Shown here one piece after another: positions 1-64,000 of a DNA stretch of 64,000 nt (its first letter is position 1; every line of letters starts with the position of its first letter). The notes beneath the pieces are model-generated. The model worked only from the letters and a program-made list of their open reading frames with translations, was not told where the DNA came from and did no database searches. Position numbers and translations under genes: made by a program. Source of the DNA: Archangium gephyra (GTDB lineage: Bacteria; Myxococcota; Myxococcia; Myxococcales; Myxococcaceae); NCBI RefSeq assembly GCF_001027285.1, contig NZ_CP011509.1, forward strand, positions 6,658,501 to 6,722,500, given 5' to 3'.

Positions 1-560
1 TCGGCCGGCATGGAGCCGTCGTGGTCGGCGTGGGCGAAGTAGAGCTCGCCCTTCACCTTGCCCACCACGCGGTGGGGGCTGTCGGGTGAGTCCGTGGCCA
101 GGCGCCCGCCATGGAAGGAGGCCGCCGCGGCGACTCGAGCCGGGAAGGCGGCCGCCATGTGCACCGCGATGGAGCCGCTCATGCAGTAGCCGACCACGCC
201 CACCTGCTTGCCCTTCACCTGGGGTTGCGCGGCGAGGAAGTCGAGCTCGGCGGTGGCGTCGGTGATGACCCGCTCGGGAGTCAGCGTCGCGACGAGGCCC
301 AGGATGCGCTTGCGGTAGGCCTCGTCCGCGAAGGAGCCCTCCATGTTGGGGAGCGGCGCGCGCCCTTCGCGGTAGTAGACGTTCGGCAGCAGGACGACGT
401 AGCCCGCCTTCGCCAACCGGCGCCCCATGGCCTCGAACACAGGGCGGACGCCCATGGCATCCGTCAGCAGGATGACCCCTGGCCCCGGCTTCTGGTTCTC
501 CGGGTGGAACAGCTTCGCATCCATTGTTCCTTCACGGGTCTTGATGTCGACGTCTTGCAT
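1..560 (-). CDS. Dienelactone hydrolase family protein (3' end cut by window)
   Basis: Alpha/beta hydrolase of the dienelactone hydrolase family, a cytoplasmic esterase/lactonase type. The translation begins MQDVDIKTREGTMDAKLF and contains GYCMSGS around residue 127, which matches the family nucleophile elbow (G-x-C-x-G) with Cys as the expected nucleophile, and later an FAHADHDGSMPA stretch typical of the Asp/His end of the triad. The start ATG at 558-560 has a GGAGG ribosome site (571-575) about ten bases upstream. The gene runs off the left edge, so the C-terminus and catalytic His are not seen. The substrate cannot be inferred. Confidence 0.85.
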   Translation of the reverse strand, partial: MQDVDIKTREGTMDAKLFHPENQKPGPGVILLTDAMGVRPVFEAMGRRLAKAGYVVLLPNVYYREGRAPLPNMEGSFADEAYRKRILGLVATLTPERVITDATAELDFLAAQPQVKGKQVGVVGYCMSGSIAVHMAAAFPARVAAAASFHGGRLATDSPDSPHRVVGKVKGELYFAHADHDGSMPA

Positions 561-780
561 GAACCCCGCGCCTCCGTGGTTGGGTCGCATGGCTCTAGTT
601 CATCGGGCGCGCCTTTCCACGCGGAAAACCCACGGAAGATGGCGCGGGCAACATTCCGCGAAACGGATATCCACGCGGCCCATGACATGGGCACCATGGC
701 CGTCACGGACCGCTTCCCGAGCGCCCGTCGCATGGAGCGAGACGCCTCACCCGGCACGGCCATTGCTCGAGGGCGTGGGC

Positions 781-1434
781 ATGAACGCACTGCTCATGGC
801 CCTGCTGCTCGCCGCTTCCCCTGACGCCCCCACTCCCACGACTCCGGTGTCCGTGGAGAAGCCCACCCCGCGAGCCTCCGTCTGGGTGCAGCCCGTGGGC
901 ACCGCCCTGTTCGGCCTCTTCGGTCAGGCGATGTACCTGCCGCTCGGGGTCAACGTGCCGCTGGCGGAGAAGACGTCCCTCGCGCTGGAGCTCACCCCCG
1001 TGGTGGGCTCGTGGCGCGACAGCTACGACACCTTCGGAGACGACAAGGGTCTCCACTGGCGGGTACTCGCCGCCGCCGGTCCCGTCTTCTCCTTCGGACA
1101 AGGCCCCCTCTCGGGCCCGTTCATCGAGCCGAAGCTGATAACGGTGCTCGCCTACGACCCGGACTACGCCTACGACGAGGTCCGCATCAAAGGGGGTGTG
1201 AGCTTCGAGCTGCAGGCCGGGCTGGACGTGGGATGGCAGTTCTCCGCGGGCGGCTGGTATTTCACGCCCATGATCGGCGCGAGCGCCGGCTACTGCCTCA
1301 ACTGCAGCGGAGACTCCAAGGACTGGGTCAGCTCGCTCATCACGCCCATGGCCCGGGAGTACTCGGCCCAGCGGGGGCCGCGGCCGGTGCTCAACCTCAA
1401 CCTCAACCTGCTGCGCATCGGCACGGCCTTCTGA
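781..1434 (+). CDS. Predicted secreted outer-membrane beta-barrel-like protein
   Basis: A 217-aa protein beginning [17 protein letters not shown], a short signal peptide. The rest has alternating hydrophobic/polar strands with many Gly and aromatic residues and ends in Phe (IGTAF), as in small outer-membrane barrels. It has a possible disulfide pair in GYCLNCSGD. An open frame continues further upstream, but the signal peptide and a GAGGG just before 781 favour this start. The family is not recognised; function unknown. Confidence 0.65.
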
Positions 1435-1522
1435 CACCGGGTTCGCGAGGTGCCGGTGCGCTGACCCGAAGCAGATGCGTTTGTTGCCCGGGACCCGCAG
1501 CGGGGATAGGGATGCGGTTCTC

Positions 1523-4500
1523 ATGTCTCTGACCGCGGAGCTACTCGATGCCGTCCGGGAGGAAGCGCGCCCGGACACCTGGTCCGCCGGTATGGGCCTG
1601 GCCCGCGCCGGTGCCGTCTCGGTGCAGTCCGTCGGAGAGGAAGAGGCCGTACTCCGAGTGCGCGCCATCGGCCGGCCCGCCCCCCTGACCACGGTGCTCT
1701 ACCCGGAGGACGAGATCTGGGAGTGTGACTGCCGGGGCCGCGTGGACCCCTGCGAGCACGTGGTGGCGGCGGCCATCGTCCTCCACCAAGCTGTTTCCCA
1801 GCGCGCCCCCGCCCAGCGTGCCCCCGCTCGGCCCATGCCGCCGTCCCGGCCCGCTCCCGCCCAGGCTCCCATGGCCCAGGGTGGCCCACGCCCGGCTGTC
1901 GCGGCCCAGAGCGGCCCGCGTCCGGCTGTCGCGCCGAAGTCCGAGCGCATGGTGTACCGCTTCAAGCGCGTGGACGGAGGGCTCCAGCTCGAGCGTCTGC
2001 TGGTGCGTCCGGACAACACCGCGCGGCTGCTCGCGCGCAGTCTGGCCTCGGTGCTGACCAACCCCGTGGAAGCCGCCCGCATCCAGGTGGAGCCGTGTGA
2101 TCTGCTCGCGGACAAGCTGCTCCTGAAGCCCACCCGGGGCGCGCTTCCTCCCGAGCGGCTCGAGGCGCTCCTGCGTGTCCTGGAGCCCGCGCGCACCGTC
2201 ATCTTCGATGGTGCGCTGGTGTCCGTCTCGAGCGAGCCCGTGCTTCCCCGCGTCACCGTGGAGGATCGCGGCGAGCAGACGGTGCTCAGGATCGACAAGG
2301 ACCCGCGCATCACCGAGCTGGTGTGCCCCGGAATCGTGGTGTGCGGAGGCACGCTCTGCCGGCTCGGCGAGCAGGGCCTCGTCGGCTCTCGGATGGAGAG
2401 CCTGCCCCAGGAGCGCGTCTTCCCGCCCGAGCAACTGGGGGACCTCACCGGGAAGGTGCTGCCGGACCTCGCGCGGCGCATGCCGGTGGACGTGAAGAGC
2501 CAGCGGCTGCCGCCCATCGATCGCACGCTCCAGCCGCGCATCTCCCTGGACCTCAACCAGCTGGACTCTGGCCTGTCGGTGCTGCCCACGCTGGTGTACG
2601 GCTCGCCGCCCACGGTGCGCATCGACAACGGGCGCATGGTGTACCTCCAGGGCGCGGTGCCCGTGCGGGACGAGGGCACCGAGCAGAAGCTCGTCCATCA
2701 GCTGCGCGACGAGCTGAACATGGTGCCCGGCAGGCGCGTGACGGTGCAGGGCAGGGACGCGGTGCAGCTCGCCGACAAGCTGCGGCGCTGGCGAGGTGGC
2801 CTCACGGGCGACGCGGCGCGCGTGGTGAGCCCCAATGTGAAGCTGCGCCCCATGCTCTCGGTGGAGGCGGGTGCCACGCAGAGCGGCGTGCCGCAGGTGG
2901 GCTTCTCGTTCGACTTCCAGGTGGAGGGCGCGGGGCCGGGTGCGCCGAGCACGGTGGACGCGGCGGCGGTGATGCGCGCGTGGGAGGAGGGACTGGGGCT
3001 GGTGCCCCTGGAGGGCGGTGGCTGGGCGCCGCTGCCCACGGCGTGGCTGAAGACGCATGGCCAGCGCGTGGCGGATCTGCTGGCCGCGCGTGGGAAGGAC
3101 GGGCGGCTCGCCAACCACGCCATCCCGCAGCTCACCGGCCTGTGTGAAGCGCTGGAGCATCCCCCTCCGCCCGGGCTCGAGCGGCTGGCGCCCCTGGTGC
3201 GGGGCTTCGAGAAGCTGCCGGACGTGCAGCTCCCCCAGGATCTCACCGCGACACCGCGCCCCTACCAGCTCCAGGGCATCAGCTGGCTGACCTTCCTGCG
3301 GCAGGCGGGCCTTGGCGGCGTGCTCGCGGACGACATGGGTCTGGGCAAGACGCTGCAGACCATCTGCGTGCTGGGGCCGGGGACGCTGGTGGTGGCGCCC
3401 ACGAGCGTGCTCCCCAACTGGGAGGCGGAGGTGAAGCGCTTCCGTCCCTCGCTCAAGGTCTCCGTCTACCACGGCCCCGGCCGCACCCTGGACGAGTCGG
3501 CCGACGTGACGCTCACCACCTACGCGCTGCTGCGACTGGACGCGGCGGTGCTCGGGGCGAAGACCTGGGACACGGTGGTGCTGGACGAGGCCCAGGCCAT
3601 CAAGAACCCGGACAGCCAGGTGGCGCGCGCGGCGTATGGGCTCCAAGCCAACTTCCGGGTGGCGCTGAGCGGCACCCCCATCGAGAACCGGCTCGAGGAG
3701 CTATGGAGCCTGATGCACTTCACCAACCAGGGTCTGCTCGGGGGGCGCAAGGAGTTCGACGAGCGGTGGGCGCGGCCCGTGTCGGACAACCAGAAGGGCG
3801 CGGCCGAGCTGCTGCGCGCGCGCATCCGTCCCTTCGTGTTGCGCAGGCTCAAGCGGGACGTGGCGCCCGAGCTCCCACCGCGCACCGAGTCCGTGCTGCA
3901 CGTCACCCTCAACGAGCGGGAGCGCGCCGTCTATGACGCGGTGTACGCCGCCACGCGCGAAGAGGTGGTGTCGCAGCTGGAGGAGGGCGGCAGTGTGCTG
4001 AAGGCGCTGGAGGCGCTGCTGCGGCTGCGTCAGGCCGCGTGCCATCCGGCGCTCGTGCCGGGACAACAGGCGCAGACGTCCTCCAAGGTGCAGGCGCTGC
4101 TCGAGGCGCTCGACACGGCGGTGGGGGAGGGGCACAAGGCGCTCGTCTTCTCGCAGTGGACGTCCATGTTGGATCTCATCGAGCCGGCGCTGCGCGAGGC
4201 GAACATCGGGTTCATCCGGCTGGACGGTGGCACGGCCAACCGCGGCGCCGTGGCCGCGTCGTTCCAGGATCCGAAGGGCCCGCCGGTGATGCTCATCTCG
4301 CTCAAGGCGGGCGCCACGGGGCTCAACCTCACGGCGGCGGATCACGTCTTCCTCGTGGATCCGTGGTGGAACCCGTCCGTGGAGGCGCAGGCCGCGGACC
4401 GCGCGCACCGCATCGGCCAGCAGCAGCCGGTGATGGTGTACCGGATGGTGTCCCAGGGCACGGTGGAGGAGAAGATCCTCACCCTGCAGGAGAAGAAGCG

Positions 4501-4582
4501 CGCGCTCTTCGAGTCCGCGCTCGGTGGCGCCTCCGGGGCCGCGGCCATCACCCGGGCGGATCTCATGCAGCTGCTCGACTGA
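1523..4582 (+). CDS. SWIM zinc-finger SNF2-family DEAD/DEAH-box helicase
   Basis: A 1019-aa SWI2/SNF2 ATPase. A SWIM zinc finger ([12 protein letters not shown], about residues 68-79) is followed by a Pro/Ala-rich linker, a large central region, then the two RecA-like lobes: Walker A DDMGLGKT near 602, Walker B DEAQ near 687, and motif VI with HRIGQ near 961. This is the usual bacterial SWIM-SNF2 layout; such proteins translocate on double-stranded DNA, and their cellular role in bacteria is poorly known. The frame is open back to 1475, but the ATG at 1523 gives the conserved-looking N-terminus [15 protein letters not shown]. Confidence 0.92.
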
Positions 4583-4631
4583 CACTCGCGCACGGCCGGA
4601 CTGGCGGTTTCTTGGAAAACGCGTAAAAAAG

Positions 4632-4653
4632 GCCTCCCCCGATTTCAGGAGGC
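4632..4653 (+). promoter_or_regulatory. Hairpin that would mask the ribosome-binding site of the next gene
   Basis: GCCTCC (4632-4637) is complementary to GGAGGC (4648-4653), and the second arm contains most of the AGGAGG Shine-Dalgarno of the gene starting at 4659. The loop is about ten bases. Folding would hide the ribosome site. The pairing is seen directly; its use as a control is inference, since any anti-SD-like hexamer can arise by chance in G+C-rich DNA. Confidence 0.35.
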
Positions 4654-4658
4654 GGTTC

Positions 4659-5861
4659 ATGCGGAACTTCAAGACGGCCGTGCTCGCGGTGCTCGTCACG
4701 CTCACGTGGGTCTCCCCGGCGCTGGCGGGCCAGAGTGGTTTCTCGCGCTGGTCGGCGAGCCAGGGTGGTTTCTCCTCGTGGCAGCGCAGCGGCGTGGCCC
4801 TGGCGGCGGATGGCTCGCTCCAGGTGGATCCCCAGACGGCCGTGGCCGGGACGGATCCCTACGCGGCCGGTGCCTACAACGGCGGCAACTTCTACAACGG
4901 GGGTAGCTTCCGCGTCGGCGAGGCCATCAGCCCCGTCATGAACTCGGGCTTCGGCTTCCGCGAGGCCGTGCCCTCCTGGGAGGCCGAGACGCCCACCGGC
5001 ACCTGGGTAGAGACGCAGATGCGCGCCCTGGTCGGTGGCGTGTGGACCAAGTGGTACAACCTGGGCGTGTGGGCCGCGGACTACTCGACGGTGCGCCGGC
5101 ACTCGGCGGGCTCGCAGTCGGACACCAACGGCTACGTGGGCATCGACACGCTGGTCATCAGCAACAAGAAGGCGGCGGCCACGGCCTTCCAGGTGAAGGT
5201 GCGGCTCTTCAGCGCGGATGGCATCGCCGTGCCACGCGTGCGCGCCAGCTCCGTGGCCCTCTCCACCTCGCCGGACAAGGCGGCGGTGGCCTCCGTGGGC
5301 AACCCCGCCCACTGGAACCAGGTGCTCGCCGTCCCCGAGTGCTCGCAGATGGTCTACCCGGATGGGGGCCAGGTCTGGTGCAGCCCCACGTCCTCGTCCA
5401 TGGTGGTGCGCTACTGGGCCGGTGACACCACGAGCGCCTGTGAGACGCACGTGCGCGCGGCCGTCAGCGGCGTCTATGACTGGATCTTCCGTGGCCACGG
5501 CAACTGGCCCTTCAACACCGCCTATGCCGCCACCAAGGGGCTCCAGTCCCACGTGACGCGCTTCACCAGCCTGGCCCAGCTCGAGCCGTGGATCTCCGCG
5601 GGTGTCCCCGCCATCCTCAGCGTCTCGTGGGGCAGCGGGCAGCTCACCGGCGCGTCCATCAGCTCGACCGCCGGCCACCTGCTGGTGCTGGTCGGCTTCG
5701 ACGCGTCCGGCAATCCGATCATCAATGATCCCGCGGCCTCCACCGACGCCGCCGTCCAGCGCACCTACCTGCGCTCCGAGTTCGAGCCGCTCTGGCTCCA
5801 GGCCTCGGCCGGGACGGCGTACCTCAGCTACCCCGCGGGCTGGCCGGTGCCCGCGCTCTAG
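4659..5861 (+). CDS. Secreted C39-like cysteine peptidase
   Basis: A 400-aa exported protein with a clear signal peptide ending SPALA-GQS. The C-terminal half is a papain-like Peptidase_C39_2 domain: nucleophile Cys near residue 241 in the motif WCSPTSSSMV, His near 340 (GHLLVLVGF), and Asp near 357 (NDPA). The first 200 residues are a beta-rich region. Start chosen at ATG 4659 because of the strong AGGAGG eight bases before it. Expected to act outside the cytoplasm as a peptidase; the target is unknown. No ABC exporter is adjacent, so it is not an ordinary bacteriocin leader peptidase. Confidence 0.85.
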   Translation: MRNFKTAVLAVLVTLTWVSPALAGQSGFSRWSASQGGFSSWQRSGVALAADGSLQVDPQTAVAGTDPYAAGAYNGGNFYNGGSFRVGEAISPVMNSGFGFREAVPSWEAETPTGTWVETQMRALVGGVWTKWYNLGVWAADYSTVRRHSAGSQSDTNGYVGIDTLVISNKKAAATAFQVKVRLFSADGIAVPRVRASSVALSTSPDKAAVASVGNPAHWNQVLAVPECSQMVYPDGGQVWCSPTSSSMVVRYWAGDTTSACETHVRAAVSGVYDWIFRGHGNWPFNTAYAATKGLQSHVTRFTSLAQLEPWISAGVPAILSVSWGSGQLTGASISSTAGHLLVLVGFDASGNPIINDPAASTDAAVQRTYLRSEFEPLWLQASAGTAYLSYPAGWPVPAL

Positions 5862-6748
5862 TCCCCTGACGGGGTGTCGCGGCGGACGCGGTCGAGCAGG
5901 AAGTCGATCAGCGCACGCAGCCGGGCCGGGAGATGCCGTTGCTCGGGGTAGAGGAGGAAGAACTCCATCTCCCCGGCGGACCAGTCTGGAAGGAGCGGGA
6001 CGAGGCGCCCGGCGGCGACCTCTTCCGTTCCGAAGTAGGACGGCACCTGGATGGCTCCCGCCCCGGCGGCGGCGGCCCGGATCAGGAGCGTGCCGCTGTT
6101 GCTGTTGACCCGTCCCTCGGGACGGAGGGTCAGCCGTTCGTCGGCGCGCTCGAAGACCCAGGGGCGGTCGTGCAGTCCGAGGCAGGTCCTCGGGTCGAGC
6201 TCCCGGGGATGGGAGGGCGGCGGGGTGTACAGCGTGGGGGCGGCGAGCGTCAGGAGCGGGAAGCCGACCAGACGCCGCGACACCAGCGACGAGGGCTCCA
6301 ACGGTCCGGTGCGCACCACCAGGTCCACGTCCTCCTCGACGAGCCGCACGAGGCGGAGCGTCATCTCCAGCTCCAGCGAGATGCCCGGGTGGAGGGCGGC
6401 GAACTCGCCGAGCAGGGGCGCCAGGACCATTTCGGCGTAGTAGCCGCCCATGCTCACCCGCAGGCGCCCCCGAAGCTGCCGGGCGCTCCGGGCCGAGTCG
6501 CGCGCCTCCTCCAGGGCCCCCAGGATGTCGCGGCAGCTCTGGTGGAAGGCGCGGCCCTGTTCCGTCAGCACGCTCGAGCGCGAGTTGCGTTTGAGGAGCT
6601 GGACTCCGAGGTCCCTCTCCAGCGCGGCGACCCGCCGGCTCACATGGGCCACCGACACGCCGAGCTGGCGTGCGGCCGCCGAGAAGCTCCCCGCCTCGGC
6701 GGCGGCCACGAACTCGATGATGCCACGCAGGTTCCCCAGCTTTTCCAT
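5858..6748 (-). CDS. LysR-family transcriptional regulator
   Basis: A 296-aa protein with an N-terminal winged helix-turn-helix (FVAAAEAGSFSAAARQLGVS, about residues 13-32) and a LysR substrate-binding domain. The sequence resembles the subgroup that often regulates a divergent transporter or oxidoreductase. It is transcribed away from the EamA-type transporter at 6853 and probably controls it. Its stop overlaps the stop of the C39-like peptidase gene by four bases, so the two are convergent. Confidence 0.93.
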   Translation of the reverse strand: MEKLGNLRGIIEFVAAAEAGSFSAAARQLGVSVAHVSRRVAALERDLGVQLLKRNSRSSVLTEQGRAFHQSCRDILGALEEARDSARSARQLRGRLRVSMGGYYAEMVLAPLLGEFAALHPGISLELEMTLRLVRLVEEDVDLVVRTGPLEPSSLVSRRLVGFPLLTLAAPTLYTPPPSHPRELDPRTCLGLHDRPWVFERADERLTLRPEGRVNSNSGTLLIRAAAAGAGAIQVPSYFGTEEVAAGRLVPLLPDWSAGEMEFFLLYPEQRHLPARLRALIDFLLDRVRRDTPSGD

Positions 6749-6780
6749 GCGGTAAAGGAGCTTTGCGGAGGGAGGTCTAT

Positions 6781-6793
6781 CCGTGCCCCACGG
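6781..6793. promoter_or_regulatory. Possible LysR operator in the divergent intergenic region
   Basis: CCGTG-CCC-CACGG is a 13-base interrupted palindrome midway between the divergent LysR and transporter starts, where an autoregulatory LysR site is expected. The symmetry is seen; regulator binding is inferred from position only. Confidence 0.35.
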
Positions 6794-6852
6794 TACTGGT
6801 TACCTCATGGAAGGTCATCCGGTTCACTCCTTCTCCGTGTCGAGGCACATCG

Positions 6853-7794
6853 ATGAGCACCCGCCGTGGGACCGACGTCTTCAGCTTCCAGATCATGGTT
6901 CTGCTGTGCGCCCTGTGGGGCCTTCAGCAGGTGGCCATCAAGCTGGCGGCCCAGGACATGGCGCCGATTCTCCAGGCGTCGCTGCGCTCGGGCCTCGCGG
7001 CGCTGCTCGTGGGCCTGCTGATGACATGGCGCGGAGGCTGGGAGGGCCTGCGCCAGGGCACCCTCCGGGGAGGGCTGCTCGCGGGCGTCCTCTTCACCCT
7101 CGAGTTCCTCCTCATCGCGCTGAGCCTCGGCTACACCAGCGCGGGGCACGTGGCGGTGTTCCTCTACACCGCGCCCGTCTTCTCCGCGCTGGGCCTGCAC
7201 CTGCTGCTGCCCCATGAGCGGCTGCGGCCCTTTCAGTGGCTGGGCATCGCGGTGTGCTTCACGGGCATCGGGGTGGCGTTCATCGGCGGCACCGCGGGGG
7301 CAGTGGATCGGCGCATGTTGCTGGGGGACGCGCTCGCCGTGGGAGCGGGGCTGGCCTGGGGTCTCACCACCGTGGCCGTGCGCGCCTCGCGGCTCTCCGA
7401 GGCGCCGCCCGCCCTGACGCTCTTCTACCAGCTGGCCATCGCCTTCGTGCTGCTGCTCGGCGTGGCGCTCGTCACGGGGAAGACGGGCCACGTGGCCCTG
7501 ACGCCCATCGTGGTGGGCAGCGTGCTGTTCCAGGGCGTCGTGGTGTCCTTCGCGAGCTACCTCGCCTGGTTCTGGCTGCTGCGCCGCTACCGCGCGTCGA
7601 ACCTGGCGGTGTTCTCCTTCATGACGCCCCTGTTCGGCGTCACGCTGGGGGTGCTCATCCTCCACGAGCCCCTCACGGTGAACTTCGTGCTGGGGGCGGT
7701 GCTGGTGCTCGCGGGGATCGGGCTGGTCAGCGGAGAGGCCTGGCTGCGCCGCGTGCTGATGCGGGGCCCGAGCACGGTCCGACAGGAGAACTGA
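6853..7794 (+). CDS. EamA-family (DMT) transporter
   Basis: A 313-aa integral membrane protein with about ten hydrophobic helices and the two-fold EamA repeat; the conserved start LLCALWGLQQVAIK and a second repeat near residue 165 (GLAWGLTTVAVR) are visible. Members of this drug/metabolite superfamily export amino acids, nucleosides or metabolites; the substrate is not predictable. The ATG at 6853 places the first helix correctly, although the frame is open further upstream. Divergent from the LysR gene and likely regulated by it. Confidence 0.9.
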   Translation: MSTRRGTDVFSFQIMVLLCALWGLQQVAIKLAAQDMAPILQASLRSGLAALLVGLLMTWRGGWEGLRQGTLRGGLLAGVLFTLEFLLIALSLGYTSAGHVAVFLYTAPVFSALGLHLLLPHERLRPFQWLGIAVCFTGIGVAFIGGTAGAVDRRMLLGDALAVGAGLAWGLTTVAVRASRLSEAPPALTLFYQLAIAFVLLLGVALVTGKTGHVALTPIVVGSVLFQGVVVSFASYLAWFWLLRRYRASNLAVFSFMTPLFGVTLGVLILHEPLTVNFVLGAVLVLAGIGLVSGEAWLRRVLMRGPSTVRQEN

Positions 7795-7856
7795 GCCCCT
7801 TCAGGCACAGGTCCACGAGGGAGTGCTCCTGGGAACAAGCGCCGAGAACTCCGGCC

Positions 7857-7997
7857 ATTTCCCCTCGCCCTCCGGGAGAGGGACGGGGTGAGGGTGCCTG
7901 CATCCCGGGTTGAACCCCCTGTCTACACTGGGGGCCCACGGGTTGGAGAACGGGCTCGGATACCCTCACCCTGACCCTCTCCCGAGGGGAGAGGGAA
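7857..7997. repeat. Pair of inverted ~34-bp repeats between convergent genes
   Basis: A unit at about 7861-7895 (CCCTCGCCCTCCGGGAGAGG then ACGGGGTGAGGGT) recurs inverted at about 7961-7994 (ACCCTCACCCTGACCCTCTC then CCGAGGGGAGAGGG), matching at most positions. Each unit itself contains an internal CTCCC/GGGAG hairpin. It sits between the stops of convergent genes (7794 plus, 8005 minus), the position of REP-like elements and bidirectional terminators. Confidence 0.6.
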
Positions 7998-8004
7998 TAT
8001 TAGC

Positions 8005-9378
8005 TCAGGCCACGCCCTTGCCGCGCCGGGCGATCCGCTCGGCGAGCTCCGGAGCGGAGCGGGCCTCGGCCAGGACGGGATCCCGGGCGAGCTCCTCGTA
8101 GTCGTCGTAGCCCGCCGCCAGGGCGCGCTTGAGCCACTCGGAGGCCTGGGCCCCCTGGCCGGCGCGCGCATGATCCCGAGCGGCCTGGTACGCGTCCTCC
8201 GCGTTGCCCCCGGCCTCGAAGGCGCTCGCGTGGAGCGCCGCCGCCGCGCCGAAGTCAGCCCGGGCCACCGCCACGTCCGCCAGCAGCGTGTCCCGCTTCG
8301 CCGTCGCCTTCCAGGTGAACTCCCGCGCGGTGCGCTCGGCCTCGTCCAGCCGCTGCGCCTTCACCAGCAGGCGCACCGCCAGCGCGGTCAGCGCCTCCGT
8401 GCGCTCCTTCTCCAGCGCGGCGAGCGCGTGGGGCAGGGCGCGCTCGTGCAGCCCCGCCGCCTCGTACGCCATGGCCAGGCTGTAGGGCCGCGCGGCCTCG
8501 GGCGGCTGCACCTTCTCCAGGTGCGACACGGCGGCGCGGGCATTGCCCTCGGCCAGTGCCACCCAGGCGAGCAGATCCCTCGCCGCGTTGCTCTCCTCGC
8601 CCGGCTTCGCCGCCGACAGGGCCAGGTGTCCCAGCCGCGCCGCCTCGCTCTCATGGCCCGAGCGCAGCGCCTGCCAGCCGCGCGCCAGCGCATCCGGCTC
8701 GAGCTCCGCCACCTTCACCGGCTCCATCGGCTTGATGTCGCGCGTCACCTGGAGCGCCTGCCAGCACTGGTAGCCGAACATGCCGAACATGAAGCCGATG
8801 AAGAAGGCGCGGAAGTTCAGCGCCAGGGCCACCACGCAGCCCGCGGTGATGACGCCCAGCCACAGGGCGATGCGCTGCCGGGTGGGCCCCAGCACGCCGC
8901 GCGCGATGTGGCCTCCATCCAGCGGCGGCACCGGCAGCAGGTTGATGATGCCCCAGCCGAAGTTCACCCACATCAGGTCCATCAGGATGATCTGCCCCAT
9001 CAGGCTCTTGGGGGGCACGAGGATGTTGATGGCCAGCATCAACCCACCGAAGAGGAAGCCGGTGAGCGGACCGGCCGCGGAGACGGCCACGTCGCGCCAG
9101 CGGCTGAGCGCCCGGTCGAAGTACGTCAGGCCGCCGCCCATGTAGAGCCGGATGCCCGCGACGTCACAGCCCAGGCCCATGGCCATGAGCGCGTGCCCCA
9201 GCTCGTGCATCAGGATGGAGACGAAGACCACGCCGACCCAGGACACCACGGCCTGCCAGCTCCGGCTTCCGATCATGCCGAACATGACCGTCATCAGCCA
9301 GAAGCTCGGCTCGACGAGGACCGGGATCCGGCCGAGGTTGAACTGCCACGTGAAAGGAGGAGAGGGTTCCGTGCTCAT
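8005..9378 (-). CDS. Site-2 protease (M50) family metalloprotease with helical-repeat tail
   Basis: A 457-aa membrane protein. The zinc-binding HELGH is at residues 58-62 and the second M50 motif, LDGG, at 153-156; several transmembrane helices span about residues 20-205. The C-terminal half (about 210-457) is Ala-rich and alpha-helical in pairs, like TPR repeats. M50 enzymes cleave transmembrane substrates within the bilayer. It follows a lipoprotein gene by 12 bases and is the last gene of the minus-strand run beginning at 12062. Its substrate is unknown. Confidence 0.9.
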   Translation of the reverse strand: MSTEPSPPFTWQFNLGRIPVLVEPSFWLMTVMFGMIGSRSWQAVVSWVGVVFVSILMHELGHALMAMGLGCDVAGIRLYMGGGLTYFDRALSRWRDVAVSAAGPLTGFLFGGLMLAINILVPPKSLMGQIILMDLMWVNFGWGIINLLPVPPLDGGHIARGVLGPTRQRIALWLGVITAGCVVALALNFRAFFIGFMFGMFGYQCWQALQVTRDIKPMEPVKVAELEPDALARGWQALRSGHESEAARLGHLALSAAKPGEESNAARDLLAWVALAEGNARAAVSHLEKVQPPEAARPYSLAMAYEAAGLHERALPHALAALEKERTEALTALAVRLLVKAQRLDEAERTAREFTWKATAKRDTLLADVAVARADFGAAAALHASAFEAGGNAEDAYQAARDHARAGQGAQASEWLKRALAAGYDDYEELARDPVLAEARSAPELAERIARRGKGVA

Positions 9379-9390
9379 GAGTCTCGTGAA

Positions 9391-10053
9391 TCAGTTCTTC
9401 GAAATCACCCGGAAGGCGTTCGAGGTAGCGCTGTTGTTCTGATCGTCCTCGACGACGATCAGGTAGTTGTTGCCGGGCGTGTCGATGGTGATCTCCTGCT
9501 GGCAGATGCCCGCGGAGAAGGGGTTGCTCTGGTAGGTGTGGGTGGAGGCGCCGCCCTTGTAGAGGCTCACCCGTACCATGCCCTCGAAGCCATCGGCGTC
9601 CGGGCCGGCGGCGTGCAGGGTGATGGTGAAGGGCTCGTTGACGTACTGGTCGCCAATGGATTCGATCCAGAAGCCGACCGAGGGCTTCACCTCGTAGGCA
9701 TCCGGCAGGGTGGCCTCGCGCCCATCGCCCATCTTCACCCGGACGGCGTAGCGGCCCACCTGGAGCCCCGGGCCCACCCGGCCCTGGAACTGGCCATGGC
9801 CCAGGTACGTGTCCAGCGGCACCACCTGGGGGCCGAGCTCCAGCACCGGCTCATCGATCATCCGCACCTCCTGCTCGCCATAATTCACGTGGAAGCGGGG
9901 CTCCACGTCGAGCTGGACGGTGATGCTCTTGGACTCGTTGGTGACCTGCTCGCGGGGCGTGACGTCGAGGATCTGGAAGGCCTCCGCGGGAGGCGTCACG
10001 ACCGTCTCGCACGCACACAGCAGCGGCAGGAGAAGGGGAAGGAGCTTGTTCAT
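9391..10053 (-). CDS. Predicted lipoprotein, unknown function
   Basis: A 220-aa protein with a lipoprotein signal (MNKLLPLLLPLLCAC; the lipobox Cys is at about residue 13 or 15). The mature part is beta-rich with two Ig-like or IPT-like segments and no recognised catalytic motif. Its ATG overlaps the stop of the upstream gene in an ATGA, which indicates translational coupling, and the M50 protease gene follows 12 bases downstream. Likely anchored in the envelope. Confidence 0.75.
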   Translation of the reverse strand: MNKLLPLLLPLLCACETVVTPPAEAFQILDVTPREQVTNESKSITVQLDVEPRFHVNYGEQEVRMIDEPVLELGPQVVPLDTYLGHGQFQGRVGPGLQVGRYAVRVKMGDGREATLPDAYEVKPSVGFWIESIGDQYVNEPFTITLHAAGPDADGFEGMVRVSLYKGGASTHTYQSNPFSAGICQQEITIDTPGNNYLIVVEDDQNNSATSNAFRVISKN

Positions 10054-11449
10054 AGGACGTACCTCACGCCCAGGGACGCGGACAGGCCCCCGAGCTGTGC
10101 GTCGATCTGCTGGGCCTGGGCCGAGGCGTAGCTGCCGCGCAGCTCGAGCAGGGCGCTCACCGCTCCCAGGCGCCAGGCGGCCTGGGCCGCCAGGAAGCCC
10201 ATGAACGTGCTGCCCTGCTGGATGAGCGGCTCATCGAAGGAGGTGCTCGTCACCCGCTGGTCGTAATACAGGATGCCGGCTCCCGCTCGACCATGGAGGG
10301 AGAGAGGCCCCCGCTCGAACGCCAGCACCCGGACGGACCCCAGCAGGGGCAAGCCCACCACGCGCGAATTCAACACCGGCCCCTCGGCGCCCAGGCGGGG
10401 CTGGCTCATCACCTGGCGCAGCCCGCCTTCCACCTCCAGCGCGAGACGGCCTCCGAGCGGCGGCAGGCGGTAGCCCAGGCCGGCCGACACCAGGGGCCCG
10501 CGGTTGTCGCCTCCCGCGAAGAAGCCCCCGGCCATCAGGTGCAGGGACAGAAACCGCCAGCTCAGGTACTGGCTCCAGTCCACGGAGGGGGCGGGAGTCA
10601 CGGCGGGGGGTGCCACCACGGACGGCTCGGGGGCGGGACGACGGCCACGATGGGGGCCGCCACCGGCGCCATGACGCGCGCCGCGCCGGTGCGATCCTTG
10701 AGGTGGGCATCCACCACCACGGCTCTCGCACCGGCCTCCGGCTTCACGCGGTACACGCCCGGGCCCTGCTCCTCCACGGCGCCGCCCTGCACCTGGAGCT
10801 CCACCTCCGCACGGGGCACCAGCTCCTCGCCCAGCAGCGTCAGCCACCCGGTGCCGTCCACCGGGAACACGTCCGGGCTGAGCACCGCGACCAGGGGCCG
10901 CTCGGGAGGCACGTCGAGCGGGGTGGTGCGGCGCGTCTGCTGGCCCTTGGCGGTGGCGAACACGATGGCCTCGCGCACCCCGGGCGGCACCTCCACGGGC
11001 ACCTGGGCGCGGCCCTTGCGGTTGGTGGTCACCGGGCCGAAGCGCATGTCCGCCACCTGCACCACCACCTGGGCACCCGCGCCCACGTCCGTGGCCACGT
11101 CCAGCTCCGTGCGGCCCAGCAGGGGAATGCGCACGGTGGTGACTTCCGGCGGGCCCTCGGCCGCGTCCACCCAGAAGGCGAGCACGGCCAGCAGCGGGTA
11201 GCGGATGTCCGGAGGAATCCAGCGGTACGAATACACGCCCCGGGCGGTGGCGGGCAGCGGCATCAGGTTGCCCGTGGAGGCCACGGCCCGGAGCGGAGGC
11301 GTGCCGCGCGGCACCTTCACCTGCACCACCACCGCCTTGTCCCGGCCGAGCACCACCTGGGTGGGGGTGGCCGTCGCCGGGAAGGGCGCCGCCTCCACCA
11401 CCAGGGGCAGGGCGAGCATCAGCAGCAGTGGGAGGACCGGCGCGCGCAT
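10050..11449 (-). CDS. Secreted Ig-like/beta-barrel outer-membrane protein, frameshifted
   Basis: Two overlapping frames together encode one protein. The first (11449 to about 10630) has a signal peptide and beta-rich Ig-like repeats; the second (about 10635 to 10050) is a beta-barrel-like domain ending SLGVRYVL. Adding one C to the C5 run (plus-strand G5 at 10629-10633) joins them as VVPPPEPSVVAPPAV and gives 466 aa. This is either a sequencing error or a recent frameshift. The downstream lipoprotein overlaps its stop. Function unknown; likely an envelope protein whose extracellular domain precedes a membrane barrel. Confidence 0.65.
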
Positions 11450-11486
11450 GAAGGGGGCCTACCGTCCAGCCTCCCCGGCGTCTCTG

Positions 11487-12062
11487 TCAACCCTCGGCGG
11501 GGTTGCCCGGCGGGGAAGCGGCCTCTTCCGTTGTCTCAGAGAGTGGCTTGTCCGCTGGGCCCGTAGCTTTCGCGCTGGGCGGGCTGAAAGCCGGCTTCTC
11601 GGCCGGGGCCCCGCCGCGTCCGTGGACGAGCGTCTTCGTCTCGGACTTGAAGGTGATGTCCACCTTGTCCCCACGCACCGCCGTCACCAGCCCCAGCCCG
11701 AAGGTGGGATGCTGGATGACCTGATCCGGCTTGTAGGTGTCCTTGGGGCTGTAGCGGGGGGCGTTGGCGATGTCCTTGCCCGCCAGCTGCTCCTCGAAGG
11801 AGATGATGATCTTCTCCTCGGCCGTGGCCCGGGCCCGGGACGTCTTGGTGCCGCTGGTGGAGCCGCCGCTGGCGCGGGCCGCGGGGCTCGGCTTGTCGGT
11901 GGTGCCCGGTGCCGAGCGGAAGGCGTGGTCTCCGTTGCAGGTGTTGCACCGGACTCGAGCGATCTTCGTGCCCACCATCGCCAGGATGGTGTGGGCCAGC
12001 GTGAGCCGGCACCGGGTGCAGAACGCGTCGACCTCGCCGCCGACCTTGTGTTGGGTCGCCAT
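11487..12062 (-). CDS. Zinc-ribbon protein with UvrD-type C-terminal Tudor-like segment
   Basis: A 191-aa protein starting MATQHKVGGEVDAFC. The N-terminus has two CxxC pairs (FCTRC and RCNTC, about residues 15-45), a likely zinc ribbon. After a low-complexity Ser/Ala linker comes VIQHPTFGLGLVTAV, which resembles the small nucleic-acid/RNA-polymerase-binding Tudor-like domain at the C-terminus of UvrD/PcrA and the CarD region. This suggests a nucleic-acid or RNA polymerase contact. The frame extends to 12164, but the ATG at 12062 begins the conserved-looking part. The next gene starts 37 bases downstream. Confidence 0.7.
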   Translation of the reverse strand: MATQHKVGGEVDAFCTRCRLTLAHTILAMVGTKIARVRCNTCNGDHAFRSAPGTTDKPSPAARASGGSTSGTKTSRARATAEEKIIISFEEQLAGKDIANAPRYSPKDTYKPDQVIQHPTFGLGLVTAVRGDKVDITFKSETKTLVHGRGGAPAEKPAFSPPSAKATGPADKPLSETTEEAASPPGNPAEG

Positions 12063-12273
12063 GGGTGTGTGCTTCTCGCTTCTCTTTTTGAAGGGGAGGA
12101 AAAAGGGCGGCGGAACATAACGGCAAGCGCGCTCGGGAGGAACCCCTTTGTCGGGGCGTGTCACGACGGGGGGGCGAGTGCCTGGATGCCTGGGCTACCT
12201 GGAGGCGGAGGGGGGCTCTGGAGCCAGAGCGTTTGCTTGTTCCGGCTGGCGAGGCACGTAGAGTAGGGCCCAC

Positions 12274-13098
12274 GTGGCATCCGAAAACGCACAGAACGCC
12301 GAGCAACAGCCCGCGCAGCCCTCGCTCCTGACCCAGTCCATCGAGGGCGTGGGCCGCGGTGCCATCTCCGCGGTGGAGGAGCTGGGGCACCTGGCCACCC
12401 TCGGGGTGGAGGTGGTGCGCTGGGGGGTGCGCCGGCCGTATCGCTGGCAGAACCTCTTCTTCCAGCTGGACTTCGTGGGGGTGGGCAGCGTCTTCATCGT
12501 GCTGCTCACCGGCCTGTTCACCGGCATGGTGTTCGCCCACCAGTCCTCGCGGGCCTTCGAGATGTTCGACGCGCAGAGCCTCGTGGGCCCCACGGTGGCC
12601 CTCACCCTCACGCGCGAGCTGGCCCCCGTCTTCTCCGCGCTGATGGTCACCATGCGCGCCGGCTCCGCCATGTGCACCGAGCTGGGCACCATGCGCGTCA
12701 CCGAGCAGGTGGACGCCCTGGAGACCATGGCCGTCAACCCCATCCAGTACCTCCTGGTGCCCCGGGTGCTGGCTGGCCTCCTCATGGTGCCCCTGCTCAC
12801 GCTGCTCTTCGACACCTCGGGCATCTTCGGGGCCTACATCGTCTCGGTGGGCACCCAGGGCGTGTCCGCCGGTACCTTCATCAGCCGCACCCAGCAGTGG
12901 TTGGATCCCATCGACGTCTACGAGGGCCTCATCAAGGGCGCCGTCTTCGGCCTGGCGGTGGCGCTCGTGTGCTGCTTCAAGGGCTTCAACGCCACGGGCG
13001 GCGCCAAGGGCGTGGGCCAGGCCACCACCGAGGCCATGGTCTCCAGCGCCCTCTCCATCTTCATCCTCGACTTCATCGTCGGGGTGCTCCTGCACTGA
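12274..13098 (+). CDS. mlaE: MlaE-family lipid ABC transporter permease
   Basis: A 274-aa permease of the MlaE/YrbE type, which with MlaF and MlaD moves phospholipid between the inner and outer membranes. It shows the MlaE features: an amphipathic N-terminus, about five membrane helices, and the ELGTMRVTEQVDALETM coupling-helix region. Start is GTG at 12274. Its stop overlaps the ATG of the ATPase gene as TGATG. It is the first gene of an mlaE-mlaF-mlaD operon. No separate MlaB is present here. Confidence 0.93.
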   Translation: MASENAQNAEQQPAQPSLLTQSIEGVGRGAISAVEELGHLATLGVEVVRWGVRRPYRWQNLFFQLDFVGVGSVFIVLLTGLFTGMVFAHQSSRAFEMFDAQSLVGPTVALTLTRELAPVFSALMVTMRAGSAMCTELGTMRVTEQVDALETMAVNPIQYLLVPRVLAGLLMVPLLTLLFDTSGIFGAYIVSVGTQGVSAGTFISRTQQWLDPIDVYEGLIKGAVFGLAVALVCCFKGFNATGGAKGVGQATTEAMVSSALSIFILDFIVGVLLH

Positions 13099-13862
13099 TG
13101 GCCGATCCAAGCTCCCGGCCGATGATCGAGATCTCCGGCCTGCACAAGTCCTTCGGTGTGCACAAGGTCCTCACGGGGATCGATCTCGCCGTGCCCGCGG
13201 GCAGCACCTGCGTCATCCTCGGCGGCTCGGGCTCGGGCAAGACGGTGCTGATGAAGCACATGATCGGCCTGCTCAAGCCCGACGAGGGGCGGGTGGTCAT
13301 CGACGGCGAGGACATCGTCCCCATGGGCGCCCAGGAGCTGGAGCGGGTGCGCCACAAGTTCGGCATGGTGTTCCAGGCCGCCGCCCTCTTCGACTCCATG
13401 GACGTCTACGACAACGTGGCGTTCCCCCTGCGCGAGCACCGCGGCCTGTCCGAGGAGGAGATCCGCAAGCTGGTCCGCTCGAAGCTGGATCTCATGGGCC
13501 TGCCGCAGAGCGCCGAGCACAAGTTCCCGGCGGACCTGTCCGGCGGCATGCGCAAGCGCGTGGGCCTGGCGCGCGCCATCGTGATGAATCCGAAGATCGT
13601 CCTCTACGACGAGCCCACCACGGGGCTGGATCCCATCACCACCGACTACGTGGACGAGATGATCCTCGCGGCCCAGCGGGAGCTGGGCATTACGAGCGTG
13701 GTCATCAGCCACGACATCGCCTCGGCCTTCAACATCGCCGACCAGATCGCCTTCCTCAACAAGGGCGTCATCCTGGAGCAGGGGCCCCCGGAGCAGCTAC
13801 GCTCCTCCCAGCACCCCGCCGTGAAGGTCTTCCTCCAGACCTGGTTCGGAAAGAATGATTAG
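13098..13862 (+). CDS. mlaF: MlaF-family ABC transporter ATP-binding protein
   Basis: A 254-aa ATPase. Walker A GGSGSGKT is at residues 42-49, signature LSGGM at 147-151, and Walker B LYDEP at 169-173, with the LxxDEP-TTGLDP extension typical of MlaF. It powers the MlaFEDB phospholipid transporter at the inner membrane. The start ATG shares one base with the mlaE stop, so the two are translationally coupled. The mlaD-like gene begins 12 bases after its stop. Confidence 0.95.
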   Translation: MADPSSRPMIEISGLHKSFGVHKVLTGIDLAVPAGSTCVILGGSGSGKTVLMKHMIGLLKPDEGRVVIDGEDIVPMGAQELERVRHKFGMVFQAAALFDSMDVYDNVAFPLREHRGLSEEEIRKLVRSKLDLMGLPQSAEHKFPADLSGGMRKRVGLARAIVMNPKIVLYDEPTTGLDPITTDYVDEMILAAQRELGITSVVISHDIASAFNIADQIAFLNKGVILEQGPPEQLRSSQHPAVKVFLQTWFGKND

Positions 13863-13874
13863 GAGTCACACCCG

Positions 13875-15399
13875 GTGAAGAAGCTCGTCACACCGTTCCG
13901 AGTAGGCCTGCTGGTGCTCGTCGCCGGAGGGTTCCTCTTTGGCTTCATCCTGTTCACCCGCAAGGGGGGCTGGGTGAGGACGAGGCCCTCCAGGCCTACG
14001 CCTACTTCCGGGACGCCTCGGGCCTGGGGCCCAAGAGCCGCATCCAGATCGCCGGTCTCCCCGTGGGCGAGGTGGAGAGCATCAAGCTGGAGGGCACGCG
14101 CGCCAGGGTGACGGTGCGCATCCGCCGCGACATCCCCATGTTCGAGGACGCCACGCTGGCCAAGCGCTCGGAGTCCCTGCTGGGTGACTACCTGCTGGAT
14201 CTCAACCCCGGCACGGAGATGGCGCCCCCCTGAAGGAGGGCGGGGAGATCCGCCGGGTCATCGACGTGCAGGGCATGGAGGCCGTGTTCGCCTCGCTCAG
14301 TCAGATCACCTCGGACATCCAGCAGGTGACGGGCGCGCTGCGTGACGTGCTCGGCGGCGACAAGGGCGCCGGCTCCATGGAGCGGATCGTGGAGAACCTG
14401 GTGCGCGTGTCGGACGCGGTGGATCTGACGGTGCGCGCCAGCTCCGAGCGCCTGGACGCCATCCTGCGCAACGTGGAGGGCGTGAGCTCGGACGTGCGGG
14501 GCATCACCGCCTCCAACGAGCAGAGCGTCAACAACATCGTCCACAACATCGAGTTCATCACCCGCGACACCCGCGAGGTGCTGTCGATGGTGAACAAGCT
14601 GGTGGGCAGCGGCGGGGAAGGGGACCTGAAGGACAGCGTGGCCAGCCTCAAGCAGACGATGAGCCGGCTGGACAGAACGCTGGCCAACCTGGAGGACGTC
14701 ACCACCAAGGTGAAGAACGGCGAGGGCGCCGTGGGCACGCTGCTCACCGACAAGCGCCTGGGCCAGAAGCTGTCCGAGTCCGTGGAGGACCTCTCCGACT
14801 TCTCCTCCAAGCTCACCGGCCTCCAGACGGAAGTGGGCCTGCAGGCCACCTACCTGATGGAGCAGGGCTCCTCGAAGAACATGCTGACGCTGCGGCTGGC
14901 TCCCAAGCCGGACAAGTACTACCTGCTGGAGCTGGTGGATGATCCGCGCGGCACCACCGAGACGCAGTACGTCCAGGCCAACCCGCCCTCCTCGGGCGAG
15001 CCCGTGGTGCAGAAGCAGACCATCACCAAGGAGTCCTTCAAGTTCAGCGCCCAGTTCGCCAAGCGCTACTACTTCACCACGCTGCGCTTCGGCATCATCG
15101 AGTCCACCGGCGGCGTGGGCGCGGACTTCCACTTCTTCAAGGACCACCTGACGCTGAAGCTGGACGCCTTCAACTTCTCCGTGGCCGAGCTGCGCTACCC
15201 CCGCATCCGCGCCTCGCTCAGGGCCCAGGCGTTCGACCGGCTCTTCGTCGTGGCCGGCATGGACGACGTCCTCAATGACCCCCGGCGCGACACCAATACC
15301 CGCCGGATGCTCGCCGGCCGGGACTTCTTCTTCGGTGGCGGCATCTACTTCACGGACGATGACCTGAAGGCCATGCTGCCCGTGCTTCCCACGCCCTGA
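13875..15399 (+). CDS. mlaD: MlaD-family (MCE domain) lipid transport protein, two frameshifts
   Basis: The MCE-domain partner of MlaE/MlaF. GTG at 13875 follows a clear AGGAG (13861-13865); the N-terminus MKKLVTPFRVGLLVLVAGG is a membrane anchor. As printed the frame breaks twice: in G6 (13964-13969) and in C6 (14225-14230). Restoring one base to each gives a continuous 508-aa protein with an MCE segment (GLGPKSRIQIAGLPVGEV) and a long helical C-terminal half, as in MCE proteins that form a periplasmic lipid tunnel. The two breaks are of the homopolymer-deletion kind, so the gene is probably intact in the organism. Confidence 0.8.
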
Positions 15400-15457
15400 G
15401 TGTGGGTCCGGCACCAGATGGCTTGACCTGACCGGGTCAAAAGTCGTACCTCGCCAC

Positions 15458-15488
15458 GGCACGGGCGGTCCCCTGGGAGCCCCGTGCC
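15458..15488 (+). terminator. Possible terminator hairpin after the mla operon
   Basis: GGCACGGG (15458-15465) pairs with CCCGTGCC (15481-15488) around a 15-base loop. It lies after mlaD and 33 bases before the next start. No T-tract follows, so intrinsic termination is uncertain. Confidence 0.35.
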
Positions 15489-15521
15489 TGGTTCTCGAAG
15501 GCCCCTCTCCCTGGAAGCCCC

Positions 15522-16445
15522 ATGTCTCTTCTCGTCGTTGGCTCGGTCGCGCTGGATTCGGTGGAAACCCCCTTCGGTCTGAAGGAGGACGTCCTCGGCG
15601 GCTCCGCCACCTACTTCTCCACCTCGGCCTCCTTCTTCGCCCCCACCCAGGTGGTGGCCGTCGTCGGTGAGGACTTCCCCCAGGCCCACCTGGACTTCCT
15701 CAAGGCCCGGGGCGTGGACCTCGAGGGCGTCACCCGGGAGAAGGGCCGCACCTTCCGGTGGAAGGGCCGCTACGGCTTCCAGCTCAACGAGGCCGAGACG
15801 CTCGACACCCAGCTCAACGTCTTCCAGTCCTTCTCGCCCCGTCTGCCCGAGAAGTACCGCGACGCCCAGTACGTCTTCCTCGGCAACATCCACCCCGAGC
15901 TCCAGTCCCAGGTGGTGGATCAGGTGAAGGCGCCCAAGCTGGTGGCCGCCGACACCATGAACTTCTGGATCAACGGCAGCCGGCCCGCGCTCCTCAAGAC
16001 GCTCAAGCGCGTCAACCTGCTCTTCGTCAACGACGGCGAGGCGCGCCAGCTCACCGGCGAGCACAACATCGTCCGCGCCGCCCGCGCCATCCTCGACATG
16101 GGCCCCCAGCGCGTGGTGATCAAGCGCGGCGAGTACGGCGCGCTCCTCTTCGAGAAGGAGCACACCTTCGCCTGCCCGGCCATGCCCATCGCCGACGTGT
16201 TCGATCCCACCGGCGCCGGGGACACCTTCGCCGGCGGCTTCATGGGCACGCTCGCCATCGCCAGCCAGGTGAACACCGAGACGCTGCGCCGCGCCATGGT
16301 CATGGGCAGCGTCATGGCCTCCTTCACCGTGGAGAAGTTCAGCCTCGAGCGCCTGCGCGAGGTGACCCGCTCGGAGATCCGCGCCCGCTTCTCCGACTTC
16401 AAGCGCCTCACCCACTTCGAGGACCTCGGCCCCCTGGAGGGCTGA
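15522..16445 (+). CDS. PfkB-family carbohydrate kinase
   Basis: A 307-aa ribokinase-fold kinase. It has the N-terminal GSVALDSVETP strand, a Gly-rich GGSATYFS segment, and the C-terminal PfkB signature DPTGAGDTFAGG (about residues 228-239), whose Asp is the catalytic base. It phosphorylates a sugar or nucleoside. Sequences of this length with NxFQSFSP segments occur as stand-alone sugar kinases; the substrate cannot be assigned. Its neighbours give no pathway clue. Confidence 0.9.
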   Translation: MSLLVVGSVALDSVETPFGLKEDVLGGSATYFSTSASFFAPTQVVAVVGEDFPQAHLDFLKARGVDLEGVTREKGRTFRWKGRYGFQLNEAETLDTQLNVFQSFSPRLPEKYRDAQYVFLGNIHPELQSQVVDQVKAPKLVAADTMNFWINGSRPALLKTLKRVNLLFVNDGEARQLTGEHNIVRAARAILDMGPQRVVIKRGEYGALLFEKEHTFACPAMPIADVFDPTGAGDTFAGGFMGTLAIASQVNTETLRRAMVMGSVMASFTVEKFSLERLREVTRSEIRARFSDFKRLTHFEDLGPLEG

Positions 16446-16602
16446 GCGCTGGCTCCGGGGTGTGGGGCAGAATGCCCCCACCCTGGCTTGACGGATTTTT
16501 CCGCTGTCCCTATCCTTGGTTCCCGCGATTCCCGATTCCTGGGGAAGCGCCTGGGGCTGTCGGGGATCGCCCGGCGGCCGAGCAGCGCGGAGGACGCCGG
16601 GG

Positions 16603-16950
16603 TTGCGGACGGATAACCGAAAGCACGCACGTTTCCCCTCGCGCCTGCGGTGCTGGTGCGAGGCGGAGAACATCACGCTCTACGCGCGGATCGCGAATCT
16701 GAGCGAGGGTGGATTGTTCCTCCAGACGCATACCCCGCTTGCGTTGGGGCGGCGGACACTGCTGAGGTTGAGCGGCGGCGAGGTGCGCGAGGTCATGGCC
16801 GAGGCGACGGTGGTGTGGAGCCGGCCGCAGCGGCAGGACAAGGGGCCGCCGGGGATGGGGCTGAAGTTCGAAGCGCTGGATTCTGGCGCGCAGGCACTGC
16901 TGCGGCGCATCATCTCCGAAGAGCAGCGAGGGGTCGCGTTCGGTAGCTGA
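16603..16950 (+). CDS. PilZ-domain protein
   Basis: A 115-aa single-domain PilZ protein, the receptor fold for cyclic di-GMP. The binding motifs are RKHAR (residues 6-10, the RxxxR pattern) and NLSEGG (32-37, the [D/N]xSxxG pattern). The TTG at 16603 has a GGAGG (16589-16593) nine bases upstream, so I prefer it over upstream codons in the same frame. It ends 32 bases before the phosphoesterase gene and likely acts in c-di-GMP signalling; a receiver-GGDEF enzyme is encoded at 35438-36397. Confidence 0.8.
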   Translation: MRTDNRKHARFPSRLRCWCEAENITLYARIANLSEGGLFLQTHTPLALGRRTLLRLSGGEVREVMAEATVVWSRPQRQDKGPPGMGLKFEALDSGAQALLRRIISEEQRGVAFGS

Positions 16951-16982
16951 ACACCGGACGTGGGCACCGGCGAGAACCCACC

Positions 16983-17714
16983 ATGCGAATCGCGATCATC
17001 TCCGACGTCCACTCCAACATCGAGGCCCTGACGGAGGTGCTGCGGGTCGCCGAAGAGCAGAAGGTGGACCGCATCGTCTCGCTCGGGGACATCGTGGGTT
17101 ATGGGGCCTCGCCCAACGCGTGCTGCGACCTGGTGCGCTCGGTGACCGAGGTGACGCTGCTGGGCAACCACGACGCGGCGGTGGCCGGGCGGATGGACTA
17201 CTCGTACTACTACGACGCCGCCCGCCACGCGCTGGACTGGTCCGCCGGAGTGCTCTCCGACGAGAACATGGAGTGGCTCAAGAGCCTGCCGTACACGTAC
17301 CGGATTGGAGACGTGGGCTTCAGCCATGGCTCGCCGGTGGAGCCCAAGGCGTACGAGTACATCTTCGCGCTGGAGCAGGCGCGGGAGCTGGCCCCGTACG
17401 TGGAGCACCTGCCGGAGGTGACGTTCATCGGGCACAGCCACTTGTGCAAGGCGTTCGCCATCGGCAATGGCGAGGTGCACGACGTGGTGGCGCAGAAGTT
17501 CGGCATCCGCCGGGGCTACAAGTACATCATCTCGGTGGGCAGCGTGGGGCAGCCGCGGGACTACGACAACCGGGCCTGCTTCGTCATCTGCGACACCGGG
17601 GCGCGCACGGTGGAGTACCTCCGGGTGGAGTACGACATCGAGTCGGCCGCGCAGAAGATCTTCGACGCCTCGCTGGCGCTCAACTTCGGCAAGCGACTGT
17701 TCCTCGGGGTGTGA
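16983..17714 (+). CDS. Metallophosphoesterase family protein
   Basis: A 243-aa calcineurin-like phosphoesterase. Metal-binding motifs are all present: DVHSN (8-12), GDIVGYG (35-41), GNHD (61-64) and GHSH near residue 148. This is the YfcE/MJ0936-like small phosphodiesterase group, cytosolic and metal-dependent. The natural substrate is unknown. It follows the PilZ gene closely and may share its transcript. Confidence 0.9.
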   Translation: MRIAIISDVHSNIEALTEVLRVAEEQKVDRIVSLGDIVGYGASPNACCDLVRSVTEVTLLGNHDAAVAGRMDYSYYYDAARHALDWSAGVLSDENMEWLKSLPYTYRIGDVGFSHGSPVEPKAYEYIFALEQARELAPYVEHLPEVTFIGHSHLCKAFAIGNGEVHDVVAQKFGIRRGYKYIISVGSVGQPRDYDNRACFVICDTGARTVEYLRVEYDIESAAQKIFDASLALNFGKRLFLGV

Positions 17715-17763
17715 GTCGAAAAAGGGGTGCGGCGGTCCGGAAATGGCGTAGAAAACCGGCCCC

Positions 17764-18489
17764 GTGCGCCTCTCCAGCCCCTTTTCCAGCCGGATCTTCG
17801 TGGGCCTCCTGACGGCCCTCCTCGTCGTGGCGGCCCCCGTGGCCTGCCGCAAGCCCGCCAAACCCTCCGAGGCCTATACCCAGGCGCATACGCGCTTCGG
17901 CAAGCTGTACGGAGAGAAGGGCGATGACGCCTTCCTGGATCCCGAGCTCGCCCAGGTGGAGTCGCTGCTGGCCCAGGTGCCCGCGGACAGCCTCGACGCC
18001 GTGGCGGCCCAGGAGCTGCGCGCCCGCATCCAGACCGGCAAGCAGCAGGCCGCCGCCCGGCAGAAGGCCCAGGAGGACGCCATGGCCAAGGCGCGCGAGC
18101 AAGGTCCGAGCACCGGAGGTTTCGGCTCGGAGACGGGCTCGCCGGCTCCCGCTCCCTCCGACTCCGAGCCGGTGGACGAGGCCTCCGACGCTGGCACGGA
18201 GGGCGCGGACGCGGGCGCGGGCGTGCCCGGGGTCGGCACCCCGGAGGCCCAGCTGGCCAGCTCCGGCTGCTTCCAGAAGGGCGAGCCGCTCGAGGTGAAG
18301 GGCCGCGGCCGCCGGGACCGTTGGGAATTGGCGGACCGCCCGGCGTGTCGCCAGCAGTATGCCTCGCTCCAGGATCAGGTGTTGATCATCGAAGAGGGCA
18401 AGGTGCTCGCCCAGGTGCCCCGGAGCGCCATCCAGGCCATCCCCGCGGATGGCGGCACGGGCGGTCCCACCCCGGATGCGGGCCGCTGA
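17764..18489 (+). CDS. Predicted lipoprotein, unknown function
   Basis: A 241-aa protein starting at GTG, with a lipoprotein signal (VVAAPVAC at about residues 21-28). It has an Ala/Gln-rich helical middle, an Asp/Ala/Gly-rich linker, and a C-terminal region with two Cys (SGCFQKGEP, RPACRQQ). No family recognised. It lies 48 bases upstream of psd and may be cotranscribed. Confidence 0.7.
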   Translation: MRLSSPFSSRIFVGLLTALLVVAAPVACRKPAKPSEAYTQAHTRFGKLYGEKGDDAFLDPELAQVESLLAQVPADSLDAVAAQELRARIQTGKQQAAARQKAQEDAMAKAREQGPSTGGFGSETGSPAPAPSDSEPVDEASDAGTEGADAGAGVPGVGTPEAQLASSGCFQKGEPLEVKGRGRRDRWELADRPACRQQYASLQDQVLIIEEGKVLAQVPRSAIQAIPADGGTGGPTPDAGR

Positions 18490-18537
18490 AACAGGCTCGC
18501 GCCTCCCACTTCCAGACCTTCCACGCGGAACCCCCTC

Positions 18538-19380
18538 ATGAACGAACAGACCTTCATGAAGTTGATGAACATCCTCCCCAAGTCCGCCCTGTCCACGGCG
18601 GTGGGGATGGCCACCCGCCTGCCCGCCCCGGCCCCGCTGCACCGGGCCGCCATCAAGGCGTTCGCGAAGATGTACAACGTGGACCTGGCCGAGGCGGAGC
18701 ACGCCCTGGAGAAGTACCCGACGTTCGCCGAGTTCTTCACCCGCGGCCTGAAGACGGGCTCGCGCCCCGTGGATCCGGGCCAGAAGGTGGTGGTGTCCCC
18801 GGTGGACGGCGCCGTGTCCCAGGTGGGTTACGCCGAGCACGGCCGCGTCATGCAGGCCAAGGGCATCCACTACTCGGTGGGCGAGCTGCTCGGTGACGAG
18901 GAGGCCGCGAAGCCCTTCCACGGCGGCGCCTGGACCACCATCTACCTGTCCCCGCGCGACTACCACCGCATCCACTCGCCGCTGGGCGGGAAGATCACCG
19001 GCTACGCGTACATCCCCGGCGAGTTCTGGCCCGTCAATCCGGCCTCGGTGAAGAACAAGCAGGCGCTCTTCTGCGTCAACGAGCGGCTCGTCACGTACCT
19101 GGACACGGTGGCCGGCAAGTGCGCCGTGGTGAAGGTGGGCGCCACCTGTGTGTCGCGCATCAAGGCGGCCTACGAGGACGTCATCACCCACCTGGGCAAG
19201 CCGGGCAAGGTGCACCGCTACGACACGGCCATCCCGGTGGAGAAGGGCGGCGAGCTGGGCCGCTTCGAGATGGGCTCCACCGTCATCCTCGTGTTCGAGC
19301 CGGGGCGGGTGAAGTGGGACGACAGCCTCCAGCCCGAGGCGGTGGTGCGCATGGGCCGGCGGATTGGAGAAATTCCGTGA
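18538..19380 (+). CDS. psd: Phosphatidylserine decarboxylase
   Basis: A 280-aa proenzyme making phosphatidylethanolamine from phosphatidylserine at the inner membrane. The self-cleavage motif is MGST (residues 245-248; E. coli has LGST), cutting between Gly246 and Ser247 to make the pyruvoyl group. The catalytic charge-relay segments SPVDG and DYHRIHSP are present. Length fits the type I bacterial enzyme. Its stop overlaps the hisS GTG, suggesting coupling. Confidence 0.95.
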   Translation: MNEQTFMKLMNILPKSALSTAVGMATRLPAPAPLHRAAIKAFAKMYNVDLAEAEHALEKYPTFAEFFTRGLKTGSRPVDPGQKVVVSPVDGAVSQVGYAEHGRVMQAKGIHYSVGELLGDEEAAKPFHGGAWTTIYLSPRDYHRIHSPLGGKITGYAYIPGEFWPVNPASVKNKQALFCVNERLVTYLDTVAGKCAVVKVGATCVSRIKAAYEDVITHLGKPGKVHRYDTAIPVEKGGELGRFEMGSTVILVFEPGRVKWDDSLQPEAVVRMGRRIGEIP

Positions 19381-20666
19381 GCAAGGTCAGTGGCGTCAAG
19401 GGCATGAACGACATCCTCCCCGGCGACGTGGAGGTGTGGCAGCACGTCGAGCGCACCGCCCGGGAGCTGTTCGGCCGCTTCGGCTATGGCGAGGTGCGCA
19501 CGCCCATGGTGGAGGACACCGCGCTCTTCGTGCGCAGCGTGGGCGAGACGACGGACATCGTCGGCAAGGAGATGTACACCTTCGAGGACAAGGGCGGCCG
19601 CAGCCTCTCCCTACGTCCCGAGGGCACCGCTCCCGCCGCGCGCGCGTACATCGAGCACTCCATCCTCAACCAGGAGCCGATTACCCGCTGGTTCTACATG
19701 GGCCCCATGTTCCGCTACGAGCGGATGAAGACGGGCCGCTACCGCCAGTTCCACCAGATCGGCGCCGAGGGCTATGGCTCCAAGGAGCCCGCCCAGGACG
19801 TGGAGATGATGGACATGGTCGTGCAGCTCCTGCAGAAGCTGGGGCTCACGGACGTGTCGCTCAACATCAACTCGCTCGGTGACGACGCGTGCCGGCCCGG
19901 CTACCAGAACCGGCTGGTGGAGTACCTGCGCGCCCACTCCAGCGAGCTGTGCGCGGACTGCCAGGTGCGCCTGGAGAAGAACCCCCTGCGGGTGCTCGAC
20001 TGCAAGAACGAGCGCTGCCAGCAGATCGCCAACGCCGCGCCCAACATCACCGAGTCGCTGTGCGAGCCGTGCCGCGCGCACTTCGCCGAGGTGCAGCGCA
20101 AGCTGGACGTGCTCGGCATCAAGTACGTGGTCAACTCGCGCATCATGCGCGGCCTGGACTACTACACGCGCACCACCTTCGAGTTCATCGCCTCGCACCC
20201 GGCGCTGGGCACCGCCAGCACCGTGGGCGGCGGTGGCCGCTACGACAAGCTGGTGAAGAGCCTCGGCGGGCCGGACGTGCCCGCGGTGGGCTTCGGCCTG
20301 GGCCTGGACCGGCTCTGCCTGCTCCTCAAGGAGAGCGGCCAGCAGTTCTCCCCGCCGGTGGATCTCTTCATCGCCGCGGCGGACGAGGGCTCGGCGGACG
20401 TGGCCTTCGGGCTGGTGAGCCGCATGCGCCGCGAGGGCCTGCGCGTGGAGTTCGACACGCGCGGCGGCAGCCTCAAGAGCCAGATGAAGCGCGCGGACAA
20501 GACGGGCGCCCGCTTCACGCTGGTGCTCGGGCAGAACGAGCGCGAGAGCGGCCAGGCCCAGCTCAAGCCCATGGCGGGCGGAGACGCCATCCCCGTGCGG
20601 CTCGAGGACCTGGCCTCCACCGTGCGCGAGGCGCTCGCCCGGCCGTCCGCTCCTCCCGCCTCCTGA
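19377..20666 (+). CDS. hisS: Histidyl-tRNA synthetase
   Basis: A 429-aa class II aminoacyl-tRNA synthetase starting MSKVSGVKGMNDILPGD. Motif 2 (YMGPMFRYERMKTGRYRQFHQ) and the histidine-binding loop GLDYYTRTTFEF are present, and motif 3 has GFGLGLDR. The C-terminal anticodon-binding domain (about 330-425) is typical. A Cys-rich insertion (CADCQVRLEKNP, CEPC) is common in bacterial HisS. The GTG start overlaps the psd stop as GTGA. Confidence 0.97.
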   Translation: MSKVSGVKGMNDILPGDVEVWQHVERTARELFGRFGYGEVRTPMVEDTALFVRSVGETTDIVGKEMYTFEDKGGRSLSLRPEGTAPAARAYIEHSILNQEPITRWFYMGPMFRYERMKTGRYRQFHQIGAEGYGSKEPAQDVEMMDMVVQLLQKLGLTDVSLNINSLGDDACRPGYQNRLVEYLRAHSSELCADCQVRLEKNPLRVLDCKNERCQQIANAAPNITESLCEPCRAHFAEVQRKLDVLGIKYVVNSRIMRGLDYYTRTTFEFIASHPALGTASTVGGGGRYDKLVKSLGGPDVPAVGFGLGLDRLCLLLKESGQQFSPPVDLFIAAADEGSADVAFGLVSRMRREGLRVEFDTRGGSLKSQMKRADKTGARFTLVLGQNERESGQAQLKPMAGGDAIPVRLEDLASTVREALARPSAPPAS

Positions 20667-20693
20667 GACGGGAAGAGTCTCAGAGACCGGGAA

Positions 20694-20743
20694 AAACCGG
20701 CGGCACCCTTGAGAATTCAAGGGTTTAGAAGGGCCGCCGGTTT
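20694..20743 (+). terminator. Composite hairpin after hisS
   Basis: AAACCGGCGGC (20694-20704) pairs with GCCGCCGGTTT (20733-20743), an 11-base perfect stem. Nested inside is a second hairpin, ACCCTTGA (20705-20712) with TCAAGGGT (20717-20724). It lies just after the hisS stop and upstream of the promoter of the next operon, so it probably separates the two transcripts. Confidence 0.6.
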
Positions 20744-20770
20744 GATGTGTTGGGACGGTGACCTTACAAT
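20742..20770 (+). promoter_or_regulatory. Sigma70-like promoter of the peptidase-PqqD-HprK operon
   Basis: TTGATG (20742-20747), 17 bases, then TACAAT (20765-20770): four of six and five of six consensus matches with ideal spacing. The start codon at 20783 would follow the likely transcription start by only about six bases, so the first gene may be read leaderless; no Shine-Dalgarno is visible. Confidence 0.5.
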
Positions 20771-20782
20771 CCCGTTCCAGTC

Positions 20783-21193
20783 ATGCCGCCAGACTGGACG
20801 CAGGGACGTCGAGACGAGGGCCCGTGCTGGATTCCCATCGAGGGAGACAGCATGTGGCCCTCGTTGCGTTCGGGGGACGTGGCGCGGGTGGAGCCGTGGG
20901 CCGGGGAGCTGCGCCCGGGCGAGGTGGTGCTCGCGCGCTTCGCGCATGCCCTGGTGGTGCACCGCGTGCGGCGGTGTGATGGGGACACGTGCGTGCTGCT
21001 CGGGGACAACGCCCGGGCGGAGGATCCCCCGCTGCCGCGCGAGCGGGTGCTGGGACGGGTGGGGCTGGTGCGCCGGGGCGGCGAGGTGCTCGAGCCGGGC
21101 CGGTGGGACCGGGGGCCGAGGCGCTGGGGCCGCTGGCGCGTGGAGTGGAAGCGTGGGCTGGCGGCGCTGCTCGGAAGACGGAGGCGCGCATGA
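20783..21193 (+). CDS. S24/S26-type peptidase (soluble, Ser-His dyad)
   Basis: A 136-aa small peptidase of the LexA/signal-peptidase fold. The nucleophile motif is EGDSMWPSL with Ser23, followed by GDVARVEPW, HRV with His60, and GDN at 74-76. His in place of the usual bacterial Lys is the pattern of archaeal/ER SEC11 signal peptidases. No membrane anchor is visible, so it should be cytoplasmic, unlike export signal peptidases. It overlaps the PqqD-like gene (ATGA). In this operon it is a candidate leader peptidase for the small peptide at 25081; that role is inferred. Confidence 0.75.
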   Translation: MPPDWTQGRRDEGPCWIPIEGDSMWPSLRSGDVARVEPWAGELRPGEVVLARFAHALVVHRVRRCDGDTCVLLGDNARAEDPPLPRERVLGRVGLVRRGGEVLEPGRWDRGPRRWGRWRVEWKRGLAALLGRRRRA

Positions 21194-21480
21194 GCTTCCG
21201 CCCGGACAGCATCCCCCGCAGGCGCGAGGGCGCGGATGGCCAGCGCTTCGGCGCGGACTTCGTGGTGCTGGATGCGGAGGGGCGGATGCTGCGGGGGCTC
21301 AACGAGACCGCGGCGCGCGTCTGGGACCTGAGTGACGGCAAGCGCACCGCGCGGGAGATCGCCGCCCTGGTGGCGCACGAGTACGGCGTGGATGTGGAGC
21401 GGGTGCTCGAGGACTGCCTGCGCTTCCTCGAGCGGCTCGCGGGACATGGACTGTTGGACGCGGAGGAGGTGCTTCGATGA
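21190..21480 (+). CDS. PqqD-like (RiPP recognition element) protein
   Basis: A 96-aa stand-alone PqqD-family protein. Such proteins bind leader peptides of ribosomally made, modified peptides through a winged-helix fold. Visible family features are the hydrophobic FVVLDAEGRMLRGLNETAARVW strand/helix and the LERLAGHGLL tail. It overlaps both neighbours by four bases (ATGA at either end), so it is tightly coupled to the peptidase and lipoprotein genes. No radical-SAM or PQQ synthesis gene is nearby, so it does not act in PQQ synthesis. Confidence 0.85.
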   Translation: MSFRPDSIPRRREGADGQRFGADFVVLDAEGRMLRGLNETAARVWDLSDGKRTAREIAALVAHEYGVDVERVLEDCLRFLERLAGHGLLDAEEVLR

Positions 21481-21983
21481 GAGCGCTCGTGATGGCGTCG
21501 GTGGTCCTGTGGCTGTCCGCCTGTGACGAGGGCCGTGCTCCTCCAGAGCCTCCGGGTGGGGGAGGGGAGACGCCCGCGGAGCCCGGGCCCGTGGTGCCCG
21601 CCGAGGTGTCGTGGAATGGGATCTCTCCGCCGGTGAGGCCCACGCCGCCACTGCCTCCGCTGGTGGGCTCGGCGGACGTCACCTACGTGCCCGAGGGCGC
21701 GCGCGGCATGTCGGAGGTGACGGCGGTGGAGGTGCGGCTGCGCGTGAGTGGCATCGTCGGCTCGGCATCGGTGGACGCGGAGCTGCTGGCCCCGGGCCCC
21801 GCCGCGTACGAGCGCCACACCCGGAAGGTGGAGGCCGTGCCCACCGAGCAGCGCGAGCTCGTCTTCAGCATGCCCGTGGCGGGGACGAACATCCCCATCC
21901 ACGGCCTGAGCGGGAGCTGGGAGGCGCGCTTCTTCGTCGATGGCGTGCCCCTCACCACCGCCACCTTCACCCTGGATCGCTGA
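21477..21983 (+). CDS. Predicted lipoprotein, unknown function
   Basis: A 168-aa protein with a lipoprotein signal (VVLWLSAC, lipobox Cys at about residue 16), a Pro/Gly-rich linker, and a beta-rich domain that looks Ig-like. Its start overlaps the PqqD-like gene and it lies 12 bases before the large propeller gene, so it probably belongs to the same product pathway. Function unknown. Confidence 0.7.
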   Translation: MRALVMASVVLWLSACDEGRAPPEPPGGGGETPAEPGPVVPAEVSWNGISPPVRPTPPLPPLVGSADVTYVPEGARGMSEVTAVEVRLRVSGIVGSASVDAELLAPGPAAYERHTRKVEAVPTEQRELVFSMPVAGTNIPIHGLSGSWEARFFVDGVPLTTATFTLDR

Positions 21984-21995
21984 GGAGGCCCCGCC

Positions 21996-24900
21996 ATGAA
22001 CGCACGCCTGTTCGCGCTCCTGACCCTGCTGCTGCCCGCCGCCGCGCTCGCCCAGAACGCGTGGACCGTCACCCCGGTGGAGGGCTCGGCGGTGATGGGG
22101 GAGATCTCCTCGCTCGTCTTCGAGGTCCGCAACGCCTCCACCAGCACCCGGCCCCTCAACGAGCTCAGCCTCGCCGTCGACGGTGCCGCCTATGACGTGG
22201 ATGGCGGTGACGCTCCGGCGGGCTGGACGGTGAGCACCATCGATCGCAAGGAGCGCCGCATCACCTACCGGGCGACGGGCTCCTGCACCCCCGGGCCCCT
22301 GGGGCTCGCGCCGGGAGCGTCCGCGCGCTTCACCTTGCGGCTCGTGGGACTCGCGGCCAATGCCGACACCACCGATGCACTGGTGGGAGGGAACAATCCC
22401 ACGAAGTCGAGCATGGCCCTGGACACGTGCCCCGGCGGCGTCACGTTCACGGGCGACCCGGCGCTGGCCCGCTGGAAGCGCGTGGGCCTGTCCGCCACCC
22501 TCACGGCCCTGCCGCGCACCCTTCAGCTCGGGAGCGACGTCACGGTGCAGCTCCTCGTGGTGAACCGCTCGCTGGTGAACCAGGGGGGCATCACCCCGAG
22601 TGGCCCGGCCGTGGTGGGCAGCGCACGCTTCGACACGGTGGTGTCGGCGTTCTCTCCGGCCTCGCTCTCCCTCGCGCCCGGAGCCACCGGGAGCTTCACC
22701 GCGAGGCTGCGGTCCACGCTGGAGGGGACCTCTGTCTTCCAGGCCTCGGCGGGCAACGGCACGGTGAGCACCGCGCTGACCTCCTCCCTGCAGGTGAACG
22801 TGAGCAGCTTCCCGGCGCTCGCCGAGGTGCTTCCCACCAACATCATCACGGGCGATACGGTGACGCTCCGGCTCACCGTGAGCAACCCGTCCACCGTCAA
22901 CTACCGGGACGTGGTGCCCCGGACGCCCGTCTTCCTCGGCACCGCGGTGCCCACGCTCGTGAGCGGCCCCACGCCCGCGAAGTCCACGACGCTCAACGCC
23001 GGCACGTCCGTCAGCTTCGTCTGGAAGTACAAGCTGGACGGGCCCGTGGGTTCCTCCTTCCAGTTCGAGGCCCAGGCGGACGCCACGCGCGCGGGCGTCC
23101 CCCTCTCCACCAGCCGGGTGCTCTCGGGGCTGGGGCGGATCGTGGAGCACCGGCTCTTCATCGAGCCCGCTTCCGTCATCGGCGGCGTCACGAATCGCTC
23201 GCTCCGCTACGTCGTCTACAACGGCGGCACGGTGGAGATCCGCAAGGTGAAGCTGCTCACGCCCGACACCACCTTCTTCAAGGCGTCGGCCACCCCCTTC
23301 GCCAGCGACACCAGCGGGTGGACGGCCGTCGCCACCACCAGCAACCCGAGGGGCTATGAGTGGACGGTCCCCGCCGGGCAGTCCGGCATCACCTCGGGCC
23401 AGCAGCGCGGCTTCACCCTCGACTACGCCACCCTCGGCGCCGTCACCCGGGATACGGCCTTCCTCCACCAGATGGAGCTCACGCTGGCCGATGGTTCCAC
23501 CGTCTTCCGCGTGGACGCGCCCGTCACCCTCTTCGTCAACCGCGTGGTGCCCGAGGTCGAGTCCCTGGTGGCGATCGCCGGGCAGAACCGCAACACGCTG
23601 GTGTGGACCAACCCCTCTGATCATGACGGGGTGCTCGTGCTGCGCGCCGTGGGCGCCGCCCCCAACACCGCTCCCGAGCCGGGCCGGCGGTACGTGGCGG
23701 GCGAGACGCTCGGCAACGCGAAGGTGGTGTACTCGGACGAGGTGAGCGTGGCCTCCACCCTCGAGGACTCCGGGCTCTCCAATGGCACGGCCTACGTCTA
23801 CCGGGTCCACAACCACGACACGCTGTACCGGTACTCGCCCGGCAACGCGCCGCAGTCGCTCGGGCTGAAGTCCACGCCCACCAGCCGCGGCGCCGGCCAG
23901 CCGCTCTGGTGCTACAGCGTGGGCTTCTCCACGTTGCAGCAGCCCGTCACCGAGCTCGGCGTGGGCATCTTCAGCTCCAACACCTCGGGTCGCGTGACGG
24001 CCAACCTGACGAACACGGCCACGCCCGTGCTGGATGGCAACGAGCGCTGGCGGCCCGTGCAGCTCCAGGGCGCCGTGCAGAGCCGCTTCCCCATCGTCCC
24101 GCTGTCCGGCCGATCCGGGCAGTACATCCTCACCGGCGACCAGGCGGGCTACACCCAGGCCATCCGCACCGACACCGGGGAGCTCCTCTGGCGCTCCACC
24201 ACGCCGCTCGGCACCATCCAGTCCTTCCCGGTGGCGCAACTCCACGACACCACCGCCACCAACGCGGCCTACAAGGCGGCCTTCCCCGGGAAGGACCTGG
24301 CCTTCTTCGCCACCCGTCTGAGCACGGGCACCGACAACAAGGTCGTGGCGCTCGATGCCGCTACCGGCGCCCCCGTGTGGACGTACGCCCCGGGGGACCT
24401 CGGAATGGTGAGCGGCGGCTTGTTGATCGACTACACGTACAACCGGCTGTACGTGGGCGCCCGCTCCAATGGCGGCGCACTGGCCTCGCTGCGCATCCTG
24501 GACTCCCTCACCGGCGCCGAGCTGGCCCGGCTGTCGCTCGGGGATATCGATCACGGTCTCGTGCGCTACGGCTCGGCGACGCCCCTGGCGCTCGTGACGA
24601 ACAGCGATGGCACCGTGTACGGCGTCGACATGGTGGGCATGAAGGTCTCCTGGAGCGCGGCCGTGGCGAGCCGTCCCTCGGCCTCGGTGCCCGCGTTCTC
24701 CCAGTTCGCCCGTCCGGTGAATGGAGGCTTCGTCGTGAGCATCCTGGGCGCCACCGACGCCGAGGGCAGGGTGGAGCGCTGGAGCGTCACCACCAGCACC
24801 TCGGGCACCACGGTGACGAAGCTCTGGTCCACTCCCATTCCCAGCCCGTCCGGCTCCTTCTCGTTCACGAGCGGCGGCGTGCAGCGGCTCTACGTCGGCG

Positions 24901-25073
24901 GCAAGGACGAGAAGCTGCACGAGCTGGACATCAACACCGGCGTGGACGGCAAGCAGCTCTCGCTGCCCGGCGCGCTGGCCATCGGCACGCCCACGGTGGA
25001 CAGCACCGTGTCGCGCCTCCACGTGGGCACCCAGGATGGCCGCATCTGCGCCTTCCCGGTGCCGTTCCCCTGA
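21996..25073 (+). CDS. Large secreted Ig-like/PQQ-type beta-propeller protein
   Basis: A 1025-aa exported protein with the signal peptide MNARLFALLTLLLPAAALA. Residues about 20-520 are repeated beta-sandwich modules of the CARDB or DUF11 kind; 520-620 look like an Fn3 module; 640-1020 have repeated segments such as VALDAATGAPVWTY and LHVGTQDGRICAF, as in PQQ-type/Kelch-like beta-propellers (eight-bladed in PQQ enzymes). No PQQ-binding active-site residues could be confirmed, so a structural or binding role is more likely. It sits 12 bases after the lipoprotein and seven bases before the small peptide gene. Confidence 0.75.
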   Translation: MNARLFALLTLLLPAAALAQNAWTVTPVEGSAVMGEISSLVFEVRNASTSTRPLNELSLAVDGAAYDVDGGDAPAGWTVSTIDRKERRITYRATGSCTPGPLGLAPGASARFTLRLVGLAANADTTDALVGGNNPTKSSMALDTCPGGVTFTGDPALARWKRVGLSATLTALPRTLQLGSDVTVQLLVVNRSLVNQGGITPSGPAVVGSARFDTVVSAFSPASLSLAPGATGSFTARLRSTLEGTSVFQASAGNGTVSTALTSSLQVNVSSFPALAEVLPTNIITGDTVTLRLTVSNPSTVNYRDVVPRTPVFLGTAVPTLVSGPTPAKSTTLNAGTSVSFVWKYKLDGPVGSSFQFEAQADATRAGVPLSTSRVLSGLGRIVEHRLFIEPASVIGGVTNRSLRYVVYNGGTVEIRKVKLLTPDTTFFKASATPFASDTSGWTAVATTSNPRGYEWTVPAGQSGITSGQQRGFTLDYATLGAVTRDTAFLHQMELTLADGSTVFRVDAPVTLFVNRVVPEVESLVAIAGQNRNTLVWTNPSDHDGVLVLRAVGAAPNTAPEPGRRYVAGETLGNAKVVYSDEVSVASTLEDSGLSNGTAYVYRVHNHDTLYRYSPGNAPQSLGLKSTPTSRGAGQPLWCYSVGFSTLQQPVTELGVGIFSSNTSGRVTANLTNTATPVLDGNERWRPVQLQGAVQSRFPIVPLSGRSGQYILTGDQAGYTQAIRTDTGELLWRSTTPLGTIQSFPVAQLHDTTATNAAYKAAFPGKDLAFFATRLSTGTDNKVVALDAATGAPVWTYAPGDLGMVSGGLLIDYTYNRLYVGARSNGGALASLRILDSLTGAELARLSLGDIDHGLVRYGSATPLALVTNSDGTVYGVDMVGMKVSWSAAVASRPSASVPAFSQFARPVNGGFVVSILGATDAEGRVERWSVTTSTSGTTVTKLWSTPIPSPSGSFSFTSGGVQRLYVGGKDEKLHELDINTGVDGKQLSLPGALAIGTPTVDSTVSRLHVGTQDGRICAFPVPFP

Positions 25074-25080
25074 GACCTCG

Positions 25081-25278
25081 ATGACGCGCGGCCACGAGCC
25101 AGCTTCCGGGGGAAACCCGCCCACGCCCGGCTCGAAGGAGCCGGTGACGGCCCCGCGTGCGCGCGTCTATGAGCCGCCCGCGGTGCTGTGGGAGCAGCCC
25201 TTCGTCGCGCTCGCGCAGGTGTCCTTCCACGACGACTACGGCTGCGACATTCCGGGCTCGTGCTCGGACCTGCCGTGA
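25081..25278 (+). CDS. Small candidate RiPP precursor with lasso-type leader motif
   Basis: A 65-aa peptide from ATG 25081, ending GCDIPGSCSDLP. A weaker alternative is GTG 25144 (44 aa) with AAGGAG three bases before it. The segment YEPPAVLWEQPF fits the lasso leader motif YxxPxLxxxGxF at Tyr1, Pro4, position 6 (Val) and Phe12; the Gly at 10 is Gln. The short C-terminal part has two Cys four residues apart, several acidic residues and Ser. It lies between the propeller and kinase genes with seven- and one-base gaps. Modification and function are inferred; no cyclase is encoded nearby. Confidence 0.7.
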   Translation: MTRGHEPASGGNPPTPGSKEPVTAPRARVYEPPAVLWEQPFVALAQVSFHDDYGCDIPGSCSDLP

Positions 25279-25279
25279 G

Positions 25280-26086
25280 GTGCTTCCGTCCCATGGGGTG
25301 ACGCTCTCGCTGGCGGGTTGGACGGTGGCCTTCGAGTGCGAGGACGCGGCGCTGGAGGAGTCGCTCGTCCGGGCCTTCCCGGCGTTCCGCACCGAGGCGC
25401 CCGCGCAGGCACGGATCCGCGTGCTGCGTCCGGCGGCTCCGTTGCCTGTGTCCACCGTGCGCTCCCTGCCCGAGCCCCGTCCCGTCCCCGGTGGCGGCCT
25501 GCGGGTGGAGGGTGAGGACTACGTGGCGGACATCGCCCCCGAGGGCCGGAGCGCCACGGTGACGGGCGAGGGCCGCTTCCCGGTGGACACGGTGTTGAAG
25601 GTGATGCTCGCGGGCGAGCTGGCGCGTCGCGGGGGCCTGCTGGTGCACGGCGTGGCGGTGGAGCACGAGGGCCGGGCCGCGCTGTGGACGGGGCACTCCG
25701 GGGCGGGGAAGAGCACCCTGGGCGCGCTGTGGGCGAAGGCCGGGGGCACGGTGCTGACGGACGAGCTGGTGGCGGTCTGGCCCGAGGCGGACGGCTGGCG
25801 GGCCGCGGGGACGCCGTGGAACGTGGGAGTTCCTCGCGAGGCCTCGCTGCGCGTGGTGGGGCTGCTGGGTTGGGACACGGCCTCGCGCTGGGAGCCCGTG
25901 GGCGCGGGGGAGGTGGCCCGGGTGCTGCTGCTCAACGCGCTCCTGCCCGAGGCCTCCGCCTCCGGACGCCGTTACCTGCTGGGCACGGCGAGCCGTCTAC
26001 TCGCGGGTGTGGAGACGGCCCGGCTCGTCTTCGCGCGGGATGCCTCCGCCGCGGACGTGGTGCGCGCCCGGCTGGGAGCGGAGTGA
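25280..26086 (+). CDS. HprK-like kinase domain protein
   Basis: A 268-aa protein whose C-terminal half resembles HPr serine kinase/phosphatase: the P-loop is GHSGAGKST near residue 138, followed by LTDELVAV with the expected acidic residue. HprK proteins without a sugar phosphotransferase partner occur in RiPP clusters, where some phosphorylate the peptide's C-terminal residue. No HPr or PTS gene is in the window. The frame is open upstream, but GTG 25280, one base after the peptide's stop, gives a compact protein. A GTG at 25298 is also possible. Confidence 0.8.
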   Translation: MLPSHGVTLSLAGWTVAFECEDAALEESLVRAFPAFRTEAPAQARIRVLRPAAPLPVSTVRSLPEPRPVPGGGLRVEGEDYVADIAPEGRSATVTGEGRFPVDTVLKVMLAGELARRGGLLVHGVAVEHEGRAALWTGHSGAGKSTLGALWAKAGGTVLTDELVAVWPEADGWRAAGTPWNVGVPREASLRVVGLLGWDTASRWEPVGAGEVARVLLLNALLPEASASGRRYLLGTASRLLAGVETARLVFARDASAADVVRARLGAE

Positions 26087-26091
26087 CGCCG

Positions 26092-26114
26092 ACTGGTCCG
26101 ACAGTCGGACCAGT
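26092..26114. terminator. 23-base palindrome after the HprK-like gene
   Basis: ACTGGTCCGAC, one A, then GTCGGACCAGT: an almost perfect palindrome five bases past the stop, between convergent genes (26086 plus, 26170 minus). It can form a hairpin with a five-base loop and nine-base stem. No T-tract, so termination is inferred from position; an operator is the alternative. Confidence 0.5.
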
Positions 26115-26169
26115 TGGTGAACGTCGTGCCCGGAGGGCTCGCGTTCTGCTCGCACCTCAAGGCGGGCGT

Positions 26170-27057
26170 TCAGCTCGGGCCTGAAGGACGCGGCAACTGG
26201 TTCAACAAGGTGACGAGCCGGGCCGCGCCCTCGATGAACTCGAGTTGGAAGCGGCGTCCGTCCACCACGCTCACCCTCACCTGGGTGGGGGAGAGGAGCT
26301 GGACGCCCTTCCTGGCCGGGATGGCATGGAGCGGAAGGTGGATGGGTTTTCGTCCCGTGGGCTTCCAGACCAACCGCCTGGGGGTGAGCCAGAACCACCC
26401 GGAGCTCAGGTATTGGCTCAGGAGCGCGAAGAGGGGGAGGAGCATCCACAGCAGGCCCCACCCGGAGGGACTGGACAGCCAGACGATGGCGAGAAGGACC
26501 GCCAGGGCCTCGAGCTTCGCATCCCGCAGGTATCCGCCCCAGTGCAGTACCTTCTCCTCGGAGGAGACAGCGGGAGGGAGCAGGTTCTGCTCGAGCCGAG
26601 CGAGGTTCTCCGCGAGCCGGATCCCCTCGGTCATCCACTGGGAATCCCCGCTGTCGAGGCGCCTGTCCGTGAGCACCTCCAGCCGGGTCCGGAGCCTCTT
26701 GATCTTCCGGGCCAGCTCGAGTGCTGGCTCCAGGCCCTCGGATGCGCCTTCCACCTGGAGCCGCTGATGGAGGCGCGTCAGGGCCTCGACGATCGCGGGC
26801 TCGTCACGGACCACCTCGCGCAGCGGTGCGAGTCTCGCTTGCAGCAGGTGCTCCCATTGCCTCCGGCGCAGGGCCTTCTCCAGGAGCGCGTAGCGCCCGA
26901 GCGCGGCTTCCAGCACCTCGATTCCGCCTTCGAGCTGGCGCCGGAGGTCCGCGCTCACGGGGAACGGAATGCGGGAAGCCCGTACTTCCGGGGCGGGAGG
27001 AACAGGAGGGGCGGTGCCCTTCGGCGGAGCCGTGGGCTTGAGTGCCTCCTCGGACAT
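26170..27057 (-). CDS. Membrane protein with PH-like domain, paralogous to upstream gene
   Basis: A 295-aa protein. An N-terminal helical, coiled-coil-like region (about 30-150, PVSADLRRQLEGG onward) is followed by two membrane helices (about 190-225) and a PH-like segment with GWFWLTPRRLVWKP. It aligns along most of its length with residues about 370-665 of the protein encoded just upstream, including DLRRQLEG versus DVRRQLEG. The two genes look like a tandem duplication. Function unknown. Confidence 0.75.
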   Translation of the reverse strand: MSEEALKPTAPPKGTAPPVPPAPEVRASRIPFPVSADLRRQLEGGIEVLEAALGRYALLEKALRRRQWEHLLQARLAPLREVVRDEPAIVEALTRLHQRLQVEGASEGLEPALELARKIKRLRTRLEVLTDRRLDSGDSQWMTEGIRLAENLARLEQNLLPPAVSSEEKVLHWGGYLRDAKLEALAVLLAIVWLSSPSGWGLLWMLLPLFALLSQYLSSGWFWLTPRRLVWKPTGRKPIHLPLHAIPARKGVQLLSPTQVRVSVVDGRRFQLEFIEGAARLVTLLNQLPRPSGPS

Positions 27058-27171
27058 GGCCGACGGTGTGGTGATGAGCCGCTCCTCCGGTGCGCCCCCA
27101 GGCGTTCCCGCCAGGAAGGTGGCCCTCGCTCATGGAACTGGGGAGTCCGTGCCAGGCCGCTCCTTTGGGAC

Positions 27172-29169
27172 TCAGGGGAGGGACGAGCGTTCAGTCCGGA
27201 GCGGCGCTACCGCCCTCCTCAACTGCCTGGCGAAGCGTCTGGCCCGGGAGATGAACTGGAGGTGGAGGATGTGCCCGTCCGCCAGGACCACCTTCACGCC
27301 CTTGGGGTAGCGGAAACCGCTGCCATCGGGGTGACGGATGTCGTGCAGGGAAACCTGGAGGGGATCCCCTCGGGTGGGCAGCCAGATCAGCCGGCTCTCG
27401 GTGAGCCAGAAACGCCCGGAGCCGCGGTACTGGAACCAGAAACAGAGGGCGGTGAACACCATCCATGCGCCCCAGAACCCAAAGCCGGGTGCCCCCGCCT
27501 CGCCGCGAATTCCCAGGGGCGTGGCGCAGTGGGTGACGGAGAAACCGAGCAGCAGCGCCATCCCTGGCAGGGACAGGGACGGAGAGAACCTCCCGGAGCA
27601 CAGCAGCTTCTCTCCGGGCGCGAGCGGAGCGGGAAGGGACTGGACGACGCTCCGTTCGAGCCGTTCGAGAGGGGTCTCCGAGGGGCCGAGATGGTGGCGC
27701 GTGAGTGCTCCCACGCGGGCCCGGAGTCCCTCCACCTCGTGGGCGAGTACGAGTGCCGGCTCGGTTTCGCTCCATCCCTCGGAACGAGCGCGATGATGAA
27801 GACGCTCCAGTGCCTCCACGAGCGCGGGCTCCTGGCGGAGGGTCTCTCGCAGCATCTCGAGCCGTGGCCGCAGGTGGAGCTTCCACTTCGGCTTCTGGAG
27901 CGCTTCTTCCAGGGCGCGGTAATGCGCATGGGCGGTCTCCAGCACTTCGAGCCTGCCCTCCAACTGGCGGCGGACATCCTCGGACGACAGGTGGACTTGC
28001 TGCTTCTCCTCGTGTGGCGGTGAGGCTTGGAGCCATGGGGCCGGCCCGGAGGTGGACGGGTCGGAGACCAGGAGTGCCTGGTATCGTGGCAGGGCCTGGG
28101 CCTGGGCCATCGGGAGATGTGGCTGCACCTGGAACGGAATGAGCTGGAGGAAGGTTCTCTTGTCACCCTTGAACTTCACTTCGAACCGCAGGCGCCAGCT
28201 CAGCTCACTGCTCCTGAGGATGAAGCTGGTGGGCGCGGTGGAGGGGAGGGCGATCTTCACGAGAGGCAGCTCGAGGAGCTCGCGCTTGAGCAACGCCCGG
28301 TTCGTGCACGTCAGGAGGGTTCCCATGTGCACGACCCTCTCTTTCGTGCTGCTCCCAGTGCGGACCCCGTAGTAGTAGGGCCCGGAGCCGTATCTCTTGA
28401 TCCTCGCCAGCTCGACGTACTCCATCGAGACCGAGAGCTCATGCTCAGGCAGCTCCTGGTCGGGCCGCAGGTGGATGCGCAGTCCGGTGCTTCCTCCCGG
28501 TGCCACGGACCTCGGATCGATCCACAGGTTGCCCAGGGAACGCGCCCAGACGGTCTCGCGGCTGTGCCGGCGATAGAGGACCGCACCTCCGACGCTGATG
28601 ATGCCGAGCAGAACGAAGAGAACGGGGTCTTGCTCGAAGAGAAAGCGCCTCAGGACGAAGAGCAGGGCGAGCACGGCCACGAGGGGGAGGTCCCCCATGT
28701 CATTGCTGGGGGCGGTCACCTCCAGGCCGTGCCAGGCGTCCGGATGCCCGGTGGCGATAGCGATGGGGACGGGAGACGCCATCTCGGGGGCCTCCAGGAA
28801 GAAGGGCACGTCCACGTGGGGACACGGGTCCTGGTACCCGGAGACGACGGCCTCGGCCCTCAGACGCCAGTCCACGGACACGAGTTGCCCATGGTAGGTG
28901 AGGGGCTCGCTCGGGGCCTCGAGACGGAAGGTGTAGTGCAGCTCCTGGCCGGCAATCCACTCTTCCCCTTCGTTCAAGGTGAGCAGGCACTCGTCGGGAC
29001 TCTTGTCGGAGTCGCCCCAGCCTCGAGCCTGCCACCGCCAGCTCAGGGTCAGTTGCCTGCACCGGCACCGCTCGAGGACCTTCACCACGACGCTGCCGGT
29101 GATGAGCTCTCCAGGCGCATAGGTGCGATCGCTCTTGTCCAGTGTGAGCTGGAGCTCACATTTCGCCAT
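27172..29169 (-). CDS. Arrestin-like domain protein fused to membrane/PH-like module
   Basis: A 665-aa protein. The N-terminus (about 1-130, MAKCELQLTLDKSDRTYAPGE) resembles the arrestin/Spo0M fold in its strand pattern and the YAPGELITGSVVV loop. Two membrane helices lie near 155-200, a beta-rich part follows, and the C-terminal ~295 residues are the paralogue of the gene downstream, again ending with two helices and GRFWLTESRLIWLP. The start ATG at 29169 gives a compact N-terminus; the frame continues upstream but runs into the divergent miaA region. Function unknown. Confidence 0.75.
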   Translation of the reverse strand: MAKCELQLTLDKSDRTYAPGELITGSVVVKVLERCRCRQLTLSWRWQARGWGDSDKSPDECLLTLNEGEEWIAGQELHYTFRLEAPSEPLTYHGQLVSVDWRLRAEAVVSGYQDPCPHVDVPFFLEAPEMASPVPIAIATGHPDAWHGLEVTAPSNDMGDLPLVAVLALLFVLRRFLFEQDPVLFVLLGIISVGGAVLYRRHSRETVWARSLGNLWIDPRSVAPGGSTGLRIHLRPDQELPEHELSVSMEYVELARIKRYGSGPYYYGVRTGSSTKERVVHMGTLLTCTNRALLKRELLELPLVKIALPSTAPTSFILRSSELSWRLRFEVKFKGDKRTFLQLIPFQVQPHLPMAQAQALPRYQALLVSDPSTSGPAPWLQASPPHEEKQQVHLSSEDVRRQLEGRLEVLETAHAHYRALEEALQKPKWKLHLRPRLEMLRETLRQEPALVEALERLHHRARSEGWSETEPALVLAHEVEGLRARVGALTRHHLGPSETPLERLERSVVQSLPAPLAPGEKLLCSGRFSPSLSLPGMALLLGFSVTHCATPLGIRGEAGAPGFGFWGAWMVFTALCFWFQYRGSGRFWLTESRLIWLPTRGDPLQVSLHDIRHPDGSGFRYPKGVKVVLADGHILHLQFISRARRFARQLRRAVAPLRTERSSLP

Positions 29170-29307
29170 CGGCCACCCCCGGGAGAGCCCCTCGCGTCCT
29201 GAAGCCAGATGAACCCAAGATGACAGGCCCGAGGTATTCCGGAGGATCGTTCCGCGGGGTGGCTGGAACGTCCGCTGGTTCATGGTACGAGCGGGAGTGG
29301 AACGCCG

Positions 29308-30222
29308 ATGAAACCCTTCCTCACCGTCATCGCGGGGCCCACCGCGTCCGGGAAGACCGCGATCGCCCTCGAGCTCGCCCGCCGCGAGGGTGGGGAGATC
29401 GTCAGCGCGGACTCGCAGCAGGTGTACCGGTGTTTCGACATCGGGACGGCGAAGCCCTCGGCGGAGGAGCTGGCGGCCGTGCCGCACCACCTCATCTCCG
29501 TGGTGGAGCCGCTCGAGCCCTTCTCCGCCGCCGAGTACCAGCGCCGGGCCGACGCGGCCATCGAGGAGATCAGCTCGCGGGGCAAGCGTGTCTTCGTGGT
29601 GGGCGGCACGGGCATGTACCTGCGCATCCTGCTGCACGGCCTGGTGGAGGCGCCGGGAGCGGACCCCGAGCTGCGCGCGGAGCTGGAGGCGCTCGCCGCC
29701 GCCGAGGGCCGGGAGGCCGTGCACCGCAAGCTCGCCGAGGTGGATCCAGAGACGGCCGCGAAGCTGCCGCCGAGGGATCTGGTGCGCACCATCCGGGCGC
29801 TGGAGATCCACAAACAGACGGGCAAGCCGGCCTCCGAGTTCCGCAAGGAGCATGCGTTCTCCGCGGACCGGTATCCCTTCCGGATGCACGTGCTGTCGCC
29901 GCCGCGCGAGGAGCTGTACCAGCGCATCGACACGCGCACCGCCGCCATGTTCCAGCACGGGCTGGTGGACGAGGTGCGCGAGCTGATCGCCCGGGGCTAC
30001 GGGGAGGCGGCGCCCATGGGCAGCGTGGGGTACGTGCAGGCGAAGGCGGTGGTGGACGGGGCGCTGACGGTGGAGGAAGCCATCCAGCAGGCGGCCCAGG
30101 AGACGCGCCGTTACGCGAAGCGGCAGCTCACGTGGTTCCGCAAGGAAGCGGGAGCGAGCTTCGTGGAGCCACCGTATGACGTGTTGTTGAAGGCGGAAGC
30201 CTCCGCGCCCGAAGAGAGGTAG
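29308..30222 (+). CDS. miaA: tRNA dimethylallyltransferase
   Basis: A 304-aa enzyme adding a dimethylallyl group to A37 of tRNAs that read codons beginning with U. Family motifs: P-loop GPTASGKT (10-17), DSQQVYRCFDIGTAKP, GGTGMYLRILLHGL, and RYAKRQLTWFRK near the C-terminus. Length is normal. It diverges from the arrestin-like gene over a 138-base gap that holds an imperfect inverted repeat (about 29246-29275). Confidence 0.95.
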   Translation: MKPFLTVIAGPTASGKTAIALELARREGGEIVSADSQQVYRCFDIGTAKPSAEELAAVPHHLISVVEPLEPFSAAEYQRRADAAIEEISSRGKRVFVVGGTGMYLRILLHGLVEAPGADPELRAELEALAAAEGREAVHRKLAEVDPETAAKLPPRDLVRTIRALEIHKQTGKPASEFRKEHAFSADRYPFRMHVLSPPREELYQRIDTRTAAMFQHGLVDEVRELIARGYGEAAPMGSVGYVQAKAVVDGALTVEEAIQQAAQETRRYAKRQLTWFRKEAGASFVEPPYDVLLKAEASAPEER

Positions 30223-30343
30223 GGCGCGCGCTACCGATCGCCCCCTCGGTGCGCGGTGGCTCCAGTGGGCGGGCCGAGCCCGACGAGCGCCTGGGCATGC
30301 CTAATTTGCTCCTGGGCTTCTCTTGCCTGGGGAGCGAAGCGAA

Positions 30344-32593
30344 ATGGATGCGCACGCGGGGTCGGCGGCACCAGAGCGGCATCCCCGGCTGTCGAGGGGG
30401 TGGACGAGGTGGCGTCAGGCGGGTCTTCTCCTCCTGGAGCACCTGGCGATCGCCGGGGGTTATGTGCTGCTGGGCTGGCTGGGAATGTGGCTCATGCCCG
30501 ATGGCCGGTTGATCACCATCTGGCCAGCGGGGGGCTTCGCTCTCGCGATGCTCCTCCTGCGTGGCACGTCGCGATGGCCTGCCATCCTGCTGGGGTCGCT
30601 GCTCAGCTCCTACTGGCTCGTCCCCTGGAGATGGGTCGTCCCGGAGGGCGTCCCCCTCTCCGCCGTCCTCGAGGCCACCACCACGCTCCTGACGAGCATG
30701 GCACGTGCGTTCTCGACCGTGGTGGGGGTCTGGCTTGTGGACCGGTACGTGGGAACCCGGCGTTGGCCCCATACCGTGCGGGAGGTCATCGGCTTCGTCC
30801 TCGTCGCGGGCCTCGTTCAGCCGGCGATCGCCGCCCTCTCCACCCACGCCGCGCTGCTGGGGGTGGGGCTCGTCGAGCCCGGGCCGTTGTTCCTCCGGCA
30901 GACCTGGATCTGGTTCAACGCCAATAGCGCGGGGATCATGGCCATGACCCCCCTCTTCCTGGCGTTCGCCGAGGGTCCGACAGGGCGTCCGCACCGGACC
31001 CGCTGGGAGGTGGCGCTGGTGGCGGCCTTCGCGCTGATCACCGCCTTCATCGCCCTCGATGTCCGGCGGCGGTTCAACGATATCGGCATCCCGTTGTCCT
31101 ACCCGATGATCCCCATCATTCTCTGGGCGGCCATGCGGTTCGGTTCCCAGGGCGCGGTCCTCACCAATCTGCTCTGGGCCTGCGTGGCGTTCTACTCCAT
31201 GTATCTCTTGAAGGTGGGAGAGACGGAGCTCGGACGGGGCTTCACTCATTACCAGGCGCGGTTCGTGGTGCTCACCGCCTTCATCCTCGTCCTGGCCGCC
31301 GCCTTCGAGGAGCGTCACCAGATGCAGCAGGCCCTGGAGAAGGAGCGGGAGGGCCTCGAGGCGCGGGTGGCCGAGCGGACCCGGGAGCTCGCGCGGTTCC
31401 TCTCGCTGCTGCACTCCTCGCTGGAGTCCACCGCGGATGGCCTGCTCGTCGTCGATCGGAAGGGCCACATCACCGCCATGAATCAGCGTTTCGCCGAGCT
31501 GTGGCGGCTCCCCGCGTCCGTGCTCGAGAGTGGCGATGATGCGCGGGCGTTGGGCTTCATTCGCGAGCAGCTGGTGGAGCCCGACGTCTTCCTCTCCCGC
31601 GTGGAGTACCTCTACGCGCATCCCGAGCTGGAGAGCGAGGACGAGGTCCAGCTCACGGACGGCCGCGTCTTCCATCGCGTCTCCCGGCCCCAGCTCCTGG
31701 GAGAGGAGATTGTCGGGCGGGTGTGGAGCTTTCGCGACATCACCCTCCGGCGACGGGCGGAGGCCGAGAGGGATCGCCTGCTCGTGGAGGAGAGCCGGGC
31801 GCGGCAGGAGGCGGAGCGGGCCTTCCGGGAGGCGCAGAAGGCGCTCGGGGTGCGTGACGAGTTCCTGTCGATCGCGGCCCATGAGATGAAGACCCCGCTG
31901 ACGTCCATGAAGATGCAGTTCCAGCACCTTCAGCGGCTGGTGGCGGGTGCATCGGGAGGCCAGGTGGAGGCCGCCCGGCTGAAGCCCGTGGTCGCCGCGG
32001 CGCTGCGGCAGATGCGGCGCTTCCAGGAGCTCGGAGATCAACTCCTGGACATGACGCAGCTCTCCACGGGAAGGCTCGAGCCCCGGCACGAGCCGCTCGA
32101 CTTCCAGGAGGTCGTGGCGGAGCAGCTCGAGTTGCATGCGGAGGCCGCGCGCAAGGCCCGCGCGGAGCTCCGGTTGGAGTGCGGGGGCCCGATCCCAGGC
32201 GAGTGTGATCGCCTGCGTCTGGAACGGATCGTGGGCTGCCTGCTCTCCAATGCGATCAAGTTCGGCGCTGGCAGTCCCCTCACGATCCGGCTCGAGGCCC
32301 AGGAGAGCCGCGTGCGCCTGCGGGTGGTTGATCAAGGCATTGGCATCGCGCCAGAGGACCACGAGCGGATCTTCGAGAAGTTGGAGCGCGCGGTGGATTC
32401 GCGGCACTACGGTGGGTTGGGGCTCGGGCTGTGGATTGCCCGTCAGAGCGCGGAGGCGCTCGGAGGCCACATCACCGTGGAGAGCGAGCTGGGCAAGGGT
32501 GCCACCTTCACCGTGGAGCTCCCGCGGAGTTGCCAGTCGCTTTCGATGCGGAGGATCGATCCGCCCGCGGAGCCGGCACGGCCCACCGCCTGA
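30344..32593 (+). CDS. MASE1-PAS sensor histidine kinase
   Basis: A 749-aa membrane kinase. About eight helices (20-310) form a MASE1-type sensor, followed by a coiled coil (LEKEREGLEARVAERTREL), a PAS domain (about 365-480), the H-box with AAHEMKTPL, and the ATPase domain with LLSNAIKFG, VDQGIGIAPED and GLGLGLWIA. Start ATG 30344 follows GGGAG by about ten bases. No cognate response regulator is adjacent; nearby candidates are the FAD-receiver fusion at 33653 and the receiver at 37772. Confidence 0.92.
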   Translation: MDAHAGSAAPERHPRLSRGWTRWRQAGLLLLEHLAIAGGYVLLGWLGMWLMPDGRLITIWPAGGFALAMLLLRGTSRWPAILLGSLLSSYWLVPWRWVVPEGVPLSAVLEATTTLLTSMARAFSTVVGVWLVDRYVGTRRWPHTVREVIGFVLVAGLVQPAIAALSTHAALLGVGLVEPGPLFLRQTWIWFNANSAGIMAMTPLFLAFAEGPTGRPHRTRWEVALVAAFALITAFIALDVRRRFNDIGIPLSYPMIPIILWAAMRFGSQGAVLTNLLWACVAFYSMYLLKVGETELGRGFTHYQARFVVLTAFILVLAAAFEERHQMQQALEKEREGLEARVAERTRELARFLSLLHSSLESTADGLLVVDRKGHITAMNQRFAELWRLPASVLESGDDARALGFIREQLVEPDVFLSRVEYLYAHPELESEDEVQLTDGRVFHRVSRPQLLGEEIVGRVWSFRDITLRRRAEAERDRLLVEESRARQEAERAFREAQKALGVRDEFLSIAAHEMKTPLTSMKMQFQHLQRLVAGASGGQVEAARLKPVVAAALRQMRRFQELGDQLLDMTQLSTGRLEPRHEPLDFQEVVAEQLELHAEAARKARAELRLECGGPIPGECDRLRLERIVGCLLSNAIKFGAGSPLTIRLEAQESRVRLRVVDQGIGIAPEDHERIFEKLERAVDSRHYGGLGLGLWIARQSAEALGGHITVESELGKGATFTVELPRSCQSLSMRRIDPPAEPARPTA

Positions 32594-32627
32594 GCCGGGC
32601 GCTCGAGCGCGGAAGCCTCAGAGGAGG

Positions 32628-32987
32628 TCAACGCTCGAGGAGGGACTGGACCACGAACACGCGGGCATCGCCCTCGCCGCGCGGGGCGCCGTGGGCCACC
32701 AGTCCGTCGCGCGTGTGGATGAGCTCGGTGGCCTGCTGCCGCTTGTCCTGCGTCATGTCGGCCGGGAACTCGATTCCGCTCACCAGGAACTCGGTGCGCG
32801 AGTCGAGCTGCGAGACACGAAGGGTGGGGCAGGGCGCCTGGGCGCACCGGACACCGCTGTCGGAGATCCGGTAGTGGCCGGGGCCGTGGACCTCGCTCGC
32901 ATCGTGGAAGAGGTCATCGAAGATGTTGCCGTCCGGGCCACAGGCGGAGACACCGAACACCAGGAACGCGCAGAGGAGTTTTCTCAT
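32628..32987 (-). CDS. Small predicted lipoprotein, unknown function
   Basis: A 119-aa protein starting MRKLLCAFLVFGVSACGPDGN, a clear lipoprotein signal with the lipobox VSAC. The mature region is beta-rich with GVRCAQAPCPT, which may form a disulfide. No family confirmed. It diverges from the cytochrome-like lipoprotein gene over about 150 bases. Confidence 0.7.
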   Translation of the reverse strand: MRKLLCAFLVFGVSACGPDGNIFDDLFHDASEVHGPGHYRISDSGVRCAQAPCPTLRVSQLDSRTEFLVSGIEFPADMTQDKRQQATELIHTRDGLVAHGAPRGEGDARVFVVQSLLER

Positions 32988-33134
32988 GGTGGACAGTGCC
33001 TTTTGCAAAGCACATTCCCACGCGAGCGGCCCGGGATTTCGCGGGGTTGCGCCCGCACGGGACCTCAGAATTCCGAGGTAACCGGAGGCGCACCACCACC
33101 GTACGGCAGGGCACTCCGCCGAAAGGACTGCCCG

Positions 33135-33623
33135 ATGCATCCGCGTTCCCTGATCCTCCTGGCCGTGCTCGCCGCCAGCGCCTGTGGACCCTCGTCGACG
33201 GTGGACGAGGGCACGGGCGTCATCCAGGAACTCGACACCTCCGAGGCGGGCATCACCGCCTTCGTGCGAGAGGGCCGGTACAAGGACTGGCTCGCGGAGC
33301 CGGGCGTCCACGAGACGCGAGCGCCGCACGGCAGCAAGGTGCGCGTCTACTTCAATGACACGGCCGTCCAGTCGCTGCGCGCGGGCAATGCCACGCACCC
33401 GGTGGGCAGCATCCTGGTGAAGGAGCTGTACGAGAGTGACGGGAAGACGCTCCGAGGCCATGCCCTGGACGTGAAGATCGCCGAGGGCACCGGCAAGGAC
33501 ACGTGGCTCTTCTACGAGGGCTTCGGGCCGGAGTACGCCAGCAACTACTACGGCCGGGGCCACTCGACCTGCCACGGCTGTCATGCCAGTGGCAGGGACT
33601 ACGTCACCACCGCGCTGCCCTGA
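33135..33623 (+). CDS. P460-like c-type cytochrome lipoprotein
   Basis: A 162-aa protein with a lipoprotein signal (LAVLAASAC) and a single covalent-heme site CHGCH near residue 149. Upstream segments, GSILVKELYESDGK and DTWLFYEGFGPEYA, resemble cytochrome P460, which binds heme c and, in its true form, crosslinks a Lys to the heme. Likely an envelope-anchored electron carrier or oxidase fragment; true P460 activity is not shown. Confidence 0.75.
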   Translation: MHPRSLILLAVLAASACGPSSTVDEGTGVIQELDTSEAGITAFVREGRYKDWLAEPGVHETRAPHGSKVRVYFNDTAVQSLRAGNATHPVGSILVKELYESDGKTLRGHALDVKIAEGTGKDTWLFYEGFGPEYASNYYGRGHSTCHGCHASGRDYVTTALP

Positions 33624-33652
33624 GGAGCCGGAAGACACCGGCTCCCGGGCGC

Positions 33653-35389
33653 TCAAGAGGCGTAGCGTCCCGTCTCGTCGGACACGCCGTCGCTCTCGGC
33701 GGAGCGGCCCGACGGGGACACCTGCGTGCTGGTCGGAACATGACCCAGGAGCTGGCGCAGCAGGCGCTCGGGCTCCACGGGCTTGGGCAGGAAGGCCTCG
33801 GCCCCGGCGTCGAGCGCGCGCTGGCGCACGTGGGGCCGGTTCAACCCGCTCATCACCAGCACGCGGGTGTCGCGTGTGAGCGGGTGCTGCTTGAGGCCCT
33901 CGCACAGGCGCAGGCCGTCCACCCAGTGCAGCACCACGTCCAGGAGAATGGCGGTGGGCGGGCGGCGCGCCACGGCGCAGAACAGCGCGAGCTCATCGGC
34001 GAAGGCCACCACCCGGGCCCCGGTGGACTCCAGCAGCTGCGTCATCGCCTCGCGCTGGTCCGGGTCGTCATCCACGATGTAGTAGAGATCCGGCTCGAGC
34101 GAGGGAATGGTGGCCGGGAGGGGCTCCACGGCGGTGCGCACCCAGGAGGCCATCGTCTCGCGGATGCCGGCCCAGCGGGCGGCGTTGAGCAGGGAGAGCG
34201 GAGTGGGGGAGGAGAGCCCCAGCACACCGCCGCCGCCCATGCCGCCCGAGGTGCCGCGGGTGCGAGCGGCGAGGAAGGCCTGGGGCGCGCGGCGGCCGGC
34301 GCGGCGCAGCCAGGAGATGGAGCGAGCGCCCGCGGCCGAGTCCTCGAGCATCTCGTGCAGGCCCTCGCGCACGTAGCGGCGCTCCAGGGCGGGGCCCTCG
34401 AGTCCGGCGTCCAGCAGCGCCACGGCGGCGCGGCTGCAGGAGGCCAGCGTCTCGGACAGGCCGAGCTGCAGCGGGTGGCCGAACGCCGCCGCGCCCACCG
34501 CGAGCTGTCCGGGGGCCACGAGCGTGCGGCCCGGACCGTAGGGCAGCCGCGTCGTCTCCAGCGCGGCGAGCTCGAAACCTTCCTCCACCAGCCCGTCGCG
34601 GGCGGCCATCATCAGCACCTGGCACAGGTCCGCCGGAGTCACCGCGGCCCCGAAGGCCAGCGCGTACACCGAATGCGCACCGGGCAGCAGCAGCAGCCCA
34701 TCCACCGAGGCCATGGGCGAGAGCCACAGCCGCGCGAGCGGCGCCACGGACAGCCGGGGCGAGGCGTGCCGCAGCCGCGCCTGCACCGCGGCGATGGTGG
34801 GCGCGGGCTTGAAGCCCGGGAAGAAGGCATCACCCATGGAGGGCCCGGCGCCCGTGGCGAGGGCCACCGCGTGGAAGCGCTCGCCGCTGCCCTGGGCTCT
34901 CACGACGAGCGGGCCGCTCTTGCGCACGGCGGCGGGAGCATCCGGCGCCGAGGGCTGGTTCTCCACCCGCTCCACGTGCCGGGGCACGAAGCGCGCGCCC
35001 TGCGCGGTGGCGGCGCCCGCGAGCACCTCCCGCACCAGCGCGAGTCCCCCCTGGCCCTGGGGCCACGCGTCCACGACCCACAGGCCGCCGGGCGTCGAGG
35101 GCAGCACCTCGCGGTTGCCCTGGGAGAGGATCTCCACCCCGCGCAGCTCATGGGCGCGCCACTCGGGGGGCACGCGGCAGCCGAGCGCGGCGAGCCGGGA
35201 GCGGCACTCGGGCGTCAGCAGGGCGGGTGGGGCGATGCTGTCCGGCTCTCCGCTCTCGTACACCCGGACGTCGAGTGCACAGCCGCGGGCCCTCCCGTTG
35301 AAGAGCAACGAGGCGGCCAGTCCCGCGCCGGCGATTCCACCCCCCACGATGGCCACCCTCGAACCGCTCGCCAGCTTGCTCCCGTTCAT
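33653..35389 (-). CDS. FAD-dependent oxidoreductase fused to a receiver domain
   Basis: A 578-aa protein. The N-terminal ~430 residues start with a dinucleotide-binding GGGIAGAG (16-23) and read like flavin monooxygenases/tryptophan-halogenase-type oxidoreductases. The C-terminal ~130 residues are a response-regulator receiver: VDDDPDQ near 434, phosphoacceptor Asp near 483 (ILLDVVLHW), a Ser/Thr, and Lys near 535 (LPKPVE). No stop or good internal start separates them. ATG 35389 follows GAGGG; ATG 35413 is also possible. A flavoenzyme joined to a receiver is unusual. Confidence 0.8.
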   Translation of the reverse strand: MNGSKLASGSRVAIVGGGIAGAGLAASLLFNGRARGCALDVRVYESGEPDSIAPPALLTPECRSRLAALGCRVPPEWRAHELRGVEILSQGNREVLPSTPGGLWVVDAWPQGQGGLALVREVLAGAATAQGARFVPRHVERVENQPSAPDAPAAVRKSGPLVVRAQGSGERFHAVALATGAGPSMGDAFFPGFKPAPTIAAVQARLRHASPRLSVAPLARLWLSPMASVDGLLLLPGAHSVYALAFGAAVTPADLCQVLMMAARDGLVEEGFELAALETTRLPYGPGRTLVAPGQLAVGAAAFGHPLQLGLSETLASCSRAAVALLDAGLEGPALERRYVREGLHEMLEDSAAGARSISWLRRAGRRAPQAFLAARTRGTSGGMGGGGVLGLSSPTPLSLLNAARWAGIRETMASWVRTAVEPLPATIPSLEPDLYYIVDDDPDQREAMTQLLESTGARVVAFADELALFCAVARRPPTAILLDVVLHWVDGLRLCEGLKQHPLTRDTRVLVMSGLNRPHVRQRALDAGAEAFLPKPVEPERLLRQLLGHVPTSTQVSPSGRSAESDGVSDETGRYAS

Positions 35390-35437
35390 CCGCGCCCTCA
35401 CTCCACCGTCCATCGGTCCTCTGGGGGTTTCTGGTTG

Positions 35438-36397
35438 TCAGTGCCGCTGAACCTTGGGGGGCGGCATCTCGGTCGCCCCGTACACCACGACCCGATCGCG
35501 GCCCTCGCGCTTGGCCTCGTAGAGCGCCGCGTCCGCCGCCCTGAGCAGGGCCTCGGTGCTCTCCTTGGGCTGCGCGGTCGAGTGATCCGCGATCCCCACG
35601 CTCACGCTCAGTCCGAAGGGAGCCGGCCGCCCGTCGCTGCGCGTCACCTTCACGGTGCGCAGTCCGGCGCGGATCCGCTCGGCGAACACCGCCGCCTCGG
35701 CCGCCGTCTGGTGGGGCAGCAGCGCGACGAACTCATCGCCGCCGAAGCGGGCCGCGAAGTCCACCTCGCGCAGGTTGGTGCGCAGGTGGCTGGCGAGCGC
35801 CAGGATGGCCCGGTTGCCCACGTCGTGGCCCATGCCGTCGTTGATGGCCTTGAGGTGATCCAGATCGATCACCACCACCGACATCGGGTACTGGTAGCGG
35901 TTGGCGCGCTTGAACTCCTCTTCCAGCCGCAGCGACAGCGCCCGGAAGTTGGCCAGGCCCGTGAGGGCGTCCGTCTGGGCCAGCACCTGGAGCCGATGCT
36001 GCTGCTCGCTCTGGCGCAGGGCCCTGTCGATGCGGGCCATCAGCTCGCGGGCGCTGGCCGGCTTGTGGACGAAGTCCACGGCGCCCATCTCCAGGCACTT
36101 CTCCAGCGTGGCCTCGTCCGAGTCGCCGGTGAGGAAGATGACGGGCACGGACTCGGTCGCCTTGTCGTGCTGCAGGGACTCGAGCACCGCCAGGCCGTCC
36201 TCCTGGTCCAGGAAGCGATCCAGCAGCACCAGATCCGGGTGCCGCTCGCGGGCGAGCACCAGGCCTGACTGGCCGTCGCTGGCGCCCAGGACATCGAACC
36301 GGGCGGCGAGCAGCTCCACCAGGCTGTCGCGTGTACCCGGGTCGTCCTCCACGACCAGGATCAGGGCCCTCTCACTGGGGCGCTCGTGCCGTTCCAT
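35438..36397 (-). CDS. Response regulator diguanylate cyclase (receiver-GGDEF)
   Basis: A 319-aa protein. Receiver: acidic pocket VEDD 16-19, phosphoacceptor Asp60, Thr90 and Lys112. GGDEF domain: GGDEF at 219-223 with the inhibitory-site pattern RxxD (Arg210, Asp213) five residues before. It should make cyclic di-GMP from GTP when phosphorylated. ATG 36397 gives a compact N-terminus although the frame extends to 36709. A PilZ protein at 16603 is a potential receptor elsewhere in this window. Confidence 0.93.
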   Translation of the reverse strand: MERHERPSERALILVVEDDPGTRDSLVELLAARFDVLGASDGQSGLVLARERHPDLVLLDRFLDQEDGLAVLESLQHDKATESVPVIFLTGDSDEATLEKCLEMGAVDFVHKPASARELMARIDRALRQSEQQHRLQVLAQTDALTGLANFRALSLRLEEEFKRANRYQYPMSVVVIDLDHLKAINDGMGHDVGNRAILALASHLRTNLREVDFAARFGGDEFVALLPHQTAAEAAVFAERIRAGLRTVKVTRSDGRPAPFGLSVSVGIADHSTAQPKESTEALLRAADAALYEAKREGRDRVVVYGATEMPPPKVQRH

Positions 36398-36762
36398 GGT
36401 CCGCTCCACTTCCCGCGTCTGCCTGGTAATGGCAGGCCGAAAGTCTCGAGTGCCACGCCCGCTGGAGGGTGAACCCTCCCGCCCATCCTCCTCCGCCGCC
36501 CACGGCGCGCACCCCACGTCCTCCTCCGCCTTCACCCGAGACCCCCGGCTGCCAAATCCGCTGTCTCCACCACTTCGCCAGGCCGCCCGGGCCCGATCAT
36601 GGGTCAGACCAGGAGCAAGGGCCGTGCCCCTCTTCACGGCGACAGAGGGGGGAGTGATTCCAGGGACTTGCGGCAGCCGTCTCGGGAGAAGGCGCCCCCG
36701 ACTAGGCAAGAGTTGCAGCGTTCCCGGTTATCCCACCAGTAGGAATTCCCGGGAGGCGGGGA
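36398..36762. other. 365-base intergenic region, no gene seen
   Basis: Lies between the start of the diguanylate cyclase and the stop of the TPR gene, both minus-strand. It holds a short perfect hairpin GGAGGG-TGAA-CCCTCC (36465-36480) and CTGCC/GGCAG (about 36420-36436) in the cyclase leader. No convincing reading frame or RNA gene. Confidence 0.6.
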
Positions 36763-37512
36763 TCAGCGTCGGGGGGTGAACTGAACGCGCCGGCCCCCGC
36801 CGCCGCCCAGCATCTGGGGCGGAGGCGCCTCCAGACCGAACTGCCACCACATGGGCTCATACGGCTTCATCTTGAGCTTCTTGTCGTTCTGCAGCGCCGA
36901 CAGGCTGTTCTTGAGCTTCTCGTCGGAGGGGTTGGCCTCCACGCCGCGCCCCAGCACCCGGAGGGCCTCTTCCTTCTCCTTGTTCTGCACGAGGCACCAG
37001 GCGTACACGGCCCAGATGAGGGGCTCCTTCTTGCCGGCCGTGACGGCGGCCTCGAAGGACTGCTTCATGGAGCCGAAGTCCTTGCGCTGGTAGTGCAGGG
37101 CGCCCTGCATGGCCTTGGCCATGTAGTTGCGCGGGCTGGCCTTGGCGAAGTGCGCCTGCGCCCCGTCCAGATCCTTGGACATGTACTTGAGCATGCCGAT
37201 CTGCGAGTGGATCTCCGGCCCCACCATGAACTGCCACTTGTCGTAGGAGAGCCCGCTCTCGAGCATCTTGATGGCCCGCTCGACACGCGCCTGGGCTTCC
37301 TTCTGGCTGGTGGGCTGCCCCTGGAGCTCCTTCTGGACGGAGCCCATGAGGACCTGAAGCTGGTTGCCGATCCGCCGGGCGAGCACCAGGTAGGTCACCG
37401 CGAAGGCGATGGTGCCGGGAATGATGCCGGCCCAGATGGAGCCGATACCGGAGAGCTTGATACCGAGGGTGATGACGAGACCCACACCCAGGGCGATGAG
37501 AAGGTTGTACAT
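36763..37512 (-). CDS. Membrane-anchored TPR-like protein
   Basis: A 249-aa protein with two N-terminal membrane helices (about residues 5-45, LLIALGVGLVITLG and IPGTIAFAVTYLVLA) followed by tetratricopeptide-like helical pairs (about 60-200) with repeated AKAMQG, EAALRVLGRG patterns and a Gly-rich tail GGGGGRRVQF. Such proteins usually hold a scaffold in the cytoplasm at the inner membrane. No partner gene is evident. Confidence 0.75.
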   Translation of the reverse strand: MYNLLIALGVGLVITLGIKLSGIGSIWAGIIPGTIAFAVTYLVLARRIGNQLQVLMGSVQKELQGQPTSQKEAQARVERAIKMLESGLSYDKWQFMVGPEIHSQIGMLKYMSKDLDGAQAHFAKASPRNYMAKAMQGALHYQRKDFGSMKQSFEAAVTAGKKEPLIWAVYAWCLVQNKEKEEALRVLGRGVEANPSDEKLKNSLSALQNDKKLKMKPYEPMWWQFGLEAPPPQMLGGGGGRRVQFTPRR

Positions 37513-37605
37513 GGCGCCCGTTTATCCATCAGTGTGTAGGACCGCAATCTTCAGATGCGTCCGGGCGGGCATCGCGGTATACGTTCGCTTGTTCCAGCCC
37601 CAAGG

Positions 37606-37691
37606 GGCCCTCTGTCGAAATTGGTAGACGAGGCGGACTCAAAATCCGCTGCGGCTGACCCCGCGTCCCGGTTCGAGTCCGGGGAGGGCCA
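37606..37691 (+). tRNA. tRNA-Leu (anticodon CAA)
   Basis: An 86-base class II tRNA. Acceptor arm GGCCCTC pairs with GAGGGCC, the T-stem is CCCGG/CCGGG around TTCGAGT, a long variable arm is present, and the anticodon loop CTCAAAA gives CAA. Discriminator A at 37691; CCA is not encoded. Confidence 0.93.
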
Positions 37692-37695
37692 ATCC

Positions 37696-37729
37696 GGGGA
37701 GTTCCCGCCCGCTGGGGGCACTACTCCCC
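37696..37729 (+). terminator. Possible hairpin after tRNA-Leu
   Basis: GGGGAGT (37696-37702) pairs with ACTCCCC (37723-37729) four bases after the tRNA. No T-tract follows, so this is a modest candidate. Confidence 0.3.
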
Positions 37730-37771
37730 AGGCGAGCAGTGAGACTCCGGAGTCCAGGCGGGAGGTCCCCG

Positions 37772-38422
37772 ATGAAGGTGTTGCTGGTGGAGGATGACGC
37801 CAGTCTCCGCGAGGGGATGGGGGAGCTGATCGCCGAGCAGGCCGAGGTGCGCGAGGCCGCCAGTGTGGCCCAGGCGTTGGAGGCCCTCCAGGAGGAGCGC
37901 TTCTCGCTGGTGGTGACGGATCTGCGCATTGGCGACAAGGGCGAGGGCGGGCGGATCATCCTGGAGGCGGCGCGGCAGCGGCTGCAGCCGGTGGCGATCG
38001 TCAGCGCGGCCACGGCCGAAGAGGTGGTGAAGGTGCTGCGGCCGCACGAGCCGGACGCGGTGCTGGCCAAGCCCTTCCAGATCGAGGACATCCTGGGGCT
38101 GGTGGAGCGCTTCGTCACCCTGCGCCAGCAGGTGGAGAAGGCGGCGGAGCGTGTGCCGCCGGGGGAGGGGTGGACGGAGGTGGCGGCGGGCGTGCGGATG
38201 CTGGAGGAGCCGGACGGGTGCCAGTGGGTGCGGATGGCGCCCGGGGTGCGTCACGGACGGCCGGTGTACCGCGGGCGCGCGGGCATGGTGGTGGTGGAGG
38301 GCTCGCTGGAGGTGGAGGGCGAGCGGCGGACGGGACACCAATATTTCTATCTGGCGGCCGGACCGCGTGAGGTGCGGACCCACGAAGGATGTCTGGCCGT
38401 CTCGATGGCGCTTCGCGGATAG
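37772..38422 (+). CDS. Response regulator receiver protein with novel C-terminal part
   Basis: A 216-aa protein. The receiver domain (1-120) has VEDD, phosphoacceptor Asp in VVTDLRIGD near residue 52, and Lys in LAKPFQ near 103. The C-terminal ~95 residues are not a DNA-binding domain I recognise and look beta-rich and cupin-like (GRPVYRGRAGMVVVEGSLEVEG). Start ATG 37772 follows GGGAGG. Possible partner of the orphan histidine kinase at 30344. Confidence 0.82.
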   Translation: MKVLLVEDDASLREGMGELIAEQAEVREAASVAQALEALQEERFSLVVTDLRIGDKGEGGRIILEAARQRLQPVAIVSAATAEEVVKVLRPHEPDAVLAKPFQIEDILGLVERFVTLRQQVEKAAERVPPGEGWTEVAAGVRMLEEPDGCQWVRMAPGVRHGRPVYRGRAGMVVVEGSLEVEGERRTGHQYFYLAAGPREVRTHEGCLAVSMALRG

Positions 38423-38443
38423 CGGAGCGCTGGCGGTTCGAGC

Positions 38444-39814
38444 GTGAGCACGACTCTCTGGCCTGACACATTCGTGGAAGAGGATCGCCTGGGGCGTCCC
38501 TCGCGGCGCGCGGCGACAGCGGCGCTCGAGGCGCACCTGGCGGTGTTGAAGGGCGATCCCCTCAAGGCGGCGCTGGCCAACGCGCTGAAGGACGCCGAGG
38601 GCCTGGGAGGCCAGGAGCGGCGCTTCACGGCGCTGGCGGTGCGCGAGATGTCGCGGCACCAGCGGCTGTTGGATCTCGCGGCGCGCACGTTGGGGCACCC
38701 GCCTGGCAAGATCGGCCTGCTGGAGGATCAGACGCTGGTGCGCTACGTGCTCTGGCGCCGGCTCTTCTGTGGCGCGAGCTGGGCGCGGATCAGCCCCGAG
38801 GTGAAGCTGCCCGGTCCGGTGCGCCCGCGCACCATCAAGGATGATCTGCTGGCCCAGGTGGCGGAGTCGCCGTTGCCGGAGCCGCCGGTGCCGGCGTCGG
38901 GCGCGGAGCGGCTGGCCACGCGCTACTCGTTCCCCAACTGGCTGGTGAACCGGCTGGCCGAGCTGCACCCGGAGCCGCTGCTGGAGGCGATCCTGGCGGC
39001 GCTGGACGAGGATCCGTCGCTGCACTTCCGGGTGAGGCCCTCGGGGACACGGGCCGAGGTGGTGGCGCGGCTGGTGGAGGAGGGCGTGGCGGTGGAGCCG
39101 GTGGGCGTGGCGCTGGACGCGGTGCGCATCACCGAGGCCAGCCACCGCGTCTTCGAGACGCGGGTGATGAAGGAAGGCCGGCTGCAGGTGCAGGACGTGG
39201 GCAGCCAGCTGATCGTCGAGGCGTGCCGGCCGCTGGAGGGCACGCTGTCGGGGCGGCTGGTGGCGGACGTGTGCGCGGGGGCGGGAGGCAAGACGCTCGC
39301 GCTGGCGGACGAGGTGGGCAAGGCGGGGCGGGTGGTGGCGGGAGACCGCTCCCGGCGGCGGCTGGCGCAGGCGCGCGAGCGGGCCAAGGAGCTGTCCCTG
39401 CGGCACGTGTCCTTCCCGCATCCCCTGCCGCTGGAGCAGGCGGACGTGGTGCTGGTGGACGCGCCGTGCAGTGGGACGGGCTCGCTGGCGAGGGAGCCGG
39501 ATCAGAAGTGGAAGCTCACCGCGAAGTCGGTACAGGAGTTCCACGACACCCAGCTGGCGTTGCTGGAGGAGCTGGCGGGCCAGGTGAAGCCGGGGGCGCT
39601 GCTGGTGTACGCCACGTGCTCGCTGCTGCCCGAGGAGAACGACGCGGTGGTGCGCGACTTCCTCGCCAAGGTGCCCGGCTTCACGGTGGAGCCCCTGGCC
39701 CCTCTCTTCGGGCCCGAGCGGGCGGCCGTGCTGTGCGATGGCCCCTTCCTCCGGGCGCTGCCGTCGCGGGTGCCGGGTGGGGGCTTCTTCGCGGCCCGGC
39801 TGCGCAAGGGCTGA
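38444..39814 (+). CDS. RsmB/NOP-family RNA (cytosine-5-) methyltransferase
   Basis: A 456-aa SAM-dependent methyltransferase. The N-terminal half holds a helical NusB-like/RNA-binding part. The catalytic domain has VCAGAGGKTLALAD (SAM motif I), DAPCSGTG (motif IV) and the double-Cys YATCSLLPEEN (motif VI); the two Cys are the nucleophile and the release residue. The GTG at 38444 begins the annotated frame. Exact RNA target, rRNA or tRNA, is not determined. Confidence 0.9.
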   Translation: MSTTLWPDTFVEEDRLGRPSRRAATAALEAHLAVLKGDPLKAALANALKDAEGLGGQERRFTALAVREMSRHQRLLDLAARTLGHPPGKIGLLEDQTLVRYVLWRRLFCGASWARISPEVKLPGPVRPRTIKDDLLAQVAESPLPEPPVPASGAERLATRYSFPNWLVNRLAELHPEPLLEAILAALDEDPSLHFRVRPSGTRAEVVARLVEEGVAVEPVGVALDAVRITEASHRVFETRVMKEGRLQVQDVGSQLIVEACRPLEGTLSGRLVADVCAGAGGKTLALADEVGKAGRVVAGDRSRRRLAQARERAKELSLRHVSFPHPLPLEQADVVLVDAPCSGTGSLAREPDQKWKLTAKSVQEFHDTQLALLEELAGQVKPGALLVYATCSLLPEENDAVVRDFLAKVPGFTVEPLAPLFGPERAAVLCDGPFLRALPSRVPGGGFFAARLRKG

Positions 39815-39909
39815 GGCCAGGCGGGGCGCCCGAGGGCAGGCAGGATTGACAGTCCCGGCGGCCACACGCTACGCAGGAAGGCGATTCCTTTTCCGAGAGG
39901 TCGCATCCG

Positions 39910-40308
39910 GTGGCAGCCGACCCCAAGCAGTCCGAGGCCCTCCGTCAGATCCAGGAGGCGTTCCAGTCCGCCCAGTCGCAGATGGCGCAGCTGCGCCAGC
40001 AGGTGGAGAAGCACGCCGAGCTGGCCCGGGCGAAGACGCAGAACGACTTCATCCAGAAGGAGAAGGAGCGCGCCTTCCGCGAGCTGGGTGAGGCCGTCTT
40101 CAAGCAGGCGCAGAAGGGCAAGCTGGAGCTGCCCTCCACGTTCGCCCCGCTGCTCAAGGCCGTCGAGCAGGCGCAGCACAAGGCCGAGGCCCAGGCCCGG
40201 GAGATTGGCGATCTCCTCCAGGAAGGAGAGGAGACGGCCCAGCGGCTGAAGCAAAAAAACGCGGGGGGCTCGAATTCGGGAGTAGCGTCCCGCACGAAGA
40301 AGTTGTAG
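39910..40308 (+). CDS. Small coiled-coil protein, unknown function
   Basis: A 132-aa, Gln/Ala/Lys/Glu-rich protein starting at GTG 39910. Heptad-like helices (QEAFQSAQSQMAQLRQQVE, AVEQAQHKAEAQAREIGDLL) suggest two coiled coils. Basic tail RTKKL. No family recognised. Confidence 0.65.
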   Translation: MAADPKQSEALRQIQEAFQSAQSQMAQLRQQVEKHAELARAKTQNDFIQKEKERAFRELGEAVFKQAQKGKLELPSTFAPLLKAVEQAQHKAEAQAREIGDLLQEGEETAQRLKQKNAGGSNSGVASRTKKL

Positions 40309-40361
40309 AAGGGCGCCGCTTTCGACGTTGGCAACCACTCCCCAGGTGGTTGCGGCATTGT

Positions 40362-40434
<73 letters not shown>

Positions 40435-40443
40435 CTCCGAGAA

Positions 40444-40473
40444 GAGGCCCGTCAGGAAAAGCTGGCGGGCCTC
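40444..40473 (+). terminator. Hairpin after first tRNA-Ala
   Basis: GAGGCCCG (40444-40451) pairs with CGGGCCTC (40466-40473); the following bases are C/T-rich, not a clean T-tract. Similar in sequence to the terminator after the second tRNA-Ala. Confidence 0.5.
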
Positions 40474-40504
40474 GTCTCTCCTCCTCGAAGGCACAAGTGA
40501 ATAC

Positions 40505-40577
<73 letters not shown>

Positions 40578-40585
40578 CAATGAAG

Positions 40586-40619
40586 AAGGCCCGCCCGGTG
40601 AAAACCTGGCGGGCCTTTT
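40586..40619 (+). terminator. Intrinsic terminator after tRNA-Ala pair
   Basis: AAGGCCCGCC (40586-40595) pairs with GGCGGGCCTT (40608-40617), followed by more T. A strong Rho-independent terminator. Confidence 0.85.
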
Positions 40620-40806
40620 CATTTTCGCCGGGCCGCTCGAGCGCACGCTCGCGGCTGGTGGCTTCCACCTGAAGCGCTGAAGCAGCGAAGTCGAAGGGAA
40701 GGCACGCGCGCCGCATCCCCGAGGGCGAGGTGTTTCTCGCTCGGCTCGAGGGAAGGGCGGCGGGTGGTGTGACGAGAGGCCGGGGCGACGCTCGGGGCGT
40801 CGCGGC

Positions 40807-41985
40807 TCAGGCCTCGCGGATCATCAGCATCTGGAGCAGATCGCGCAGCATCTGCTTGAGACCGCCGGCCTCGGGCAGGCTCTGGAGGATGCGGGAGGCG
40901 GCGTTGGTGGAGCGCTCGATGAGGCGCTCGGTGGCGGCGCGGCCCTCGTGCTGCTCCACGAGCTCCCGGGCGCGCTGCAGCATCGTCTCGTCCTTGGGGC
41001 CGGGGATGCAGAGCGTCTCCAACTCCTGGCGGGCCTCGGGCGTGGCGCGCAGGTACGCGGCCAGCAGCGGGAAGGTGCGCTTGCCCTGCGCCAGGTCCGA
41101 GTCCGTGGGCTTGCCCACCACGGAGGACTGTCCGTACAGGCCGAGCAGATCGTCACGCAGCTGGTAGGCGGTGCCCACGTAGCGGCCGAAACGCTCCAGC
41201 TTGTTGATGAGCTCCGGATCTCCACCGGAGAGCATGGCGCCGCACACCAGCGGCGCGGTGAAGCCGTAGAGGGCCGTCTTGAGGTAGGCCACGCGCAGCG
41301 CGTTGTAGATGGACAGCTCGGCCAGCGGCTGGTGCGGCAGCCGGATGTCCATGTACTGCCCGGCGGCGGTGTAGCGGCACACCTTGAGGAAGTAGCGCGT
41401 GGCCACGTCCGCGTCCGGCAGGTTGCAGCCCAGCATCACCTCGAGCGAGCGCCCGTAGAGGTGATCTCCGATCACGATCGCGAGGTTCTCCCCCAGCCTT
41501 CCCTCGCCGAGCATCTTGTGAAGTGCGGCGCCGCCGCGGCGCGTGTCCGCCTGATCCGCGACGTCATCGTGGATCAGCATGAAGGTGTGCAGCAGCTCCG
41601 TGGCCGCCGCGAACCGCCACAGGCCCGAGGGCGCCCGGGTGTCGCCGCGGCCCAGGGCGTAGCCCACCAGCACCAGGCCCGGACGGATGCGCTTGGAGGG
41701 CCGCAGACTGTAGCTGCGCACCTGCTCCAGCACCTTGTTCCATGCCGGATCCAGGTGGCGCTCGTCCTCGAGCTCCAGGATCTGATGCAGCACCACCTGC
41801 GTCTGATACTGCACCGTCTTGGCCCAGGACACGAAGTCCACGGGCGACGGGGACGCAGACTGTTGCTGCTCTGCCGCCGGAGGCCCGGCCTGTGGAGACT
41901 TCCGCTCTTTCATGACGGGGGAGGTGTCACCCGAGGTTCCGCGCGTCGGCATCGTATCCTGGACAGCGGCAACCAACGTCAGCAT
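40807..41985 (-). CDS. Polyprenyl (geranylgeranyl-type) diphosphate synthase
   Basis: A 392-aa trans-isoprenyl diphosphate synthase. First Asp-rich motif DDVAD at 140-144 (LIHDDVADQADTRRG); the second is DDLLG at 278-282 (QLRDDLLGLYG), the DDLLGxxG variant lacking the last Asp, common in some bacterial geranylgeranyl diphosphate synthases. About 50 extra N-terminal residues are low complexity. ATG 41985 has GGAGG (41992-41996) before it. Likely supplies precursors for carotenoids or quinones. Confidence 0.9.
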   Translation of the reverse strand: MLTLVAAVQDTMPTRGTSGDTSPVMKERKSPQAGPPAAEQQQSASPSPVDFVSWAKTVQYQTQVVLHQILELEDERHLDPAWNKVLEQVRSYSLRPSKRIRPGLVLVGYALGRGDTRAPSGLWRFAAATELLHTFMLIHDDVADQADTRRGGAALHKMLGEGRLGENLAIVIGDHLYGRSLEVMLGCNLPDADVATRYFLKVCRYTAAGQYMDIRLPHQPLAELSIYNALRVAYLKTALYGFTAPLVCGAMLSGGDPELINKLERFGRYVGTAYQLRDDLLGLYGQSSVVGKPTDSDLAQGKRTFPLLAAYLRATPEARQELETLCIPGPKDETMLQRARELVEQHEGRAATERLIERSTNAASRILQSLPEAGGLKQMLRDLLQMLMIREA

Positions 41986-42049
41986 AGCGAACCTCCGGGG
42001 CTTTGCGGCTTGGGGGGTCGGGCAAGCCCCATGGATATTCTTACGGATT

Positions 42050-42078
42050 TTAATATCAGAAAACTTTTATACAGGCAA
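42050..42078 (-). promoter_or_regulatory. Sigma70-like promoter of the polyprenyl synthase gene
   Basis: Read on the minus strand: TTGCCT (42078-42073), 17 bases, TATTAA (42055-42050). It lies in an A+T-rich stretch about 60 bases upstream of the start at 41985. Confidence 0.5.
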
Positions 42079-42210
42079 TCGCGGAATCTCGTGGAGAAAT
42101 ATTGCCGTGCGAGGAAAGACGGAAGCCTCTCAGAGGGAAAAAGTCGTAACGGGTCTGGAATTACCCAGATGTCTTTTCTGACTCATCCCCCTGTTTATAC
42201 ACTCACACGG

Positions 42211-42247
42211 AAAAAAAGCGGCCGGTCCAAAAGGACGTCGGCCGCTT
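42211..42247 (-). terminator. Intrinsic terminator of the aldolase gene
   Basis: On the minus strand AAGCGGCCG and CGGCCGCTT arms with an inner GTCC/GGAC pair and TTTT loop, followed by seven T (plus-strand A at 42211-42217). It lies 20 bases past the aldolase stop. Confidence 0.9.
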
Positions 42248-42266
42248 GGATCCGCCACGAGTGGAA

Positions 42267-43190
42267 TTACTTGGCGTTCTTGAAGATGTTCATCACGTCC
42301 TTGAGCAGCTTCACGGACTCGTCGTGGGGCCGCTGGAAGGCATTGCGGCCCATGATGGAGCCGAAACCGCCACCGGCGGCGATCTGACGGATCTCCTCCA
42401 GGAGGTCCTCGGTGGTCTTGGACTCGCCGCCGGAGAAGATGACGATGCGCTTGCCGTTGAAGGCGGACTTCACCACGTCGCGGATGCGATCGGACATGGT
42501 CTTGGTGGGGATGTTGAACTTCTCGTAGACCTTCTTGGCCTCGGCCTGCTCCAGGAAGTCCTTGGGCGGCTTGACCTTGATGACGTGGGCGCCGAGCTGC
42601 GCGCTGATCTGCGCCGCGTAGGAGATGACGTCGATGGCCTGCTCACCCTCCTTGGAGATGCTGCCGCGGGGGTAGGCCCACAGCACGGTGGGCAGGCCGT
42701 GATCCTTGGCCTCGGCGATCAGATCGCGCAGGGCCTCGTACTGCTCGTTGCGGTAACCGGAGCCCGGGTAGATGGTGTAGCCGATGGCCACGCAGCCCAG
42801 ACGCACCGCGTCCTTCACGGAGCCGGTGACGGCGGACATGGGGTGCTCGGGCTTGCCCAGCGTGTCCGAGTTGTTGAGCTTGAGGATCAGCGGGATCTCA
42901 CCGGCGTACTTGCCGGCCACGGACTCCAGGAAGCCCAGGGGCGCGGCGTAGGCGTTGCAGCCGGAGTCGATGGCGAGCTGGATGTGGTAGTCCGGATCAT
43001 AGCCCGCCGGGTTGGGGGCGAAGGAGCGGGCCGGGCCGTGCTCGAAGCCCTGATCCACCGGGAGGATGACCATCTTCCCGGTGCCGGCGAGCGTACCGGT
43101 GTTGAGCAGGCGGGCCAGGTTGGTCAGCGTGCCGGGGTTGTCGGACGGGTACCACGAGAGGATCTGCTTGACGCGGTCGGTATACGCCAT
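42267..43190 (-). CDS. Class I fructose-bisphosphate aldolase (DhnA type)
   Basis: A 307-aa aldolase of the DhnA/archaeal class I family, splitting fructose 1,6-bisphosphate in glycolysis and gluconeogenesis by a Lys Schiff base. Visible are the PVDQGFEHGP N-terminal motif, the SDTLGK segment, AIGYTIYPGSGYRNEQ, and the HVIKVKPP strand with the expected Schiff-base Lys region. The frame extends to 43277, but ATG 43190 has GAGGAG just before. It ends in a strong terminator. Confidence 0.93.
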   Translation of the reverse strand: MAYTDRVKQILSWYPSDNPGTLTNLARLLNTGTLAGTGKMVILPVDQGFEHGPARSFAPNPAGYDPDYHIQLAIDSGCNAYAAPLGFLESVAGKYAGEIPLILKLNNSDTLGKPEHPMSAVTGSVKDAVRLGCVAIGYTIYPGSGYRNEQYEALRDLIAEAKDHGLPTVLWAYPRGSISKEGEQAIDVISYAAQISAQLGAHVIKVKPPKDFLEQAEAKKVYEKFNIPTKTMSDRIRDVVKSAFNGKRIVIFSGGESKTTEDLLEEIRQIAAGGGFGSIMGRNAFQRPHDESVKLLKDVMNIFKNAK

Positions 43191-43395
43191 GTGCTCCTCG
43201 GAATGGGGGCGGGAGGGCCCCCTTGACTTGACGGCGCGGATTCTGCCCACGCGCGCGCCATGTACCAAGCAGATCATTCGTATCTTCGTCGCGGCGCGAA
43301 CGCTCGGAGATCACGCGGAGTGGGCGTGAATAAGTTCGGGCCGCGGAGGGTCCTCCCTCCGGGCCGTCCCTTCATTGTTCCGGAGTCCATCACCT

Positions 43396-43959
43396 ATGTT
43401 CGCTTCCCTGCTCGCCGCCGTGCTGCTCGCCGCCGCACCCGCTCCGCTCGAGGTCGTGAAGTCGGGCAACACCGAGGTCCAGAAGATCATCACGTCCAAG
43501 GGGGCCACCGCGGAGCAGCTCTCCAAGACGGTGGACCGTTTCGTGGACTGGGGTGAGCTCTCCAAGAGGGCCCTCGGCGGGCCGTGGGACAAGCTGACGC
43601 CCGCCCAGCGCAAGGACTTCTCGGAGACGATGCAGGGCCTGCTGCGGGCCTCCTACGCCCAGAAGGCGTTCAGCCAGGGCAGGGCGCTGATCCAGTACGG
43701 CAAGGAGTCCATCCAGGGCAACGAGGCCACCGTGGACACCAAGGTGATCATGAGCCGGGACCGGCTCCCCGTGCGCTACAAGCTCTTCCGCGCGGACGAC
43801 AAGAGCGAGTGGCGCATCTACGACATCGTCACGGACGACATCTCGCTCCTGGAGACGTACCAGGGCCAGTTCAAGAAGATCCTCGCCGACAAGGGCTTCG
43901 ACGGGCTGTTGGCCACCCTGAAGTCCAAGCGGGCGCAGCTCGAGAAGTCGCTCAAGTAA
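43396..43959 (+). CDS. MlaC/Ttg2D-family phospholipid-binding protein
   Basis: A 187-aa exported protein with the signal peptide MFASLLAAVLLAAAPA. The mature region carries MlaC features: VDRFVDWGELSKRALGGPWDKLTPAQRKDF, YAQKAF, and SEWRIYDIVTDDISLLETYQGQFKKIL. MlaC shuttles phospholipid across the periplasm between MlaA and MlaFEDB. ATG 43396 follows GGAG by ten bases. It is unlinked to mlaEFD at 12.3-15.4 kb, but could work with it. Confidence 0.88.
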   Translation: MFASLLAAVLLAAAPAPLEVVKSGNTEVQKIITSKGATAEQLSKTVDRFVDWGELSKRALGGPWDKLTPAQRKDFSETMQGLLRASYAQKAFSQGRALIQYGKESIQGNEATVDTKVIMSRDRLPVRYKLFRADDKSEWRIYDIVTDDISLLETYQGQFKKILADKGFDGLLATLKSKRAQLEKSLK

Positions 43960-43989
43960 CGCCCGCCCGGGCCGCGTCCACGGTGCCTC

Positions 43990-45171
43990 TTACAGGGGCT
44001 TCTCGTAGACGCGGTAGCGCTTGGACTGCTTGCCGCCCATGGACTCGATGGCGCGGTTGACGAGGTGGTTGTCCTCGAGCGTCCAGGAGATCTCCCCGCC
44101 CTCGTAGCCCAGCTCGCGCGCCTTGTTGAGCGTGTCCAGGTAGAGGATGGCGTCCAGGCCGCGGCGCCGGTAGCCCTCGACGGTGCCCAGCAGGACGAGG
44201 CGCAGCCGGCGGATGCGGCGCGTGGCCAGCAGCAGCTTGGCCAGTCCGATGGGCAGGCCGAAGGTGGTGAGCCGGCCGTTGGCGGCCTTGATGGCCTCGT
44301 TGGCGTCGGGGATGGTGAGCGCGAAGCCCACGGGCTGGCCCTTCACCTCGGCCACCAGCGCCAGCTCCGGCCGCACCATCTGCTTCAGATCGCGCGCCAG
44401 GTGGTCGAACTCGTGCTCCGTCATCGGGACGAAGCCCCAGTTCTTCTCCCAGGCCGAGTTGTACATGGCCTTCACCCGGGCCACCTCGGCATCGAAGTTC
44501 TTGAGGTCCACCGGGCGCACGGTGACGCCCTCGCGCTGGCGGATCTTCTCCGCGATGCGCGCCACCTTCTCCGGCGGAGGGGTGGAGGAGGACAGCTCCC
44601 AGGCGAACAGATCCTTGGCCTTGGTGAAGCCGTTGGCCTCGAGGAGCGCGCCGTACCAGGGCGGGTTGTACGTCGTCATGATGGCCGGCGGGGTGGAGAA
44701 CCCCTCGATGAGCAGGCCCACCTCACCGTTGGTGGAGTAGCTCATCGGGCCGATCACCGAGGCGAAGCCCTTGGCGCGCAGCCACTCGGCGGCCTTCTCG
44801 AAGAGGGCGCGGGCCACGCCGGCGTCATTCACGCACTCGAAGAGGCCGAAGAAGCCGACGTTGGTGCCCTGGAACTCGTTGTAGCGGGGGTTGTTCACCG
44901 CCGCGATGCGCCCCACCACCTTCCCGGCCCGGCGGGCGAGGTAGAACTCCACCTCGCCGAACTCGAAGAAGGGGTGCTTGCGCGGGTCCATGAAGTCCCG
45001 GCGCTCCATCTCCAGGTGCGGCACGAAGTTCGGGTCGCCCTTGTAGATGGAGTAGGGGAGGCGGATGAAGGCCGTGCGGTCCGCCGAGCTCCGGACGGGA
45101 GTCACCTCCACGTCGGCGGGCAGGGGAGGCTGCTTGGATTCGGTGTTCTGCATCTCGGCGGCGGCGGCCAT
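43990..45171 (-). CDS. GNAT-like acyltransferase, probable bacterial ceramide synthase
   Basis: A 393-aa protein with an acyl-CoA N-acyltransferase fold in two halves; the C-terminal half has the acyl-CoA-binding-like LGTVEGYRRRGLDA and a final YEGGEISWTLEDNH. It begins nine bases after the stop of the serine palmitoyltransferase gene. Bacterial ceramide synthase (bCerS) is a GNAT-type protein adjacent to serine palmitoyltransferase in Caulobacter, so this is its likely identity. Activity is inferred from the neighbourhood and fold. Confidence 0.75.
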   Translation of the reverse strand: MAAAAEMQNTESKQPPLPADVEVTPVRSSADRTAFIRLPYSIYKGDPNFVPHLEMERRDFMDPRKHPFFEFGEVEFYLARRAGKVVGRIAAVNNPRYNEFQGTNVGFFGLFECVNDAGVARALFEKAAEWLRAKGFASVIGPMSYSTNGEVGLLIEGFSTPPAIMTTYNPPWYGALLEANGFTKAKDLFAWELSSSTPPPEKVARIAEKIRQREGVTVRPVDLKNFDAEVARVKAMYNSAWEKNWGFVPMTEHEFDHLARDLKQMVRPELALVAEVKGQPVGFALTIPDANEAIKAANGRLTTFGLPIGLAKLLLATRRIRRLRLVLLGTVEGYRRRGLDAILYLDTLNKARELGYEGGEISWTLEDNHLVNRAIESMGGKQSKRYRVYEKPL

Positions 45172-45180
45172 GGTGGTGTC

Positions 45181-46722
45181 CTAGCTCCTGTCCTCGTGTC
45201 CGTTGCGGATGAAGAAGTTGGCGCCCTTCTCCAGCAGCATGCCGGGGATGTTCGCGCGCTTCTCCCAGAGCTTCATCGGCATCTGGCCCAGCTTGCGGAG
45301 ATCCTCCGGCTGGAGGTTCGCGGCGCGCCAGGTGAGCGTCTCCACCGCGTCGAACAGCTTGCCGGCCACCTCGCGCGAGGACATGCGCGAGAGCTGATCC
45401 AGGGTGAGGCCGTGGTAGCCGTTCGTCCCCTCGCTGGCGGCGGCCCACTTCTCCGAGGCCTTGTTGTTGCGCACCATCGTGCCCGGGCGGGCGATCTGCA
45501 CCGGGGTGTACGTGGAGGGCCGCGTCTGGGGGATGACGTCCAGCTTCTTGCCAATCTGCTCGAAGATGTCGAGCACCCGGTCCAACTGCTCGTCCGTGTG
45601 CGTGGCCATGTAGCTGGTGCGGATGAGGGCGTGGCCCGCCTCCACCGCCGGCGGAATCACCGGGTTGGCGAACACGCCCGCCTCGTGCAGGGCCCTCCAG
45701 AAGCGGAAGCACTTCACCTGATCGCCAATGTGCACCGGCACCACCGGCGTCACCGACACGCCCGTGTCGAAGCCCATGGCGCGGAAGCCGTTGTGCATCT
45801 TCTCGGCGATGTCCAGCAGGCGCGCGCGCCGCTGCGGCTCGGCCTCGATGATCTCCAGCGCCTTGAGCGCCGAGGCCACCGTGGCCGGCGTCATGGACGC
45901 GGAGAAGATGACCGAGCGCGACTTGTGGCGGATGTAGTTGATGACGTCCGAGGGGCCCGACAGCACGCCGCCCAGCGAGGCGAAGCTCTTGGAGAACGTC
46001 CCCATCACGAGGTCCGTCTCCTTCTCCAGCCCGAAGTACTCCGAGGTGCCGCGGCCCTTCTCGCCCAGCACGCCCATGGAGTGGGCGTCATCCGTCATCA
46101 CCCGCGCGCCGTACTTCTGCGCCAGCTCCACGATGCGGGGCAGGTCGCAGACGTCGCCCTCCATCGAGAACACGCCGTCGGTGATGATGATCTTCCCGGC
46201 CTTGGGCTCCTTCTCGGCGGCCTGCTGCAGCAGCTGCTCGAGGTGCTCCAGGTCGTTGTGGCGGTACTTGCGCTCGGTGGCGAAGGACAGCCGGATGCCA
46301 TCCACCAGCGAGGCGTGGTTCTGCCGGTCCGCGAAGACGATGTCGTGGCGGCCCAGGATGGAGGAGAGCGCCAGGTTCGTCTGGAAGCCGGTGGAGATGA
46401 CCACCGCGGCCTCGCGGTTGAGGAACTTCGCCAGCCGCTGCTCCAGCTCCTCGTGCAGCGCCAGGGTGCCGTTGAGCAGGCGCGAGCCGGAGCACGTGGT
46501 GCCGTAGCGCTCCACCGCCTTGATGGCCGCTTCCTTCACGCGGGGGTCCGCGCTCAGGCCCAGGTAGTTGTTCGAGCCCACCATGATGATACGGCGGCCC
46601 TCGATCTGGACCTCCGTGGCACCGTACGACTCCTCGATCGCCCGGTAGTACGGGTAGAGCCCCGTGGCCTTGGCGATGCGGTAGTCCTTCCAGCTCCGGC
46701 ACTTCTCGAATACGTCACTCAT
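45181..46722 (-). CDS. spt: Serine palmitoyltransferase (AONS-family PLP enzyme)
   Basis: A 513-aa alpha-oxoamine synthase joining L-serine and an acyl-CoA to 3-ketosphinganine, the first step of sphingolipid synthesis. The PLP Lys lies in GTFSKSFASLGG; TDDAHSMG and the NYLGLS N-terminal motif are present. The main family enzymes are ~400 aa, so the ~110-residue C-terminal extension is notable. 8-amino-7-oxononanoate synthase (BioF) is the alternative, but the extension and the neighbouring acyltransferase argue for sphingolipids. Confidence 0.8.
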   Translation of the reverse strand: MSDVFEKCRSWKDYRIAKATGLYPYYRAIEESYGATEVQIEGRRIIMVGSNNYLGLSADPRVKEAAIKAVERYGTTCSGSRLLNGTLALHEELEQRLAKFLNREAAVVISTGFQTNLALSSILGRHDIVFADRQNHASLVDGIRLSFATERKYRHNDLEHLEQLLQQAAEKEPKAGKIIITDGVFSMEGDVCDLPRIVELAQKYGARVMTDDAHSMGVLGEKGRGTSEYFGLEKETDLVMGTFSKSFASLGGVLSGPSDVINYIRHKSRSVIFSASMTPATVASALKALEIIEAEPQRRARLLDIAEKMHNGFRAMGFDTGVSVTPVVPVHIGDQVKCFRFWRALHEAGVFANPVIPPAVEAGHALIRTSYMATHTDEQLDRVLDIFEQIGKKLDVIPQTRPSTYTPVQIARPGTMVRNNKASEKWAAASEGTNGYHGLTLDQLSRMSSREVAGKLFDAVETLTWRAANLQPEDLRKLGQMPMKLWEKRANIPGMLLEKGANFFIRNGHEDRS

Positions 46723-46848
46723 GGCGCTCTTCTCTCGTGGGGGAGATCCGTCTCCGCGGATCCCCAGGGCGCGCTTCTTGCGGTGTTCTTTCCGACCCGG
46801 GGCACCGCAAGCGCGCGTCCTCCTCCTCGGGGGGCTAGGGTCGCCGTC

Positions 46849-46875
46849 ATTATTGAGTCACCCTCCGAGTGTCAA
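46849..46875 (-). promoter_or_regulatory. Sigma70-like promoter of the spt-acyltransferase pair
   Basis: On the minus strand, TTGACA (46875-46870) is a perfect -35 followed after 15 bases by AATAAT (46854-46849). Spacing is a little short. It implies a leader of about 120 bases before the start at 46722. Confidence 0.45.
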
Positions 46876-46971
46876 GACACGGACTGTGCCGCGCGGGGCC
46901 TCGGGGTTGGCCGGGAATCCATGGGTAGGAGTTGACCCCTGGGGTATTCCCGTCGCCGGGCAGGCGAGTGC

Positions 46972-46983
46972 GCAACCGGTTGC
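46972..46983. promoter_or_regulatory. LacI/GalR-type operator-like palindrome
   Basis: GCAACCGGTTGC is a perfect 12-base palindrome that fits the family pattern GnAAnCGnTTnC. It lies between divergent genes. No LacI-family gene is in the window. Confidence 0.35.
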
Positions 46984-47154
46984 ACAACCGGGACCTGGAT
47001 GCCCTGGTTCAGGGGTGGGATGTCACACGGATGGCATCCATCCGGTGCGTGGAAGGCTTCCAGGCCGGGGGGTGTTCGTTCCCGGATTCGTTGAGGCCGT
47101 GACAGGGGGCGGGAAGTCTGCTTTCTGGCGGGCCTCCTTCGACTGGGGATACGC

Positions 47155-49635
47155 GTGGCTGACTCTCTTCGACGGCGTGGGTCCGAGGCCTTCATCCGGG
47201 GAACGCTCGCCCGGCCCTGGCGGGTGTTGCTGGCGTTCACGGTGCTGGCACTCGGCGGCGCGCTGCTGGCCGGACGGCTGGACTTCCGCGGCTCCTTCGT
47301 GGAACTGCTGCCCAACGAGACCCGCGAAGTCCAGGATCTGAACCGGGTGGCCGAGAAGGCCGGCGGTGACGGCTACCTCGTGGTGCGCGCGCGCGGCGCC
47401 GAGCCCGAGAAGCTGCGGGAGCTCTCCAACGCGCTGTCCCGGAAGCTCGAGACGCTTCCCGAGGTGCGCTACGTGGAGAACCACTTCGACGTGGACTTCT
47501 TCGAGGAGCGCGGCCTGCTGCTGATGCCCACGGAGAAGCTCGTGGAGCTGCGCGCGGACGTGGACGCGCGGCTGCGCTACGAGAAGCAGCAGGCCATCGC
47601 GGTGGATCTGCTCGACGAGGCGGACGCGCCGCCGGACTTCGACGCCATCGTCAAGAAGTACAGCCCGGACGCGCCCATGCGCGAGTACCTCGGCAGCGCG
47701 GACGGCGCCGAGGTGTACCTGATGGTGAAGCCGGGCGGCACCGCGGGCGACATCGTCTTCGCGCAGAAGCTGGTGGACGACGTGAGGCGCGTGTCCGACG
47801 AGGTGGCCCAGGGCTTTCCCGGGGTGACGCTGGACTACGCCGGCGCCTTCCAGGCTCGCATCGAGGAGGACCAGGTGATGCGCAAGGATCTGTCGCGCGC
47901 CGCCATCCTCTCGGCGATCATGGCGGTGGGCATCATCCTGCTGGCCACGCGGCGGCTGTGGGCGCTGGCGGTGGTGGGCCTGCCCGTCATCTTCGGCGTG
48001 TCGCTGACGTTCGCCTTCGCGGAGCTGGCCATCGGCCACCTCAACATCGTCACGGGCTTCCTGGTGGCCATCCTCATCGGCCTGGGCCTGGAGTACGGCA
48101 TCCACCTGGCCATGCGCTACTGGGAGGAGCGGCGCGAGCACCCGGCCGCCGAGGCGCTGGCCGAGGCCGTGCGCGGCACCTTCGCCGGGGCGCTCACCTC
48201 GGCGCTGACGAACGCGGCCGCCTTCTTCGTGCTCGTGTTCGCCCAGTTCGAGGCCTTCAAGCAGTTCGGCCTGCTGGCCGGCGTGGGCGTGCTGCTGGCG
48301 GTGCTGGTGGCGTACGGGCTGGGCCCGGCGCTGCTGGTGCTCGCCGAGCGTCTGCGCCCGGGGCGCAAGCTGGCCGCCGTCCATGCGCCCGAGGCTCCGG
48401 CGCGGCAGGTGCTGCCCACGCCCCACAAGCGCTGGCCCACGTCCGTCATCGCCGGCCTGCTGGTGGCGGTGCTCGGCTTCGCGGCGTACTCCGTCTACGT
48501 GCTGCCGCGCGTGGGCTTCGAGACGAACATGCGCAAGCTCCGGGGCGAGTCGCCCTCGGTCGTGCTCGATGACCACATCAGCGAGCAGCTCGGCACGCAC
48601 CTCAACCCGGCCATCCTCCTGGTGGACGACCTGAAGCAGGCCCAGGTGGTCCAGGACGTCATCATCGAGGTGAAGACGCGCCACGGCGCGGAGTCCACCT
48701 TCAAGCAGTACGCCTCGCTCAACGAGCTGCTGCCCCAGGACGTGCCGGCGCACCAGGAGCAGCTGGCCGCCCTGCGCGCGACGCTGGAGAAGCTGCCCGA
48801 GGAGGCCCAGAAGGATCCGCGCCTGGAGAACGTGAAGAAGATGCTGGAGGCCCAGCCCTACGGGGCGGAGCAGCTGCCCGTCGAGGTGCGCCGCCGCTTC
48901 GAGGCGCAGGACGGCAAGGGCATGTTCCTGCTGCTGTTCCCCTCGGTGTCCAACCACGACACGCGGGAGCTGTCGGCCTGGGCCGCGCAGCTCGACGAGG
49001 TGATCGCCGGGGCCAAGGCCCGGGGCGTGGAGCTCGCGGTGTTGGATAGCAACCGGATCGCCGCCCGCATCTTCTCGATGGTGCGCGCGGATGGCCCCTT
49101 CATCCTCTGGGCGGCCGCGTCGGTGGTCTTCTTGACGATCCTCCTCAGCCTGCGCAGCTTCAAGAGGGCCTGCCTGGTGGCCGGCCCTCTGTTCCTGGGC
49201 ATGCTCTGCCTGGCCGGAGGCATGTACCTCTTCGACATCCAGCTGAACTTCATCAACGCCGTGGTGCTCCCCAACCTGCTCGCCATCGCCGTGGACAACT
49301 CGGTGCACCTCTTCCACCGGTATGAGGAAGAGGGCCCCGGCTCCCTGGGCCATGTGGTGCGCAACACGGGCTTCGCGGCGGTGGTGGCCACGCTGTCCAA
49401 TGCGGCCGGTTACGGCGCTCTGTTGATCTCTCATCACGCCGGTTTGAGGTCGATTGGCCAGATTGCACTTCTGGGTGTCATGTGCACCTTCCTGGGCACG
49501 ACGGTCTTCTTTCCAGCGATGCTGGCTTTGCTGGAGCGCTGGAAGGACCGGAAGAGGGATGGGGGCATGATTCGGAGCCTGGACATCGGGGTGAAAGAGC
49601 CCGCCACCGAACCGGGGGAGCGAAAGTCTGCGTGA
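47155..49635 (+). CDS. RND-superfamily (MMPL/HpnN-like) lipid exporter
   Basis: An 826-aa inner-membrane protein with two repeats of about six helices and large periplasmic loops (about 40-240 and 440-640); helices 2-4 lie near 240-400 and 640-790. It has SSD/MMPL features such as GLGLEYGIHLAMRY and AVDNSVHLFHRYE, the Asp/Arg-bearing helices used for proton-driven transport. HpnN moves hopanoids; here adjacency to sphingolipid synthesis suggests lipid export. Start GTG 47155. Confidence 0.8.
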   Translation: MADSLRRRGSEAFIRGTLARPWRVLLAFTVLALGGALLAGRLDFRGSFVELLPNETREVQDLNRVAEKAGGDGYLVVRARGAEPEKLRELSNALSRKLETLPEVRYVENHFDVDFFEERGLLLMPTEKLVELRADVDARLRYEKQQAIAVDLLDEADAPPDFDAIVKKYSPDAPMREYLGSADGAEVYLMVKPGGTAGDIVFAQKLVDDVRRVSDEVAQGFPGVTLDYAGAFQARIEEDQVMRKDLSRAAILSAIMAVGIILLATRRLWALAVVGLPVIFGVSLTFAFAELAIGHLNIVTGFLVAILIGLGLEYGIHLAMRYWEERREHPAAEALAEAVRGTFAGALTSALTNAAAFFVLVFAQFEAFKQFGLLAGVGVLLAVLVAYGLGPALLVLAERLRPGRKLAAVHAPEAPARQVLPTPHKRWPTSVIAGLLVAVLGFAAYSVYVLPRVGFETNMRKLRGESPSVVLDDHISEQLGTHLNPAILLVDDLKQAQVVQDVIIEVKTRHGAESTFKQYASLNELLPQDVPAHQEQLAALRATLEKLPEEAQKDPRLENVKKMLEAQPYGAEQLPVEVRRRFEAQDGKGMFLLLFPSVSNHDTRELSAWAAQLDEVIAGAKARGVELAVLDSNRIAARIFSMVRADGPFILWAAASVVFLTILLSLRSFKRACLVAGPLFLGMLCLAGGMYLFDIQLNFINAVVLPNLLAIAVDNSVHLFHRYEEEGPGSLGHVVRNTGFAAVVATLSNAAGYGALLISHHAGLRSIGQIALLGVMCTFLGTTVFFPAMLALLERWKDRKRDGGMIRSLDIGVKEPATEPGERKSA

Positions 49636-50579
49636 ACGCTTGGACCTCGTATGAGCGCGCCCGAGCGGGCGTCCGGAACGTCCACTTGCGAGCAGTCGAC
49701 GTTGTCATGGTCGTCTCGTGCGCATTCGCCGCTCTGACGCTCCTGGGCCCGGCCCGCTGGGCCCCTGGCTCCTCGAAGTCCATCGTCTACTTCTCCGTCT
49801 TCGCGCTCGGCCCCCTGGTCCTGCGCACCCTGGAGTCCTACTTCCCCCAGCACCGGTTGCTGGCCTTCGTGGCCAACTTCTGGCTGCTGCCGGTGATCGG
49901 CCTCAGTCACGAGGTGCTCAGCCCCCTGGTGACCGCCCTCACCCCGGTGCTGCGGGATGCCCAGCTGGCCGCCATGGATCAGCGGCTGTTCGGGGCCCAG
50001 GCCGCGGTGGTGCTCGGGCACCTGGTGCCGCCCTGGCTCACCGACATCCTGATGCTCTGCTACTACGGCCACTTCGTCTGGCCGCTGATGCTGGGCGTGG
50101 TGCTGTACTTCACCGGCCGCCACGAAGCCTTCGACGAGTACCTGCTCGCGCTCAGCCTCTTCTTCACCTTCAACTACCTCTTCTACGCCCTGGTGCCGGC
50201 CATCGGCCCGCGCTACTTCCTCTACTTCGCCTTCGACCAGCCGCTCCAGGGCGTGTGGGTGACGTCCTTCCTGGACTCGGTGATGCGCCTGCCGGGGTTC
50301 GCGCGGGACTGCTTCCCCTCGGGCCACACGGGGACCACCCTGCTGGTGTTCGTGTACGCGAAGCGCTTCGCGCCCCGCTACTTCCGGGTGATGCTGGTGC
50401 CGGGCCTGTTGCTCATCGCCGCCACCCTGGTGGGCCGCTTCCACTACGCCACGGACCTGGTGTGCGCGGTGCCGCTGGTCGCCGTGGTGGTGGGCCTGGC
50501 GGTGGGGTGGGGCCGGACGTTCGCCCGGCGCGATCCCGTAGCGCGCCCGGTGACGATGGACGCTATCGTGCGCCCCTGA
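49632..50579 (+). CDS. PAP2-superfamily phosphatase/phosphotransferase membrane protein
   Basis: A 315-aa membrane protein with about six helices. PAP2 motifs: CFPSGHTG (PSGH) and GRFHYATD (R...HxxxD). GTG 49632 overlaps the exporter's stop. Eukaryotic inositol-phosphorylceramide synthases (Aur1) are PAP2 proteins with the same layout, and the gene lies in a sphingolipid locus, so it may attach a phospho-headgroup to ceramide. Ordinary phosphatidate phosphatase is the alternative. Confidence 0.82.
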   Translation: MNAWTSYERARAGVRNVHLRAVDVVMVVSCAFAALTLLGPARWAPGSSKSIVYFSVFALGPLVLRTLESYFPQHRLLAFVANFWLLPVIGLSHEVLSPLVTALTPVLRDAQLAAMDQRLFGAQAAVVLGHLVPPWLTDILMLCYYGHFVWPLMLGVVLYFTGRHEAFDEYLLALSLFFTFNYLFYALVPAIGPRYFLYFAFDQPLQGVWVTSFLDSVMRLPGFARDCFPSGHTGTTLLVFVYAKRFAPRYFRVMLVPGLLLIAATLVGRFHYATDLVCAVPLVAVVVGLAVGWGRTFARRDPVARPVTMDAIVRP

Positions 50580-50595
50580 ACAAGGGAGCGTACGC

Positions 50596-51792
50596 ATGAG
50601 CAGGCAGATCCTCGCGGGCCGCGTGGCCCATCTCGGTACCACCGTCTTCTCCGAGTTCAGCGCGCTGGCCCTCAAGCATGGGGCCATGAACCTGGGGCAG
50701 GGCTTCCCGGACTTCGACGGGCCCGAGGCCGTGAAGGAAGCCGCTCGCAAGGCCATCACCGACGGGGTGAACCAGTACGCCCCCAGTCCCGGTCTGCGCG
50801 AGCTGCGCGTGGCCATCGCCGAGCACGGCGCGCGCTTCCACGGCCACACCGGCATCGATCCGGACACCATGGTGACCGTCACCAGCGGTGCCACCGAGGC
50901 CATCCTCTGCGTGATGCTGGGCCTGGTGGATCCCGGTGACGAGGTGGTCCTCTTCGAGCCCTTCTACGACTCGTATGACGCCAACGTCCGCTTCATCGGG
51001 GCCAGGGCGCGCTACGTGCCGCTGCGCCCGCCGGATGGCTCGCACGCCACGTGGTGGTTCGATCGCGATGAGGTGCGCGCGGCCTTTGGCCCCCGCACGC
51101 GGCTGCTCGTCCTCAACTCGCCCCACAACCCCACCGGCAAGGTGTTCACCCGCGAGGAGCTCGAGTTCCTCGGCGGCCTGTGCGCTGAACACGAGGTGAA
51201 GGTGCTCTCGGACGAGGTGTACGAGCACATCCTCTTCGGCCCGGCGCGTCATGTGCGGCCCGCCACGCTGCCCTCGCTGGCGGAGCGGACCCTGACGGTG
51301 AGCAGCGCCGGCAAGTCCTTCAGCCTCACCGGGTGGAAGATCGGCTGGGTCATCGCGCCGCCGGCCCTGCGTGACGCGGTGCAGCGAGCCCACCAGTTCG
51401 TGACGTTCGCCACGGCCTCGCCGCTGCAGGCGGCCTCGGCGGCGGCGCTGCGGCAGCCGGACACGTACTTCCAGGAGCTGGGCGCCCTGTACTCGGCGAA
51501 GCGGGCGCGGCTGCTGGCGGGACTCGCGGAGGCGGGGCTGAAGGCGTACGCGCCCGAGGGCAGCTACTTCATCATCGCGGACATCTCGGGCAGGGGCTTC
51601 GCGGATGACGTGGCCTTCTGCCGGCACCTCGTGACGGAGGTGGGAGTAGCGGCCATCCCTCCGAGTGTTTTCTATAGTCCCGAGCACAAGCACCTGGGGC
51701 AGGGGATGGCGCGCTTCGCCTTCTGCAAGACGGAAGCTGTCCTGGATGAAGCGGTGCGCCGGTTGAAGGCCGGGCTGGCTCGGGCCCGCTGA
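50596..51792 (+). CDS. PLP-dependent class I/II aminotransferase
   Basis: A 398-aa fold-type I aminotransferase. The PLP Lys is in SSAGKSFSLTGWKIGW, the NPTGK motif is present (SPHNPTGK), and DEVYEHILF precedes it. Length and the first-helix motif resemble kynurenine/methionine aminotransferases (YbdL/CCBL), but specificity is unknown. It lies 16 bases after the PAP2 gene and may share its transcript. Confidence 0.9.
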   Translation: MSRQILAGRVAHLGTTVFSEFSALALKHGAMNLGQGFPDFDGPEAVKEAARKAITDGVNQYAPSPGLRELRVAIAEHGARFHGHTGIDPDTMVTVTSGATEAILCVMLGLVDPGDEVVLFEPFYDSYDANVRFIGARARYVPLRPPDGSHATWWFDRDEVRAAFGPRTRLLVLNSPHNPTGKVFTREELEFLGGLCAEHEVKVLSDEVYEHILFGPARHVRPATLPSLAERTLTVSSAGKSFSLTGWKIGWVIAPPALRDAVQRAHQFVTFATASPLQAASAAALRQPDTYFQELGALYSAKRARLLAGLAEAGLKAYAPEGSYFIIADISGRGFADDVAFCRHLVTEVGVAAIPPSVFYSPEHKHLGQGMARFAFCKTEAVLDEAVRRLKAGLARAR

Positions 51793-51861
51793 CGCTTGGA
51801 CCCCCGGGGGCCGGGCGGCTTGCGACCCCTACACCCGGGTGTTACACCCCCGCGCCACACC

Positions 51862-52632
51862 GTGAGCTTCTTCGGCGAACTCTACCTCCGCTCCACTCTG
51901 CCGTTCCTTTCCGAGGAGACGACGGCGAAGGAGGTGGCGTATCTCGCGAGGCGCTTCGAGGCGCTCGAGGTGCCCGGGCCGGTGGTGGACCTGGGCTGTG
52001 GCCATGGCCGGCATGCCGCGCGCCTGAATGCCCGGGGGCCTCTGGCGGGCCGGATCCTCGGCCTGGAGCTGGACGCGCTGTCCCTCCAGGAGCGGCTGCC
52101 CGGCTTCCCCGCGGTGCGAGCGGACCTCCGCTCCCTTCCATTCCGGACGGGCTCGCTGGCGGGCGCCTACGCCTGGTACTCGACGCTCTTCGTCTTCTCG
52201 GACGAGGAGCACGTGGCGCTGCTGCGCGAGGTGGCGCGGTGCCTGCGGCCCGGCGGCCTGCTGGTGCTGCACACCGTTCCGTATGAGCGGCTCGCGTCAC
52301 AACCCGAGGCCGCCTTCTCCACCCGGTTGCCGGACGGCAGCCTGCTCGAGGAGCGGAGCCGCTTCGACGCGGTGCGTGGTCGTGATGAGGCGACCCGGAG
52401 GCTCACGATGCCGGATGGACGTGTTCTGTCGGGCCAGTACGCCATTCGGTACTATCCGCTTGCGGATCTGACCCGGCTGTTGGAATCCACGGGCTTTTCA
52501 GTGTCCTGGGTGCACGGCGGGTTGGAGGAGGAGCGGCCCTCGGACACATCGACGGATCTCATCGTGGGAGCCGGGCCGCGGTTGCACCAGACATCCGAAA
52601 CGGTGAATTTCAGGAGTGGAAGCTCTCCATGA
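51862..52632 (+). CDS. Class I SAM-dependent methyltransferase
   Basis: A 256-aa methyltransferase with motif I VVDLGCGHGRHAARL near residue 41. Downstream motifs DLRSLPF and the RCLRPGGLLVL strand (motif post I) are typical. The GTG at 51862 starts VSFFGELYLRS; the frame is open to 51796, without a visible ribosome site at either. The substrate is unknown. Confidence 0.8.
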   Translation: MSFFGELYLRSTLPFLSEETTAKEVAYLARRFEALEVPGPVVDLGCGHGRHAARLNARGPLAGRILGLELDALSLQERLPGFPAVRADLRSLPFRTGSLAGAYAWYSTLFVFSDEEHVALLREVARCLRPGGLLVLHTVPYERLASQPEAAFSTRLPDGSLLEERSRFDAVRGRDEATRRLTMPDGRVLSGQYAIRYYPLADLTRLLESTGFSVSWVHGGLEEERPSDTSTDLIVGAGPRLHQTSETVNFRSGSSP

Positions 52633-52690
52633 GCGGAAGCTCGACGCGGGACATCGTCCAGTGGACTCGAACGAACATCGCCGCCCGCGC

Positions 52691-53635
52691 GTGACCGGGC
52701 TCGGCAACTTGCCGGAACAGGTGGACGTCTACGAGGTGGGTCCTCGTGACGGCTTGCAGAACGAATTGCGCACGCTGCCCACTCGCGACAAGGCGCGCCT
52801 CATCGAGGCGCTGATCGCGGCGGGGGAGAAGCGCATCGAGGTGACCTCCTTCGTGTCACCCAAGTGGATTCCGCAGCTCGCCGACGCGGAGGAGCTGCTG
52901 CGTCTGGTGGGGCGGCGCGAGGGCGTCACCTTCTCGGCCCTGGTGCCCAACCTCAAGGGCCTGACGCGCGCCAAGGAGGCGGGCCTGGAGGAAGCGGCCG
53001 TCTTCATCTCCGCGTCCGAGGCCCACTCGAAGAAGAACATCAACAAGACCATCGCCGAGGCGGTGGCCGAGGCGAGGCAGACGACCGAGGCCGCGCTGAA
53101 GGCGGGGCTGCGGGTGCGCGGCTACCTGTCCACGGTGTGGGGCTGCCCCTATGAGGGCGACGTTCCCGTCTCCCGCGTGGTGGAGATCAGCCGGGCCCTG
53201 CTGGACGGTGGCATCTACCAGCTCAGCCTGGGTGACACGATCGGGGTGGGGACGCCGCGGCAGACGGACACCCTGCTCAACGCGCTGCTCGAGTACGTGC
53301 CGGTGGAGAAGCTGGCCCTGCACCTGCACGACACGCGCGGCACCGCCCTGGCCAACGCCCTCGTGGGCCTGCAGCTGGGCGTGAAGACCTTCGACGCGAG
53401 CATCGGCGGACTGGGCGGTTGCCCCTACGCCCCGGGCGCCGCGGGAAACCTCGCCACCGAGGATCTCGTCTACATGCTCCATGGCATGGGTGTGAAGACG
53501 GGCATCCAGCTCGACAAGCTCGTCGAGGCCGGCATGGTCGCCCAGGAGCTCATCGGCCGGAAGCTCGCGGGCAAGTTCCTCCAAGCGGCCCTGGGCGAGC
53601 GCGAGAAGAAGGCGAATCGCCGGGCCACCACCTGA
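52691..53635 (+). CDS. Hydroxymethylglutaryl-CoA lyase
   Basis: A 314-aa aldolase-like enzyme cleaving HMG-CoA to acetoacetate and acetyl-CoA in leucine breakdown. The N-terminal [11 protein letters not shown] motif and the signature [14 protein letters not shown], with the catalytic Cys, are present; [10 protein letters not shown] binds the divalent metal. GTG 52691 gives a normal length, though the frame extends to 52616. It is seven bases before the IcmF gene. Confidence 0.92.
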
Positions 53636-53642
53636 ATTCCAC

Positions 53643-56600
53643 ATGAGAAACATCCAACAGAACCCCATCCCCACGCCCTACAAGCCCCGCCATCACGTGC
53701 GCATCGTGACGGCCGCCTCGCTCTTCGACGGGCATGACGCGGCCATCAACGTGATGCGCCGGCTCATGCAGGCCTCGGGTGCGGAGATCATCCACCTGGG
53801 CCACAACCGCTCGGTCGCGGAGATCGTCGACTGCGCCATCCAGGAGGACGCCCAGGGCATCGCCATCACCTCGTACCAGGGTGGGCACGTCGAGTTCTTC
53901 AAGTACATGATCGATCTGCTGCGCGAGCGCGGCGCGAACATCAAGGTGTTCGGCGGCGGTGGCGGCACCATCCTCCCCACCGAGATCGAGGAGCTGCACC
54001 GCTACGGCGTCACGCGCATCTACTCGCCGGACGACGGCCGCGCGCTCGGCCTGCAGGGGATGATCGACGATCTCATCTCCAAGTGCGACTTCGAGAAGCG
54101 CGCCCCGGACTTCGCGCCCCTGCTGTCCGCGCAGCCCATCTCCCGCGAGCCGGTCAAGGTCGCCTCGCTCATCACCATCGCGGAGAACTTCGCCTCCGCG
54201 GGTGACGCGCTCCGCGACGCGCTCTCGAAGCTCAACGCCAACGCCCCGCGCGTCCCCGTGCTGGGCATCACCGGTACCGGTGGCGCGGGCAAGTCGAGCC
54301 TCGTGGACGAGCTGGTCCGGCGCTTCCTCGCGGACTTCCCCGACAAGACGCTCGCGGTGCTCTCCATCGATCCGTCCAAGCGCAAGTCCGGCGGCGCGCT
54401 GCTCGGCGACCGCATCCGCATGAACGCGATCGACAACCCGCGCGTGTACATGCGCTCCATGGCCACGCGCCAGAGCAACCTCGCCCTGTCCAAGCACGTC
54501 GGCGAGTCGATCGAGGTCTGCAAGGCCGCGGGCTTCGATCTCATCGTGGTGGAGACGTCCGGCATCGGCCAGTCCGACACGGAGATCACCGAGCACTCGG
54601 ACGTCTCGCTCTACGTGATGACGGCCGAGTACGGCGCGGCGACCCAGCTCGAGAAGATCGACATGCTCGACTTCGCCGACGTGATCGCCATCAACAAGTT
54701 CGACAAGCGCGGCTCGCTCGACGCGCTGCGGGACGTGCGCAAGCAGTGGAAGCGCAACCACAACGCCTTCTCCACGCCGGATGAGGCGCTGCCCGTCTAC
54801 GGCACCATCGCCTCGCAGTTCAATGACCCGGGCATGAACCAGCTCTACCGGGCCATCATCGACACGGTCGCCCGGAAGACCGGAGCCTCGCTCCAGTCGC
54901 ACGCGGAGATCACCCCCGGGATGAGCGAGAAGAAGTGGATCATCCCGCCCGAGCGCACCCGGTACCTCGCGGAGATCGTCGAGAGCTGCGAGTCCTACGA
55001 CAAGTTCGTCCGCGCCCAGGCCGCGCTCGCCCGGCGCATGTACCAGCTGCACGGCACCATCGAGACGCTGCGCGCCAACGTGGGCAAGAAGCGGCTGGAG
55101 ATCGTCGAGCCCCGGGACGCCTCGGACGTGGTGCAGGTCACCCAGCGCGTCGAGGGCGAGCCCGCCTTCCTCTCCGAGCTGGCGGAGCTCTACCGGGACC
55201 TGGAGTCGCGCCTGCATCCGGAGTGCAAGCGGCTGCTGGACGAGTGGCCGGCCACGAAGCGCCGGTACGCGGCCTCCAAGTACCAGTACCAGGTGCGCGA
55301 CAAGGTCATCGAGATCGATCTCTTCACCGAGTCGCTCTCGCACCTGCGCGTGCCGAAGATCGCCCTGCCGCGGTACGAGGACTGGGGCGACATCCTCACC
55401 TGGCTGCTGCGTGAGAACGCGCCGGGCGCCTTCCCGTTCACCGCGGGCGTCTTCCCGCTCAAGCGCGAGAACGAGGATCCCGCCCGCATGTTCGCGGGGG
55501 AGGGTGGCCCCGAGCGCACCAACAAGCGCTTCCACTTCGTCTCGCGCGGGCTGCCCGCCAAGCGCCTGTCCACCGCGTTCGACTCGGTCACGCTCTACGG
55601 CGAGGATCCGGACCACCGCCCGGACATCTACGGCAAGGTGGGCAACTCGGGCGTGTCCATCGCCAACGTGGACGACGCGAAGAAGCTCTACTCGGGCTTC
55701 GATCTCGCGGACCCGTCCACCTCGGTGTCGATGACCATCAACGGTCCCGCGCCGATGCTGCTCGGCTTCTTCCTCAACGCCGCGGTGGATCAGCAGTGCG
55801 AGAAGTGGATCCGCGCCAACGGCCAGGCCGAGCAGGTGGAGAAGAAGATCGCCGAGCTCTACCAGCGCCGCGGGGTTCCCCGGCCGCGCTACCAGGGCGA
55901 GCTGCCCCAGGGCAATGACGGCCTGGGCCTGATGCTGCTGGGCGTGTCCGGTGACGAGGTCCTCCCGCGGGAGACCTACGAGAAGATCCGCGCCGCCACG
56001 CTGCAGTCCGTGCGCGGCACCGTGCAGGCGGACATCCTCAAGGAGGACCAGGCGCAGAACACCTGCATCTTCTCCACGGAGTTCGCCCTGCGGCTGATGG
56101 GAGACATCCAGCAGTACTTCATCGAGCAGAAGGTGCGGAACTTCTACTCGGTCTCCATCTCGGGCTACCACATCGCCGAGGCGGGGGCGAACCCCATCTC
56201 CCAGCTGGCCTTCACCCTGGCCAACGGCTTCACCTTCGTCGAGTACTACCTCTCGCGGGGCATGCACATCGACGACTTCGCGCCCAACCTGTCGTTCTTC
56301 TTCTCCAACGGCATGGATCCCGAGTACGCGGTGCTCGGGCGTGTCGCGCGGCGCATCTGGGCCAAGGCCATCCGCGACAAGTACGGCGGCAACGAGCGCT
56401 CGCAGAAGCTCAAGTACCACATCCAGACTTCTGGCCGGAGCCTCCACGCCCAGGAGATCGCCTTCAACGACATCCGCACCACGTTGCAGGCCCTGCTGGC
56501 GCTCAACGACAACTGCAACTCGCTGCACACCAACGCCTACGACGAGGCCATCACCACGCCCACCGAGGAGAGCGTGCGGCGGGCCCTCGCCATCCAGCTC

Positions 56601-57113
56601 GTCATCAACAAGGAGTTCGGTCTCTCCAAGAACGAGAACCCGAACCAGGGCGCCTTCATCATCGAGGAGCTGACGGACCTGGTCGAGGCGGCCGTGCTGA
56701 CGGAGTTCCGCTCCATCTCCGAGCGCGGCGGCGTCCTCGGGGCCATGGAGCGCATGTACCAGCGCTCGAAGATCCAGGAGGAGTCGCTCTACTACGAGAC
56801 GCTCAAGCACGATGGGACGCTGCCCATCATCGGCGTGAACACCTTCCTGGATCCCAAGGGCTCCCCGACGATCATCCCGCCGGAAGTCATCCGGGCCACG
56901 AAGGAGGAGAAGGACTACGCCATCAGCTCGCGCAACGCGTTCTGGAAGCGCAACGAGGCGGCCGCGTCCGAGGCGCTGAAGGCCGTGAAGCGCGCCGCGC
57001 TCGACAACGGGAACATCTTCGCCGCGCTGATGGACGCTTGTAAGGTCTGCACGCTCGGCCAGATCTCCCGCGCGCTGTACGAGGTGGGCGGGCAGTACCG
57101 GCGCAACATGTAG
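53643..57113 (+). CDS. icmF: Fused isobutyryl-CoA mutase (IcmF)
   Basis: A 1156-aa coenzyme B12 enzyme fusing three parts. The N-terminal B12-binding domain (about 20-150) has [13 protein letters not shown]; the middle is a MeaB-like G-protein chaperone (P-loop [12 protein letters not shown] near 209, base-recognition NKFDKRG); the C-terminal mutase domain (about 560-1130) has [12 protein letters not shown]. IcmF interconverts isobutyryl-CoA and butyryl-CoA and, in some cases, pivalyl/isovaleryl-CoA. It is directly downstream of HMG-CoA lyase, which suggests a link to branched-chain acyl-CoA metabolism. Confidence 0.95.
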
Positions 57114-57122
57114 TGCGGACCC

Positions 57123-57151
57123 GGTGGAGCGCGGAGATACCGCGCTCCACC
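57123..57151. terminator. Bidirectional terminator hairpin between icmF and the M74 gene
   Basis: GGTGGAGCGCGG (57123-57134) pairs perfectly with CCGCGCTCCACC (57140-57151) around AGATA. It sits between convergent stops (57113 plus, 57168 minus). Confidence 0.7.
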
Positions 57152-57167
57152 TGACTGCATCACCGCT

Positions 57168-58649
57168 CTACCGCGACGCCGCGGGGCCCATCTGCATGAT
57201 CGCGGCCGAGGTATTGGCCGGAGAGCCCTGCACCGCGGGCTCCTGCGCCGGGACCTCGGGCGACTGGGGCTGCGTCTCGACGGCCGTGTCCGTGCTCGCC
57301 GGAGCGCTTCCGCCCGTGCTCTCCGCCTGCGCGGCCACGGGGGCCTGCGGCTCGGCGGCGGGAGCCTGCTTGGTGGCCACGGCCGGCGCCTGCTGCTCGA
57401 GGCTGGGCGGCAGCCGGCGCGCCGGAACGACGACGGGCGGCGGGATGGGGCAGCGGGTGCAGGGGCCCCGCAGGGGCACCGCGAGCACCTGGCCGATGCG
57501 CAGGAAGACACCGCGCATCCGGTTGGCCTTCTTGATGGTGTTGATGCTGGAGCCGTAGCGCAGGGCGATGCCGCCCACCGTGTCGCCCGAGCGCACGCGG
57601 TGCATCATGATGTTCTTGTCCGGCTGCAGCGCGAGCAGCGGGGCCACGCGGCGGCCCAGCTCCTGGGCGCGCGGGTTGAAGAAGCGCACGTGGAAGTGAT
57701 CGCGGTGGCCGCGCGCGTGCTTCACCAGCGACTTCGCTCCGGCGTTGAAGAGCGAGTCCAGCCACTCCTTGCTCTCGCCCTTGCGCAGCGCGTAGTCGTA
57801 CAGGACCTTCTGCACGCGCTTGTCCAGGAGGATCATCTGCACGTCCGTGTGGATGGCGAGCGCCTTGAGCAGGGCCCAGTTCAGCTCGAGATCAATGTGG
57901 TTCTCGCGCGCGCGCACGCGGACGGGCTCGGCGGTGGGGTAGTAGAAGCCCAGGTCCACGTCCCGGCCGTTCTGGTGGCTCTTGTGCGGGCGCAGGTAGC
58001 CGCCCTCGCGCGAGCTGAGCTGGTTGACGCGCAGCGGCGGCGCCTTCGGGTACTGGGCGCGCACCTCGCGGATGGCCGTGGACAGGTAGTCCACCGTCTC
58101 CTGCGTGGCCCACGCCAGCTCGGGCGAGACCACGATCCAGTCATTGTTCTCCGCCTGGGGCACGCGCACCGCGTTCACCATGCGGCCGCTCTCGACGAAC
58201 CCCACCGAGATGGAGCCGAGCGAGGCCGGACTCTTCTTCCACAGCTCCGTCAGATGCTCGTCCGACAGCTCCGCGGTGTAGAGCGGCCCGTTGGGAACCA
58301 CGGCGCTCCCAGCCACCTCCGTGGCCTCGCCCTCGTCCGCGTCGGGCGTGCCCGCCAGCTCCTCGTCGTCGGCGGCCTCTTCACTCTCGGTGGAGGCCTC
58401 GGCGGCCGCGAGCGCCGCGTCATTGTGCTCGACGACCTGCGTCATGGCTTCCGACACGGCCTCCGAAGACGGCGTGGCTGAGGCTCCCTGCGAAGCAGCC
58501 GGCGCCAGGGCGGGCTGGGCGGCCGCCTGGTCAGGAGACGTCGACGCCTCCTGCACCGCGGCCGTCACCTTCGACGGAGAGACAGTGGGAACCACGTGCG
58601 CGGTGCAGCCGGCGCACAGCAACAGGATGATCCAGGATGTAGAACGCAC
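57168..58649 (-). CDS. M74 penicillin-insensitive murein endopeptidase with LysM
   Basis: A 493-aa lipoprotein (signal MRSTSWIILLLCAGC). After a low-complexity Ala/Glu/Ser linker comes an M74/MepA domain (about residues 150-330) with HKSHQNGRDVDLGF and the C-terminal HARGHRDHFHVRF, matching the zinc ligands of the family. A LysM domain (HRVRSGDTVGGIALRYG) binds peptidoglycan, then a Pro/Ala-rich tail. It should cut cross-links in murein. GTG 58649 starts the lipoprotein signal; the frame continues upstream. Confidence 0.85.
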   Translation of the reverse strand: MRSTSWIILLLCAGCTAHVVPTVSPSKVTAAVQEASTSPDQAAAQPALAPAASQGASATPSSEAVSEAMTQVVEHNDAALAAAEASTESEEAADDEELAGTPDADEGEATEVAGSAVVPNGPLYTAELSDEHLTELWKKSPASLGSISVGFVESGRMVNAVRVPQAENNDWIVVSPELAWATQETVDYLSTAIREVRAQYPKAPPLRVNQLSSREGGYLRPHKSHQNGRDVDLGFYYPTAEPVRVRARENHIDLELNWALLKALAIHTDVQMILLDKRVQKVLYDYALRKGESKEWLDSLFNAGAKSLVKHARGHRDHFHVRFFNPRAQELGRRVAPLLALQPDKNIMMHRVRSGDTVGGIALRYGSSINTIKKANRMRGVFLRIGQVLAVPLRGPCTRCPIPPPVVVPARRLPPSLEQQAPAVATKQAPAAEPQAPVAAQAESTGGSAPASTDTAVETQPQSPEVPAQEPAVQGSPANTSAAIMQMGPAASR

Positions 58650-58936
58650 TCGGCGCGGAGCATGGACCGAAATTGTTCCGGGCCAAAGTAAAGGGTTGAG
58701 GCTGGCTCGGATTCCAGGCAGGCGAGGCTCGGGAATTTGACGCGGGCCAGGGAGTTGGTTCCGCCTTTCGTCGCCTGCTCCCTCTCTTGCTCTCCCAGTC
58801 AAATCGGGCACTTCGCGCCCACCGGTGATGACCGGGCGCGTCAGCGTCCGGCGCCACGGCCTGGTTGACGCCCCAGGGGGAGAGCAGGCGAAGTAGGCGG
58901 ACTCGCAACCTTTATTCATCTCCCTCCGGGAAGGAC

Positions 58937-61900
58937 ATGACCCCTCTCCGTATGATTTCGCGATTCACCGGTGCCCTGCTGCTCACCGCGGGAGCGCTCC
59001 ACGCCCCGGTTTCCGGGGCCGCGCAGGTGCCCGTGGCCAACGCCGGCTTCGAGGCGCAGGCCGCCTCGGGGCAGCCCACGGGTTGGAGTGTGATGGGCGG
59101 GGGCCGGGTGGCCTCCAGTCCCGAGGGCAAGGCCGAGGGCGCGCGGGGGCTCGTCATCGAGAACCCATCCACCGGCGCCGAGACCACCGTGCAGTCCGAG
59201 CCCGTGAAGCTCCAGGTGGGCCGCCTCTACCGCCTCAGCGCGTGGGTGCGCACCCGCGGCGTGCAGGCGGATCCCCAGGCGCGCTACCCGACGGCGCTCG
59301 GGGCCTGCCTGTCCATGAAGAGCTTCCCCTTCACCAACTGCTCGCCCACGCTGGGCGCGGACCAGGACGGCCGCGTCTCGGTGCTCTTCTTCGCCATCCA
59401 GGGCTCGGATCGCGTGCAGCTGCACCTGGGCCGCAATGGCAAGGCCAGCGGCACCGCCTGGGTGGATGACGTGCGCCTGGAGGAGGTGGATGACATCACC
59501 GCCTACCTCCCGCTGGAGTCGGTGCGCTGGGCCGGCAAGGGCTTCCGCTATGACGACGGCGGCTGGAAGTACGTCCACATCGAGGGCGAGCCCTACGAGC
59601 GCGGCCAGCAGTACGGCGAGCTCCTGGCCGACGACATCGTCCGCTACATGGAGAAGGTGGGCATCCAGAAGAACCGCCAGGACGCGGTGAATGGCTGGAG
59701 CCAGGTGCGGCTGCTCACCGACTCGCTCTTCCTGCGCAAGTACGATCCCGAGTACCTCGAGGAGATGAAGGGCATCGCCGACGGCGTCACCAAGGCCGGC
59801 GTGAAGTTCAAGGACCGCGAGCTGGATGTGCTCGACGTGGCGGCCCTCAACTCGGTGGTGGACCTGGGGCAGCTCGAGGACGCCAACCGCGTGAGCGCCA
59901 CGTCCCTGTCCGGGCGCGTCTTCATGAAGGCCGAGGACGAGACGGCGCGGGCGGGCGAGGGTGACCACTGCTCGTCCTTCGTGGCCACGAAGTCCGCGAC
60001 GAAGGATGGCCAGTTCATCATGGGCCAGATCTTCATGTGGAACGGCTACACGGGCGTGCACTGGGATGTGATCGCCGACGTGCAGCCCACCAAGGGCCAC
60101 CGCTTCGTCATGCAGACCTTCCCGGGCGGCATCCACAGCGGCGCGGACTGGTTCATCAACGACGCGGGCATCGTCATCGGCGAGACCACGGTGGGCCAGA
60201 CGCCCTTCGATCCCGAGGGCACGCCGCAGAGCAACCGCATCCGCAGGGCGGCCCAGTACGCCAACTCGATCGACGACGTGGCCCGCATCCTCAAGGACCG
60301 CAACAACGGCCTCTACACCAACGACTGGACGCTGGCGGACGCCAAGACGGGCGAGGGCGCCTGCTTCACGCTCGGCACCCACAAGACGAAGCTGTGGCGC
60401 ACCGGCGGAGCGGGCAAGACGGCCGAGACCCCGGGCAACCTCAAGGACTTCATCTGGGCCAACAACAACAACCGCGACCTGGAGGTGCGCAAGGAGTACC
60501 TGCCCAACCCCCAGAACGCCCCGGTGGACCTGGCCTTCAACACGTGGAACCGGGACATCGCCTTCCAGGAGTACTTCGAGCGGCACGGCAAGGGCGGCAT
60601 CGATCTGGAGAACGCCATCCGCATGATGGCCTCCAGCCCCATCAACCGGCCCCACGCCTGTGACGCCAAGCTCACCACCGGCGAGATGGCCGGCAAGCTC
60701 GTGTTCATCGCCCACTACGGCAAGACGACCCTGCGCGAGAAGATGGTGGGCGGCCGGTGGATCCAGGACCTGCCCGGCGCCACGCCCCACCTGACGCTCG
60801 GCTACACCACCTTCAGCCCCATCTTCGTGACGGACAAGCTGAAGGAGGCCCGCGCGAAGTCGCTCGCCCAGAAGGAGGAGAAGGCCGCGGCCTCCAAGCG
60901 CGACACCGCGAAGGTGAAGGACGCCCTGGGCTTCGACAAGAAGCTGCTGTGGGCCAACACCGTGTTCCCCGCCACCGATGGCGAGAACTGGCTCGTGAGC
61001 GGTACGGCCGCCTACTGGAACCTGCTCAACAAGCTGCCGGACTCGGCGGACAAGGCCTTCGAGCAGCAGCGCGACGCCCTGGCGGAGCTCAACACCCGCT
61101 ACCTCTACCTCTCCTCGCGCGAGGGGGATGTGGTGCCCGCGGCCGCGCGCACCTCGTACAACCGCTATGGCACGTACGCCATCCCCCGCCTCAAGGGCAC
61201 CTTCCTGCTGCACCAGCTGCGTCTGCACCTGGGCAACAAGGCCTTCGCCAAGGTGATGGGCACCGTGCACGCGCGCTACGCCAACAAGAACATCACCACC
61301 GCGGAGTTCGTGCGCACCGCGTCCGAGGCCGCGGGGAAGGAGCTCTCGCCCTTCATCGCGCAGTGGGTGGAGCGCGGCGGTCTGCCCGAGCCGCGCATCC
61401 GCGCCAGCAGCACCAAGGCGAAGGACGGCTATGACGTGACGGTGAAGGTGGAGCAGGGCGGCAAGCCCTACCACTTCCTCACCACCGTGGAGCTGTTCAC
61501 CGCGAAGGGCTCGACGCTGGAGCGCGTGGAGGTCAAGGGCGCGAGCGACACCTTCACCTTCCACGTGGCCGAGAAGCCGGTGCGCGTGGTGTTCAACACG
61601 ACGAATGACATCCCCGTGCCGCGCGAGCACTTCCAGGTGCTGTCCAACGCGATGGACGACTTCAGCCAGCTGCTCTTCGTCCACGGCACGGCCCGGGGGG
61701 TGGAGGCGGATCGCACGCTGACGCTCAACTTCCGTGACATCGTGGCGGATGCCTTCATGGACGTGCTCGCGCCGCTGAAGGCGGACGCCGAGGTGACGGA
61801 GCAGGAGCTGGCGAGCAGGGATCTGATCGTGCTCGGTGGCGCCGAGGACAACGGGCTGGTGGCGCGGCTGGCCGCGGAGAAGAAGCTGCCGGTGGAGATT

Positions 61901-62203
61901 GGCCGCCGGTTCTTCCGCTGGCAGGGGAAGACGTACGGCCGCTCGGATGACGGGCTCGCCGTGGCGCTGCCCAACCCGTGGAACGCGAAGCGGACGCTCT
62001 ACCTCTACCTGGCCAACAGCGGCCCGCAGCTGTGGCAGATGACGCGCACCTTCATGCCGGGCCAGCTCCAGGGCTGGGCGCTCTACCGGGGTGGCGAGGT
62101 GAGCGCCAAGGGCTACCACGGTGTTGACGCACTGGCGGTGGAGCTGACGGAGTCCCCGGCCCCCGAGGTCAAGCCCATCAGCTCCGCGGCCGGGGCGAAC
62201 TGA
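58937..62203 (+). CDS. Secreted C45-family-like hydrolase with accessory domains
   Basis: A 1088-aa exported protein with the signal peptide ending SGA-AQVPV. An N-terminal carbohydrate-binding-like jelly-roll (about 30-190) precedes a C45/penicillin acyltransferase-type hydrolase domain (about 210-640) whose candidate N-terminal nucleophile is Cys345 in EGDHCSSFVATKSATKDGQ. C-terminal parts resemble an M1-like or beta-sandwich region (about 690-1050). C45 proteins hydrolyse amides or phospholipids, so a secreted phospholipase B-like or acyl-amide hydrolase is likely. ATG 58937 follows GGGAAGGA. Confidence 0.75.
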   Translation: MTPLRMISRFTGALLLTAGALHAPVSGAAQVPVANAGFEAQAASGQPTGWSVMGGGRVASSPEGKAEGARGLVIENPSTGAETTVQSEPVKLQVGRLYRLSAWVRTRGVQADPQARYPTALGACLSMKSFPFTNCSPTLGADQDGRVSVLFFAIQGSDRVQLHLGRNGKASGTAWVDDVRLEEVDDITAYLPLESVRWAGKGFRYDDGGWKYVHIEGEPYERGQQYGELLADDIVRYMEKVGIQKNRQDAVNGWSQVRLLTDSLFLRKYDPEYLEEMKGIADGVTKAGVKFKDRELDVLDVAALNSVVDLGQLEDANRVSATSLSGRVFMKAEDETARAGEGDHCSSFVATKSATKDGQFIMGQIFMWNGYTGVHWDVIADVQPTKGHRFVMQTFPGGIHSGADWFINDAGIVIGETTVGQTPFDPEGTPQSNRIRRAAQYANSIDDVARILKDRNNGLYTNDWTLADAKTGEGACFTLGTHKTKLWRTGGAGKTAETPGNLKDFIWANNNNRDLEVRKEYLPNPQNAPVDLAFNTWNRDIAFQEYFERHGKGGIDLENAIRMMASSPINRPHACDAKLTTGEMAGKLVFIAHYGKTTLREKMVGGRWIQDLPGATPHLTLGYTTFSPIFVTDKLKEARAKSLAQKEEKAAASKRDTAKVKDALGFDKKLLWANTVFPATDGENWLVSGTAAYWNLLNKLPDSADKAFEQQRDALAELNTRYLYLSSREGDVVPAAARTSYNRYGTYAIPRLKGTFLLHQLRLHLGNKAFAKVMGTVHARYANKNITTAEFVRTASEAAGKELSPFIAQWVERGGLPEPRIRASSTKAKDGYDVTVKVEQGGKPYHFLTTVELFTAKGSTLERVEVKGASDTFTFHVAEKPVRVVFNTTNDIPVPREHFQVLSNAMDDFSQLLFVHGTARGVEADRTLTLNFRDIVADAFMDVLAPLKADAEVTEQELASRDLIVLGGAEDNGLVARLAAEKKLPVEIGRRFFRWQGKTYGRSDDGLAVALPNPWNAKRTLYLYLANSGPQLWQMTRTFMPGQLQGWALYRGGEVSAKGYHGVDALAVELTESPAPEVKPISSAAGAN

Positions 62204-62221
62204 GCCGGACGGTTGGAGCAG

Positions 62222-62248
62222 GGGAGACAGGTTCGAGGCCTGTCTCCC
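62222..62248 (+). terminator. Hairpin after the C45-like gene
   Basis: GGGAGACAGG (62222-62231) pairs with CCTGTCTCCC (62239-62248), a perfect ten-base stem with a seven-base loop. No T-tract; it lies 18 bases after the stop. Confidence 0.45.
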
Positions 62249-62272
62249 TGGCGGCGAGGGAGCGGGAGAAGC

Positions 62273-62701
62273 ATGCGCCTGACAGAAGAGGACTGTCTCC
62301 GCCGGTTCGGCGTGAGGCCCGCTCCCGAGCAGCTCGAGGAGGTTCGCGCTGTCCTGGACGCCGAGACGCAGCGGGAGCGCCAGGCGCAGGGCCGCGGAGA
62401 CACGCAGGTCATGCGGCTGTGCTGCTTTCTGCTGTTTCGGGCCGGGCTGCTCGAGGACGTGCCGAGAATCTGGCGGGCGAAGACCTCCAGCATGGATGCG
62501 GATGCCTCGATCGACCTCCAATTCCTGTGTGGCGCGGGATTGGAGGAGACGAAGAGGTATCTCCGGGAGCTCGGTTCCGACGAGGCGGAAGCCGCGTCGA
62601 GGCGCCTGCTCACGAATGAGGTGTCCGGAGAGCTCGATGGCTTCTCCGCCGACGAGTACGCGGCGTCCCAGGAGGCGTACTACGACCGGGACGAGGGGTA
62701 G
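62273..62701 (+). CDS. Hypothetical protein, cytoplasmic, unknown
   Basis: A 142-aa acidic protein without a signal peptide or membrane helix; all-helical by its heptad-like Leu/Glu pattern. ATG 62273 follows GGGAG (62264-62268) by four bases. No recognised domain. It converges with the minus-strand gene at 62728 (26-base gap). Confidence 0.6.
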   Translation: MRLTEEDCLRRFGVRPAPEQLEEVRAVLDAETQRERQAQGRGDTQVMRLCCFLLFRAGLLEDVPRIWRAKTSSMDADASIDLQFLCGAGLEETKRYLRELGSDEAEAASRRLLTNEVSGELDGFSADEYAASQEAYYDRDEG

Positions 62702-62727
62702 CAGCACCGCGATTCATGCCGGGTCGC

Positions 62728-63363
62728 TCAGAAAGTCCAGCCCACGGCGACCTGGGCACGGTGGCTCACGCTCCACAAGTTGGAGGTGCTCGGAATCAGC
62801 TCCTCCTTCCCCCCTCCTGGCAGGACGATGCTCACGCCCTTCCGGGTGATGAGCTCATACGTCGCGCCGACGCCCACGGCCGCCTGTACGCAGAAGCTCT
62901 GGCCCACACGGAGGCTGTAACCCGTGAGGAGGGCGCCTCCCAGAAGCAGAGCCCGCCGGGTGTCATCCAGACTGTCGCCGATGAAGAGGCTCGTCCACGA
63001 ATGCGCCAACTCCAGCCTCGGGCCGAGCCACAGCCCATTCAACACAGAACCCGTCAGGTAGAAGCGCGCCGCGGGCACGACTCCCACATGGAGGTCGTCC
63101 TGGCGGGTCTCGCCTGAAAAGGGCACCTCGAGCGTTCCCATCTTGAAGCCCATCCTCAGCCCCAGGTTCACCGAGAAGCGCTCGTTCAGTGCCCGCTCTC
63201 CCTCCACCGCGATCCCGTAGGGAGACAGCGGCACCGCCAGTCCCACGAAGGTGCGGCGCTGTTCCTGGTCCGGCACGGTGTTGCTCGAGGTGGCCTCGTC
63301 CCCGGTTCCCGCCGCCGATACCATCAGGGCCGTCATCACTCCCATCGCACTGAGCATGTTCAT
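62728..63363 (-). CDS. Predicted secreted outer-membrane beta-barrel-like protein
   Basis: A 211-aa protein starting MNMLSAMGVMTALMVSAAG, a likely signal peptide. Regular amphipathic strands with aromatic girdle residues and a terminal Trp-Thr-Phe (VAVGWTF) fit a small outer-membrane barrel. ATG 63363 has a GAGGGGG before it. No family named. Confidence 0.65.
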   Translation of the reverse strand: MNMLSAMGVMTALMVSAAGTGDEATSSNTVPDQEQRRTFVGLAVPLSPYGIAVEGERALNERFSVNLGLRMGFKMGTLEVPFSGETRQDDLHVGVVPAARFYLTGSVLNGLWLGPRLELAHSWTSLFIGDSLDDTRRALLLGGALLTGYSLRVGQSFCVQAAVGVGATYELITRKGVSIVLPGGGKEELIPSTSNLWSVSHRAQVAVGWTF

Positions 63364-63569
63364 GTCCCCCTCTGGGCCCGGGCAGGACTCGAGGTCCTCG
63401 CCCGGTGCTGTCGTGAACGACGTGCGCATGTTTCCACGAGATGTGGCGGCAAGCGGGCACTGCGTGGCCTTGCGTCACGTACTGAGCGGTGGAGCCCGGG
63501 CGCCCGGCTGCTCCCGCGCCAGGGGGGGCGGTGTGAGGGGGCCTGACGACCTGGGGTAACCTCCACCCC

Positions 63570-64000
63570 ATGGCGGAGAGAAGTGCGGGCCACGCGAGAC
63601 CCTGGCTGGAGATCGACATCGGCGTGGTGGAGGCGGGCCTGCGGGTTACGGTCCGCGGTAGCCGGGGGGAGAGACCCGAACCTGGCACACTCGGGCCGGA
63701 GGTCACCTCGGAGCGCCTGCGGGCCTTCGCCGACAACCTCCGGTCCATGGCCCGGAAGCAGTCGCCGCTGGAGGAGCAGCTCGAGCAGGCGCAGGCCTTC
63801 CACGGTGCGCTCTTCCAGGGCGCGGTGCAGCAGGTGCTGCTGCCGCTGCGCGAGGCGGCGAAGGACGGCCCGGTGCTTCTGCAACTGGGACTGACCGAGC
63901 CACTTCTGCAGGCCTTCCCATGGGAGGCGCTGTGCGAGCCCCGGACGAAGCGGGGCTTCCTGGGCAACTCGACGGACATGCTGGTGGTGCGCGGCGTGGC
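63570..64000 (+). CDS. N-terminal part of a CHAT-domain-like protein (cut by window)
   Basis: At least 143 residues, running off the right edge. The segment LLQAFPWEALCEPRTKRGF-LGNSTDMLVVRG resembles the N-terminal strand of CHAT (caspase-HetF-associated) domains, which carry the PWELL-like pattern before the catalytic His/Cys region. The His and Cys would lie outside the window, so protease activity is unverified. No signal peptide. CHAT proteins in bacteria can act in cell-death or defence systems. Confidence 0.6.
   Translation, partial: MAERSAGHARPWLEIDIGVVEAGLRVTVRGSRGERPEPGTLGPEVTSERLRAFADNLRSMARKQSPLEEQLEQAQAFHGALFQGAVQQVLLPLREAAKDGPVLLQLGLTEPLLQAFPWEALCEPRTKRGFLGNSTDMLVVRGV

Follow-up and report, generated by a model that had tools for sequence, protein, structure and literature searches.

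The closest described systems are the linear polyphosphorylated peptide (LPP) RiPPs of Bacillota, reported by Popov et al. (May 2026) from the lpp cluster of Paenibacillus alginolyticus (PMC13381572). These clusters hold a signal peptidase (LppS), an RRE (LppB), a kinase (LppK), an NTP-transferase and an MsbA-like exporter but no cyclase, and no propeller protein is listed in them as described (PMC13381572). LppS is an archaeal-type Ser-His-Asp signal peptidase, and in LppB, where N33 and D70 were shown to matter, an Asn and an Asp hold the YxxP of the leader (PMC13381572). The precursor motif is YxxPxVLxHQxIxFETxxS, with the cut after the Thr at −1; LppK phosphorylates Ser3 and the product retains the phosphate (PMC13381572). 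LPPs were stated to be restricted to Bacillota, with an unknown role (PMC13381572).

We analysed a window of 64,000 nucleotides from Archangium gephyra (NZ_CP011509.1:6658501-6722500; positions below count from its first letter). The genome carrying the operon is a single contig of 12.49 Mb. Six tightly spaced genes run on the forward strand from 20783 to 26086 and code for an S26-like peptidase (20783..21193, 136 aa), a PqqD-like protein (21190..21480, 96 aa), a lipoprotein (21477..21983, 168 aa), a propeller protein (21996..25073, 1025 aa), a precursor peptide (25081..25278, 65 aa) and an HprK-like kinase with a GTG start (25280..26086, 268 aa). ATGA overlaps join the S26 gene to the PqqD-like gene and the latter to the lipoprotein gene, and the three gaps that follow are 12, 7 and 1 nucleotides. 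The coordinates thus bear out the initial annotation, which had read six genes in one direction with ATGA overlaps or gaps of 1-12 bases, and the two elements that it placed around them, a hairpin on the hisS side and a 23-base palindrome, both exist. The palindrome (ACTGGTCCGAC-A-GTCGGACCAGT, 26092..26114, without strand) lies 3′ of the operon and is a possible terminator or operator; it was not found behind the kinase in six relatives and is therefore not conserved. A putative sigma-70-type promoter can be read at 20742..20770 on the forward strand (TTGATG at 20742-20747, a 17-nt spacer and TACAAT at 20765-20770), with the first ATG 12 nt downstream. Of 16 orthologous loci, most also have a −10-like TACAAT or TAGACT just 5′ of where the S26 gene begins. 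The domain search found no lasso, lanthipeptide, radical-SAM or ABC gene within the six-gene operon, which agrees with the enzymes and exporter that had been listed as missing, and Pfam gave no lyase or cyclase domain there. PQQ biosynthesis, in which PqqD goes with the radical SAM enzyme PqqE and a PqqA with a Glu/Tyr core, does not match either, as the operon has no radical SAM gene.

The S26/S24 protein, an archaeal-type signal-peptidase-like protease, is the predicted leader peptidase and resembles LppS in this type and in its Ser, His and Asp. It matches Peptidase_S24 (PF00717, 5.8e-11) and, below cut-off, sigpep_I_arch (4.9e-07), while a PDB sequence search returned no match. Its Ser23, His60, Asp75 and Asp81 are invariant in 32 orthologues, and the protein is predicted to be soluble as it has no TM segment (KD19 maximum 0.78). 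The stand-alone PqqD-like RiPP recognition element (PF05402, 2.6e-17) is a discrete RRE as in LPP clusters, and its N38, D75 and F79 align with N33, D70 and F74 of LppB. N38 is present in 18/18 and D75 in 17/18 of the sequences; from the retention of the LppB residues that matter we infer that this protein binds the leader. Against the PDB, the RRE profile scored TbiB1 (5.8e-11) and PqqD (1e-10) above LppB (9x8z, 2.6e-09), and in the RRE tree, which is small and of low support, it was not grouped with LppB. The NCBIfam PqqD model reached 28 of 46 bits, which is below its cut-off. The HprK-like kinase, a predicted peptide Ser kinase of the LppK/PadeK kind, is HprK-like, as LppK is, in its motifs and model fold. 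It conserves H123, a Walker A motif (GHSGAGKST, 138-146), D161/E162 and G177/P179, and its AlphaFold2 model (pLDDT 93.6) matches HprK/P and PEPCK, which have one common fold. The HprK-related models were sub-threshold (TIGR04355 4e-07, TIGR04352 1.5e-06), and every NCBIfam score of the kinase and the PqqD-like protein lay below cut-off, including those of the SynChlorMet, HPr-rel-A and GAK models (TIGR04248/04249, TIGR04352, TIGR04355). Judging from the model names, the gene content of those cassettes is presumably unlike that of the operon.

The precursor peptide has homologues of 44-66 aa, in which a variable N-terminus and a short tail flank a near-invariant leader block (Y-x-[PA]-P-x-[IV]-[LV]-W-E-Q-x-F-[VI]-A-L-A-x-x-S). 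Neither the peptide nor the lipoprotein matched any Pfam or NCBIfam model, so that no curated system could be assigned to the peptide by name, and the peptide profile drew no meaningful match from the PDB. In the window peptide the leader core Y30-A45 (YEPPAVLWEQPFVALA), followed by QVS, stands in exact register with the LPP motif, having Y1, P4, V6, L7, Q10, F12 (for I), A16 (for T) and S19. The common register may be written Y1-P4-V6-L7-Q10-[IF]12-cut16-S19, and it predicts that the precursor is cut after Ala45 and that Ser48, core residue 3, is phosphorylated. FET at positions −3 to −1 is not kept, as Myxococcaceae have ALA, and the LPP-type Thr at −1 occurs only in the distant orthologues G085 (...EPLT/AAS) and G023 (...EALT/QVT; slash, predicted cut). 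A strict regular expression for the LPP leader (YxxPx[VI]L..Q.[IF]......S, with the cut at 16 and Ser at 19) was matched 77 times among 2.77 million six-frame residues, and all 77 matches were this peptide. It may be noted that Ala at −1 and Phe at position 12 were already permitted when the expression was composed, so the result is a test of specificity and not an independent discovery.

The predicted core Q46-P65 of the window peptide (QVSFHDDYGCDIPGSCSDLP) has 20 residues, and that of M. xanthus AM003 is QISQCNIPGESECIP. The calculated [M+H]+ of the AM003 core is 1617.725 when reduced, 1615.709 as a disulfide and 1697.691 when reduced and carrying one phosphate, and that of the window core is 2154.874 when reduced; pyroGlu would lower these values by 17.027. 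Predicted cores range from 15 to 24 residues, those of 15 residues carrying I7-P8-G9. Exactly two core Cys and a Ser at core position 3 were found in 39/39 homologues compared. The pooled pN/pS was 0.11-0.23 for the leader block, as against 0.30-0.85 for the core and 0.61-1.04 for the N-terminal spacer. The leader block is thus under strong purifying selection, and the pattern would fit a leader gripped by a binding protein with a product that evolves faster.

Among the 59 nearest genomes the peptide, the kinase and the PqqD-like protein were found together. The order hisS, S26, PqqD, lipoprotein, propeller, peptide, kinase, miaA is seen in Archangium-type, Myxococcus, Pyxidicoccus, Corallococcus and Citreicoccus genomes, and the six-gene set between hisS and miaA extends across Myxococcus and Corallococcus but only part of Archangium. 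In seven genomes (G001, G004, G005, G012, G019, G032 and G125) hisS and miaA are present but all six genes are missing from the space between; presence at this site is therefore all-or-none. Since the gene order recurs between hisS and miaA and the LPP-derived motif matched the peptide only, we take the operon to be more than a chance assembly. The peptide profile matched in 55 of 195 Myxococcota genomes, among them 27 in the genus labelled g23, 16 in that labelled g26 and three among the six genomes of A. gephyra's own genus. A leader-pattern scan over the genomes of 84,980 species confirmed 25 loci, all of them myxobacterial. One peptide match, in G029 (L012/L025), was spurious as no partner genes lie beside it. 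The type I S26 was not found in four lineages (G010, G014, G023 and G028), which would need a type II S26 acting in trans, and G010, an incomplete MAG, gave no type I kinase. The initial annotation had let its reading turn on whether the peptide is retained in related loci and is under selection; relatives were checked for its absence and the peptide was conserved, and the leader values given above show the constraint.

The remaining two genes code for secreted proteins. The lipoprotein has an LSAC lipobox and is conserved in the synteny table, and in those type I loci that were examined its gene adjoins that of the propeller, also where the latter is unlinked to the peptide. The propeller protein has a signal peptide, an Ig-like stack and a C-terminal BamB/PQQ-like beta-propeller (PQQ_2, 2.3e-07). 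Its AlphaFold2 model has a pLDDT of 82 and a pTM of 0.63. The top Foldseek matches of the full protein were long repetitive proteins with no global fit and were set aside; by the model, the match of the C-terminal domain to BamB (TMt 0.73) is the only meaningful one. While this domain has the BamB fold, the protein differs from BamB in its fusion to an Ig-like stack, in its signal peptide and in being tied to a RiPP-like precursor. This propeller protein was found in 13 of the 59 genomes (E < 1e-50), including 12 of the 12 with a type I peptide (hypergeometric 1.2e-11, uncorrected for shared ancestry). Propeller and peptide are both present in G023 and G026 as well, although on different contigs. 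Two propeller-peptide modules lie on separate contigs in G010, and in G020 a type-II-like peptide comes after the propeller.

The A. gephyra genome also holds a second related cluster (type II, L110, C1:10685000-10701000) in which a 50-aa peptide (RPYRPPAIRSEKILVANLFASQGQECEPNCDIRPPDGDF) is encoded together with a PqqD-like protein, an HprK-like kinase, an S26 protein and a 1936-aa Ig and FG-GAP protein. Related clusters are present in other Myxococcota families, several with a radical SAM/SPASM enzyme. The giant secreted proteins beside them measure 1609-2946 aa, and Pfam found FG-GAP repeats in all four that were scanned. Type II leaders are unlike those of type I, and their fit to the LPP register is only loose. 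In G085 the S26, PqqD, peptide, propeller, lipoprotein and kinase genes are accompanied by NTP_transf_5 (PF14907, 1.8e-40) and a radical SAM gene. The pairing of peptide and propeller is thus seen with at least two propeller families, BamB/PQQ-like and FG-GAP. We found no published account of such pairing in the literature available outside most subscription journals.

We consider it probable that the operon makes an LPP-like phosphorylated RiPP with a two-Cys core, of which the secreted lipoprotein and the Ig/propeller protein are the likely partner. The PqqD-like protein would bind the Y30-xx-P33-x-V35 leader and present the precursor, the HprK-like kinase would phosphorylate Ser48, and the soluble S26 peptidase would cut after Ala45 (ALA/QVS), freeing the core. 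We infer leader binding, phosphorylation and the cleavage site by homology with LPP and from residue conservation. The two invariant Cys hint that the core ends up in an oxidising environment, where they would probably form a disulfide loop outside the cytoplasm. Going by association, the lipoprotein and the Ig/propeller protein may serve the mature peptide as receptor, carrier or client. That the secreted proteins are the destination of the peptide had been offered as one option; the occurrence of propeller and peptide together even when unlinked now favours it, though the partnership is read from that association. We call the product LPP-like and not a member of LPP, since an NTP-transferase and an exporter are lacking, Ala stands at −1 and each core has two Cys. 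No NTP-transferase was found in the operon or its synteny, G085 being the distant exception, and no ABC gene in the operon, whose neighbours are hisS and miaA; the lipoprotein and the Ig/propeller protein are there instead. Also, the cores are of 15-24 aa as opposed to the 45 aa of LppA, and the host is a member of Myxococcota and not of Bacillota. A cyclase is absent from both systems.

Other readings of the same genes were weighed. The propeller and lipoprotein could be unrelated neighbours kept by operon drift around a system of four biosynthetic genes, as the unlinked propeller genes of G023 and G026 and the propeller-free Bacillota clusters would allow. This is quite unlikely, for G023 and G026 still have both partners, the two modules of G010 and the type-II-like peptide of G020 repeat the association, and type II loci pair their peptides with FG-GAP giants. 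Class III/IV lanthipeptides use a kinase-then-lyase logic, and an invariant Ser with two invariant Cys within one short core might recall it, with phospho-Ser48 an intermediate that eliminates to dehydroalanine and accepts a core Cys in a lanthionine-type thioether ring. We regard this as very improbable, as the operon has no lyase or cyclase domain, the LPP product keeps its phosphate and HprK-like kinases are not known to carry out elimination. A regulatory phosphorelay, in which the peptide is an intracellular signal or adaptor and its phosphorylation controls propeller expression or export, would suit a locus without an exporter, a peptide gene that adjoins the propeller gene in most loci and the regulatory kinase that founded the HprK family. 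It is unlikely nonetheless, because a dedicated leader peptidase and an RRE fit maturation, the core varies behind a conserved leader while keeping two invariant Cys, and LPP biochemistry shows processing (PMC13381572).

The initial annotation had also spoken of reused lasso parts, which is only loosely right: the leader reads YxxPx[V/I], the lasso RRE TbiB1 gave the best RRE-profile score, and the paeninodin clusters have a discrete RRE, an HprK-like kinase and a [Y/W]xxPx leader. The LPP register fits better, however, with Leu and not Thr at −2 of the leader. Nor is an Asp or Glu conserved at position 7-9, as a lasso ring would need. The leader has Tyr where Trp is typical of paeninodins, and the operon has an S26 protein in place of their cysteine protease, with neither a B2 protease nor an Asn synthetase-like macrolactam cyclase (C). 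A lasso peptide made by B2 and C acting from elsewhere in the genome is extremely improbable, as Transglut_core3 (PF13471) is absent from two of the 13 peptide-bearing genomes (G002 and G028), both carrying the operon, and gives only weak partial matches in the others.

For the LPP-like phosphopeptide that we prefer, the RiPP-like logic first proposed (RRE, leader protease, peptide kinase and leader-bearing peptide, with no cyclase) stands, but the suggestion of a new class does not, since this enzymatic logic was already published in 2026 for the LPP of Bacillota. What looks new here is Myxococcota as the phylum, the type II cluster in the same genome and the recurrent pairing of peptides with secreted propeller proteins, and it is this pairing that may be truly new. 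More tentatively, and with some doubt, widespread phosphopeptide RiPPs of Myxococcota might serve large secreted Ig and beta-propeller proteins as ligand, cap or cofactor. If true, LPP-type peptides would gain their first concrete biological partner and LPP chemistry would reach beyond Bacillota. The same LPP-like enzymatic logic is present in Myxococcus xanthus, a genetically tractable model whose core has only ~15 residues, so that both a short product suited to mass spectrometry and the propeller-partner hypothesis become directly testable there. The LPP-like reading may also explain the orphan PqqD, HprK-like and S26 genes found beside giant secreted proteins in Myxococcota.

Directly behind the HprK-like kinase gene that ends the operon (25280-26086, + strand) lies a perfect 23-bp palindrome (26092-26114), a possible terminator or operator that was not found in relatives. 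In Myxococcus and Corallococcus the kinase is followed almost directly by miaA, whereas in the window several genes (26170-32593) separate the two.

The genome of the window also carries a second cluster, kin to the operon (locus L110, G000:C1:10685000-10701000), encoding a PqqD-like protein, a 1936-aa secreted Ig/FG-GAP protein, a 50-aa peptide with two Cys, an HprK-like kinase and an S26-like protein; an EamA-type transporter-like gene comes next. In a relative, G020 (L169:3896-7654), the type I propeller and lipoprotein are followed directly by a Cys-rich peptide resembling those of type II, the related clusters with FG-GAP giants, and an S26-like gene adjoins this group. The distant relative of the operon in G085 (L109:6108-13465) is preceded by a gene for an NTP_transf_5 protein and followed by one for a radical SAM/SPASM enzyme, which makes an additional modification likely there. 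Additional HprK-like/S26 neighbourhoods (L158:15-1490 and L160:6249-9100), one of them with a radical SAM, encode other small Cys-containing peptides (leaders KPYTQPQL... and IYEPPQIEV...) and are possibly further subtypes.

Follow-up and report, generated by a model that had tools for sequence, protein, structure and literature searches.

A conserved Myxococcaceae gene for a probable LPP-like phosphorylated peptide precursor, encoded beside a secreted propeller protein

Introduction

Linear Polyphosphorylated Peptides (LPP; LppA/K/B/S) were described from Bacillota in a 2026 paper and are said to be restricted to that phylum, patchy in distribution and of unknown role (PMC13381572). Their precursors share the motif YxxPxVLxHQxIxFETxxS and are cleaved after position 16 (Y = 1), the peptidase being the Ser/His/Asp enzyme SpI; S3 (position 19) is the phosphorylation site, and an S3T variant is not phosphorylated by LppK. 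The recognition element (RRE) LppB contacts the leader Pro and Tyr through N33 and D70, LPP RREs form a monophyletic Bacillota clade, and the clusters include an NTP transferase and an MsbA-like transporter. HprK-like kinases also occur in phosphorylated lasso clusters (PMC13381572).

Here we analyse a small gene in a 64,000-nucleotide stretch (the window) of the Archangium gephyra genome, which is assembled as a single contig of 12,489,432 bp. A first-pass annotation had read the product as a lasso peptide precursor. We propose instead that it probably gives rise to an LPP-like RiPP, linear and phosphorylated: the precursor would be captured by an RRE, phosphorylated on Ser and cleaved, and its core would act together with a secreted propeller protein.

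Results

The peptide gene and its operon

The reading frame has the residues and boundaries first described for it (Table 1). Seven bases separate its ATG from the stop of the propeller gene, and the kinase GTG follows one base past its own stop, again as annotated. The translation bears out the motif reading of Tyr at 1, Pro at 4, a hydrophobic residue (Val) at 6 and Phe at 12 with Gln at 10, and the two Cys with an IPGS-type spacer are seen in the C-terminal tail C-DIPGS-C. The start, left unsettled between ATG 25081 and GTG 25144, now favours the former on homologue comparison, because in G005 a stop codon lies in frame immediately 5' of the matching ATG, and neither G005 nor G080 has a counterpart of GTG 25144.

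Table 1. Features of the peptide locus (window coordinates)
Feature	Position	Strand	Description
Sigma-70-like promoter match	20742..20770	+	TTGATG-17-TACAAT; sole match of the region; 12 nt 5' of the first gene
S24/S26 signal-peptidase-like protein	20783..21193	+	136 aa; Ser23/His60/Asp81, archaeal or ER type; predicted leader peptidase
PqqD-family protein, discrete RRE	21190..21480	+	PF05402 (2.6e-17)
Small putative lipoprotein	21477..21983	+	168 aa; lipobox LSAC
Secreted protein	21996..25073	+	1025 aa; signal peptide, Ig-like beta-sandwich domains, C-terminal BamB/PQQ_2-type beta-propeller
LPP-like precursor peptide	25081..25278	+	65 aa; translation MTRGHEPASGGNPPTPGSKEPVTAPRARVYEPPAVLWEQPFVALAQVSFHDDYGCDIPGSCSDLP
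Parts of the precursor			leader motif YEPPAVLWEQPF, aa 30-41; predicted cleavage after ALA (aa 43-45); conserved Ser48; Cys55, Cys61
HprK-like kinase	25280..26086	+	268 aa; P-loop GHSGAGKST, LTDE, GTPW
14-bp inverted repeat, 1-nt loop	26089..26117		directly after the kinase stop; no T run; possible operon end

The six genes from peptidase to kinase are joined by 4-nt overlaps or gaps of 1-12 nt. ATGA overlaps link the genes on the upstream side (peptidase/RRE at 21190-21193, RRE/lipoprotein at 21477-21480), and the region 20783-26086 therefore reads as one operon. A strong hairpin at 20694-20743, with an outer stem of 11 bp and an inner one of 8 bp, stands between hisS and the promoter-like site and is a probable hisS terminator. 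On the other side, two minus-strand genes without a Pfam match (26170-27057 and 27191-28036) lie between the kinase and miaA in the host genome, and in G080 miaA stands directly 3' of the kinase. Among the compared loci of the main group that reach far enough, the place of the operon between psd-hisS and miaA is kept across genera. This constant place points to vertical inheritance, and the comparisons indicate a single-copy, slowly evolving system at one chromosomal site.

Conservation and selection

Protein and profile searches recovered a homologue of the peptide in 54 of 96 Myxococcaceae genomes, including Archangium, Corallococcus, Citreicoccus, Pyxidicoccus and Myxococcus (M. xanthus among them). 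Because these homologues, with E values down to 1e-24, occupy the same place, the frame is confirmed as a real gene and not a chance one. Conservation, selection and synteny likewise rule out a sequencing or annotation artefact as its origin. The pairing with an HprK-like kinase holds in 53 of the 54 genomes (counted at E below 1e-20), and that with the propeller in all 54.

The 36 distinct peptides, two of them from families other than Myxococcaceae, share the block YxPPA[IV]LWEQxFVALAQxS or near variants (also given as YxPPA[IV]LWEQPFVALAQxS), followed by a short core that commonly reads C-x-IPGESE-C-x-P. Homologue alignment thus upholds both the leader [Y/W]xxPx[hydrophobic], as read by PqqD-like recognition elements in RiPP-type precursors, and the Cys residues, of which there are exactly two in 34/36. 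Position 10 of the motif is Q, E or H, never Gly. Residues -3 to -1 are ALA in 32/36, and core position +3 is Ser in 33/36 and Thr in two distant members. Ala45 and Ser48 are two of seven invariant columns in a 17-sequence alignment made before the comparison with LPP (PMC13381572). The 19-residue segment from Y1 to S19 is under purifying selection (pS 0.40, pN 0.16 over the 36 sequences), and the N-terminal 25 residues of the peptide are variable. The peptide matches no Pfam or NCBIfam precursor family, and a PDB search with its profile returned an affibody match alone, attributed to chance.

Predicted maturation enzymes

The predicted leader peptidase matches PF00717 (5.8e-11) and keeps its Ser, His and Asp in every aligned system-1 copy. 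It shares family and triad with the Ni-SOD maturation protease and archaeal signal peptidase I (TIGR02754, TIGR02228), but it scores below their cut-offs, shows no membrane segment and is encoded with a RiPP set. The RRE has no close fit among the named PqqD subfamilies. In the alignment, its Asn38 and Asp75 fall opposite LppB N33 and D70, a pair that is common to other RREs and so is not specific to LPP. Its match to the solved LppB (9x8z) is weak (E 0.008), the best PDB match being the lasso RRE TbiB1 (E 2e-4). A tblastn search of LppB against plasmids gave no match, and no Bacillota LPP cluster was reached this way.

The kinase retains GGLLVH, GxSGxGKST, TDE and GTPW. Its AlphaFold2 model (pLDDT 93.5) has an HprK/PEPCK fold, with Foldseek matches to PEPCK and HPr kinase, and kinase activity is predicted. 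Kinase and PqqD protein are similar to those of the HprK_rel_A/B, SynChlorMet and GeoRSP PqqD/kinase/radical SAM cassettes (NCBIfam), and some Myxococcota loci likewise have a radical SAM/SPASM enzyme; every score, however, is far under the family cut-offs, and precursors and secreted partners differ.

The putative secreted partners

In its model, the propeller protein has Ig-like domains followed by a BamB-like propeller (mean pLDDT 82; TM about 0.7 to BamB by target length), and homologues of the lipoprotein go with it at most loci. We rejected a PQQ-like cofactor for the propeller, there being no modifying oxidase and the best fold match being BamB. At one locus (L068 8551-11575, G027) apparent frameshifts or a stop interrupt the propeller gene, which could be sequencing error; peptide and kinase are intact there.

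Comparison with LPP

With Tyr30 as position 1, Ala45 falls at position 16 and Ser48 at position 19 (core +3). Y1, P4, V6, L7, Q10 and S19 match the LPP motif, while H9, I12, F14, E15 and T16 differ; outside the RRE-binding motif, the LPP consensus is matched at three of eight positions (permutation p about 0.012). In addition to this precursor form (YxxPx[VI]L..Q, Ser at +3, predicted cleavage 16 residues from Tyr), the locus shares with LPP an SpI-like Ser-His-Asp peptidase, a discrete RRE with putative Asn/Asp leader contacts, an HprK-like kinase and the lack of a cyclase. In enzyme set and in Ser/cleavage register, the system therefore resembles LPP and not lasso systems.

The window system belongs to another phylum, and neither an NTP transferase nor an MsbA-like exporter is found among the operon genes or the scanned flanking genes. 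Its core is short and carries two Cys, a pair not described for LPP (PMC13381572), and its predicted cleavage site is ALA instead of FET. Its inheritance appears vertical, whereas LPP are patchy, and it is fixed to a secreted propeller and a lipoprotein. We use "LPP-like" rather than "LPP" because of the missing transferase and exporter, the vertical inheritance and the propeller tie; the name is not meant to claim common descent.

Related sets in Myxococcota

The host genome carries a second, paralogous set at 10.69 Mb (L137, G000:C1:10684000-10702000, 8984-16152) that comprises a PqqD protein, a lipoprotein of 1962 aa that carries Ig and FG-GAP repeats, a 50-aa peptide of the YRPP...C...C type (YRPPAIRSEKILVANLFAS...CEPNC) and an HprK-like kinase. 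In relatives, the kinase has an S24-like gene behind it as well (L141, L143). Other Myxococcota families have a [YW]xxPx[IV]...C...C peptide either behind the propeller or ahead of the kinase (G165, G166, G167, G106), and in G128 an RRE, a one-Cys relative, the propeller, the lipoprotein and the kinase are consecutive. Across 77 loci (7104 small ORFs), the pattern [YW]..P.[IV].{9,22}C.{2,12}C has 41 matches against 3.9 expected by residue shuffling, a count that serves as a position control and not as an independent survey, since the loci were picked for these genes and are partly redundant. All 41 adjoin a propeller, giant lipoprotein, RRE or kinase gene except L149 1429-1875.

Some families of the phylum have a radical SAM/SPASM enzyme after the kinase (L138 8523-14465, L139 4534-11969, L158 3779-6098, L160 4942-6804). 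A radical-SAM-modified peptide was rejected for the host: orthologues score 1e-167 to 1e-177 in G128, G106, G166 and G167, and the host has generic matches alone (best 6e-26). Six-Cys peptides of the type LLC.SG.P..C...CCD...C...C.GG also occur behind a propeller (L146 5896-6090, L147 8250-8444, L148 2478-2681, L156 1585-1776), with no RRE or kinase nearby.

Discussion

We propose that the PqqD-type RRE binds the YxPPA[IV] leader motif, that the HprK-like kinase phosphorylates the near-invariant Ser48, and that the signal-peptidase-like protein cleaves after Ala45, which would free a linear core of roughly 15-20 residues. Analogy supports these steps one by one, and they are the most likely course of maturation. 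The two core Cys would probably be disulfide-bonded once outside the cytoplasm, and the released core may work at the cell envelope alongside two other products of the operon, the secreted Ig/propeller protein and the lipoprotein, a partnership that we infer from genomics. No export route for the core is visible at the operon. Several observations count against this path: the limited match to LPP outside the RRE-binding motif, the missing transferase and exporter, the Cys pair, and the Thr at +3 in two distant members, a residue that LppK did not phosphorylate in the S3T variant. In addition, G007, G010, G011 and G095 have a divergent six-Cys peptide behind the propeller and no local RRE or kinase.

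The lasso label first given to the peptide has some grounds. The leader residues Y1, P4, hydrophobic 6 and F12 are present, the PqqD protein resembles lasso RREs, and the RRE, the HprK-like kinase and the [Y/W]xxP motif are all held in common with paeninodin-type phosphorylated lasso peptides. The [Y/W]xxPx[hydrophobic] RRE-binding motif, however, is common to several RiPP families, Gly10 is missing from all homologues, and the core has no conserved Asp or Glu at ring position 7-9; Archangium forms lack the Glu seen in the Myxococcus core (IPGES). The operon encodes neither a B2 peptidase nor an Asn-synthetase-like macrolactam cyclase, and PF13471 and PF00733 find weak, far-off matches alone in the host genome. 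We reject the lasso assignment because these two enzymes are absent, and regard it as highly improbable.

Two other readings concern what the peptide does. In the first, it would be a small partner of the propeller, either structural or catalytic, and would resemble the cross-linked gamma subunit of quinohemoprotein amine dehydrogenase, with kinase and RRE serving assembly. The propeller-peptide link is the most persistent of all and extends to genomes of other families, and a radical SAM/SPASM enzyme adjoins the kinase in G128, G106, G166 and G167; yet the small size of the predicted core, the missing radical SAM orthologue in the Myxococcaceae tested, the resemblance of the propeller to BamB rather than to a dehydrogenase, and the separation of peptide and propeller in G050 and G049 make this unlikely. 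That the modified peptide is an intercellular or envelope signal, or an antimicrobial, with the propeller only co-transcribed, would suit maturation genes of the LPP kind and the lack of a visible dedicated target. Single copy, slow evolution and vertical inheritance at one chromosomal place are unlike patchy LPP and typical bacteriocins, however, and together with the unbroken propeller association they make such a role quite unlikely. An LPP-like precursor with a core acting beside the propeller thus remains our preferred reading.

More broadly, and tentatively, the Myxococcota sets could form a deep family of phosphopeptide systems. Their RRE, HprK-like kinase and signal-peptidase-like protease, joined in some lineages by a radical SAM enzyme, would mature a short two-Cys or Cys-rich peptide that a secreted Ig/propeller envelope protein needs as one of its working parts; the peptide would be a conserved cellular component and not a secondary metabolite.

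LPP have been held to be Bacillota-only, and myxobacteria appear to have a relative that is single-copy, passed on vertically and tied to a fixed secreted partner. As M. xanthus, a genetic model, carries the gene (L122), the role of such phosphopeptides becomes testable by gene deletion. Overall, the locus suggests that peptide maturation by an RRE and an HprK-like kinase may serve an envelope protein rather than an antibiotic.
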